46,238 bases of DNA from Chthoniobacteraceae bacterium (GTDB taxonomy: Bacteria; Verrucomicrobiota; Verrucomicrobiia; Chthoniobacterales; Chthoniobacteraceae), in the NCBI GenBank assembly GCA_947448395.1, contig CANFNA010000006.1:1-46238 (forward strand), read 5' to 3'. Below, piece by piece: positions 1 to 46,238 of this stretch; position 1 is the first letter of the stretch, and every line of letters starts with the position of its first letter. A program made the position numbers and the translations under genes. The notes under the pieces are model-generated. The model saw nothing but the letters and a program-made list of their open reading frames with translations, did not search any database and had not been told where the DNA came from.

Positions 1-1404
1 CGCACTGAACCCCATCAACTGCACAGAGCCAAGACCTCCAATCCCAGAAGTCGAAAGCGCTCCAATCTGCAATCCAGTCAACGCACCAAACTGCGAACTA
101 GTCAGTCCCCCAATTTGGCTATCTACGATTCCGGACATCGCAGAACCACTCAACGCTCTGATCTGCGCAGTCGAAAACGCGCGAAGCTGATTCGTGCTCA
201 ATCCTCCAACCGCATACCACCCCAACGCTCCCACTTGCTCCGTGCTCAAACTCGACAGCAACAGCGTCGAAAGAAAACCCATCTGCTGCGTGTCTCGCAC
301 GTTCGTGTAACTCGCTGGATCCCACACCCAATAGTTCCATGGCGAATCTCCTCGATATCCAAGCCCCGCAATCCCAGCCGTGCTCAACGCCGGCACCCAA
401 CTATTCCCAAGCGCACCGAACTGGTCCAATCTCAAACCGCTCACCGCACCTGAAGCCAAAGCCCTGACCTGAGACGTCCCAAACGCGCTCAACTGGGAGA
501 GCTCCATTCCCGAAATTGCGAAACTGCTGAGAGCAGCGATCTGAAGCGTCGAAAAGGAGGACAGAAGCTGCGGAGTCAAGGCGCTCAAAGGCTCCGACGA
601 GGACCCCGACCACAAACCCATCCCCAGTCCCGAAATCGCAGCGGAGCTGAGCGCCAGAATTTGCGAACTACTCCAAGCTCTCAACTGATTTCCAGATAGC
701 CCGCGCACAGCGTCCGAGGACAACCCACGGATCTGATCCACTCTCAAACCTGCAATCTGGTCGGAGCTTAACTCCATAACCCTGACACCCGTCAAAGAGG
801 CTATCTGGTCGCTTCTGAGAGCATTCAATTGAGCGCTGCTGAGGCTTGCCAACCCTCGGCACGGCAGCGCTGACAACTGGTCATTCCGAAGCCCTTGAAA
901 ACCGCCGGAAGAAATCCCAGCAACCTGAGATCCCGCGAGATAGTTAAAACCAGCCCCATTTAGGCTCGCCACCTGCGCACTGGAAAGCATCCCCAACCGA
1001 TCCGCCCCAATACCACCCATCGACTCGGGCCTGATGGAGGCTATCTGAATCGTACTCAACGCGGTAAAGCCCTTTGCGGAAAATCCGTTCCACTGCCCCC
1101 CCTGCAAAGCTCCAACCTGCGAGACCTTCAACCCCCTCACCTGAGACAACGTCAAACTCCCGAAAGTTTCCGGGGAAAGCGCAGAAAACACCTCAGACCG
1201 AATCGCCCCCAACTGAGACGCGGAGAAATAAGATAAACCCAACGCCCCGAAAGCTCCCACTTGATCCAGATTCAAAACACTGATCTGGGACGTCTTCAGA
1301 GCTCTCAATCGAGTCCCATCTAACTTGGTGATATCCTGGGGAACCCACGCAGCCACCTCAGCAGTGGACGCCGTTGAAGCCGGAACATTGCTTTTGGAAC
1401 TCAT
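1..1404 (-). CDS. Octapeptide-repeat protein, N-terminal part only (C-terminus runs off the left edge)
   Basis: Reverse-strand translation from ATG at 1404..1402 stays open to base 1 (468 codons, no stop): MSSKSNVPASTASTAEVAAWVPQDITKLDGTRLRA, then 49 octads (LKTSQISV LNLDQVGA ... LSSDQIAG LRVDQIRG LSSDAVRG LSGNQLRA ... LTSSQFGA LTGLQIGA LSTSGIGG LGSVQLMG). Not in the ORF track because no stop lies inside the window. Confidence 0.9.
   Translation of the reverse strand, partial: MSSKSNVPASTASTAEVAAWVPQDITKLDGTRLRALKTSQISVLNLDQVGAFGALGLSYFSASQLGAIRSEVFSALSPETFGSLTLSQVRGLKVSQVGALQGGQWNGFSAKGFTALSTIQIASIRPESMGGIGADRLGMLSSAQVASLNGAGFNYLAGSQVAGISSGGFQGLRNDQLSALPCRGLASLSSAQLNALRSDQIASLTGVRVMELSSDQIAGLRVDQIRGLSSDAVRGLSGNQLRAWSSSQILALSSAAISGLGMGLWSGSSSEPLSALTPQLLSSFSTLQIAALSSFAISGMELSQLSAFGTSQVRALASGAVSGLRLDQFGALGNSWVPALSTAGIAGLGYRGDSPWNYWVWDPASYTNVRDTQQMGFLSTLLLSSLSTEQVGALGWYAVGGLSTNQLRAFSTAQIRALSGSAMSGIVDSQIGGLTSSQFGALTGLQIGALSTSGIGGLGSVQLMGFSA
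10..1299 (-). repeat. Tandem 8-residue (24-nt) protein-coding repeat block, 49 units, consensus L-S-[ST]-x-Q-[IVL]-x-[AG], interrupted by a 38-aa insertion at about 250-363
   Basis: Manual segmentation: 35 aa N-terminus + 39 octads + 38-aa insertion + 10 octads + 3 residues = 468 codons, matching the ORF length in codons. Confidence 0.88.
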
Positions 1405-1685
1405 AAGCCAAGTGATTCGTGCAGAAATGACTAAGACCAGATTCAGCAACTCAAACTCTGAACCGCGAATCGCGTCCCAAAGGAGTTAGCGATAGGACAC
1501 ACAATTTCCCCCCAGTCAGGCCCCAAAAAACGGTTTTTAATGTGAGGTTGGGGATCATTAGATGAAAAAGGACTCTAACGGCACCCTCTAGAGATTCCCA
1601 GTCCGGACGGCTTTATTTGCAAATTAATCTACCTAAACTAAAATGGCGCCTGATAATCAGCCGCCTAACCGTATTTCAAAAACCC

Positions 1686-2219
1686 ATGCCGCTTCTGCTC
1701 CTGAGAGAACTGCCCCGGTTCGATTGCCTCCTTCAGGCAGCCACTCGGTACCCCGATCTTGATCCTTCTGCCACCGCGGCCTTCCTCCATCTTCTCCACA
1801 CGGGCGATCTGGTTTTCGCCTCGGAAGCCAAGGCGCTCGCCACTTTCACCCTCAGTCAGGGCCGCTTCTCCATCCTCATGCTCCTAAACCGGCATCCGGA
1901 TCAGCCCGAGACACCCGCCTCCCTTGCACAACAAGCCGGAGTCTCTCGCGCCACTATCACAGGTTTGCTGGATAACCTCGAGAAAGACGGCCTCATCGCG
2001 CGCGGTTCCGCCATCAGCGACCGTCGCCTCACCCCCATCCACCTCACTTCTAAAGGGGCAGAACTCATGGACTCCGTCCTTCCCAAGTATTTTCAGCACG
2101 TGGCTAAACTCCTTGAGACTCTCAATTCTGAGGAACGAGTTCAACTCGTTGGCCTCCTCCAAAAAATCCAACACGGAATTGCCAGTCCCGAACTCGAATC
2201 TTCAGAACCACTGGGCTAA
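1686..2219 (+). CDS. MarR-family transcriptional regulator
   Basis: Winged-helix pattern ...LSQGRFSILMLLNRHPDQPETPASLAQQAGVSRATITGLLDNLEKDGLIARGSAISDRRLTPIHLTSKG...; ATG at 1686 preferred over the track start 1617; directly upstream of an RND efflux pair. Confidence 0.85.
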   Translation: MPLLLLRELPRFDCLLQAATRYPDLDPSATAAFLHLLHTGDLVFASEAKALATFTLSQGRFSILMLLNRHPDQPETPASLAQQAGVSRATITGLLDNLEKDGLIARGSAISDRRLTPIHLTSKGAELMDSVLPKYFQHVAKLLETLNSEERVQLVGLLQKIQHGIASPELESSEPLG

Positions 2220-2257
2220 ACACCCTCGCCCGTCGAAACTAGACCCTTTTGAATTTT

Positions 2258-3385
2258 ATGTGGAAAAGAATGTTACTCATGCTGGTCTGCGTTGCCGGCG
2301 CCATCGCCGGAATTGCCTACGCCAAAGTGCGCCAAATTCAGGCCGGAATCGCCATGGGCAAATCCTTCGCCCCGCCACCAGCCGCAGTCACCACCCTCAC
2401 CGTCCATCCCCAGTCGTGGATTCCAACCCTCAATGCAATCGGGTCTGTGCGTGCTATCCAGGGGGTGACAGTCTCAACCGACCTCGCAGGCATCGTCTCA
2501 GAAATTCATTTTGACTCTGGAAAGACCGTCAAAAAAGGAGATCCGTTAGTCCGTCTGCTCAGCGATCAAGAAAAGGCCCAGCTACACGCTGCAGAAGCCC
2601 GCCTCAAACTCGCCCAACTCGAGGTCGCTCGAAAGCGCGAGCTTCAGTCAAAAAACGCACTCGCCTCGTCCGAAGTCGACGCCGCAGAGAGCGAGCTCCG
2701 ACAAGCCTCCGCCTCCGTCGAACAGTCTACCGCTTTAATTGCTCGGAAAAACATCGCCGCCCCTTTCGATGGAATCCTCGGAATCCGCCAAGTAAGCCTC
2801 GGCCAATTTCTCAATCCGGGATCTCCAATCGTGACCATGCATTCGATGGATCCTGTGCGTGTTCAATTCACCCTTCCACAGAGCCAGCTCAAACACGCCA
2901 AGCCAAATCGTGCCGTGCAAATTGTCGCCCCGGAACTGGGCACAGAAACATGGAAAGGAACGATCACAGCCCTGGACTCTCAACTCAACGACGCCTCACG
3001 GTCCATCACCGTCGAGGCCACCGTGGCAAACCCTGAGCACACCCTCCGCCACGGCATGTTTGTAAATGTCGAAATCCCGTTGGCACCCGAAGAAGGCGCT
3101 TTGGTAGTTCCCGCCTCCGCCATCCATTACGCTCCTTACGGGGACTCCGTCTACGTCGTCAAAGATTCGACCGATACGGAGGGTAAACCCGTCAAAATTG
3201 TCTCCCAGAAAACCATCAAACTCGGAGAGGCCCGCGGAGACCAAGTCCGCGTGCTCAGCGGCCTCAAGGATGGCGAAGAAATTGTGACGTCCGGCGTCTT
3301 CAAACTGCGTCCGGAAGCCCCTGTGCAAATCAATAACAGCATACAACCTTCCAACGATCCCAACCCAAATCCGCCGAACACCTAA
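2258..3385 (+). CDS. Efflux RND transporter periplasmic adaptor subunit (membrane fusion protein)
   Basis: N-terminal TM segment, barrel-sandwich motif (VSEIHFDSGKTVKKGDPLVRL ... IAAPFDGILGIRQVSLGQFLNPGSPIV), followed by RND permease. Start at ATG 2258 or TTG 2249. Confidence 0.92.
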   Translation: MWKRMLLMLVCVAGAIAGIAYAKVRQIQAGIAMGKSFAPPPAAVTTLTVHPQSWIPTLNAIGSVRAIQGVTVSTDLAGIVSEIHFDSGKTVKKGDPLVRLLSDQEKAQLHAAEARLKLAQLEVARKRELQSKNALASSEVDAAESELRQASASVEQSTALIARKNIAAPFDGILGIRQVSLGQFLNPGSPIVTMHSMDPVRVQFTLPQSQLKHAKPNRAVQIVAPELGTETWKGTITALDSQLNDASRSITVEATVANPEHTLRHGMFVNVEIPLAPEEGALVVPASAIHYAPYGDSVYVVKDSTDTEGKPVKIVSQKTIKLGEARGDQVRVLSGLKDGEEIVTSGVFKLRPEAPVQINNSIQPSNDPNPNPPNT

Positions 3386-3457
3386 GCGAGAGGCGTTTTC
3401 AACCCACAACGATTCCGTTCCCCGGCCTCCTCGACTCTCCTTTTTCAAACCATCTCC

Positions 3458-6400
3458 GTGCGCTTCACCGATTTTTTTATCCGCCGCCCCGTATTCGCCG
3501 TGGTGGTCAACCTGCTGATCTTACTCGCCGGACTCCAAGCCTTATGGACCCTCAACATCCGACAGTTCCCGCGCAGTGATATCGCAGTGATCAATATCAA
3601 AACCCGCTACATCGGAGCCAACCCCGATCTCGTCCGAGGTTTCGTGACAACGCCCCTCGAGCGTGCCATCGCAAGCGCAGACGGTATCGACTACATTGAA
3701 AGCCAGAGCGCCCAGTCCCTCAGCATCATCACTGCGCATCTAAAGCTGAACTTCGACACCAACGCTGCCCTAACCCAAGTGCAGGCAAAGATCGCGCAGA
3801 TTCGAAATGAACTGCCGCCCGAAGCCGAATCGCCCTCCATCGAGCTCACCACGTCCGACAGCCAGTTCGCGCTGATGTACATCTCATTCTACTCGGACGA
3901 ATTCGAGCCGAACCAAATCACCGATTATTTGACCCGCGCCGTGCAACCGCGATTAACCGCGTTAAGCGGCGTCCAGAAAGCAGACATCCTTGGAGCGCGA
4001 ACTTTTGCGATGCGGATCTGGCTCAAACCAGACCGCATGGCGGCCCTCAACATCAGTCCATCCGAGGTTCGCAATGCGCTCGCCTCAAACAACTACCTCG
4101 CGGCACTGGGCAACACGAAGGGATCCCTGATCACTGTCAATTTGGTGGCCAACACCAATCTTCGCTCAGCCCGCGAGTTTCAGGAACTCGTGGTGCGCGA
4201 AAGCGGCGGCTCTATTATCCGACTGAAAGACATCGCCTCGGTCGTTCTTGGAGCGGAAAGCTACGACACTGATGTTCGGTTCTCAGGTCAACGCGCCACA
4301 TTCATGGGCGTATGGGTCTTACCGACCTCCAACAGCCTGGACGTTATCAGCTCCGTTCGCAACGAACTCCCCCTCATCGAAAAGCAGCTGCCTGCTGGCA
4401 TGCACGTCCATCTCTCCTACGATGCCACAGCGTACATTCGAGATGCGCTGAAAGAAGTCATTCGCACGCTGACTGAAACCCTCCTGATTGTGATCTGCGT
4501 GATTTTCGTGTTCCTCGGCAACTGGCGTTCGATTCTCATTCCCGTCATTGCAATTCCCCTCTCTCTTGCGGGCGCAATCTTCATCATCCAGACGCTAGGC
4601 TTTACCCTCAATCTCCTGACCCTCCTCGCCATCGTGTTGTCCGTTGGATTGGTTGTCGATGACGCGATCGTTGTGGTGGAGAATGTTGAGCGCCATTTGC
4701 ACGACGGCCTTTCGCCCCTAGAGGCAGCGCTCCGAGGTGCACGCGAGCTCCTCACCCCGCTCATCGCGATGACCATTACTCTCGCGGCCGTATATGCTCC
4801 GATCGGATTACAAGGAGGATTAACCGGCGCGCTTTTTAAAGAATTCGCATTCACTCTCGCGGGTGCAGTTGTGATCTCGGGCGTCGTGGCGTTAACCCTA
4901 TCTCCGATGATGGCCGCTTCGCTTCTGCGTGCAAAGGACTCACAAACCGGCCTAGGCGGATGGATCAACCGTCGCTTTGAAACCATTCGAAACACCTATC
5001 GCGGATTGCTCACAAACACACTTCGGTGGAGACCGGTGACCATCACGCTCTCCCTTATCGTGATGCTACTCGGGGTTCCTTTCTACATGATGTCGATGAA
5101 GGAACTCGCCCCGAAGGAGGATCAGGGCGTGATTCTTGGAATCATCCAAGCCTCTCCGAACGCAACGATCGATCAAACCTCGGTATTCGCAGAGAAGGTG
5201 AATGAGGTCTATTTTTCGATGCCCGAGACCGCGACCAGCTTCCAAATCACGGAGGCATTTGGTGGCTTCTCGGGGCTTGTCACAAAACCGTGGAGCGCCC
5301 GCAAACGGTCTACCGAGCAAATGGTCGGGGAAGTCTTTGGGAAAACAGCGGCTATTCCTGGGGTTCGAGTCATCGCATTCACACCGCCAGCCCTTCCCGG
5401 CGGTGGCAACTATCCCGTGGAGTTCGTAATCGCCTCAACAGCTGAGCCAAAAGAGTTGCTCGAGTTTGCAAACAGACTTGTCGCAAAAGCGTTCCAGAGC
5501 GGACTGTTCGTATTCGCCGATACCGATCTGAAATTCGATGTTCCTCAAACGGAAGTGGTCTTCGATCGAGACAAGGTTGCGTCTATGGGCTTGAAGCTTT
5601 CGGAGGTTGGTCTGGATTTGAGCACCATGCTCGGGGGCGCCTACATCAATCGCTTCTCCATTGAGGGACGAAGTTACCGTGTAATTCCTCAAGTCGAACG
5701 CGTGCACCGACTCAATGCAGATCAGATATTGGATCTTCACGTCACAGGCCCCGAGGGCAGGCTGGTGCCTGTGTCCACGTTTGCGACTCTGCGAACCACA
5801 ACCGAGGCCCGTACTCTGAACCGGTTCCAACAACTCAACAGCGCACGAATCCAAGGCGTTATTCCGCCGCACATCACCCTCGATCAGGCTCTAAAGGCGC
5901 TCGAGGCAGAGGCCGCGGCCATTCTGCCCAAAGGCTTCTCCATCGACTATGCAGGCGAAGCCCGCCAACTGCGTGTGGAGGGCAATAAACTCGGATTTAC
6001 TCTACTCCTCTCGGGAATCCTCATCTTCCTCGTTCTGGCAGCTCAATTCGAAAGCTTCAGGGATCCTTTTGTCATTCTCCTCGGGTCTGTTCCCCTTGCC
6101 CTTTCCGGCGCCCTGCTCTTCTCCTTCCTCGGGTTCACCTCACTGAATATTTACAGCCAGGTTGGCCTCATCACCTTGGTGGGACTCGTGTCCAAAAACG
6201 GAATCCTCATTGTGGAGTTTGCCAATACGCTCCGCGCGGAGGGAGCCGCAAAACTTGACGCGATCATCGAAGCGGCCTCCACTCGGCTGCGCCCGATTCT
6301 GATGACTACGGTCGCCACCGTCCTGGGGCATTTCCCGCTCGTCATTGCTCGTGGCCCCGGCGCTGGGGCGCGCAATAGCATCGGCATCGTGCTCGTGAGC

Positions 6401-6502
6401 GGGATGATCATCGGAACGCTCCTCACCCTTTTCGTTGTACCTGCGATCTACATGGCTCTTGCGAGAAAAACGCTGCCACAGCGTCGGGATGCCGCTCTTT
6501 AG
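3458..6502 (+). CDS. Efflux RND transporter permease, HAE1/AcrB-like
   Basis: 1014 aa; FFIRRPVFAVVVNLLILLAG N-terminus, VGLVVDDAIVVVENVERH motif, LVGLVSKNGILIVEFAN motif. GTG start. Confidence 0.95.
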   Translation: MRFTDFFIRRPVFAVVVNLLILLAGLQALWTLNIRQFPRSDIAVINIKTRYIGANPDLVRGFVTTPLERAIASADGIDYIESQSAQSLSIITAHLKLNFDTNAALTQVQAKIAQIRNELPPEAESPSIELTTSDSQFALMYISFYSDEFEPNQITDYLTRAVQPRLTALSGVQKADILGARTFAMRIWLKPDRMAALNISPSEVRNALASNNYLAALGNTKGSLITVNLVANTNLRSAREFQELVVRESGGSIIRLKDIASVVLGAESYDTDVRFSGQRATFMGVWVLPTSNSLDVISSVRNELPLIEKQLPAGMHVHLSYDATAYIRDALKEVIRTLTETLLIVICVIFVFLGNWRSILIPVIAIPLSLAGAIFIIQTLGFTLNLLTLLAIVLSVGLVVDDAIVVVENVERHLHDGLSPLEAALRGARELLTPLIAMTITLAAVYAPIGLQGGLTGALFKEFAFTLAGAVVISGVVALTLSPMMAASLLRAKDSQTGLGGWINRRFETIRNTYRGLLTNTLRWRPVTITLSLIVMLLGVPFYMMSMKELAPKEDQGVILGIIQASPNATIDQTSVFAEKVNEVYFSMPETATSFQITEAFGGFSGLVTKPWSARKRSTEQMVGEVFGKTAAIPGVRVIAFTPPALPGGGNYPVEFVIASTAEPKELLEFANRLVAKAFQSGLFVFADTDLKFDVPQTEVVFDRDKVASMGLKLSEVGLDLSTMLGGAYINRFSIEGRSYRVIPQVERVHRLNADQILDLHVTGPEGRLVPVSTFATLRTTTEARTLNRFQQLNSARIQGVIPPHITLDQALKALEAEAAAILPKGFSIDYAGEARQLRVEGNKLGFTLLLSGILIFLVLAAQFESFRDPFVILLGSVPLALSGALLFSFLGFTSLNIYSQVGLITLVGLVSKNGILIVEFANTLRAEGAAKLDAIIEAASTRLRPILMTTVATVLGHFPLVIARGPGAGARNSIGIVLVSGMIIGTLLTLFVVPAIYMALARKTLPQRRDAAL

Positions 6503-6515
6503 GAAAAGAGAAAGC

Positions 6516-6881
6516 TCAAACCTCCCTCGTGAGGCAGACCGCCACAAATTGGGTGTCCGGAAGAATGTACTTCCTCAATTCGACAGCAACACGCTTGACG
6601 GGGAATTCGCCCAGAATGAGGGTCGCGACCTCATCCGCTAAAGTCTCAATCAACTTCCTTGATCGTTCTGCAGCAAGACGCTTCACACGCTGGGTAAGGA
6701 TGAAATAATCCACCGCTTTGGCGATATCATCCCCTAGATCCGAAAAACCCCGCTGCGGAAATATCTTGAGGCACAGGGTCAGCCGCTGGGGCACGGTGCG
6801 CTCTTCATCCGGGACTCCGATGGAGCATGTAAGCTCAAGATCAGACACAACAATATGGTCTCCAGCATTCACGGAGTTCAA
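6516..6881 (-). CDS. folB: Dihydroneopterin aldolase
   Basis: 121 aa; IVVSDLELTCSIGVPDEERTVPQRLTLCLKI...VDYFILTQRVKRLAAERSRKLIETLADEVATLILGEFPVKRVAVELRKY, typical FolB pattern. Confidence 0.85.
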   Translation of the reverse strand: MNSVNAGDHIVVSDLELTCSIGVPDEERTVPQRLTLCLKIFPQRGFSDLGDDIAKAVDYFILTQRVKRLAAERSRKLIETLADEVATLILGEFPVKRVAVELRKYILPDTQFVAVCLTREV

Positions 6882-7029
6882 TTAAAGCTGCCTTCCATCT
6901 CAAAGCGAGAGTCTGCTGAGAATGAAAGAGCCTGTGGACTCAGTGAGAGGCCCGAGAAAGTTGCCTTTTGTGACGTCAAAAACACACCTTTCCCGATGCG
7001 CCTCGAAGCCGTATCGTCTCGTATTTCCC

Positions 7030-8889
7030 ATGGCTGAAGAACGCAAATCCCTTGAGCAAAGACAGCAGATGACAGACTTGGAGCGGTTACGCCACTCCGC
7101 AGCCCATGTCCTCGCCACCGCAATCCTACGCATTTGGCCCGAGGCGGAGTTCGCGGCGGGACCGCCCGTCGAAAATGGGTTTTACTACGACGTGGATCTT
7201 CCACATCGAATTTCTCCGGAGGACTTTCCGAAAATCGAAGAGGAAATGCGAAAGGAAATCAAAGCGAACCACGTTTTCGAGAGACAGATCGTTTCGCGTT
7301 CCGAAGCCTTGGATTTGGCAAAACAAGGTCGTCTCGCAGCACTTTCAGCGAGGCAGACCCCCAACAAGTTCAAATTAGACATCATTGAGAACATCCCCGA
7401 CCACGAGGAAATCTCGCTGTTTAAAAACGGTGACTTTCTCGATCTGTGCGCCGGCCCACACGTGATGCGCACGGGGAACATTGGAGCGTTTCGTCTGACG
7501 CAAGTTGCTAGTGCTTATTACAAAGGAGATGAGCGCAATCCCCAGTTGCAACGGATCTACGGGACGGCCTTCAAAAATAAGACGGAGCTCGAGGCCTACT
7601 TCACGATGTTGGAAGAGGCCCGCAAGCGGGATCACCGAAAATTAGGCAGAGAGCTTGAATTATTCACCTTCGATGACGATGTCGGCCCCGGGTTGCCGCT
7701 GTGGCTCCCGAATGGGACAGTGTTAATCGAGGAACTTGAGAAACTCGCGAAGGAAACGGAGTTTGCTGCCGGCTATCAGCGAGTTCGCACACCGCATCTC
7801 GCCCGCGAGAACATGTACCTCACCAGCGGACACCTTCCTTATTACGAGGACAGCATGTTCCCACCCATGGAGCTGTCTGAGAAAAACAGCGGGGAAGGAG
7901 AAAGCGGTGCGGCAGTCAGCGATCGGTACTACCTGAAGGCCATGAACTGCCCGCACCATCACAAGATCTTCAAAGCGGTCCCGCGGAGTTACCGCGACTT
8001 GCCGCTGCGGCTTGCTGAATACGGTACTTGTTACCGTTACGAGCAGTCAGGCGAACTTCTGGGACTTATGCGCGTGCGTTCCATGCAAATGAACGACGCC
8101 CATCTCTATCTCACGCCAGAGCAGTTCGAAACCGAGTTCATGGCGGTCAACGAAATGTACCTCAAGTACTTCGAGATTTTCGGACTTGGGAAGTATCTGA
8201 TGCGCTTTTCAACCCATGATCCCGCGAGGCTCGGAGAAAAATTTGTTAACGAACCCGAACTCTGGAAGCAGACCGAGGACATGGTCCGGAACGTCCTCAT
8301 CAAATCGGGAATCAATTACGTTGAAGTCCCAAACGAAGCCGCTTTCTACGGCCCTAAGATCGACGTTCAACTTTGGAGCGCGATCGGAAAAGAATTCACC
8401 ATCGCCACCAATCAGGTCGACTTCGCGGTACCGAAGCGCTTTGGCTTGGTTTACAAGGACCGCGACAACACGGAGAAAACGCCCCTGTGTATTCATCGAG
8501 CGCCACTGGGAACCCATGAACGCTTCATCGGCTTTCTCATCGAACACTATGGAGGAAACTTCCCTCTCTGGCTCGCGCCCGAGCAGGTCAGACTCCTTCC
8601 TATTGGTGACGACCCAGAACTAGTCGATGCGGCTCGAAAACTGCAGGCAGAACTCCGCCAACACCAGGTGCGTTGTGAGGTCGATGCGACGACTGATAAA
8701 ATCAATGGCAAGGTCCTGCGGGCGGAGGAATCGAAGGTCCACACCATGCTCGTGATTGGAAAGCGCGACCTTGAAGCTGGTGCCGTGAGCGTCCGGGTTC
8801 ATGGCAAAGGAAACCTTGGAGCAAAACCCCGTGATGAAGTCGTTGCGGATCTTCTCGCGGCAATCAAAGAGCGCCGCCCGAATGCTTAA
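7030..8889 (+). CDS. thrS: Threonyl-tRNA synthetase
   Basis: HSAAHVLATAILRIWPEAEFAAGPPVENGFYYD editing-domain start, AMNCPHHHKIFK, YEQSGELLGLMRVRSMQMNDAHLY, C-terminal anticodon-binding domain. ATG 7030 (MAEERKSLEQ...) preferred to the track start 6922. Confidence 0.96.
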   Translation: MAEERKSLEQRQQMTDLERLRHSAAHVLATAILRIWPEAEFAAGPPVENGFYYDVDLPHRISPEDFPKIEEEMRKEIKANHVFERQIVSRSEALDLAKQGRLAALSARQTPNKFKLDIIENIPDHEEISLFKNGDFLDLCAGPHVMRTGNIGAFRLTQVASAYYKGDERNPQLQRIYGTAFKNKTELEAYFTMLEEARKRDHRKLGRELELFTFDDDVGPGLPLWLPNGTVLIEELEKLAKETEFAAGYQRVRTPHLARENMYLTSGHLPYYEDSMFPPMELSEKNSGEGESGAAVSDRYYLKAMNCPHHHKIFKAVPRSYRDLPLRLAEYGTCYRYEQSGELLGLMRVRSMQMNDAHLYLTPEQFETEFMAVNEMYLKYFEIFGLGKYLMRFSTHDPARLGEKFVNEPELWKQTEDMVRNVLIKSGINYVEVPNEAAFYGPKIDVQLWSAIGKEFTIATNQVDFAVPKRFGLVYKDRDNTEKTPLCIHRAPLGTHERFIGFLIEHYGGNFPLWLAPEQVRLLPIGDDPELVDAARKLQAELRQHQVRCEVDATTDKINGKVLRAEESKVHTMLVIGKRDLEAGAVSVRVHGKGNLGAKPRDEVVADLLAAIKERRPNA

Positions 8890-8930
8890 CCTGTAATCTA
8901 GGGCTTCAGACCAATTCAGACCAAAAACGA

Positions 8931-8965
8931 AAAGCCCCGCCGGAATCATCCGGCGGGGCTTTTTT
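8931..8965 (+). terminator. Rho-independent terminator downstream of thrS
   Basis: GCCCCGCCGG-AATCAT-CCGGCGGGGC perfect 10-bp stem followed by TTTTTT. Confidence 0.93.
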
Positions 8966-9262
8966 GTTGGCATTAAAGGGTTACTCCGCCTTTGCCGTCT
9001 AGTCAGGTCTCCCGTTCCCCCTATGGTTAACGGGCGGATAACCTGAGGCGGACATCTGACTTCCAATAAAGGCATGTCATCAACCAGCCCACCCTGGCCT
9101 CCTATTTTATGTTATATCGGATCGGGATCGCCGACCTTTACTCGAACAACGCAGAGTAATTTTTGGCAGCCGATACGCGCGTTTGCTCGGTTTCGAAGAA
9201 AGCTTCATTTCAAAACTTTCTTCTCCATCCGCCACCTGCCCGTTCGATCTGCTTTCAAAGAT

Positions 9263-11635
9263 CTATTCGCGCACTTGAACTCCCAACTCGGATAAAATCC
9301 GCTGCTTGAGTCGCTCATGCGCAACACCTACTTCATCTGCAGTGAGTGTCCTGTCAGGAGCCCGATATGTCAACGAATAGGCGAGTGACTTCTGCTCCAT
9401 AGAAAGTTTCTCTCCTTTCGGATCAACGAATACATCGAACAGAGAAACTTCTCCGAGAAGCGACTCCTTTGCCTCACCAAGCACCTCAAGAATACGTTGA
9501 TGCGGCAGATCTTTGGGTGCCACAAAAGCAATATCCCGTGTCACTGAAGGGAATCGGGGAAGCTCTTGATACAGCGCTTGAGCATCTCCCTCGGCCAGAA
9601 TGCCGTCCAAGCTCAGTTCCGCAGCCAACACATTTCCGGAGAGATCCATCTCCCGCGAAACCGAGGGTCGAAACCATCCCGCCATTCCAATCGGCTTGCC
9701 TGCAAGCCGAATTTCTACGACCAACCCGAGTGGGCTCTCAGCAGATGCGGGCACAAACTGCAGATGCCGCCCAACCACGGCCTCCAGCACTCCTTTTAAA
9801 TCAAACAAATCGACTTCAGGCGCCGAGGCACAACGCCAAGTCGGCAAACATGCCGGCCCAGAGAGCAATATTGCGAGATGCGACCGCTCCTCGACGCCTT
9901 CGGAAAAGAAAACGCGCCCCACTTCAAATAAGCGAATCGCCTTCACACCAGCTCGGGCATTCCGGGAAGCGGCAGCCGCCAGCCCTGGCACTAAACTCGG
10001 CCTCAAAACGACTTGATCCTCATTGAGTGGATTTTTTACACGCAAGACTGACCCTCGGACGAAAGGGCTTTGCGCCATCGCTTCCGATACGAGCGTCAAG
10101 CTACGTGCCTCGAAAAGCCCCTGTCCAACCGCTGCACGTCGCATTTTCATCAGGCGATCATAGCGCCGGTCCGTCTCCGAACTCTCGGAAAACCGAGCCC
10201 TCGTCGTCGCCGGAAAATGTTCGATTCCAACCACCCTCGCGATCTCCTCAATCAAATCAATCTCGCGAGTTAAATCACTCCGAAACGAGGGAACATCCCA
10301 ACCCCCATCATCCTTCGTGAGCCCTAGGGCAGTGAGGATTTGATCAATTCGTGCTTCGGCAACTGGAGCGCCGAGAATCGACACCACACGATCAAGACGA
10401 AGCGGGACATGCTTCACGGGCGTCAACCCCTGCAACAAAGCTCCAAAATCTACCGCTCCTGTTGCTCTCCCAATCTGCAACGCGGAGAATTTCGCAGATG
10501 CCACCTCCGCGAGAAGAGACGCGGCACGCTGCGACGCTCTGAATACGCCAGCAACATCCACCCCGCGTTCAAATCGATAGCTAGAATCACTGGAAAGGCC
10601 GAGCCTTCTCGAAGTCCTCCGAACACGCGCAGAATCAAAGGTCGCACTCTCTAGAAGCACTCGTTTCGTTGAAAAATCTACGCCGCTTTCTTCTCCTCCC
10701 ATCACGCCTGCAATCGCCAAGGCAGCTCGGTCATCCGCAATCACCAAATCTTCCGGGGTGAGCACATACTTTTTCCCATCCAGCGCAAGAATCGACTCTC
10801 CCTCTTTGGCATAACGAACCCGAATTGCACCCTGCAGTTTATCGGCATCAAAAGCGTGAAGCGGTTGACCAAGCTCCATCATCACCCAATTGGTCACATC
10901 CACCACGTTGTTGATCGAACGCAACCCCAACGACTCCAACCGACGGCGCAACCATTCCGGACTCGCCTGAACACAGACTCCATCCAAAGCGCGCACGGAA
11001 TAGGCCAGACAACCTTCCGCTGGGACCTCAATTGGATCTGCTGCAGCAACCTCTGGAACGAAGACATGAGGCGTTTTAACGGATCTTCCCGTCAACGCGG
11101 CGACCTCGCGGGCAATCCCCTCATGACTCAACAAATCCGCACGATTCGGGGTGATTTCCAAATCCAAGATAGTGTCCCCAGGAAAGAGGCTCTTCAAAGG
11201 CGTCCCGACTGAAGAATTCGAGTCGAGGATCAACAATCCCTCACCGTCTGCGGAGATTCCAAGTTCCTTCGCACTGCACATCATCCCCTGAGACTCCACC
11301 CCACGGAGCTTCCCCACCTTTATCTTAAAATCTCCGGGCATCACCGCCCCCGGCTGCGCCAGCGGAACCTTATCGCCCACCTTAAAATTCTTGGCTCCGC
11401 AAACGATTTGGCGAGGCTCTCCCGAACCATCATCGACTTTACAAACCGATAGTCGGTCAGCATTCGGGTGTTGTTCCGATTCCAAAATCTGCGCCACGAC
11501 CACGTGGTCGATCGAAACTCCTTTCGTTTCAATTCCCTCAACCTCGACCCCGGCATGCGTAAGCAGAGTGGCAAGAGCTTGAGCGTCCTGAGGGAAGTCC
11601 ACCAATTCGCGGAGCCATTTTAGAGAAACCTTCAT
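9263..11635 (-). CDS. pheT: Phenylalanyl-tRNA synthetase beta subunit
   Basis: 790 aa; MKVSLKWLRELVDFP start, tRNA-binding domain, B3/B4 and B5, C-terminal FDX-ACB (LPRFPSVTRDIAFVAP...SLAYSLTYRAPDRTLTADEV). Confidence 0.96.
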   Translation of the reverse strand: MKVSLKWLRELVDFPQDAQALATLLTHAGVEVEGIETKGVSIDHVVVAQILESEQHPNADRLSVCKVDDGSGEPRQIVCGAKNFKVGDKVPLAQPGAVMPGDFKIKVGKLRGVESQGMMCSAKELGISADGEGLLILDSNSSVGTPLKSLFPGDTILDLEITPNRADLLSHEGIAREVAALTGRSVKTPHVFVPEVAAADPIEVPAEGCLAYSVRALDGVCVQASPEWLRRRLESLGLRSINNVVDVTNWVMMELGQPLHAFDADKLQGAIRVRYAKEGESILALDGKKYVLTPEDLVIADDRAALAIAGVMGGEESGVDFSTKRVLLESATFDSARVRRTSRRLGLSSDSSYRFERGVDVAGVFRASQRAASLLAEVASAKFSALQIGRATGAVDFGALLQGLTPVKHVPLRLDRVVSILGAPVAEARIDQILTALGLTKDDGGWDVPSFRSDLTREIDLIEEIARVVGIEHFPATTRARFSESSETDRRYDRLMKMRRAAVGQGLFEARSLTLVSEAMAQSPFVRGSVLRVKNPLNEDQVVLRPSLVPGLAAAASRNARAGVKAIRLFEVGRVFFSEGVEERSHLAILLSGPACLPTWRCASAPEVDLFDLKGVLEAVVGRHLQFVPASAESPLGLVVEIRLAGKPIGMAGWFRPSVSREMDLSGNVLAAELSLDGILAEGDAQALYQELPRFPSVTRDIAFVAPKDLPHQRILEVLGEAKESLLGEVSLFDVFVDPKGEKLSMEQKSLAYSLTYRAPDRTLTADEVGVAHERLKQRILSELGVQVRE

Positions 11636-11661
11636 ATGCGAGCAATTTAAGGGGTGAAAAT

Positions 11662-12672
11662 TTAGAACTGGGAGAGGAACCGCTGATCACTGTCCGTGAA
11701 CAATCGAATGTCAGGCACCCCCGCCATAATCATAGCCAAACGATCGAGCCCAAAACCAAAGGCGAACCCAGTGTGGATCTCAGGATCCAGCACCCTCCCG
11801 CCTCGCCGCTCATTCACCGCATCAAACACCGCCGGATCCACCATCCCGCACCCTGCAATTTCCAGCCACCGATCGGTTCCTAAAGCAGCACTCTGGATAT
11901 CCACCTCGAAACTCGGTTCCGTGAACGGGAAAAAATGCGGTCTGAACCGGAACTTCGCGTCTTTTCCAAAAAGTTCGCGGAAGAAAAACTCCAAAGTTCC
12001 GCGCAAGTCGCCGAGCGTGACCCCTTCGTCCACATACAAACCCTCCATTTGGTTGAACTGAGCAAGATGCGTCGCATCCACTTCGTCGCGCCGATAAGCC
12101 GCTCCAGGTGCAATAATCCGGACCGGAGGAGAAACTCGCTCTAAGGTTCGGATCTGGATGCTTGATGTATGCGTCCGAAGCAACCTTCCGTCAGGCATAT
12201 AAAAAGTATCCTGTTCGTTTCGTGCGGGATGATCTGCCGGCGTATTCAACGCATCAAAACAGTGCCACTCGCTTTCAATATCGGGACCATCCGCCAAAGC
12301 GAAACCCATGCGGCGAAAAATCGCGGTTGCGCGGTCCATGAGTTGCGTAATCGGATGGAGCGCCCCAACTGGAAAAGCCGTCCCAGGGAGGGTGACGTCG
12401 ATGCCAGAAAAAGCCCCAGCCTCCTGCACCGCTACCAAAGCCGCCTTCCTTTCATCCAGCGTGGTTGTCACCGCTGAGCGGGTTTCGTTGAGAAGCTTGC
12501 CAATGCGAGGCTTGTCCTCCTTTGAAACCTCGCGCATCCGGTCGGATAGTGCCGTTAGTTCTCCGCCCCGCCCTAAAAAGCGGACTCGCAGTTGCTCGAG
12601 TTCGGACTCCCCAGAGCAGGCCAGAATGGCTGCAATAGCATCGGAACGAAGGGATTCAAGTTGGGCTTCCAT
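11662..12672 (-). CDS. pheS: Phenylalanyl-tRNA synthetase alpha subunit
   Basis: LHPITQLMDRATAIFRRMGFALADGPDIESEWHCFDALNTPADHPARNEQDTFY ... GLDRLAMIMAGVPDIRLFTDSDQRFLSQF; start MEAQLESLRSDA at 12672. Confidence 0.96.
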   Translation of the reverse strand: MEAQLESLRSDAIAAILACSGESELEQLRVRFLGRGGELTALSDRMREVSKEDKPRIGKLLNETRSAVTTTLDERKAALVAVQEAGAFSGIDVTLPGTAFPVGALHPITQLMDRATAIFRRMGFALADGPDIESEWHCFDALNTPADHPARNEQDTFYMPDGRLLRTHTSSIQIRTLERVSPPVRIIAPGAAYRRDEVDATHLAQFNQMEGLYVDEGVTLGDLRGTLEFFFRELFGKDAKFRFRPHFFPFTEPSFEVDIQSAALGTDRWLEIAGCGMVDPAVFDAVNERRGGRVLDPEIHTGFAFGFGLDRLAMIMAGVPDIRLFTDSDQRFLSQF

Positions 12673-12770
12673 GGAGTGGTAAGTGGGAAAGAATTTCGGA
12701 GTCTGGCAGGATGCCGTAGCTTTCAAACGGCGCAAGCCCCTCTTGAGAGCCCGATGCTGAAAAGAACCGG

Positions 12771-13652
12771 ATGCGCTCGCAAACGTCTTTCGCTATAACC
12801 ACCGTAAACACCCCCTGTTGGTTTGCGCCCTCCATACGACTCAAAAACAGTATGCTCTTACCCATCGAACTCTCCGATTTAAGGGAAGCCACTCCAACTT
12901 TGCTATCCCTCGCAATCATCGAGATTTTATTGTCGATGGACCGCCTTTTGGAGGTCTCGGAAGCGGCCTCTCACCTCCCCGCCACACGTCGACAACCGGC
13001 AATTGAGTTGGGGGGATTTATTGCTGACCTTGCGCGGCTTGGAGGGCTTTTTTTGGCCGCGCCGATCATCTCTAAATTTTTAGCGGCAAAGGTCCTCGGT
13101 GCCTTTTACCTCCTCGAAATGATGTCGTCCCATTTTGTCGCCAAACAAACCCCTGGCGTTGACCCGAAAACACGCAACTGGAGCTTCATTCGGACGGTGC
13201 TTGGAGTCGCACTCCTTGACGTCACTTTCAGCATCGGAAATATCGTTGCAGCCCTCTCTCTAACAAAACAGGTGTGGATTGTCGCGTGCAGCGGGATTTT
13301 TTGGATGACATTCACACGGCTCTTTTCGGGCTCGTTAATGATTCTTTGCCAACGGTTTCCTATGCTCAAAAACAACGTGCCGATTCTCGCGGGAGGAATT
13401 GGAGTTTTGTTACTGGTTGAAGTGTTGTCAAAGCAGCTGGGACTTTCCGTGACGACTCCATGGCAACAGTTTGCTGGGCTCGCTTCGATCGTGTTGTTGA
13501 CAGCAGTCTATGACGCATTTCCCACGCTTCAGAGGCGCCTGGATCCGATCCTAAAGGGAGTTGGGCTGCCACTGGCCCGATTGCTGAACAGGTGCCTCTC
13601 ATTCCTTTTTTGGCCGGTCCGAGCGCTCCTCGGAAATCTTGTGGCGCGCTAG
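12771..13652 (+). CDS. TerC-family-like integral membrane protein (divergent)
   Basis: Seven or so hydrophobic segments, LLSLAIIEILLSMDRLLEVSEAASHLPATRRQPAIELGGFIADLARLGGLFL and LLDVTFSIGNIVAALSLT resemble the two TerC half-repeats. True start may be internal (e.g. MLLPIELSDL). Confidence 0.65.
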   Translation: MRSQTSFAITTVNTPCWFAPSIRLKNSMLLPIELSDLREATPTLLSLAIIEILLSMDRLLEVSEAASHLPATRRQPAIELGGFIADLARLGGLFLAAPIISKFLAAKVLGAFYLLEMMSSHFVAKQTPGVDPKTRNWSFIRTVLGVALLDVTFSIGNIVAALSLTKQVWIVACSGIFWMTFTRLFSGSLMILCQRFPMLKNNVPILAGGIGVLLLVEVLSKQLGLSVTTPWQQFAGLASIVLLTAVYDAFPTLQRRLDPILKGVGLPLARLLNRCLSFLFWPVRALLGNLVAR

Positions 13653-13760
13653 GAAGTGGAAAGCCCAGTGGCCGGCCGTTTACAATCCCTCAGAGTCTTA
13701 CTCCATAGCTAGTCACCTGAAAACTCGACGCCCATTGAGAGGTCGATACCCTTTCTCGCC

Positions 13761-14987
13761 GTGATCTCTCCCCTCGGCCTGCGAGACCGTATTTTATTCT
13801 GCGCATTTTTCTTTGTCCTCGCTCAGGCCATCGCCCTTTGGTTCGTGCCATTCAGTAACGTATTTAAAGCGTACGGCCTCGAATGGATGATCCCGTACGC
13901 GCTGGCCTCCACGGCCGTAGCGGCGCTTATTTCTCCAATCATTACCGGGGCCATGGCGGATCGTCATTACAGTGCCACCCGCCTTTTGGGATATCTCTCA
14001 CTCGCTACCGCAGCCATGCTTGCAGTCACTTTTTTGGGAATCGAACGGCATTGGAATAGCGGGGTGATTCTCGCTCTTTTCCAGCTGCAACAACTCTGCT
14101 CCCAACCCTCTTGGGGACTTGCCAGCATGGTGGTTCTTGCAAGCCTCCCAGAACCAGGAAAACAGTTTGGCGGCATCCGCGTCTGGGGCACGTTCGGTTG
14201 GGTCTTCGGCTGCCTCCTCATCAGCTTCGGACTCCACGCAGATTCATCGACGCTCGTGGGATATGTTTCTTCAGCCACGTGGGCGATCACCGGACTGCTC
14301 GCTTTTCTCCTTCCGAACATCAAGCCACAGGCGGAAAAGACTCCGCAACGGTGGAAAGACATGCTGGGCCTCGAAGCGTTTCAACTGCTCAGAAATCCAA
14401 CCCACCGCTCCATCTTCCTCACCGCGGGACTCTTCAGCATCCCTCTCGCAGCCTTCTACCCCTTCACCGCACTACAACTGCGCGAACTCGGATTCCAGTC
14501 CGTCTCCGCAGCAATGTCTCTCGGCCAAGTCACTGAAGCGATCTCCATGTACGCCCTCGCCCCGCTACTAAACCGTTTTCCGCTCCGCAGTCTCTTCTTA
14601 GCGGCCTTACTGACCAGCATCGTGCGATATGTTTTCCTTGCAGGAAACCAGCTCAGCGGATTGCTCATCGGGATCTTTCTCCACGGAATCTGCTTCACGC
14701 TGTTTTTCATTCCCGCCCAAATTTACATTGAGCACTACGTGGACAAAGCCATGAGGTTTCGAGCACAGGCACTCATGACCCTCCTCATTAGTGGCTTTGG
14801 AAACTTTCTTGGCTATCTGGGCTGCGGATGGCTCCGCACGCTGTGCACTAAGAATGAGCAAACACTCTGGTTTGAGTACTGGCTCATCCTTTCCGGAATA
14901 GTCCTGATGGTCGCACTGTACTTCCTGCGCTCCTACCAACATCCACCTCCACTGACCGTCTCACCACCGGATCCAAGTAAGTCCTAA
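13761..14987 (+). CDS. MFS transporter, nucleoside-permease-like
   Basis: 408 aa, about 12 [59 protein letters not shown] resemble the nucleoside:H+ symporter MFS group. GTG start. Confidence 0.8.
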
Positions 14988-16516
14988 CGGATTTTTGCAT
15001 CCGGCAGCGACGCCTTGATCCCTTGATCTATCGGCATGGCGTCGGCTTTGGGATCCAAGCCAGAACTCAACATGAGTCGGTCTAGCTCTGACTTTAACTC
15101 CTCAACTTTCGCGGAATACTTAGCATCGTTAATCAGGTTATTCTTTTCTTCCGGGTCAGCCTTCAAATCGTACAATTCGGCCAAGTGCCGGTCTGCTGTT
15201 CCATCCCCGTGAGGATAGTGAATGTACTTCCAAGCATCCGTCCTGACCGATCGGATATTCGGCGTGTAAGGAAACTGCTTCTCGTAGTTGTACTCGTAGA
15301 ACCAAGATTTCCTCCAACTAGAATCCCCTTCACGAGCGAGTTTCACCCAAGACTTCCCGTTTATTCCATCGAGTGGTTTTGCCCCGCAAAGCTCTAGCAA
15401 ACTAGGCGCTACATCCACCGTCAGCGCCTGCTGGGAGACCACCTTCCCTTTGCCTAGCCCTGGATATCGAACCAACAGGGGAATCCGAATACAGGGTTCG
15501 TGGGCGGTACGCTTGTCGACCATCCCGTGCTCGCCCTCCAACAATCCATTGTCCCCCATAAACACAATCACCGTGTTATCGAGTTGCCCTGTGGTTTCGA
15601 GAAATGACAAAAGGCGCGCCACACTGTCATCGACGCTCAGAATCGTGCCCCAGTAACCGTGCACCATGTTTTCGAAATCTTTCACGGCCTCAGGACGCTC
15701 GTCCGGAAAGGTCTTTCTCCATTCAAAAAGTGGCCCGTAGATCCCATGCCATGTGCTCAGACGTTGACGAATCCAGTCCGGCTTTTTCTCAAGATGAAAG
15801 GCCGTCTCAGGATAAGGGACTCGAACGGCATCAAAGGCGTGGGCGTACTTCTCCTCAGGCGTATAAAAGCTGTGAGGCGCCTTGTGGCCAATGCACATCG
15901 CCCACGGCTTTCCCGCATGGTCGCGTTTCATCCATTCCAGCGCCATATCCGTCACCACAGTCGTGTAATAGCCCGGAATCAGACGACTCCCCGCTCCGTT
16001 CACATTCCACTCGGTATCGAAGTATTTTCCTTGGCCTTTATGCGTCGTAAAAAAGTCAAACCCAGCCCGCGGGGTATCATTGTCCTCTCCCATGTGCCAT
16101 TTTCCAATGTAGGCGGTTTCGTAGCCGCTCTCCTTCAACCGCATGGGCCAGTGCCCAACGTCGGAGGGCAACTCGGTGAAATTATCGCGCACTCCGTGGC
16201 CGTGCGCATACTTTCCCGATAAAATGGAGGCGCGACTCGGGGAGCAGAGGGAGGTGGTGCAAAACATGTTCTCGAAGCGCACTCCCTCCTTCGCCAAACG
16301 ATCGATGTTCGGCGTCTTCAGCGTCGGATGCGCCGCACAACTCATCGCGTTCCAGCGAATATCATCGCATAAAACAAATAACACGTTCGGCCGACTCCCA
16401 GCCGATGCTTTTTGTGCTCCGGAAGCAACATTCGAGAATAAAATCGTCGCTAGAAAAATAGAGACGGAAACAAAAATTGCCCGCACGTTTCGCTGAAAGA
16501 TAAGTTGAGGAGGCAT
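14984..16516 (-). CDS. Sulfatase (type I, Cys-type)
   Basis: [35 protein letters not shown] formylglycine motif, [35 protein letters not shown]. Start [34 protein letters not shown] at 16516 gives a signal peptide. Confidence 0.93.
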
Positions 16517-16603
16517 CACTGAGATTTGGGGTTGGGGCACCACCCTAAGGACCGCTGATTTCGCTTCTTGTGACATGCAGCCAAATTTTGGTGAAATCCG
16601 GCC

Positions 16604-17431
16604 ATGGACACGGCATCCCTCGTCCGCCAATTTTCGATGCGCCTCGCAACGCCTCTCGCGTGGGTTGACCTCTTTAACGACACACCCGAAATCGAATGTT
16701 TTGTGAAAGACACTCAAGGCCGGAGAATTCGCGTCAGCGCTGGGATTTGGCACCGCCTAGGAATGAACTCGGAAGAGGCCATGATAGGCAAAACCGACCA
16801 CGAATTATTTCCGCCCCACATAGCAGACCAATATACACTCAGTGACCAAGAGGTGATCATTTCTAAAGCCCCGCTGCTAGGAGTCGTAGAAATTTGGATC
16901 AACGAGCAAGGCGCTTTCGACTGGTTCATCACAAACAAATACCCGCTCTTTGGCTCGAATGGGAAGGTAGTTGGAATTATGGGAACCCTTCGGAAAGCCT
17001 CTGGCATTCAAAAGTCTATCGCCCCCGATTCCCCGCTCGTGAGAGTCGTAAATTACGTCCGCGAACATTTGCATGAACCATCTCGGATGCCCTTGCTGAG
17101 TAAAGTCGCAGGACTTTCCGAGAGGCAGCTTCGGCGCCGATTCCACCAAGAATTTGGTACAGGGTTAAACGCATTTATCCTCCAAGCCAGAATTCACGCT
17201 GCCGCGGACACGCTGGTCAGGAAAGATACGCCAATTGCGGAAATTTCGCTGTCGGTGGGCTTTTGCGATCAAAGCGCCTTCACTCGCGCATTCAAACAAC
17301 ACATGGGAGTGACCCCACGGGAATATCGACTCCAATACAATAAGACTTCTTCTCCCCACAAACGAATCCGAGAGCCACTCACTGGGTCTGTTCGACGGAA
17401 ATACCGTCATTCAGTGAATCCGCCGGATTAG
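16604..17431 (+). CDS. AraC-family transcriptional regulator with N-terminal PAS-like domain
   Basis: N-terminal PAS-like ([47 protein letters not shown]...), C-terminal two HTH ([55 protein letters not shown]). Divergent from the sulfatase. Confidence 0.92.
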
Positions 17432-18572
17432 CGACCACGCGATCTTCAGGACCCAGTCCCTCGAGAATCTCCACGGTATTTCCAAAATCTCGCCCCAACG
17501 TCACATGCCTCAAAAGAACGTGGCTTGATGCGTCCACCGTAGCAACTTGCGCCTCGCCGGCTCGAAAAATTAACGCATTCGAGGGAACCGTTAGAGGATG
17601 CTCTTCCTGCGCCTCGGCAATCTGCACTTGCGCATAACTCCCCGCAAAAAGACGGCCATGAGTGTTGTCTATTTCCAACTCCGTTAGAAGGGTTCTGGAA
17701 CCTGAGTCCATGGCGCCTGCCGTCCTCACCACTCTGGCTGCGAAATATTGACCGTGCAACTCAGGCAGCGCGACCTTCGCCTCCTGACCGATCTGAACAC
17801 TCCTCGCAAAAGACTGCGGCACGCGTACAAAAAGCCGCAGTCGCTCTGTATCCGCCAGGCGAAACAATTCGCGACCAGTGCCTGCCTCCACCAACTGACC
17901 AACATCCAGTTTCCGTTGAGTAATTATGCCCGAAAAAGGTGCTGTAATTCGGGCGAATCCGGAAATTTCCTCCAACCTCTGAACCTCGGCTTTCGCGGCC
18001 TCGGCTGCTGCAATTTTGAGTCCGAAATCCGCATCCTTCTCGTCGGCGTCCTGAGCCGCTGCCGATTTTGAAACAAGCAATTCGCGCCAACGGCGAGCAG
18101 TTGTTTCAGAGAGTTGCCGAGCGGCCACTGCTAGGGCGAGCTGCGCCTTTGCCCTTGAAAGCTCCTTCTGCAGCTCTGGAATATCCAACTCAGCAAGCAA
18201 TTGCCCGACAGAAACTTTGTCACCAAGATCGACATGCCATTTCCGAACATACCCCGTCACCCTGGCAGAAATCGACGCCTCTACCACGGGCTTTAGTTCT
18301 CCTGAGAGAGACAACGGCTTCTCCGGAACCGCAGGAACCGGCTTCACGGTGCGAACGCGAACGATCGCCAAGTCTCTCGTCTGCGCGGCCACCTCCTCTT
18401 GCTGATGCAATTTAGGCAGCAACCCCCAAACAAACGCGGCGCCACCAAGCATTAATGCAAGAATCAAGGCGCCATAAAACATCCCTCCAGAGGTTCTGGG
18501 GAGTGTGGCATCTTGAAATTTTTGGGAGGTGTTCTGAATCACGAAATGCGTCCGTTCAAACACGGTAACCAA
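17379..18572 (-). CDS. Efflux RND transporter periplasmic adaptor / HlyD-family protein, no adjacent RND permease
   Basis: 397 aa; VRKWHVDLGDKVSVGQLLAELDIPELQKEL, GFARITAPFSGIITQRKLDVGQLVEAGTGRELFRLADTERLRLFVRVPQ. Confidence 0.9.
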   Translation of the reverse strand: MVTVFERTHFVIQNTSQKFQDATLPRTSGGMFYGALILALMLGGAAFVWGLLPKLHQQEEVAAQTRDLAIVRVRTVKPVPAVPEKPLSLSGELKPVVEASISARVTGYVRKWHVDLGDKVSVGQLLAELDIPELQKELSRAKAQLALAVAARQLSETTARRWRELLVSKSAAAQDADEKDADFGLKIAAAEAAKAEVQRLEEISGFARITAPFSGIITQRKLDVGQLVEAGTGRELFRLADTERLRLFVRVPQSFARSVQIGQEAKVALPELHGQYFAARVVRTAGAMDSGSRTLLTELEIDNTHGRLFAGSYAQVQIAEAQEEHPLTVPSNALIFRAGEAQVATVDASSHVLLRHVTLGRDFGNTVEILEGLGPEDRVVANPADSLNDGISVEQTQ

Positions 18573-18676
18573 CTGGACGGGTAAAAGCTTGGAAAATTCC
18601 TTCGCGGTTCTCCCTCAAATAGACTCACAGGGTCCGTTGACGCTAACCGACCTGCCTGCTTTTCTCGGTTCCTGTC

Positions 18677-19810
18677 ATGCTGCGCCTCGCCCTCAAAATG
18701 CTCTACGGCGATCTGGCCAAATACACCATGCTGGTGTGTGGACTGAGCTTCTGCGCTCTCCTGATGACCCAACAGTCTTCTGTGTTTTGCGGCCTGCTTC
18801 TGTGGACGACCGCGACCGTTCGCAACATCCGCGCTCCGATCTGGGTCGCCGATGAAAAGGTAGAACAAGTTAACGAGGTGGTTTCCTTGCGTGAAATTGA
18901 AGTTCAACGAGTGCGTTCCATTCAAGGGGTTAAATGGGCGGTCCCAATATTTTGGAGCATTCAACAGGCGCGTCTCCCCGACGGGACCTTTCAGGGCATT
19001 CAACTCACCGGACTAGACAGCACCTCCCTAGTGGGACAGCCCTCTCACATGGTGGCAGGAACCGTCGAAGACCTGCGACTTCCAAACGCTGTCATCGTAG
19101 ACCAAGTCGCCATTGAGAAGTTCAAAAAGAAGGGCATCACCCTCCATCTGGGCTCCACCTTCGAACTGAATGACAAAGAAGCTAGGGTCGTCGGAATTTG
19201 CAAAACTGAACGATCCTTTTTGGGCCAACCCTACGTTTACACCACTTATTCTCGAGCCTTGGAATATTCACCACGGCAGCGCAAAGAACTCTCCTTTATT
19301 CTTGCTTCTCCAAAGGATGAATTCCGAGCATCCGAAGTCATCGCTCAAATCAATCAACTGCGGGGGATGCGCGCTTTCACAGAACAGGACTTCGCGTGGC
19401 GCACGATCGTCTGGTATTTTACCAATACAGGAATTCCTATTTCCTTCGGGATTGTTGTGCTTCTCGGGGTCGTCGTGGGCATCGCCATTGCAGGCCAGAC
19501 CTTTTACCTTTTCGTCCACGAAAACCTCCGATTCATGGCTGCGCTCAAAGCAATGGGAGCCGGAATGGGAACCCTCACTAAAATGGTTTTTCTACAAGCA
19601 TTCACCGTTGGATTCACCGGCTACGGACTTGGCATCGGGCTCGCCTCGGCCTTCGGAACAGCCGTTTTGAAAAAAGGGCAGCCTCCCTTCTATATGCCTT
19701 GGCAAATCCTCGTTTTCACCGGCGCGGTCATCGTTCTAATTTGCTGTCTCTCTGCTTTTGTTGGCCTCATCAAAATCGCCAGAACAGAAGCCGCCATCGT
19801 ATTCAAATGA
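18677..19810 (+). CDS. ABC transporter permease, DevC/FtsX-like
   Basis: N-terminal TM, long periplasmic (MacB-PCD-like) domain, three C-terminal TMs (IPISFGIVVLLGVVVGIAIAGQTFYLFVHENLRFMAALKAMGA). Confidence 0.87.
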   Translation: MLRLALKMLYGDLAKYTMLVCGLSFCALLMTQQSSVFCGLLLWTTATVRNIRAPIWVADEKVEQVNEVVSLREIEVQRVRSIQGVKWAVPIFWSIQQARLPDGTFQGIQLTGLDSTSLVGQPSHMVAGTVEDLRLPNAVIVDQVAIEKFKKKGITLHLGSTFELNDKEARVVGICKTERSFLGQPYVYTTYSRALEYSPRQRKELSFILASPKDEFRASEVIAQINQLRGMRAFTEQDFAWRTIVWYFTNTGIPISFGIVVLLGVVVGIAIAGQTFYLFVHENLRFMAALKAMGAGMGTLTKMVFLQAFTVGFTGYGLGIGLASAFGTAVLKKGQPPFYMPWQILVFTGAVIVLICCLSAFVGLIKIARTEAAIVFK

Positions 19811-20535
19811 GTTCGACCACCAACTCGTTTCCAGCGGTCGAAACCCGAGGGGTTGTAAAATCCTTCGGCAAAGGAGAAAGCATGGTGCACGCCCTCAAGG
19901 GCGTCGATTTTGAGGCCCGCTGCGGCGAAATGATCATGATCGTCGGCCCCTCAGGTTGCGGAAAAACAACGCTCCTCAGCGTTCTCTGCGGCACACTGAA
20001 ACAAGAGGCCGGATCCGTCACCGTCTTCGGTGAAAGCCTCCAATCCATGCGCTCTTCGGAGTTGACCGCTTTCCGCGGACGCAACATCGGCTTCGTCTTT
20101 CAACAGTTCAATCTGATCCCAACCTGGACCGCCCTCGAAAACGTTTCCGTCCCGCTGTTGCTTGCCGGCGCCAGCCGGAGAAAGGCTGAAGAGGCAGCGT
20201 CGAGCCTGCTCCACAAGGTCGGTATCGGTGAAAAAACAAATACACTTCCATCGCAACTCTCCGGCGGCCAACAGCAGCGCGTCGCAATCGCACGCGCCCT
20301 CGTTCACAATCCTCGCCTGATTATCTGCGATGAGCCAACGGCAGCTTTGGATGCCGCCTCCGGAAGAAATGTCCTCCAACTACTCCGCGAAACTGCCCTC
20401 CAGCCCGAACGCTGCGTCGTTGTAGTGACCCATGACAGCCGGATTTTTTCATTCGCTGACCGCATTGCTGAAATGGAAGACGGCCGCCTGAAAGCCCTCC
20501 ACAGACCCGGAGAATACAAAGCCAATTATGTTTAA
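19807..20535 (+). CDS. ABC transporter ATP-binding protein, DevA/LolD-like
   Basis: Walker A GPSGCGKTTLL, signature LSGGQQQRVAIARALVHNPRLIICDEPTAALD. ATG 19807 overlaps the permease stop (ATGA). Confidence 0.95.
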   Translation: MSSTTNSFPAVETRGVVKSFGKGESMVHALKGVDFEARCGEMIMIVGPSGCGKTTLLSVLCGTLKQEAGSVTVFGESLQSMRSSELTAFRGRNIGFVFQQFNLIPTWTALENVSVPLLLAGASRRKAEEAASSLLHKVGIGEKTNTLPSQLSGGQQQRVAIARALVHNPRLIICDEPTAALDAASGRNVLQLLRETALQPERCVVVVTHDSRIFSFADRIAEMEDGRLKALHRPGEYKANYV

Positions 20536-21451
20536 GCTTATCCCGCTTCTGATCGCCCTTGCCGGCATCTTGTTTTCTCTCAATCTCGTACAAAATCAAA
20601 ATGTACCTCAACCTCTCCCCACACTCGCATTTGAGCCCCCAGCTGCACCGTATCCAAAGTCCATTGGTGCACGGGGACTCGTCGAGGGTTCTGATGAAAA
20701 CATTCGAATTTCACCAGCCGTCGCCGGTCTAGTCACGCGAGTCGCGGTGAAGGTTGGCGATGAAGTCCGTGCCGGCGATGTTCTGCTCGAACAAGATGCG
20801 CGCGACGCTCAGGCTCAGATTCTAGTCCAAGAAGCCAATGTTGCGTCTCTCCAAGCCTCCCTGAAAGAGGCCGAGGTGTCCCTCGCCGACCGCCAGGACC
20901 AGTGGCGCAGAATCGAACAATTGGGAGAAAATCGTGTCGTTAGCGTTGATGAAAAACAGAGAACTTTCTTTGCACTAAGAGCCGCCGAAAGCCGGGTCGA
21001 ATTACAGCGTGTCAATCTCGACGCCGCAAAGGCCCTCCTCGGCCGCGCGAAAGTCCAACGCACCCTCCTCTCTGTCCTGGCGCCCGCCGACTCAACCGTC
21101 CTCCAAGTCAACATCCGTGCCGGAGAATATGCGGCTCTAAACTCCATCGAAATCCCAATTTTACTAGCCCGCACTCAAGAGCTCCAACTGCGAGCCGATG
21201 TCGATGAGGACAACGCTCCACGCGTTCGTGCCAACTGCGAAGCAGTGGCTTTCATTAAAGGAATCAAGGGGGACGCGTTGCCGCTACGATTCGTACGCAT
21301 CGAACCATACATCCTTCCCAAAAGATCCCTAACCGGAGACAGCAGCGAACGCGTCGATACTCGTGTCCTGCAAGTCATCTTCCGTTTCGACAGACCAAAA
21401 ACTCCCATCTACGTCGGCCAACAGATGGACGTATTCTTGAATGCCGAATAA
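20528..21451 (+). CDS. HlyD-family membrane fusion protein, DevB-like
   Basis: Overlaps the ATPase ORF by 8 nt; SPAVAGLVTRVAVKVGDEVRAGDVLLEQDARDAQAQI, LSVLAPADSTVLQVNIRAGEYA. Confidence 0.88.
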   Translation: MFKLIPLLIALAGILFSLNLVQNQNVPQPLPTLAFEPPAAPYPKSIGARGLVEGSDENIRISPAVAGLVTRVAVKVGDEVRAGDVLLEQDARDAQAQILVQEANVASLQASLKEAEVSLADRQDQWRRIEQLGENRVVSVDEKQRTFFALRAAESRVELQRVNLDAAKALLGRAKVQRTLLSVLAPADSTVLQVNIRAGEYAALNSIEIPILLARTQELQLRADVDEDNAPRVRANCEAVAFIKGIKGDALPLRFVRIEPYILPKRSLTGDSSERVDTRVLQVIFRFDRPKTPIYVGQQMDVFLNAE

Positions 21452-21495
21452 ACCCGCAGCTCCACGCGTTTCCTCTCTGCGCCGCCAAAAATCAG

Positions 21496-22077
21496 CTAGC
21501 GATCGGCTATCAGGTTCCGATTGTTCCAAAGATACCCGACCCCCGAACCAATCGTCAGAATCAACGTCAACCCAAGCAGTCCATCTCCAAGCCACCGGTG
21601 AAAAACATCGGTAAAAGGAAGCTGAGATATCCATCCGTCCCTCGCCCATTCATCCAAGGTCTGAAGTAGCAGAAAATAAAGGATCGTAATCATCTGCCAG
21701 ATCGTCTTGTGCTTCCCAATTCTCTCGGCTGGAAGCACTACAGCCTTTGCAGCCGCCAACTGACGCAACCCCGTGATGATAAACTCGCGACTGATAATTG
21801 CCGTAGCAATCCAAGCAGGCAGCGCATCGACGGCTACGAGCCCGATCAGCGCGGCCGCCATGAGAATTTTGTCGGCCAATGGATCCATCAGCTTCCCAAA
21901 ATCAGTTATCAAGTGATAGCGCCGTGCAATATACCCGTCGGCGTAATCGGTGAGGCTCGCCAACGCAAAGAGCAGCAATCCCGCAGTGCGCGCAAACTTC
22001 CAGTCCGACTCAAGCACCACGACAAAAACGGCCGTGACCCCAAGACGGGCAAGGGTGAGTTGGTTGGGCAAGTTCAT
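21496..22077 (-). CDS. pgsA: CDP-diacylglycerol--glycerol-3-phosphate 3-phosphatidyltransferase
   Basis: MNLPNQLTLARL start, CDP-alcohol phosphotransferase motif (DYADGYIARRYHLITDFGKLMDPLADK). Confidence 0.93.
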   Translation of the reverse strand: MNLPNQLTLARLGVTAVFVVVLESDWKFARTAGLLLFALASLTDYADGYIARRYHLITDFGKLMDPLADKILMAAALIGLVAVDALPAWIATAIISREFIITGLRQLAAAKAVVLPAERIGKHKTIWQMITILYFLLLQTLDEWARDGWISQLPFTDVFHRWLGDGLLGLTLILTIGSGVGYLWNNRNLIADR

Positions 22078-22208
22078 CGCTGGGCAGAAAGTTCAACCAA
22101 GAAAGCACACAGTTCAATTGAAGACAGACAAATGCCGATTGCCGAGCACGTACTCTGTCGATACCGTTGCCCCCTTCTCAACACGAAACCCAAAACACTC
22201 GCACTCTT

Positions 22209-23630
22209 ATGTCTGCAAATTGTGATATCGGGCTCATCGGCTTGGCTGTGATGGGCGAAAACCTCGTCCTCAACATGGAAAGCAAGGGCTTCACTGTGGC
22301 GGTCTACAATCGCACCACTGCCGTAACCGAAAAGTTTGCGCAGAATCGGGCAAAGGGGAAAAACATCGTTCCATCCGCGACTCTGGAGGATTTTGTTAAG
22401 TCCCTCAAACGGCCACGCAAGGCCCAGATCATGGTCAAGGCGGGCGCTCCAGTTGATGCAGTCATTGAGCAACTCGTGCCGCTCCTCGAAGCTGGGGACA
22501 TCATCATCGACGGAGGCAACTCTCTCTGGACCGACACTCAACGCCGTGAGAAGGCCCTGGCAGCAAAAGGCATCCGCTATTTTGGTGTCGGTGTGTCCGG
22601 CGGCGAGGAAGGCGCCCTGAAGGGTCCTTCCATTATGCCAGGAGGTTCAAAGGAAGGCTGGGAATTCCTTGCCCCAATTTACACCAAAATTTCCGCTCAC
22701 GTCGATGGAGACTCATGCTGCCGATACATGGGCGCAGATGGCGCAGGGCATTATGTGAAAATGGTTCACAACGGCATTGAGTACGGCGACATGCAACTCA
22801 TCTGCGAAGCATACTCCATCCTGAAAAACGTGCTTGGTCTCGGAGCAGATGAACTCGCTCAAATTTTCGCTGAGTGGAACGGCGGTGAGCTCAACAGTTA
22901 CCTGATCGAAATCACGGCTCAGATCTTCACGAAGAAAGACCCATCCACTAGCAAACCCTTGGTGGATCTGATCGTCGATCGTGCCGGCCAAAAGGGTACA
23001 GGAAAATGGACTGTCGGACACGCCGTAGAAATGGCATGCCCCCTCTCCACCATCTCCGCCGCCGTGGAGGCACGCATCCTCTCATCCATGAAAGAGGAAC
23101 GCGTCGCCGCAAGCGCTCAGTTGCCTGGCCCAGAAAAAACGGCTTTCGCCGGCGATCGAAAAGCACTTGTTGAAGCTGTTCGTGACGCTTTGTACGCCTC
23201 AAAAATAGTGTCCTACGCGCAGGGTTTCGTGCAACTCGGAGCCGCAGCGAAACAGTACGGCTGGGAGCTTCATTTCGGGGATATCGCCACGATCTGGCGC
23301 GGAGGCTGCATCATTCGCGCCCACTTCCTAAACCGAATCAAACAAGCCTACGAACTGAACCCCGGTTTGAAAAACCTCCTTCTGGATCCTTTCTTCACCG
23401 AAATCATCGCCAAGACGCAAAAGAATTGGCGTCTCGCGGTCAGCACGGCCGTTAACCATGGTATTGCAGTGCCCGCATTCGCCTCATCACTCGCATACTA
23501 CGATAGCTACCGATCCGATCGCCTCCCAGCCAACCTGCTACAGGCTCAGCGCGACTTTTTCGGCGCACACACTTATGAACGCGTAGACAAACCAGTTGGC
23601 GAATTCTTCCACACTGACTGGATGCACTAA
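22209..23630 (+). CDS. gnd: 6-phosphogluconate dehydrogenase, decarboxylating
   Basis: [70 protein letters not shown]-terminal ...[20 protein letters not shown]. Confidence 0.97.
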
Positions 23631-23675
23631 TCAACTCAGTCGATCCTTCCGCTGCCAGTTTCAAGGCATCATTCT

Positions 23676-23731
23676 GCGGCGATGCGAATCTAATGGGCCT
23701 GCCCTCTAAATTCGCATCGCCGCTTTTTTTA
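23676..23731 (+). terminator. Intrinsic-terminator-like hairpin between gnd and the rhodanese gene
   Basis: GCGGCGATGCGAAT (23676-23689) pairs perfectly with ATTCGCATCGCCGC (23710-23723), 20-nt loop containing GGGC-CT-GCCC, then a T run. Confidence 0.88.
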
Positions 23732-23756
23732 GACACCACACCACCCTCGAATCCCC

Positions 23757-24176
23757 ATGAAGAGCCTCGGATTCTCTTTTTTGCTAATCACTCTTTCTCC
23801 ACGCCTTCTCCTATCTGCAGAAGTTCCCTCTGCACCCTCGAAATCCGCCATGAAATCGGTCACCAACGTCTCTGCAATTGAAACAGAATCCCTCCTCCAG
23901 TCTCATCCGGAAATCGTGGTGATCGATGTCCGCACTCAGGAAGAATTTGCTGAAGGACACATCGCAGGTGCAAAAAATGTGAATTTCAACGCCGCAAACT
24001 TCAACGATCGGATGAAGGAGTTTTCCGGAAAGCCGATTTTGCTTCATTGCGCCGCTGGTGGCCGCAGCTCCCGCGCCCTCGAATCTCTTGGGGCGATTCC
24101 ATTCGAAAAAGTCTATCACCTCAATAAAGGGTTCAACGATTGGATGGCAGCTGGAAAGCCGGTTTCAAAAAAGTAA
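23757..24176 (+). CDS. Rhodanese-like domain protein with signal peptide
   Basis: MKSLGFSFLLITLSPRLLLSAEVP signal; VIDVRTQEEFAEGHIAGAKNVNF, LLHCAAGGRSSRALESLGAIPFEKVYHLNKGFNDWMAAGKP. Confidence 0.92.
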   Translation: MKSLGFSFLLITLSPRLLLSAEVPSAPSKSAMKSVTNVSAIETESLLQSHPEIVVIDVRTQEEFAEGHIAGAKNVNFNAANFNDRMKEFSGKPILLHCAAGGRSSRALESLGAIPFEKVYHLNKGFNDWMAAGKPVSKK

Positions 24177-24205
24177 TTCGCGACGCCCGACCGCTTAAAA
24201 CCGGC

Positions 24206-24244
24206 TAAAAAGGAAGCGGCCGGCCCAATAGGACCGACCGCTTC
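24206..24244 (-). terminator. Rho-independent terminator for the minus-strand oxidoreductase gene
   Basis: On the minus strand GAAGCGGTCGGTCC-TATT-GGGCCGGCCGCTTC (14 bp with two G-U pairs) followed by CTTTTTA. Confidence 0.8.
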
Positions 24245-24279
24245 GCATTGTCCTGAAATCTCAACAAGACCAGAGACGA

Positions 24280-25674
24280 CTAAAACTCGCGCTTCGTCTT
24301 TCTTCCTGGCTCGGGAATCGGATACATCCCATTCGCATCCGCCTTCACTGGAGCATCTGAATCCATCGTGATTTTGTCAGCGTCTGGCGCGTATTCGTGC
24401 TCGTGGTTGAGCATTTCATCCAAGGTCACTTCCTGTCCGGTGTGCGTAGCATAACGCCCCATCGAGGTGACCACACTCGCCATGACTCCCCGCTCCACCT
24501 CGTTGTATGGAGTGTCGTGCCTGATCGCATTCGTCAGATCTTCCCACTCATTTGAATAAGGATCGTCTGGTATTTTTGTGTCTGGAGAGGTCCATAGCAG
24601 ATTATCCTTCGTTGGATTCTGCCCCTTATAGGTGCTCGATGGGCGACCACAGTCGCCATTCTTCGAGACGATTGCCATCCCCTTAGTTCCATGCGCATAG
24701 CTAGAATACAAAGGCAGCGCGCCATTCATGCAACGGCCGTCCATGAAAAGTTTGGCACCGTCCTCAAAAGTATACTCCACGGAGTATGAGTCGAAGTTTT
24801 GATCCACGTACGTTTCACCACTCGGGGCCGTGCGAAAGGTTCTCCCCCCAACGCCATGACATTTCACCGGCCAAGTGTTTTTGAGCCAGCAGAGATGATC
24901 AATGTGGTGGATGTAAAAGTCACTAAAAGCGCCACCGCTCGCCCACAGAAAGCTGTGAAAGCGCGAGATCTGCCAAAGCAGTTCGCTAGAAGGAGTGCCT
25001 GTCCATTTCTCAGAAAATGCAGACCCAATCACTCCCTGCATCCGGTAGCCTCGCATGAAATTAATATCCCCAATTTCCCCATCCTGAATCCGCTTGTGGA
25101 GCTCCTGCATCGCATGGCTGTGCCGCGACATCAGTCCAACCCCGACCTTTAGATTTTTTGCGGACGCCTGCTTCGCAAGCTCCAGCATCCTACGCGAAGT
25201 CGGCCCATCCGCAGTCACAGGCTTCTCCATGAAAACATTGAGTCCCTTTTCAATCGCATACTTGAAGTGAACCCAACGGAACGCCAAGGGAGTTGTGAAA
25301 ATCGCTATGTCGCCCTTTTTGAGCGAGTCCATCGCGTGCTTATATCCGTCAAACCCGATGAACTTTCGGTCATCAGGAACATCAACCTGATCGGAGTGCG
25401 CCGTCTTAAGGGTTTTATAACTCCCGCTCAACTTGTGCTCAAAAACATCTGCCATTGCCACAAGTTTGGGCTGCCCGCTTTGGCTCATCGCATTTCTTGC
25501 AGCACCTGTGCCACGCCCTCCACACCCAATCAAAGCAACCTGGAGCTGATCGCTCCCCTGAGCAAAGACATGAGGAATTTGAATTCCCGCCAGCGCTGAA
25601 GCACCGAGCGTCAGACCACCAGCTTTCAAAAAATTTCGACGAGAAAGGGAAGAGGATTCGGGAGGTTGTTTCAT
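24280..25674 (-). CDS. Gfo/Idh/MocA-family oxidoreductase with Tat signal
   Basis: SRRNFLKAGGLTLGASALAG twin-arginine signal; LQVALIGCGGRGTGAARNAM Rossmann motif; MEKPVTADGPTSRRMLELAKQ. Confidence 0.95.
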   Translation of the reverse strand: MKQPPESSSLSRRNFLKAGGLTLGASALAGIQIPHVFAQGSDQLQVALIGCGGRGTGAARNAMSQSGQPKLVAMADVFEHKLSGSYKTLKTAHSDQVDVPDDRKFIGFDGYKHAMDSLKKGDIAIFTTPLAFRWVHFKYAIEKGLNVFMEKPVTADGPTSRRMLELAKQASAKNLKVGVGLMSRHSHAMQELHKRIQDGEIGDINFMRGYRMQGVIGSAFSEKWTGTPSSELLWQISRFHSFLWASGGAFSDFYIHHIDHLCWLKNTWPVKCHGVGGRTFRTAPSGETYVDQNFDSYSVEYTFEDGAKLFMDGRCMNGALPLYSSYAHGTKGMAIVSKNGDCGRPSSTYKGQNPTKDNLLWTSPDTKIPDDPYSNEWEDLTNAIRHDTPYNEVERGVMASVVTSMGRYATHTGQEVTLDEMLNHEHEYAPDADKITMDSDAPVKADANGMYPIPEPGRKTKREF

Positions 25675-25784
25675 AGGGAGTCTTCATTTTCTCCCAACTC
25701 CCTTCCCCGTCAATGTCCGAGCCTAAGAGAAAGCCCTTTTGGTCCGCCTTACCGACCTGAAGGGCGCCCAACGGAGACGATAAA

Positions 25785-26381
25785 TTAACCCAGTTCGACG
25801 TGCCAATAGGCGAGGTCGATGAAATGCCGCCAGCTCTCATGCGGCTTTGTTTCAAAAGTGATATGCAAAAACGGCTGCCAGCGAGGTTTTTCAGGCTTCC
25901 GGATCAATCGCATCCCCACCTCATGCGCAAGTCGATTGGCTTTGCGCGTGTTGCACCGGATACAGGAGCACACGATGTTCTCCCAGTTGGTAAGCCCTCC
26001 CTTATCCCTGGGAATCACGTGATCCAGATTTAAATCCTTCCGATCAAAAATCTTGCCGCAGTACTGGCAGGTGTTGTTGTCCCGCTCGTAAATATTGTGC
26101 CTCGTAAACTTAACCTCCTTACGGGGCAACCGGTCAAACATCACCAAGACAATCACCCTCGGAATTCGCACCCGGAGGGAGACGGTGCTCACCATTTCCT
26201 CAGATGGCTCGCGACTGGAAAAGTCACGCCAACTCTCAAAATCATGAGTTAAAAAGTGTTCGCCGTCCGTGTGGACGACCTGAGCTTGGCCTGAACAAAG
26301 CAGACCAAAAGCTCTACGCGCAGAGCAGACGTTAACCGCCTGCCACAATCGATTTAAAACGAGTACGTTCCGTTCTAGCAT
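25785..26381 (-). CDS. HNH endonuclease-family protein
   Basis: CQYCGKIFDRKDLNLDHVIPRDKGGLTNWENIVCSCIRCNTRKANR; start MLERNVLVLNRLWQAVNV. Confidence 0.9.
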   Translation of the reverse strand: MLERNVLVLNRLWQAVNVCSARRAFGLLCSGQAQVVHTDGEHFLTHDFESWRDFSSREPSEEMVSTVSLRVRIPRVIVLVMFDRLPRKEVKFTRHNIYERDNNTCQYCGKIFDRKDLNLDHVIPRDKGGLTNWENIVCSCIRCNTRKANRLAHEVGMRLIRKPEKPRWQPFLHITFETKPHESWRHFIDLAYWHVELG

Positions 26382-26435
26382 ACCGTGAGGGTTCCACTGA
26401 ACGGAGAGGAACCGTAACAGCACACCGACACACCG

Positions 26436-27839
26436 TCAACGAGGGCTCCTAATTGTCACAAACTTATTCGGGTTGAGGATCCCTCGAGGGTCCAAAGCCG
26501 ATTTCAAAGCTTCGTGAACCTCACGGCCGGTTTTTGAAACCGCCTCCGGCCACCAACGCTGCTTAGCGATTCCTATCCCGTGCTCGCCAGTGATCGCGCC
26601 GCCCCATTTTAAAACCTGCCTAAAAAGCATATCAAGAGCCTCCTCCACGCGCGTTCTGACGTCCACATCCTCATGGAAACGAGCAGCCATAATGTTCACG
26701 TGGATATTGCCGTCACCCGCATGCCCGAAACAGGCGATTGGGTAACCAAACCGCTTCCGAAGCTTTTCTGCAAATTGGGCTAAATCCACCAACCGGCCCC
26801 GAGGAACGACTATGTCCTCATTCAGTTTCGTAAGCCCCGTGGCCTTTAGCGACTCCGAAAACTTCCGTCTCAATTCCCACAAACGCTCACAATCTTCCTC
26901 ACCCACCGCTTTTTGCAGATGAAGAGCGCCAAGGTCTTTTAATAGCAACTGAAGCGACTTCGCTTCCCCTCGCACCGAGGCAAGTTGCCCGTCTAGATCG
27001 ACTAAAAGATGTCCTTGCCCCTCAGGCACTATCGCCTTCCCACAATGCTCGCGTGCCGATTGCAGCGTGAACGCATCAGCTATCTCAAGCGCAGCCGGCA
27101 AGAACCCTGCACGGAGGATCTTCTGCACCGCAGTAGCAGCTTCCTCAAACGTTTTGAAACTCGCCGAAAGAGTCGCCCGAGCAGGCGGAAGCGGCAACAA
27201 ACGAAGGGTGGCCTGTGTAACCACGCCAAGTAGTCCTTCAGAGCCAACAAATAAACCGACCAAATCAAAACCCGTCTTATTTTTGTGTGTCCGTCCTCCT
27301 GCGGACACAACGCGGCCACCGGCCAACACCGCCTCCAAACCCAGCACGTAATGTCGGGTCACTCCATACTTCAGACATCTGGGACCGCCTGCGTTAGTCG
27401 CCAAGTTTCCACCAATGCTGCATTCTTTAAGACTCGCGGGATCCGGCGGATAAAAGAGTCCCCTCTTCCGAACCTCCGCCTGCAACCTTCCTGTAATCAC
27501 CCCGGGCTCCACCACCGCCACCCCATCCTCCACATGAATTTCTTTGATTCTTTGCATGCTCGCCACGGACAGCACGATTCCTCCGTTCAGGGGAACACAG
27601 CCGCCTACATACCCCACTCCGGCTCCGCGTGGCGTGACAGGGATACCCAGCGCGTCCGCATACTTCAAAACAGCCGCCACATCCTCCGTCGATCCCGCAT
27701 GCACCACAACATCGGGCAATCGACTCGCAAACCAACGGTCCCCCGAATGCGACTTCAAAGAGGCATCATCCGACGCCACTCTTTCAGCCCCAACCAAACG
27801 CACTAAATCTTTGGCTAACGCCCGAAGAGTCTGAGCCAT
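26436..27839 (-). CDS. FAD-binding oxidase, GlcD/D-lactate dehydrogenase-like
   Basis: PVTPRGAGVGYVGGCVPLNGGIVLS, CSIGGNLATNAGGPRCLKYGVTRHYVLGLEAVL, GHAGDGNIHVN, GAITGEHGIGIAKQRW. Confidence 0.94.
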   Translation of the reverse strand: MAQTLRALAKDLVRLVGAERVASDDASLKSHSGDRWFASRLPDVVVHAGSTEDVAAVLKYADALGIPVTPRGAGVGYVGGCVPLNGGIVLSVASMQRIKEIHVEDGVAVVEPGVITGRLQAEVRKRGLFYPPDPASLKECSIGGNLATNAGGPRCLKYGVTRHYVLGLEAVLAGGRVVSAGGRTHKNKTGFDLVGLFVGSEGLLGVVTQATLRLLPLPPARATLSASFKTFEEAATAVQKILRAGFLPAALEIADAFTLQSAREHCGKAIVPEGQGHLLVDLDGQLASVRGEAKSLQLLLKDLGALHLQKAVGEEDCERLWELRRKFSESLKATGLTKLNEDIVVPRGRLVDLAQFAEKLRKRFGYPIACFGHAGDGNIHVNIMAARFHEDVDVRTRVEEALDMLFRQVLKWGGAITGEHGIGIAKQRWWPEAVSKTGREVHEALKSALDPRGILNPNKFVTIRSPR

Positions 27840-28864
27840 TTTTGTTTAAGATCCTCCTGCGTCTCACCCTTTTTCGCAGGGGCGGTTTTCTTTGCCTCAG
27901 CCACTTCTTTTGAATCAGAAGCCTTTTCGGCCGGTTTTGACTTTTCGGATACAGATGCCGTCTTGGGCCTTGCTCCAGCATTCGAAGCGCTTTCTGAATC
28001 TCTCTCTTTTTCCTTTTCCTTCTTTTCAGACTTCGTTTCCACCGAGGTCGTCTTGGTTTCTTTTGGAGCGCCCGGCTTATCCATCGAGAGCAACTCTGAA
28101 ACCGTAACAAACTTGAACCCCTTTTCTCGGAGGGCGTCCAACGTAGCAGGCATCGCATCTACGGTCGTTTTGTGGATGTCGTGGGTGAGGATAATCGAAC
28201 CTGCGTGTGTTTTCGAAAGAATCTCGTTTTGCACCCTCTCGCTATCTCGAAACTTCCAGTCCAAAGGGTCTACGTCCCAAAGAATCACACGGTATCCGAA
28301 GTTTGCGTTCACCCAACGACGCTGCGTTTCACTCAGAGATCCGTAAGGAGGACGCATCAGGCGCATAGACACCCCACTGGCCTTCAAAACAGCTTGGTGC
28401 GTTTTTTCCAACTGCTCTCGGAGATTCACCTCGCTGAAGGAGACGAGATTTGGATGTGTGAAAGAGTGGTTTGCCACCTCGTGTCCCTCCGCCACGATCC
28501 GCTTTACGATATCAGGATATTCCAACGCATTCTGACCAATCAGAAAAAACGTCGCTCTAATTTTACGCTCCTTCAACAAATCAAGAAGCCTAGGCGTGTT
28601 TTGAGCATGCGGCCCATCATCAAAAGTCAGCGCGATGTAAGGCTGCTCCACGTTACAGGACGAATAGGAAACCTTCGACGACGACGGCGCAGGAAACCCC
28701 TCACGCCGAGGCGATGTCGCCATTGCAATCTCAGAAGGCTTTGCATTCGGATCCTCCGAGTCCGCCACTGGAACAGGATTGGTATTGGCGGGTTCGGGAG
28801 CCTGAGCAAAAAGCGGCGCCGCTAAAAAAAGAATCAAAGGAGCAAATGAAAAGATCCGTCTCAT
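27815..28864 (-). CDS. Polysaccharide deacetylase (NodB homology) with charged low-complexity C-terminal tail
   Basis: YIALTFDDGPHAQNTPRLLDLLKERKIRATFFLIGQ, GHEVANHSFTHPNL, MRPPYGSLSETQR, GSIILTHDIH; start MRRIFSFAPLILFLAAPLFAQ at 28864. Confidence 0.93.
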   Translation of the reverse strand: MRRIFSFAPLILFLAAPLFAQAPEPANTNPVPVADSEDPNAKPSEIAMATSPRREGFPAPSSSKVSYSSCNVEQPYIALTFDDGPHAQNTPRLLDLLKERKIRATFFLIGQNALEYPDIVKRIVAEGHEVANHSFTHPNLVSFSEVNLREQLEKTHQAVLKASGVSMRLMRPPYGSLSETQRRWVNANFGYRVILWDVDPLDWKFRDSERVQNEILSKTHAGSIILTHDIHKTTVDAMPATLDALREKGFKFVTVSELLSMDKPGAPKETKTTSVETKSEKKEKEKERDSESASNAGARPKTASVSEKSKPAEKASDSKEVAEAKKTAPAKKGETQEDLKQKWLRLFGR

Positions 28865-28995
28865 GCGAAGTTCGTAGTTGCACATCATCGCGCAACCTAC
28901 ACCAAAAACGCAACCCATGGGATGAACTCCTGAGAGACTCACTCCCATTCGAACCCCTCACTCGCTCCCTGCCCGCTTCCAGAGAGATGACATCC

Positions 28996-30312
28996 CTATT
29001 TATTTTTCTTACGTGCCTTCAAATCCAATCCTTCTTGGGCCGCTCTCGCCAACGACTGCCGTTCTTCTGCACTCAGACCCGGTGTCGTTGAAAGCCATTC
29101 TGCGGCGGCCTCCGGATTATACCGCTGCCAGATCCCTAAACTCCTCTTCAACACAGCCGTCCGAGTCTGTCCAGGAGGCAGTGTAGCTGCCCAAATCGCC
29201 GATCCCTCCGGATCCTTGGGCGCTGTTCGCACTGCAAAGCCTTCCACCGCCGCATCCCGTGATGCGCTCGGAGGCAACTGATCCAGCCAAGCCGCAACGC
29301 CTTCGATATCCTTGCCAGCCCACGTGCCAGCAATCGCCGAATAGGCACTCTGGCGGTTCGGCCCCTCAGGAAGGGTGTTGGCCCAGTTTAATGCGGAATC
29401 TGGATTCGCCTTAGCCATTCGAGTGGCCACGTCTCGACTCGCCCCAAGCACCGCTTCCGATGGTAACGATGCAATTAATCGCTGCGCCTCCTCCAGATTT
29501 GAGGCTGCAACCCTAGCAATCACCGTGTCCAGAGCGGCCTGACGGCCGCTTCCCTCCGGAAGGGACTTCGCCGCGACTAACGCCTGAGACGGGTTCTTTG
29601 CTGCCAGAACCTCAAACGCTTTGGTCACAAGTTGAGCCCGATCTGGACCGTCCCCAAGCTGGTTTGCAAAATCAAGGGCTCGCTGGGGATCGGTTCTCGC
29701 GATCGTACCAAGAATGGTCGCTTGCGTGGACGCCTTGCGCTCCCCCTCGGGGAGACTCTCCAACCACCTAAGAGCGGCGCTTGGACTCATTTTACTCCAC
29801 GAAGAGAAGAATGCGTCGCTGATCTTGTCCGGTCCGTGCTCGGACCAGAGCTTCACAGCGGAAAGGGGATCTACCTCCGCCCAACGCCTCTCAATGGCCC
29901 TCAAAGCGATCGCATTGTTCGCCTCACGTGCTCGCCGAAAGGCATCTGCCAGATTCGCAGGACCCAATTGGCTCACGGCTTCGTACACAGCCAAGTAACG
30001 CTTCAAGTCGCTGTTTTCCTTCGATCCAGAATCAATAATCGAAATCACTTCCTCAGGACTCATCCCCGCCATTCTTGAAGGCGCACCGACCAACCTGGAG
30101 ATCTCAGTCTCTATCGCCTCATCGGAATCCTCGGACTGCCCAGTCATCCTTTGCTTCATCGCACCAGCACCTTTTCGCAAGTCAGGATCCTCAGAAACCT
30201 CCTGCTCCGGAACACTCACAAGAACCCGAAGAGAACGCCCCAAAGGAAGCCCCGCCAGCAGCGCAGAAGCCGCTAAGACCGGCCACCGAAATTTCTGAGG
30301 GAAGTTGAACAT
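28996..30312 (-). CDS. Membrane-anchored or secreted helical-repeat protein (about 31-36 residue DPxxALxWAxxLPEGxxR repeats)
   Basis: Repeated units: SPSAALRWLESLPEGERKASTQATILGTIARTDPQRALDFANQLGDGPDRAQLVTKAFEVLAAKNPSQALVAAKSLPEGSGRQAALDTVIARVAASN... Start MFNFPQKFRWPVLAASALLAGLPLG. Confidence 0.8.
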   Translation of the reverse strand: MFNFPQKFRWPVLAASALLAGLPLGRSLRVLVSVPEQEVSEDPDLRKGAGAMKQRMTGQSEDSDEAIETEISRLVGAPSRMAGMSPEEVISIIDSGSKENSDLKRYLAVYEAVSQLGPANLADAFRRAREANNAIALRAIERRWAEVDPLSAVKLWSEHGPDKISDAFFSSWSKMSPSAALRWLESLPEGERKASTQATILGTIARTDPQRALDFANQLGDGPDRAQLVTKAFEVLAAKNPSQALVAAKSLPEGSGRQAALDTVIARVAASNLEEAQRLIASLPSEAVLGASRDVATRMAKANPDSALNWANTLPEGPNRQSAYSAIAGTWAGKDIEGVAAWLDQLPPSASRDAAVEGFAVRTAPKDPEGSAIWAATLPPGQTRTAVLKRSLGIWQRYNPEAAAEWLSTTPGLSAEERQSLARAAQEGLDLKARKKNK

Positions 30313-30417
30313 ACCAAGTGGACTAACCCGATGCCCCGAAATGCGGTTCTGTGCAAGCGCTATAAAAGCGGGGCTTTGCGCCAAACGCCACGTCTCGTAC
30401 ACTCGCCCTATCTTTTT

Positions 30418-31089
30418 ATGAAGCCAATCGAAGACGCATTGCTCTATGGAATTTTGGATCTCGGGTACGTGCCTGCGGACTCTCTGGAGAGTTATGCCGA
30501 ACGCATGATCCACGGAGGCGTCGATATTCTCCAACTCCGTGCTAAAAAAGCTTCCGAGGAAGAAATTGAAGACTTCGCTCGCCGAATTATTCCCATCACA
30601 GAGTCAGCTCGTGTCCCTTTAATTTTAAACGATTATCCCGAGCTTGTCCCCTCCGTCGGAGCTCAGGGCGCGCATGTGGGACAAGACGACTTTACCGTAG
30701 AAGACGCTCGGTGGCGGGCGGGACGTGCTTTGGCAAATGAGGTCCCTCCCACGATCATCGGAAAGTCGACCCACTCGCTCGAACAGGCCTTGGAAGCCGC
30801 CGCACATGAGGCCGACTATCTGGGCTTTGGACCACTTTTTCAAACACCGACCAAACTCGGACGGCCAGCAATCGGCCTAGAGGAAATCCAGCGTGTCCAC
30901 GAGCTCGTAGCAAAACCGATCTTCTGCATTGGAGGAATCAAGCGGGAAAACCTCGAAACCGTTTTGAACGCTGGCGCGAAGCGAGTTGTTATTGTTTCCG
31001 GAATTCTTCAGGCCTCGGACATTGAAGGCTATTGTCGAGAGGTCCGTTCAGAACTCGCTCGCCGCCTCCGTCCCTCAGATCACCGGTGA
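30418..31089 (+). CDS. thiE: Thiamine-phosphate synthase-like (ThiE/TenI)
   Basis: VDILQLRAKKASEEEIEDFARRI, GAHVGQDD, IIGKSTHSLEQALEAAAHEADYLGFGPLFQTPTK, IFCIGGIKRENLETVLNAGAKRVVIVSGI. Confidence 0.88.
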   Translation: MKPIEDALLYGILDLGYVPADSLESYAERMIHGGVDILQLRAKKASEEEIEDFARRIIPITESARVPLILNDYPELVPSVGAQGAHVGQDDFTVEDARWRAGRALANEVPPTIIGKSTHSLEQALEAAAHEADYLGFGPLFQTPTKLGRPAIGLEEIQRVHELVAKPIFCIGGIKRENLETVLNAGAKRVVIVSGILQASDIEGYCREVRSELARRLRPSDHR

Positions 31090-31101
31090 AGAGCGCCTAC
31101 T

Positions 31102-32679
31102 TCAGGGTTTCACGAAGCCCGTGAGATCCGCGCGCAGCTTTGCTGCATCGGGATGAAAGAGGTACATCATGTGCCCACTCTCATAGAGACTAAACCGAAT
31201 GTTCTTTCGGCTCACCTCCGGAATTTTGAGATGACTGAGACTGTATCGCATTGAGTCTTCTGGAACAGCCAAGTCACGCTGTCCGCACAGGACCAACACT
31301 CGCATCCCAGGGTTATCTTGCATCGCGGACGCCAACGCGTCACCGGTGGAGACATAGCGGTTTTCAAAATCATGCCACTTCCACGGAAGGCTATTCAAAA
31401 TGTGGTACGGATGGTCGCTCTCGTATCCGAGTTCGCCCCGAATATAGCCGTTAATCGCGGATGCAAATCCACCGGCTATATTTGAATAAGACGGATCGTA
31501 CCCTGTGCTCAATTCGCCTGGGTCATTGTCTTGGCCAAGCACACGCGCATCGAAACGCCCGACCACCTTCGAATCCACCTTTAAGAGCGCCTTCCGAAAG
31601 AAAAACGGATTCAGCCGGAGGTTTTGTGCCAGCACGTCTGCTGCAGGCACGCCCGTGAAATGAGACACTTGGTCTGCAATGCGCCTCCGCTCCGGTTCGG
31701 TCAAAGCGTTTCCCTTGAGCAGGGCGAGGGCATAATCGCCCTGCGCAAAAGCACGCGACGAATCCACCGCAGACTTCAGGTCCTGCTGCAAGTCTCCCGT
31801 CAACCGGTGATGATAGTGCGCCGTTGCCGTCATCGTTGGTAAGAACAGAATGTGAGGCAAATCATTCCCAGCGCCGGACAAGATGGTCTGAAAATCTACT
31901 AATCCTGACAGCAAGACTAACCCCTCAGGATACCAGCCGTGTCGAGCTTGCAGGTAGTCCGCAAGCCCCGCCACCCTCAAGACTCCGTAACTCTCCCCAC
32001 ACAAATATTTCGGGGAGCCCCAGCGCTGCTCACGTGTGGTGAAAAGCCGAACAAACTCGCCCACCGACCGAATATCCTCCTGAACGCCAAAAAACTGCTC
32101 TGGCTTCTCACCCTTCGCAGCACGACTTAATCCCGTGCTCACTGGGTCCACAAACACGAGATCCGCTGCATCCAAAATGGTATTAGGATTTTCCACCGCC
32201 CTCGCAAAGGAGGCGGGAGTCAACCCTTCTGGAGGCAGATCCACTCGCTTCGGCCCAAGCCCGCCTAAATGCAACCAAACTGCGGAGGCCCCTGGTCCTC
32301 CATTGAAACAAAACATGATCGGACGGTTCGGATCCGTAGCAGCAAGGCGTTTCCCCTCGGCATCCGAGGCAGCGTAATAGACGTAAAACACGTTGGCTCG
32401 ACTGACGCCATCCTCCTTCAGCACTGGAATAGTCCCAGTTTGAGCAACGTACGGGAGAACCACGCCTCCAACCGTGACTCCACCTTTCCTTTCCTTGGGC
32501 TTTTCTTCTTTTGCCTTTTCAAGCTCTGTCGTCTTGGCGGCCGGATCCTTCGCAATGGCCTTCGGAGAAGCGTCTTCTTTGGCGCCCTCGGCAACCTCCT
32601 CAGCAGCAGCTGCGCAAATAGGTTGAAACTGCAAGCTGATTGCAAGCAGACAGGCGGTTGTCAGAAACGTTGGCTTCAT
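31102..32679 (-). CDS. S10-family serine carboxypeptidase-like peptidase
   Basis: FCFNGGPGASAVWLHLGGLGPKRV, LCGESYGVLRVAGLADYL (nucleophile Ser), C-terminal LCGQRDLAVP and ESGHMMY; N-terminal signal peptide and charged linker. Confidence 0.88.
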   Translation of the reverse strand: MKPTFLTTACLLAISLQFQPICAAAAEEVAEGAKEDASPKAIAKDPAAKTTELEKAKEEKPKERKGGVTVGGVVLPYVAQTGTIPVLKEDGVSRANVFYVYYAASDAEGKRLAATDPNRPIMFCFNGGPGASAVWLHLGGLGPKRVDLPPEGLTPASFARAVENPNTILDAADLVFVDPVSTGLSRAAKGEKPEQFFGVQEDIRSVGEFVRLFTTREQRWGSPKYLCGESYGVLRVAGLADYLQARHGWYPEGLVLLSGLVDFQTILSGAGNDLPHILFLPTMTATAHYHHRLTGDLQQDLKSAVDSSRAFAQGDYALALLKGNALTEPERRRIADQVSHFTGVPAADVLAQNLRLNPFFFRKALLKVDSKVVGRFDARVLGQDNDPGELSTGYDPSYSNIAGGFASAINGYIRGELGYESDHPYHILNSLPWKWHDFENRYVSTGDALASAMQDNPGMRVLVLCGQRDLAVPEDSMRYSLSHLKIPEVSRKNIRFSLYESGHMMYLFHPDAAKLRADLTGFVKP

Positions 32680-32727
32680 TAAATCAATTCAGTTCGGAAA
32701 GCTCTGATGCCTCGAGCGAGACTCTAC

Positions 32728-33471
32728 TCAATCGCCCACAGATATTCGCTCCACGGCAGAGGAAGGAATCCAACCATGAATCCCATCAGGAAGGATACAC
32801 CGACTCCACCCAGCGCTTGATCCGATCACTCGAACCATTGTTCCAGCCGGATATTCGCCGAGAGCCTGCGCAGGATCCGCAGGCGCCTTGCGGGCGGTAA
32901 CTGCCCTCTCACGAACAATTGCCTCTTGGGAAGCCCAGAAAGAGGTCCGCCGCCATAGAATCCCAGCACACAAAAGGACTACGGATAAGAACAACAAAGC
33001 CAACGAAAAGCCGCGCCAGCGTTGCAGCCAACCAAAAATTCCCGCCAAGAAACAACCCCACGCCCCCACTGCAATGATCCAAATCTCAAGTCCTCGGCAC
33101 CACAAAGGCGTTGTCGCCCACCATTGCCGAGGATGGATTCTAGCCCCCACGCTGCGCCGCGTGAGCTCTAGTGCTTCAGTCGACGGTTGATGCTCTGGAT
33201 TGACTCTCAAGGCCCGCTCCCATTCGAGCATCGCTCCGCCCGGATCACCCAGCGATTCACGAACGCGTCCTAGATTATATCTCACAGCCGCAGAATCCCC
33301 TGAAGTCGCGAGCTCACGATTATAACTTCGCTCAGCCTCAATAAATTTTCCCTCCCGGAAAAACCGATTTCCCTCCTCAAACGGAGCAGCCCCGTGAACC
33401 AAACTGACCCCATAAATCCAAACGCATACCAGCACACAACTCCTCCAAAACGCAGCCTCGAGCTCCTTCAT
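32728..33471 (-). CDS. BatE-like protein: TPR region, TM segments, SH3-like domain
   Basis: EGNRFFREGKFIEAERSYNRELATSGDSAAVRYNLGRVRESLGDPGGAMLEWERALRVNPEH (TPR); C-terminal SH3b-like; ATG overlaps BatD stop (ATGA). Confidence 0.82.
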   Translation of the reverse strand: MKELEAAFWRSCVLVCVWIYGVSLVHGAAPFEEGNRFFREGKFIEAERSYNRELATSGDSAAVRYNLGRVRESLGDPGGAMLEWERALRVNPEHQPSTEALELTRRSVGARIHPRQWWATTPLWCRGLEIWIIAVGAWGCFLAGIFGWLQRWRGFSLALLFLSVVLLCAGILWRRTSFWASQEAIVRERAVTARKAPADPAQALGEYPAGTMVRVIGSSAGWSRCILPDGIHGWIPSSAVERISVGD

Positions 33472-35309
33472 CGGGCGATCCTTTCCAAACAAAGAACGAC
33501 TCGAAGACGCTCATCCTCTGAGAACTTTACCGCTGCATTTCCTCCGGCAAATCGGGCTGCCGCATCCGCCTCGAAAAGAAGATCCACTTCGCGTCGTCCC
33601 GCTGCATCTAATTTAAAAGCTTCAGCCACATCCATGGCCCCAATGGCTGACACCGGCTGCCCCCCCTTGGCAGCGGCGAGCAGCCGCACCACGCTGATCG
33701 CCTCGCTGACAAATTCGCCGGGTTCGTGCACAGATCTCAGTCTCGAGAGGATTCTCAATGCCTGCTTTCTCAAATCTGGCCCAGGCCCGAGCCTCGCCCT
33801 CCGAACCGCCCTCCATTTCAGTCCGGCGCCAATCCCACTTAGCAGCGCAAAAACCGCCTGAATCGTCCAAAACGTACGCATCGGAATTGTCGGCACATTC
33901 GGCGTAACGGAACCGCTGTTTTGATCCAAAATCTTCGGCTTTGCCGGCTCTTCTACCGGGGGCCTTGCCACTGGAGTTGCAGGAACCGGCACTGGCTCAG
34001 GCTTATCGAGGGCCGGCAACTTTCCTTCCACTTGAAGCGAAATGGGAGAGCTCTGATATCTCTCGTAACGAGACGTCTCCGGATCAAAGAAAGAGAACTC
34101 GAACGCTGGAGTCTCCTGATGAGCTGCCTCAGCAACCACCGCAACCTTAAATGTTTTCATCCCTTTGCGGCCAAGGTCATCCGACTTTGCAAAACTCATT
34201 TCCGGCGGGTAGATGCGCCACCCCTCCGGCTTCACAACCGGTGGAACTTCAATGCGATCGAAGCTTCCTTCTCCCTCCACCTGTAAGGTCATGGTGAGAG
34301 GTTCGCCTGCCTTCACTTTCACCTGATTCGTCGATGCCGCAAATCGGAACCGTCCAACCGCTCCTCTAAACGACTCAGGCTGCCCCTCCAACGGCAAGTC
34401 ACGCACGTCCACCCGCGCATCCTTGAAGGTCATGGCGCGCTCCTGCATGACCGTCGGCTGTGTATCGAACGGAAACCCATCAAAAATGCCACCAAAGGGC
34501 GAATTTTGACGCTCTCGCTTCTTGTTCGAGGCCATCTGAATTTTAATCGTGATTTCCCCCAGCGGAACTTTACCGCTTTTAATCGCTGTCAGCGCCGAAC
34601 GAAAAACAAGGACGTCATACTGACGCCCCTGCCGATTCTCGATTCTTTGTTGGGGCTGCTGAAAAGCGGTCTTCAAAAATGCGTCCGATTCAAAAAGGGG
34701 CATCGATTCAATCCGCCAACGGACATCAGACGGAACTAAGAGGCGAATTTCCGTGGGAAGTGACTCTCCGACATAAATTGGTCTCTGCGGAAGATCGACC
34801 TCCACAAAAGCTCCCTGATTCACTTCGGGCGCATTCGGCTGGCCTGGCTCCAACACTTTCAAAACGGCGGGCTCGGACCGATAGACCTGTCCATCGATCT
34901 CCACACTAACTGAAGGAATCACCAACTCTCCTGCACGCTTCGGTATTAAATAATACCGATGCGTCATCGTGATGCTTAGCTCAGTATTATTGAGCGTCGT
35001 TTGCATCGACGGACCGAGGTACTGGATCTGGGCACCTTCCACTTCAATCGCCGGCGGTTGGCGCAGTTTTTGGGATCCTTTCACCACAAACCCCAACTGC
35101 ACCGGCTCCCCCACGGCTGTCGTCACTGGATCCAATGTCGTCGACACCGATATCTCCGCCGCCTGAACCCTCACACACTCCCAACAAAAACCGCCCGCCA
35201 CGAATGCAAAAATGAACAGCAATCGACGCAGTCGCTCGACAACTGAGGTTCCAAAGCGGCAACCATGAATTCCACTATTCGTAATACGTTTTCCGGAGTG
35301 CATTACCAA
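33468..35309 (-). CDS. BatD-family protein
   Basis: ISVSTTLDPVTTAVGEPVQLGFVVKGSQKLRQPPAIEVEGAQIQYLGPSMQTTLNNTELSITMTHRYYLIPKRAGELVIPSVSVEIDGQVYRS...; position between BatB and BatE. Confidence 0.88.
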   Translation of the reverse strand: MVMHSGKRITNSGIHGCRFGTSVVERLRRLLFIFAFVAGGFCWECVRVQAAEISVSTTLDPVTTAVGEPVQLGFVVKGSQKLRQPPAIEVEGAQIQYLGPSMQTTLNNTELSITMTHRYYLIPKRAGELVIPSVSVEIDGQVYRSEPAVLKVLEPGQPNAPEVNQGAFVEVDLPQRPIYVGESLPTEIRLLVPSDVRWRIESMPLFESDAFLKTAFQQPQQRIENRQGRQYDVLVFRSALTAIKSGKVPLGEITIKIQMASNKKRERQNSPFGGIFDGFPFDTQPTVMQERAMTFKDARVDVRDLPLEGQPESFRGAVGRFRFAASTNQVKVKAGEPLTMTLQVEGEGSFDRIEVPPVVKPEGWRIYPPEMSFAKSDDLGRKGMKTFKVAVVAEAAHQETPAFEFSFFDPETSRYERYQSSPISLQVEGKLPALDKPEPVPVPATPVARPPVEEPAKPKILDQNSGSVTPNVPTIPMRTFWTIQAVFALLSGIGAGLKWRAVRRARLGPGPDLRKQALRILSRLRSVHEPGEFVSEAISVVRLLAAAKGGQPVSAIGAMDVAEAFKLDAAGRREVDLLFEADAAARFAGGNAAVKFSEDERLRVVLCLERIAR

Positions 35310-37303
35310 CTTCGCCCTTCGCGGGCCTTTGATTCTTTCTGCTGTTTTCCGTCTGGAATCCAGAGATGGACGCGACGGTCCTCGCTACGCAAAGCATCCA
35401 CAAGCGCCTGTGCTTGCGCCTTAGTAATTTTCCCGTCTCCCCCCTGTTGCGGCTGCATCCCCTCCCGCCGCTCCTGCTGCTCCTGCTCAGAGGTTTTCCC
35501 ATCCCCTGTCGTAGGCTCGTCCTTCAATTCACCGCGGGCTTTCGATTCTGCGAGTTCCTCGGGACGGGGTTCCGACTGGGGCGGTTTACCATCTTGATTC
35601 TGCGCCGTCTGCGATTGCTTTTCCGATTTTCTGTCGTCTTTGCGGTTGTCGGAAGGAGCGGGCTTTCCGCCTTCTTTTCCATCTCCCTGATTTTGACCAT
35701 CGGCCCCATCTTTATCTCCCCGCCCTGAAGTGTTCTTGTTTTCCTCGGAGCGATCTTTGCCGTCTTTGGGTTGCCGTTGCACCTCCTGATCTTGCTCAGA
35801 ATCACCTCCGTCTTGCTTGTCCTTCTCGCCGTCCTTGCCCTGCTGCTTCTCGGATTGCTGTTTTTTTTGTTCCAACAACTTCTTCACCCAATTTCGGTTG
35901 TAGGCTGCGTCCTCCAAATTCGGATCGTCCTTCAAGGCTGCTGAATAATGGTCGATCGCCTGCTCAAGCGCCTTTGTGTCGACCCCGCGCCTGCCTTGCT
36001 GGGCTTGCTGCACGAGAGTGTTTGCAAAGTTGTATTCGGCCCGCCCTCTCAACCGCGGGTCTGATGAGGCAAGCGCTTGGCCAAAAGCATCAATCGCTTC
36101 TACCCACTTTTTATTTTTGTAAGCGGCCGTCCCGAGGTTGTAAGCCCGCTCCAACGACTTTGAATCGCTCTTCCACTCTGAATCATAAGCCTCCAATGCC
36201 TTTGCATAGTCTCCCGCTTCGTAAAATTCACGAGCCTTTGAGAGCCCTTCAGCACCATACCCGTCCCGTTGGAACATCAATGAAAGGGCCAAGAAAACCG
36301 TTAACCCCAACCGCCGACGTCCACCCTCTCCTTTAATTAGAGCCCCCGCAAGAAAGGCCAATGCCACTCCAAGCGGCCACTGATAGCGCTCCGTCACTCG
36401 AAATCCTCCCTCCTGCTGCACTTCATGCTGATCCATCTGCATAATTCCATCCTGCACTATCCGGCGCATTTCTGCAGGCCCAGACTGAAGTCGCAGATAA
36501 AATCCCCCGCCAACGCTTGCCAGCTCGCGCATTCGAGCCTCATCCAAACGCGACGACACAATATTCCCAGACGCATCGTGAATGTACTCCTTTCCACCCC
36601 GGGGCGAAGGCACTGATAAAACCGTCCCCTCCGGCGTCCCGACGCCCAAGGTAAAGACCCGAACTTTTCCGGCCAACTCTTTGGCCACACGGATTCCATC
36701 TTCTTCCAAATCTTCCCCATCCGAAATTAGCACTACCGCCCGCTGCCCCCCTTCCGAATGTTCAAACGCTTCCACTGAGACGCGCAGCGCATCCGCAATA
36801 TTCGTTCCGGGCAAGGGAATCAACTCCGTGTCCAATTCCTGAATCGCTGCCAAAATTGCAGAGTGATCAGAAGTTACCGGAGCCTGCAAAAAGGACGACC
36901 CTGCAAACGCAACAAGACCGATGCGATCTCCTGGAAGCTGCCTCACCAAGTCCTCAGCAGCCAGCTTCGCACGACGCAACCGAGAGGGGGGGAAGTCATC
37001 CGCCAACATCGATCGCGAGACGTCTACCGCAATAATCACATCGCGGCCCATCCCCTTGCGATCTTCCTTCACGCCCCCCCACTGCGGTCTCGCCCAGGCA
37101 AGACACGCAAACCCGAGCGCTAGCAGTAACAGAACGAATCTCGGCCAGACAGATGTCGATGACGCCACCAAGCGCGACTTCAAACGCTGCGCTACAAGCA
37201 AACGCAAATGGTCCGCTGCAGCGCGCCCTTGAAACCAAACCCATACGGCAAGCAACGGAAGTGCAACCAGACCCCAAAAGGCACTTGGAAAAGCCCATTT
37301 CAT
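35303..37303 (-). CDS. BatB/BatC fusion: VWA domain, TPRs, charged low-complexity tail
   Basis: VIIAVDVSRSMLADDFPPSRLRRAKLAAEDLVRQLPGDRIGLVAFAG, TPR FYEAGDYAKALEAYDSEWKSDSKSLERAYNLGTAAYKNKKW, about 190 aa D/E/K/Q/G-rich tail. Start at 37303 overlaps BatA stop (ATGA). Confidence 0.9.
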   Translation of the reverse strand: MKWAFPSAFWGLVALPLLAVWVWFQGRAAADHLRLLVAQRLKSRLVASSTSVWPRFVLLLLALGFACLAWARPQWGGVKEDRKGMGRDVIIAVDVSRSMLADDFPPSRLRRAKLAAEDLVRQLPGDRIGLVAFAGSSFLQAPVTSDHSAILAAIQELDTELIPLPGTNIADALRVSVEAFEHSEGGQRAVVLISDGEDLEEDGIRVAKELAGKVRVFTLGVGTPEGTVLSVPSPRGGKEYIHDASGNIVSSRLDEARMRELASVGGGFYLRLQSGPAEMRRIVQDGIMQMDQHEVQQEGGFRVTERYQWPLGVALAFLAGALIKGEGGRRRLGLTVFLALSLMFQRDGYGAEGLSKAREFYEAGDYAKALEAYDSEWKSDSKSLERAYNLGTAAYKNKKWVEAIDAFGQALASSDPRLRGRAEYNFANTLVQQAQQGRRGVDTKALEQAIDHYSAALKDDPNLEDAAYNRNWVKKLLEQKKQQSEKQQGKDGEKDKQDGGDSEQDQEVQRQPKDGKDRSEENKNTSGRGDKDGADGQNQGDGKEGGKPAPSDNRKDDRKSEKQSQTAQNQDGKPPQSEPRPEELAESKARGELKDEPTTGDGKTSEQEQQERREGMQPQQGGDGKITKAQAQALVDALRSEDRRVHLWIPDGKQQKESKAREGRSW

Positions 37304-38313
37304 GGCAACCTCCTTCCAACACTCAAAGACCAACCCATTCCCACGCACAAAAGTGCAAAACCAACTCCAAGAGGCCACATATACAGTTCTCGGAAATTTC
37401 TCGAACGGATCGATTCAATCGGCACTTTCTCAAGTTTATCAATCTCAGCGTAAATGTTCCGCAGAGCGTCCCCGTCCGTCGCTCTAAAGAATTTTCCACG
37501 GCCAATTTCAGCCAACTTCCGCACCTGACTTTCATCCGCAGTCACCTTGATGTTCTGATACGTAATCCGGCCGAACTGGTCAGGAATCGGCACAGGCGCA
37601 TACCCCTCGCTCCCAGCGCAAATGCTGTAAATTTTTATTCCCAACGCTCGCGCTGCCTCTGCGGCCATCGTCGGACTGATCTGCCCGGCGTTGTTATCGC
37701 CATCCGTGAGCAAAACGATGATTCGGGTTTTTGCATCCGGGTTCTGCCCCAAACGCCGCGTCGCCGAAGCGAGTGCAGACCCAATCGCGGTGCCGTCTTC
37801 GACTAACCCAATCCGGAGTCTCTTGAGATTTTGCTTCAACCAATCGTGATTTAGAGTGAGCGGGCTGACCAAATAGGGCCGTCCAGCAAACGCTATAATC
37901 CCAATCCGGTCATTCGGACGACCCTCAATAAACTCCTCGGTCACCTGTTTAACGGCATCAATACGGGTCGCCCGCTGACCCCCAATCGAAAAGTCTTCTG
38001 CCAACATCGAGCGAGAGACATCGAGGGCCACAAGAATATCGACCCCACTGGCCTTCACCACCTCGGCGTCCGTGGCTAACTGGGGACGCGCCATCGCAAT
38101 CACCAAAGCCGTCCAAGCCAAAAGGGGCAAAGCGAACCGTAACCGCCCCCAATCCGCCCGCACTGGGTGACCAACGGTTTTGAGTAGTAAGACGCCGGGA
38201 AAGCGAACTGTAGGGACACCACCGTGAGCGCCCAATCTCCATGCAAAAATAGGCACGAGGAGGAGCAGCCAAAATGCAAGAGGGCTTCCCCAAGCCAACG
38301 AGGAGGCTGTCAT
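37300..38313 (-). CDS. BatA-family VWA-domain protein
   Basis: DILVALDVSRSMLAEDFSIGGQRATRIDAVKQVTEEFIEGRPNDRIGIIAFAGRPYLVSPLTLNHDWL. Confidence 0.92.
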   Translation of the reverse strand: MTASSLAWGSPLAFWLLLLVPIFAWRLGAHGGVPTVRFPGVLLLKTVGHPVRADWGRLRFALPLLAWTALVIAMARPQLATDAEVVKASGVDILVALDVSRSMLAEDFSIGGQRATRIDAVKQVTEEFIEGRPNDRIGIIAFAGRPYLVSPLTLNHDWLKQNLKRLRIGLVEDGTAIGSALASATRRLGQNPDAKTRIIVLLTDGDNNAGQISPTMAAEAARALGIKIYSICAGSEGYAPVPIPDQFGRITYQNIKVTADESQVRKLAEIGRGKFFRATDGDALRNIYAEIDKLEKVPIESIRSRNFRELYMWPLGVGFALLCVGMGWSLSVGRRLP

Positions 38314-38918
38314 TGGCCACCTCCAATTACTTGAGTCTCTGCAGCACCAACCAAATCCCGGCGGGCATCCACTTCCACCTCCACCCCAGCAAATTTGCAG
38401 CGATCACACTGTCTTAAAAACTCTCGCAATCTTTCGCGGTCCGCATGAGCAAATCGTGGACTGTTCTTAATCGCCTCGAGAAACTCCTCCGTCGTTTGAC
38501 GCGTCACGTCCATCCCGTAAGCCATCTCGAGAAAGCGGCGCAAAATATCCGCAACCTTCGCAGCAAAATCCCTCGTCGAAAGCCCCGTTGCATCGGATCC
38601 CTTTAGCGCCCGCAACGCCTCTAATGCGATTTGGGTCGGCGACGGCGGCGGAATCTGGGGCCTCATTTTTCTCACCCCCCACACCATCCCCATCACCATC
38701 AGGACCATTATCACCAAGCCAAGCGTCACCAAACCAACCAAAAGCCCTGTCGTCCAATAGGGGATATCCACCGGAGGCAAAACATCCCGAATCCCGTCAG
38801 GAGGACTACTCTGCCCCCCGGGCACTGCTGCCACTTGAGCCGAAAGAGCCAAAGGCAGCCCCACAGACCACCAACCTCCCAAAACCCAACTCGCTATGCC
38901 GCCGACGCTCCCTCTCAT
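38310..38918 (-). CDS. DUF4381-like membrane protein of the Bat operon
   Basis: TM segment (TTGLLVGLVTLGLVIMVLMVMGMVWG) then FAAKVADILRRFLEMAYGMDVTRQTTEEFLEAIKNSPRFAHADRERLREFLRQCDRCKFAG; ATGA overlaps at both ends. Confidence 0.75.
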   Translation of the reverse strand: MRGSVGGIASWVLGGWWSVGLPLALSAQVAAVPGGQSSPPDGIRDVLPPVDIPYWTTGLLVGLVTLGLVIMVLMVMGMVWGVRKMRPQIPPPSPTQIALEALRALKGSDATGLSTRDFAAKVADILRRFLEMAYGMDVTRQTTEEFLEAIKNSPRFAHADRERLREFLRQCDRCKFAGVEVEVDARRDLVGAAETQVIGGGQ

Positions 38919-39817
38919 ATCCTCGCTCCCATCCGCGTTTCCCGATTTTTAAAGAAATTCTGAAGGGCAGGGACCCAGTCACGATCCGTGCGAAGCGTTA
39001 TCGAATCAACCTGCTGCCGACGGAATTCTCGCTGTAAAGCAGTCGCCCTTTCTTCAACGGCTTTCTGATAAGCCTCACGCACAGGCCGACTGCTGGTTGC
39101 CACCTCAAAAATCTCACCCGTTTCAGCATCCTCCAATCGGACAGTCCCCACATTGGGCAAGGTCTCCTCGCGAGGATCCACGAGCGGCAAGGCAACTAGA
39201 TCGTGACGTCTCGCGGTGAACCCCAACTGACGCGCAAATTCATTCGACTGAAAGTCGCTGAATAGAAAAACGACTCCCCTTCGATGGAGAACACGATTCA
39301 AACGCTCCAAGGCACCCGCGAGATCCGTGCCGCGACTCTTTGGCTCGAAAAACAGGATTTCTCGGACAATCCGAAGGGCATGCCGGCGCCCGCGCATTGG
39401 CGGAATGTAGAGTTCGACTCGGTCAGAAAACAGAAGCAACCCGACCTTGTCATTGTTGCGAATCGCGCTGAATGCGAGGACACAGGCAACCTCTGCAGCA
39501 AGTTCACGCTTACTGTGATTCACACTTCCGAAGTCCCCAGAACCACTGACGTCCACCACTAGAAGGACTGTCAGCTCGCGCTCTTCAGTGAACTTCTTCA
39601 CGTAAGCCTCTCCGCGAACCTCTCCAAAACGGGCTGTCACATTCCATTCAATCGTCCGAACCTCATCGCCAGGCTGGTACTCCCTGACCTCCTCAAAGTT
39701 CATGCCCCGCCCCCTAAAGACGCTACGGTATTGCCCAGAAAAGGCAGCCTCCACCCGCCCTCGGGTACGCAACTCCAAGCGGCGGATCTTTTTCAGAATT
39801 TCGCGCGAATCTTCCAT
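38915..39817 (-). CDS. DUF58 domain-containing protein
   Basis: GQYRSVFRGRGMNFEEVREYQPGDEVRTIEWNVTARFGEVRGEAYVKKFTEERELTVLLVVDVSGSGDFG. Confidence 0.94.
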   Translation of the reverse strand: MEDSREILKKIRRLELRTRGRVEAAFSGQYRSVFRGRGMNFEEVREYQPGDEVRTIEWNVTARFGEVRGEAYVKKFTEERELTVLLVVDVSGSGDFGSVNHSKRELAAEVACVLAFSAIRNNDKVGLLLFSDRVELYIPPMRGRRHALRIVREILFFEPKSRGTDLAGALERLNRVLHRRGVVFLFSDFQSNEFARQLGFTARRHDLVALPLVDPREETLPNVGTVRLEDAETGEIFEVATSSRPVREAYQKAVEERATALQREFRRQQVDSITLRTDRDWVPALQNFFKNRETRMGARI

Positions 39818-39840
39818 ACGCCTTAACGGCTTCAGTCGAC

Positions 39841-40830
39841 CTAAGGCACCGGCAAATGATGCAGCAATTTCGCGATGATCTCCTCACTCGAAAGATCCTC
39901 CGCTTCAGCCTCATAACTCACCAAAATCCGGTGACGAAGCACGTCCGCAGCAATGGACTTCACGTCTTGCGGGGTCACATAGCCGCGCCCCGACAGAAAC
40001 GCCCGCGCCTTCGCCGCCAAAGTCAGGGCGATAGTTGCCCGAGGGGATGCCCCATAACGCAGCATGCCCTCCAGTCCCTTCACCCCATAATTCAAAGGCT
40101 CCCGAGTCGCAAATACGAGATCCACAATGTAATCCTTCACACGGTCGTCCACGAAAAGTTGATTCACCAGCTCTCGCGCCTCCAGAACGTCCTTCGGGTC
40201 GATCACCTGACTCACCTCCAACTTCGGTGCAGAAGTCCCCATCAGATCCAAAATCTGGCGCTCCTCAGCCCGACTCGGATAGCCCACCTTCAGCTTCAGC
40301 ATAAAGCGATCTAGTTGCGCCTCAGGCAACGAATAGGTCCCCTCCTGCTCCAACGGATTTTGAGTCGCAAGCACGAGAAACGGATCCGGTAACCGGAAAG
40401 TCTGATCCCCAATCGTTACCTGCCTTTCCTGCATGGCCTCTAGAAGCGCGCTCTGCACTTTGGCCGGAGCTCGGTTAATTTCATCCGCGAGGATCAGATT
40501 GGAAAATAAAGGTCCCTTCTTGGTCGAAAACTCGCCCGTGCGCGGATTATAAATCAGCGTTCCAATCAAGTCTGCAGGAAGAAGGTCAGGCGTGAATTGA
40601 ATCCGCTGAAAACCAGTGTGCACACTCTGAGCTAAAGTTTTAACCGTCAGCGTTTTAGCCAGACCAGGAACACCCTCCAGCAGGATGTGCCCATTCGTGA
40701 GAAGGCCGATTAGCAATCCCTCCACCAGCGATTTCTGCCCGACGACCACCCGGGCAATTTCGGCTTCAAGTGGAGCCACCCAATGGCTGGCTTGGCGGAC
40801 TTTATCAGTAATTTCCTGAGGATTGGACAT
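39841..40830 (-). CDS. MoxR-family AAA+ ATPase
   Basis: GHILLEGVPGLAKTLTVKTLAQSV, FSNLILADEINRAPAKVQSALLEAMQERQVTIG, LATQNPLEQEGTYSLPEAQLDRFMLKL. Confidence 0.96.
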   Translation of the reverse strand: MSNPQEITDKVRQASHWVAPLEAEIARVVVGQKSLVEGLLIGLLTNGHILLEGVPGLAKTLTVKTLAQSVHTGFQRIQFTPDLLPADLIGTLIYNPRTGEFSTKKGPLFSNLILADEINRAPAKVQSALLEAMQERQVTIGDQTFRLPDPFLVLATQNPLEQEGTYSLPEAQLDRFMLKLKVGYPSRAEERQILDLMGTSAPKLEVSQVIDPKDVLEARELVNQLFVDDRVKDYIVDLVFATREPLNYGVKGLEGMLRYGASPRATIALTLAAKARAFLSGRGYVTPQDVKSIAADVLRHRILVSYEAEAEDLSSEEIIAKLLHHLPVP

Positions 40831-41067
40831 GACAGAGAGAAGTAAGACAGTCGTCTTATAGGAATGTTCGATCGGCGCAACCTTCGGAACTGGATCCGAT
40901 AGAAATCGTCTGAGAAATCGTCCGCAGCACCTGCTTCTGGAGGGTGGAGCGCTTTAACCCCCTCGAAAAGGCCTGCCCGTCAGGAAATTTGACTTTTTGT
41001 CACAACTTTTCGTCAGCGGCGGGGTTTTACACTGTGCCTAGTTAGTTTTCTAACCCCCGTTTTAGTT

Positions 41068-42477
41068 ATGAATCTTTGTCAACATCTCCCGTCCGCAGGC
41101 GATTTTTGCGCCACACGGCGCCAATTCTTAAACCGTTTTGGCATGGGCTTCGGCGCCCTAAGTCTCGCTGGACTGATTGGCGAAAACACGCTCACTGCCT
41201 CTGCTCAAGGGGCCATCGCCACCGGCGGTTCCCCTCTGACGCCAAAGGCTCCACCGCTTCAAGCCACCGCAAAGCGCATCATCCATATCTTCGCCCAAGG
41301 CGGCCCCTCCCACATCGACACTTGGGATCCGAAGCCCGAAATGGCGAAACATGTTGGCCAGGATGTGACCGCCATCGGGGGCATGCCACTCCCCCCCCAG
41401 TTCAAATTCACAAAAAGGGGCCAGAGCGGTACGGAGGTCAGTGAACTTTTCCCAAAAATCGGAGAGCACATCGACGACATCGCCGTCATTCGCTCCATGA
41501 ACACGGACATCCCAGCGCACGAATTTGCGACGCTGATGATGAACACCGGTTCCGGACGTCTGGTAAAACCGTCGGTTGGTGCATGGACACTCTACGGACT
41601 TGGCTCCGAGAATCAGAATCTACCGGGCTTTGTCGCCCTCGGCGGTGGGTTGGGCGGTGCAAGCAACTGGAGGTCCGCCTTTCTTCCGGGAGCCTTTCAA
41701 GGAACGCTTGTCAGCACGGTGAGCGCCCCAGCAGAAAAGATCATCGCCAATATCAAGAGCTACCACGCCACGCCCGACCAACAGCGTAAGCAGCTTGATC
41801 TTCTGAAAACCTTCAATGAGGCGCACGCGGAGCAACTGAATCGGGAATCCGTTCTGGAAGCCCGAATTCAGTCCTTTGAACTGGCGTTCAAAATGCAAAC
41901 CGAGGCCATGGATGTGTTCGACATTAATCATGAGCCACAACACATCCGTGATATGTACGGAGATACAGAGACTGGCCGTCGAATGCTTATCGCCAGACGC
42001 CTCGTGGAAAACGGGGTTCGTTTCGTACAAGTCTGGGCTGGAGGATGGGATCATCACACGGATGTGAAGGGGAACCTCAAGAAACAGGCTGATATGATCG
42101 ACGGCCCTGTGGGCGCCCTTCTAAAGGACCTGAAAGATCGCGGGATGCTCAAGGACACCCTCGTCGTCTGGGGCGGTGAATTTGGACGGACCCCCCGTCA
42201 TGACCGTGGAGCGCGCGGAGAACCCGGGCGGGATCACCACAACAAGGCATTCTGCTCGTGGATGGCCGGTGGCGGCATTAAGGGAGGCCAAGCCTACGGT
42301 GCCACCGATGAGTTCGGCTTCGATGTCGTCAAAGACAAGGTTCACGTCCATGACCAGCACGCAACGATGCTTCGATTGCTCGGGTTCGATCACGAAAAGC
42401 TGACCTACCGCTACAACGGCCGCGACTTCCGCCTCACTGATGTTTACGGCAATATCGTGGACGGCCTCATTGCGTAA
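41068..42477 (+). CDS. DUF1501 domain-containing protein with Tat-like signal
   Basis: TRRQFLNRFGMGFGALSLAGL; RIIHIFAQGGPSHIDTWDPKPEM; VVWGGEFGRTPRHDRGARGEPGRDHH. Confidence 0.95.
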   Translation: MNLCQHLPSAGDFCATRRQFLNRFGMGFGALSLAGLIGENTLTASAQGAIATGGSPLTPKAPPLQATAKRIIHIFAQGGPSHIDTWDPKPEMAKHVGQDVTAIGGMPLPPQFKFTKRGQSGTEVSELFPKIGEHIDDIAVIRSMNTDIPAHEFATLMMNTGSGRLVKPSVGAWTLYGLGSENQNLPGFVALGGGLGGASNWRSAFLPGAFQGTLVSTVSAPAEKIIANIKSYHATPDQQRKQLDLLKTFNEAHAEQLNRESVLEARIQSFELAFKMQTEAMDVFDINHEPQHIRDMYGDTETGRRMLIARRLVENGVRFVQVWAGGWDHHTDVKGNLKKQADMIDGPVGALLKDLKDRGMLKDTLVVWGGEFGRTPRHDRGARGEPGRDHHNKAFCSWMAGGGIKGGQAYGATDEFGFDVVKDKVHVHDQHATMLRLLGFDHEKLTYRYNGRDFRLTDVYGNIVDGLIA

Positions 42478-42580
42478 TTCGCTCTTCCAAAAGACTTAAG
42501 TAAAATCAGTTGCCCCCTGTTATCGGCAAAGCACTCGGGGCCTTTCTCCCCAGTGCGTTCCCAATCTGGATTCCATAAAA

Positions 42581-45500
42581 ATGCGTTCCCTGACCCTCCA
42601 TCGAGCCCTCGCATGGGCGTCTCTTGGCCTCCTCTGGACACCCGGATTAGCCCCCGCGGCGGCACCCTCAGACCTCTCCCAGTTGGATTTTTTTGAAAAA
42701 AAGATCCGCCCAGTCCTTGTCGAGAGCTGCTACAAATGCCACAGCGCCAACAGTGAGAAGCTTCGCGGGGGACTGCTCCTCGATACTCGGGAAGGAGTCC
42801 TTAAAGGCGGGGAAAGCGGCCCCGCCATCGTTCCAGGCGATCCTAAAAAGAGTTTGCTGATTACCTCGATCCGCCACGAGCACCGGGATCCGGATATGGC
42901 GATGCCGCCAAAAGGAGACAAACTCTCTGACGCGGTCATTGGCGATTTTGAGACGTGGGTCAAAATAGGAGCCCCTGATCCAAGATCCGGTCCCGCGCTA
43001 GCAAAGAGTTCCACGTGGGATGCAGCCAAAGCTGCGGACCACTGGGCCTTCAAGAAAGTCGTGGCACCCGCGATCCCGAAAAGTCCGGACCCAAAACATT
43101 TCATCCAAAACCCCATCGACAGCTTCGTTCTGGCAACGCTGCGCGCAAAAAAACTGCAAAACTCCCAAAAGGCCGATAAACAGACCCTGATCCGTCGAGT
43201 CACCTATGACCTGACAGGTCTCCCACCGACTCAGGCCGAAGTGGAAGCATTCCTAGCAGACACTGCCTCAGATGCCTTCGAAAAGGTTGTGGATCGCCTC
43301 CTTGAATCTCCTAAGTACGGAGAACGTTGGGCCCGCCACTGGCTTGATATTGCCCGATATGCGGACACCTCCGGCGACCGTGCAATCGGAAGGAATCGGA
43401 CGCCCCTGTATGCCTACGCATGGACCTACCGCGACTATGTAATCAAAGCCTTCAATGAGGACCTGCCTTATAATCAATTCATCGTAGAGCAGCTTGCCGC
43501 AGATCGCCTCCCAGAGTCGAAAGACGACAAGTCTCGACTCGCCGCGCTTGGGTTCCTGACCATTGGAAAGCGCTTTGAAAGCAATGAGAACGACATCATC
43601 GATGACCGAATCGATGTCGTCACAAAAGGGTTGATGGGCCTCACAGGCGCCTGCGCTCGCTGCCACGACCACAAGTTCGATCCAGTACCCACTCGTGATT
43701 ATTATGCGCTTCACGGAGTCTTCGCCAGTTGTGAAGAGCCTTCGACCGGCCCAGCCCTCGCGAATCCGGAAGCCAATGAGGCCTACCAAGACTACTTGGT
43801 TGAAGTGAAGAAAATCGAAGATGAGCTCAAGGACCACGAACGCACTGAAGCCTTCCGCCTCACCTCTGGGATGCTCGAACGCGCCGGCGATTATCTCCTT
43901 CTTTATCAAGAATCTTCGAAAACGACGGACAACACCAAAAAAGGGAACAACTACCGCATTGCCGCTCGCGACAAAGGACTGGCCGCAGAGGTAGCCGCTG
44001 TCTGGGCAGACCAACTTAAAGAAGCACTGGATGCCCACTCCAAAAAGAAAGATCCCGTCCTCGGGCCTTGGCTCACATTAGCCGCTCTGAAGCCGGAGGA
44101 GTTTGGCGAAAAATCACCCGCACTTCTTCAGGAAATGAAGGATTCTGGGCAATTCAATGCCGCAGTGCTTGCCTCGCTAATATCCAAGGAACCGAAATCG
44201 CTTAAGGATGCCGCAGAGGCTTACACAGAGGCCTTCGCAGGCCTTCATAAAACACTTGGTTTGCCCCAGTTTTCTGGGCGCGTATCCAAAGGATTCCCCG
44301 TCGCAAAGATCAATACGCCCGTTTCGGATGAGTGTACCGAGTCTCTGCGCAAAGAGGTCTTCAGCACGACATCGATGATGGTACCGGACAAGAAAACCAT
44401 TTCGAAGACCTTCGGCGTGACTTTCACCACCACCCAAGCGCGCATTCAGTCAAAGTTTGCAGCCCTCGATTTAAGCCATGCGGGAGCGCCAATCCGCGCA
44501 ATGACTCTCGTCGACCGTGCAAAACCAAAAGATTCCAATGTCCTGATCCGAGGCGAAGCCCTCAATCGCGGCCCTTTGGTTCCGCGCCATTTCCCAACGC
44601 TCCTTGGGGGCTCCGAGGAAAAACGATTCAGCGACGGAAGCGGGCGACTTGAAATGGCTAGAGAGATCGCGACGCGTGAGAACCCACTCACGTCCAGAGT
44701 GTTCGTAAATCGAGTCTGGCAGTGGCACTTTGGCCAAGGAATCGTGCGAACCGTCAGTGACTTTGGGACTCGTTCAGAGCCACCCACCCATCCCGAACTG
44801 TTAGACTGGATGGCCTCTTGGTTCATGGACAATGGCTGGTCGATCAAGAAGCTGAACAAGCTCATTGTGATGTCATCCACGTACCAACAAGACAGCCGAG
44901 TTTCAGAACAGGCCTCGAACGTTGATCCAACCAACCAGTGGCTCTCTCACTTCAACATTCAACGCCTCGACTTTGAGCAAGTGCGCGACACGTTGATGAC
45001 CGTTAGTGGCGAGTTGGATGATTCGGAAGTCGGCGGCCGTCCTTTCGTCATTGCCAACCAATCTTCGGCAGTCACTCGAAAGGCCCCAACAGCAGCTGAT
45101 ATTGGGAATCTCAAGACCAACCCAAACCGACGCACCGTTTATGCCATGATCGATCGCGCCGCTCTCCCCGAAGTCTTCAACACGTTCGACTTTGCTAATC
45201 CCGACATGAGTACAGGAGAGCGCGTCTTAACCACCGTCCCTCAGCAGGCTCTTTTCATGATGAACAGCCCATTCATCGCTGAACAGGTTCGCGCCATTCA
45301 CGAAAGGAAAGACTTTCCAAAAGACGGAGCAGACGAAGACCGCGTGCGTTTCCTCTATCAAGCCGTCTACCAACGCCCTCCCTCAGCCAAGGAAATCGAG
45401 CTCGCTCGGGTCTTTCTCAACTCAGACCCCAGCACCGCGACAACAGAATCAGCCTCTGTCCTTTCGAAGACCGCAGGATCTCCTGCGCAAAAAGGTGCGA

Positions 45501-45583
45501 CTCCCACGCCAAAGCTGCTCACGCCACTGGAGCGCTACACGCAAGTGGTTCTCCTCTCGAACGAACTGATGTACATCCGCTAG
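42581..45583 (+). CDS. Planctomycete-type cytochrome c (PSCyt1) / DUF1549 / DUF1553 protein
   Basis: 1000 aa; CYKCH heme motif with MAMPPK, LDIARYADTSGD (DUF1549), CARCHDHKFDPVPTRDYY, C-terminal LNKLIVMSSTYQQDSR and LFMMNSPFIAEQVRAI (DUF1553). Confidence 0.95.
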   Translation: MRSLTLHRALAWASLGLLWTPGLAPAAAPSDLSQLDFFEKKIRPVLVESCYKCHSANSEKLRGGLLLDTREGVLKGGESGPAIVPGDPKKSLLITSIRHEHRDPDMAMPPKGDKLSDAVIGDFETWVKIGAPDPRSGPALAKSSTWDAAKAADHWAFKKVVAPAIPKSPDPKHFIQNPIDSFVLATLRAKKLQNSQKADKQTLIRRVTYDLTGLPPTQAEVEAFLADTASDAFEKVVDRLLESPKYGERWARHWLDIARYADTSGDRAIGRNRTPLYAYAWTYRDYVIKAFNEDLPYNQFIVEQLAADRLPESKDDKSRLAALGFLTIGKRFESNENDIIDDRIDVVTKGLMGLTGACARCHDHKFDPVPTRDYYALHGVFASCEEPSTGPALANPEANEAYQDYLVEVKKIEDELKDHERTEAFRLTSGMLERAGDYLLLYQESSKTTDNTKKGNNYRIAARDKGLAAEVAAVWADQLKEALDAHSKKKDPVLGPWLTLAALKPEEFGEKSPALLQEMKDSGQFNAAVLASLISKEPKSLKDAAEAYTEAFAGLHKTLGLPQFSGRVSKGFPVAKINTPVSDECTESLRKEVFSTTSMMVPDKKTISKTFGVTFTTTQARIQSKFAALDLSHAGAPIRAMTLVDRAKPKDSNVLIRGEALNRGPLVPRHFPTLLGGSEEKRFSDGSGRLEMAREIATRENPLTSRVFVNRVWQWHFGQGIVRTVSDFGTRSEPPTHPELLDWMASWFMDNGWSIKKLNKLIVMSSTYQQDSRVSEQASNVDPTNQWLSHFNIQRLDFEQVRDTLMTVSGELDDSEVGGRPFVIANQSSAVTRKAPTAADIGNLKTNPNRRTVYAMIDRAALPEVFNTFDFANPDMSTGERVLTTVPQQALFMMNSPFIAEQVRAIHERKDFPKDGADEDRVRFLYQAVYQRPPSAKEIELARVFLNSDPSTATTESASVLSKTAGSPAQKGATPTPKLLTPLERYTQVVLLSNELMYIR

Positions 45584-45681
45584 AAAATAGAGATCCCAAC
45601 CCAAACGGGGGAAAAGTCCTGAAACCGAGTTTTTCCCATCGTAAATTCAACGTTCCGCGCACTCCGCTGTCCTAACTGAAT

Positions 45682-46095
45682 ATGCGTTCACTTCGCCTCC
45701 CGCTGCTTGTGTTAGTGACCACCATTCACGTGATCCTCACGGGAGGAAGTGCCATCGCCGAGGATTCCAAGCCCCCCGGTCCTCCGAGAGGTTCGGGACC
45801 ACGTCCTGAGGGAAAAAGACCGGAAGGGATGGATCCTGCTGCGCGTTTGAAGATGCTCGCAGAAAAACTCAGCCTGTCTGACGAGCAACAAAACAAGGTC
45901 AAAGAGATCTTTCAGAGTAACGCTCCAGCCATGAGAGAAATCATGTCGAAAGGCCGAGAAAATCTCACCGCTGAAGACAAGACGAAGCTCCGTGAGTTGA
46001 TGAAATCTCAGCAGGAATCGGTTCGCGGGATTCTGACTGCAGAGCAGCAGGCTAAGTTCAAAGAGATTGTGGCTCAGCGCGGCCAGAAGGAGTGA
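45682..46095 (+). CDS. Spy/CpxP-like LTXXQ-motif periplasmic protein
   Basis: Signal peptide, then LKMLAEKLSLSDEQQNKVKEIFQSNAPAMREIM...LTAEDKTKLRELMKSQQESVRGILTAEQQAKFKEI. Confidence 0.75.
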   Translation: MRSLRLPLLVLVTTIHVILTGGSAIAEDSKPPGPPRGSGPRPEGKRPEGMDPAARLKMLAEKLSLSDEQQNKVKEIFQSNAPAMREIMSKGRENLTAEDKTKLRELMKSQQESVRGILTAEQQAKFKEIVAQRGQKE

Positions 46096-46190
46096 CCGTT
46101 TTTACTGCCCATTGCCCAAAAACAGCTCAAAGGCGGCTCCTTTGGAAGTTTTGGGTTTGAGAATTTGGTGACGCCATATTCCTGTGTCCC

Positions 46191-46238
46191 ATGCCTTATA
46201 CAATTTGGACGAACGGCAAATTCAACGACATAGCAACC
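46191..46238 (+). CDS. Possible start of a truncated CDS (MPYTIWTNGKFNDIAT...), product unassigned
   Basis: Open frame from ATG 46191 to the window end (16 codons) only. Confidence 0.3.
   Translation, partial: MPYTIWTNGKFNDIAT

Follow-up and report, generated by a model that had tools for sequence, protein, structure and literature searches.

What kind of protein is encoded by the octapeptide array that runs off the left edge of the 46,238-nucleotide stretch of Chthoniobacteraceae DNA analysed here (the window), and what might such an array do?

The octapeptide gene and its family

The initial annotation described a minus-strand frame of 468 codons without a stop, composed of eight-residue units and continuing beyond base 1. 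The frame is indeed open, starting at an ATG, over window positions 1-1404 (minus strand), and its period of eight is evident from a lag-8 identity of 0.226 against 0.093 +/- 0.013 in shuffled sequences (z = 10.4). The number of units differs from the 49 counted initially, as automatic parsing recovers 56 octads within the window and, once the protein is joined, 179 over its whole length. The joined protein is obtained through contig C64 of the same genome, which starts with an exact 129-bp overlap to the window's left end on this strand and is the sole other place in the genome carrying the window-end sequence; the join is based on an overlap of the assembly-graph type, not on reads. A stop or frameshift just left of base 1 is absent. 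The frame stays open across C64 to L004:3255, and the protein therefore comprises 1,509 residues (468 + 1,041) and is larger than the window part, as had been anticipated. The window holds roughly its N-terminal third, nearly all 8-residue repeats, with the following features:

1-1404, minus strand: first 468 codons of an ALTTAQ (PF20080) protein of 1,509 aa, continuing in contig C64 at L004:130-3255
1-1299, minus strand: regular octapeptide array from residue 36 (LKTSQISV), with a predicted helix of 4-6 residues per octad
298-363, minus strand: aromatic-rich insertion loop LGYRGDSPWNYWVWDPASYTNV between octads, of low confidence in the model

The joined protein has four such aromatic loops in total, the other three at residues ~506, ~664 and ~1174, of which the last two have diverged further. 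The 1,509 residues include a single Cys, and inspection of the N-terminus revealed no signal peptide. A C-terminal sorting domain, suggested earlier as something to look for, was likewise not found in the joined protein, in which the repeats end shortly before the gene does. At the right edge of the window, positions 45682-46095 encode a small LTXXQ-motif (PF07813) protein that has only the motif letters in common with the octads; it is preceded (41068-45583) by a DUF1501 gene and a PSCyt1/PSCyt2/PSD1 gene.

The array was initially regarded as unannotated, which is incorrect: the protein clearly belongs to Pfam PF20080 ("ALTTAQ repeat"), matching in 12 stretches with 161 bits (gathering cut-off 26.4) as a tandem array in octad register; it did not show the defining features of any other family compared. 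This family is curated though uncharacterised, and the match is not one to a well characterised repeat family. A literature search found no paper naming ALTTAQ or PF20080 and no published function; the family is known, and what is new is the functional model presented below. The window protein shares the octapeptide array with PF20080 and, like its relatives, scores above the cut-off, but it is more degenerate than the family (21% Ser+Thr) and has aromatic insertion loops. Its lower Ser/Thr content and four aromatic loops may indicate a different role for this copy.

Three further ALTTAQ proteins occur in the window's genome (3,131 and 865 aa on C35, 651 aa on C135). ALTTAQ proteins are present in 13 of 57 near relatives (the window's genome counted), mostly of the same genus, in 2 of 291 genomes sampled across the window's phylum and in 5 of 191 genomes of the class of one proteobacterial member; among 14 control genomes, Caulobacter vibrioides is positive, and it also has a match to PF13844. 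A scan of GTDB contigs yielded at least 77 loci, nearly all in Alpha-, Beta- and Gammaproteobacteria, with a consensus octad as query, which biases the result toward canonical members (an 11-row alignment was too diverse). Family members reach about 6,800 residues. On a plasmid of Burkholderia sp. MSMB0856 (L141:14743-17958) the array is followed in the same protein by a C-terminal cysteine protease domain of the calpain family (C2), and an ALTTAQ array can therefore carry an enzyme.

Predicted octad fold and superhelix

An AlphaFold2 model of 240 residues of the window protein, built with 48 in-register rows from relatives, has a mean pLDDT of 89.9, and in it each octad forms a single helix some five residues long. 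The model of all 468 residues reaches a pLDDT of 86.8, and only the aromatic loop at residues 356-368 falls under 50. Modelled helices span octad positions 3-7, and strands are absent. Across 34 proteins, position 1 is Leu in 85% of octads, position 2 Thr/Ser in 72%, position 5 Gln in 69% and Asp in 10%, and position 6 Val/Ile/Leu in 88%. Mapped onto the model, position 1 would correspond to N', position 2 to the N-cap, position 5 to N3 and position 6 to N4. The consensus L-S/T-x-x-Q-I/V/L-x-A/G then reads as a helix N-cap, with a predicted hydrophobic staple between positions 1 and 6 and a capping box between positions 2 and 5. Capping box and hydrophobic staple are the textbook combination at a helix start, and the whole consensus may therefore be explained as a self-contained helix start.

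The closest PDB chain by sequence is 9zem_A, HeliScrew4, with 120 residues of LTPEQIAA-like tandem octads. The family profile matches it at E 6e-30, and the window protein as single sequence at E 3.4e-9. To judge by its name, it is a designed protein; no paper on it was found in the literature search. HeliScrew4 has the same type of octad as the ALTTAQ proteins, but is 120 residues long and apparently not a natural genome product. The earlier statement that no solved structure was known is no longer quite true because 9zem exists. The proposal of an elongated solenoid, in turn, agrees with the short helix per octad in the AlphaFold2 models (pLDDT 87-90) and with this solved chain of similar octads. 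Foldseek searches against PDB and BFVD returned low-TM matches only, the best being mesothelin (E 6e-5, TM-score 0.34), and 9zem was absent among the Foldseek matches listed. Mesothelin, an extracellular protein, is a right-handed solenoid built from 24 short helices (PMC10035497). It shares the short-helix solenoid with the ALTTAQ model, but the TM-score is low, its ARM/HEAT repeats are irregular and it is an animal protein.

Evidence for a higher-order winding comes from the spacing of similar octads. With octads shuffled within each protein as reference, identity is in excess at lags 7, 10, 14, 17, 20, 24 and 27, which fall near multiples of 3.40 octads. One relative possesses a higher-order repeat of 17 octads (136 aa); when lags 17 and 34 are excluded, the best period in the 34 proteins is still 3.40 octads (power 34, next 13.8), although the z-scores are not independent because the proteins are related. 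The alternative period of 17/7 = 2.43 octads gave a poorer fit than 3.40. From this periodicity, each turn of the screw is predicted to take about 3.4 helices, and 17 octads would make five turns. In the window protein itself the 3.40-octad signal is weak.

Linked glycosyltransferases and exporters

Among the matches listed, a gene for a GT41 glycosyltransferase (TPR plus Glyco_transf_41, Pfam-confirmed in those tested) lies within 3 kb of the ALTTAQ gene in 28 of 76 loci, at a median gap of 169 bp. Where both ends are visible among these matches, GT41 is found within 3 kb in 13 of 23 loci and absent in 10. Nineteen of the 28 linked genes listed are located downstream on the same strand and eight are upstream and divergent. 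The 20 checked genomes with linked loci contain 2-6 GT41 matches each, and one gene usually yields two; chance adjacency is therefore estimated at well under 1%. GT41 occurs in 12 of 13 ALTTAQ-positive versus 13 of 44 ALTTAQ-negative near relatives, and in G309 and G144, which belong to different families, the GT41 gene directly follows ALTTAQ. In G309 the pair (L044:2978-9821) is located near the flagellar genes fliF/fliG, which could mean that the role is linked to the flagellum or that the GT41 enzyme also targets flagellin. Expansion of GT41 without ALTTAQ is likewise observed, as G316, a genome of the same family, has 31 GT41 matches and no ALTTAQ protein.

Type I ABC or HlyD genes, sometimes with TolC, are present in 12 loci among the 76 listed. 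Among relatives of the window's organism, ALTTAQ-ABC-HlyD clusters are found in G303, G314, G291 and G292; G296 has an ABC-HlyD-GT41 cluster, and G301 combines an ABC-HlyD-GT41 trio with the end of an ALTTAQ gene where the contig starts. Six of the 57 near genomes carry an ortholog of this HlyD, and all six are ALTTAQ-positive (Fisher p 4.7e-5, uncorrected for kinship). The surface or structural role initially assumed for the protein receives support from these exporter and GT41 neighbours in relatives, albeit indirectly.

We consider it probable, with moderate confidence, that ALTTAQ proteins are O-glycosylated, type-I-secreted surface alpha-solenoids of capped octad helices. Such a protein would be a very long and thin alpha-solenoid in which each octad provides one capped helical turn, with position 2 as N-cap, Gln5 shutting the capping box, and Leu1 and Ile/Val6 contributing both hydrophobic staple and core; consecutive helices would wind into a screw whose turns, judging from the sequence periodicity, take about 3.4 octads each. 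Like type I secretion substrates, the window protein lacks a signal peptide and has nearly no cysteine. Family members would be made in the cytoplasm. At the level of the family, we infer that the adjacent TPR-GT41 enzyme decorates exposed Ser/Thr and that the type I ABC/HlyD(/TolC) system exports the protein, which may act on the surface or in the matrix as spacer, adhesin stalk or coat. The more comprehensive claim, that ALTTAQ constitutes an undescribed surface glycoprotein system with a capping-octad screw, O-glycosylation in the cytoplasm by a dedicated GT41 and a dedicated type I exporter, in Proteobacteria and the distant phylum of the window, is put forward tentatively and falls a little short of probable.

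Comparable arrangements are known. The HMW1A/HMW1B/HMW1C system of Haemophilus influenzae comprises a large exported adhesin and a cytoplasmic partner enzyme of the GT41 family (PMC3983070, PMC3012730). The likeness would consist in a large exported protein with a partner GT41; HMW1 uses two-partner secretion and N-glycosylation, whereas a type I exporter, a helical fold and Ser/Thr targets are expected for ALTTAQ. The HMW1 passenger is a beta-helix. The type I-secreted giant adhesins SiiE and RTX resemble the ALTTAQ family as very large repetitive proteins with an ABC/HlyD exporter that is linked, for ALTTAQ, in some relatives (PMC6272769), but the repeats there, with calcium, are of Ig-like or RTX type, in contrast to the predicted capped single-turn helices of ALTTAQ.

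The window copy and alternative readings

The window's genome is 82% complete, and neither GT41 nor a close HlyD ortholog was found in it. Its sole HlyD above the cut-off belongs to a type I system on C27 that is unlinked to the ALTTAQ genes; this ABC-HlyD operon (C27:4242-13992, L158) stands beside a gene for a 1,397-aa clostripain (C11)/DUF4114 protein, likely a separate type I substrate. For the window copy, glycosylation and export are therefore extrapolated from relatives and the family model is applied by analogy; this copy would follow the family scheme. One flank of the gene holds a MarR/HlyD_D23/AcrB RND efflux set. On the other flank, in C64, FGE-sulfatase and PATR/Ig proteins are encoded:

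L004:3258-4487: FGE-sulfatase gene, in C64 downstream of the window gene
L004:4500-14699: incomplete protein of >3,400 aa with FGE-sulfatase, laminin-G-like, PATR and Ig domains, in C64 after the FGE-sulfatase gene

A short ALTTAQ-like stretch between domains of the latter protein was seen by eye.

This neighbourhood raises the alternative that in the branch of the window's genus the protein belongs to a surface module with FGE-sulfatase and PATR/Ig proteins, uses another export route and is unglycosylated, its aromatic loops binding a ligand such as polysaccharide. An FGE-sulfatase gene also adjoins ALTTAQ in another member of the genus (G292, C160), and the presence of aromatic loops and the lack of a GT41 match in the window's genome fit such a module, as does the protein of >3,400 aa (FGE/LamG/PATR/Ig) downstream. 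However, the neighbourhood occurs in two genomes only, the window's genome is incomplete, and the single loop that was modelled is predicted to be disordered. We regard this reading as possible but doubtful.

A cytoplasmic scaffold or elastic filament, with the GT41 and type I linkage coincidental or serving another substrate such as flagellin, appears unlikely. GT41-like enzymes modify flagellin in other systems, and the position of the G309 pair next to fliF/fliG would accord with this explanation, as would the members seen without signal peptide and the window's genome without a linked exporter. It is opposed by the adjacency of GT41 in 28 listed loci, in two arrangements and in genomes with one to few GT41 genes, and by exporter genes immediately after ALTTAQ in several genomes. 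That the octads are weakly recognised leucine-rich repeats, or another known class, is very improbable, as LRR_8 attains 13.6 bits under a Pfam cut-off of 27, LRR chains appear in the family-profile PDB search with 50 bits against 107 for 9zem, and an LRR unit has 20-30 residues and a beta strand while the octad model is strandless. RTX and TAL-type repeats were discarded, like LRRs, on the grounds of Pfam scores, repeat period and the secondary structure of the model; the window protein has no RTX Pfam match, and its period is 8 rather than that of Gly/Asp-rich nonapeptides.

The window protein is an ordinary member of its family, and the interest lies in the capping octads, the 3.4-octad screw and the GT41 and type I linkage. 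The fold model offers a physical explanation for the ALTTAQ octad, in which each unit is one capped helix and about 3.4 of them complete a turn. The proposed pathway, with GT41 glycosylation preceding type I export, is testable and would make these proteins a helical, type I counterpart of HMW1. If this is true, the ALTTAQ family, which occurs in many environmental bacteria, could provide natural substrates of bacterial GT41 enzymes.
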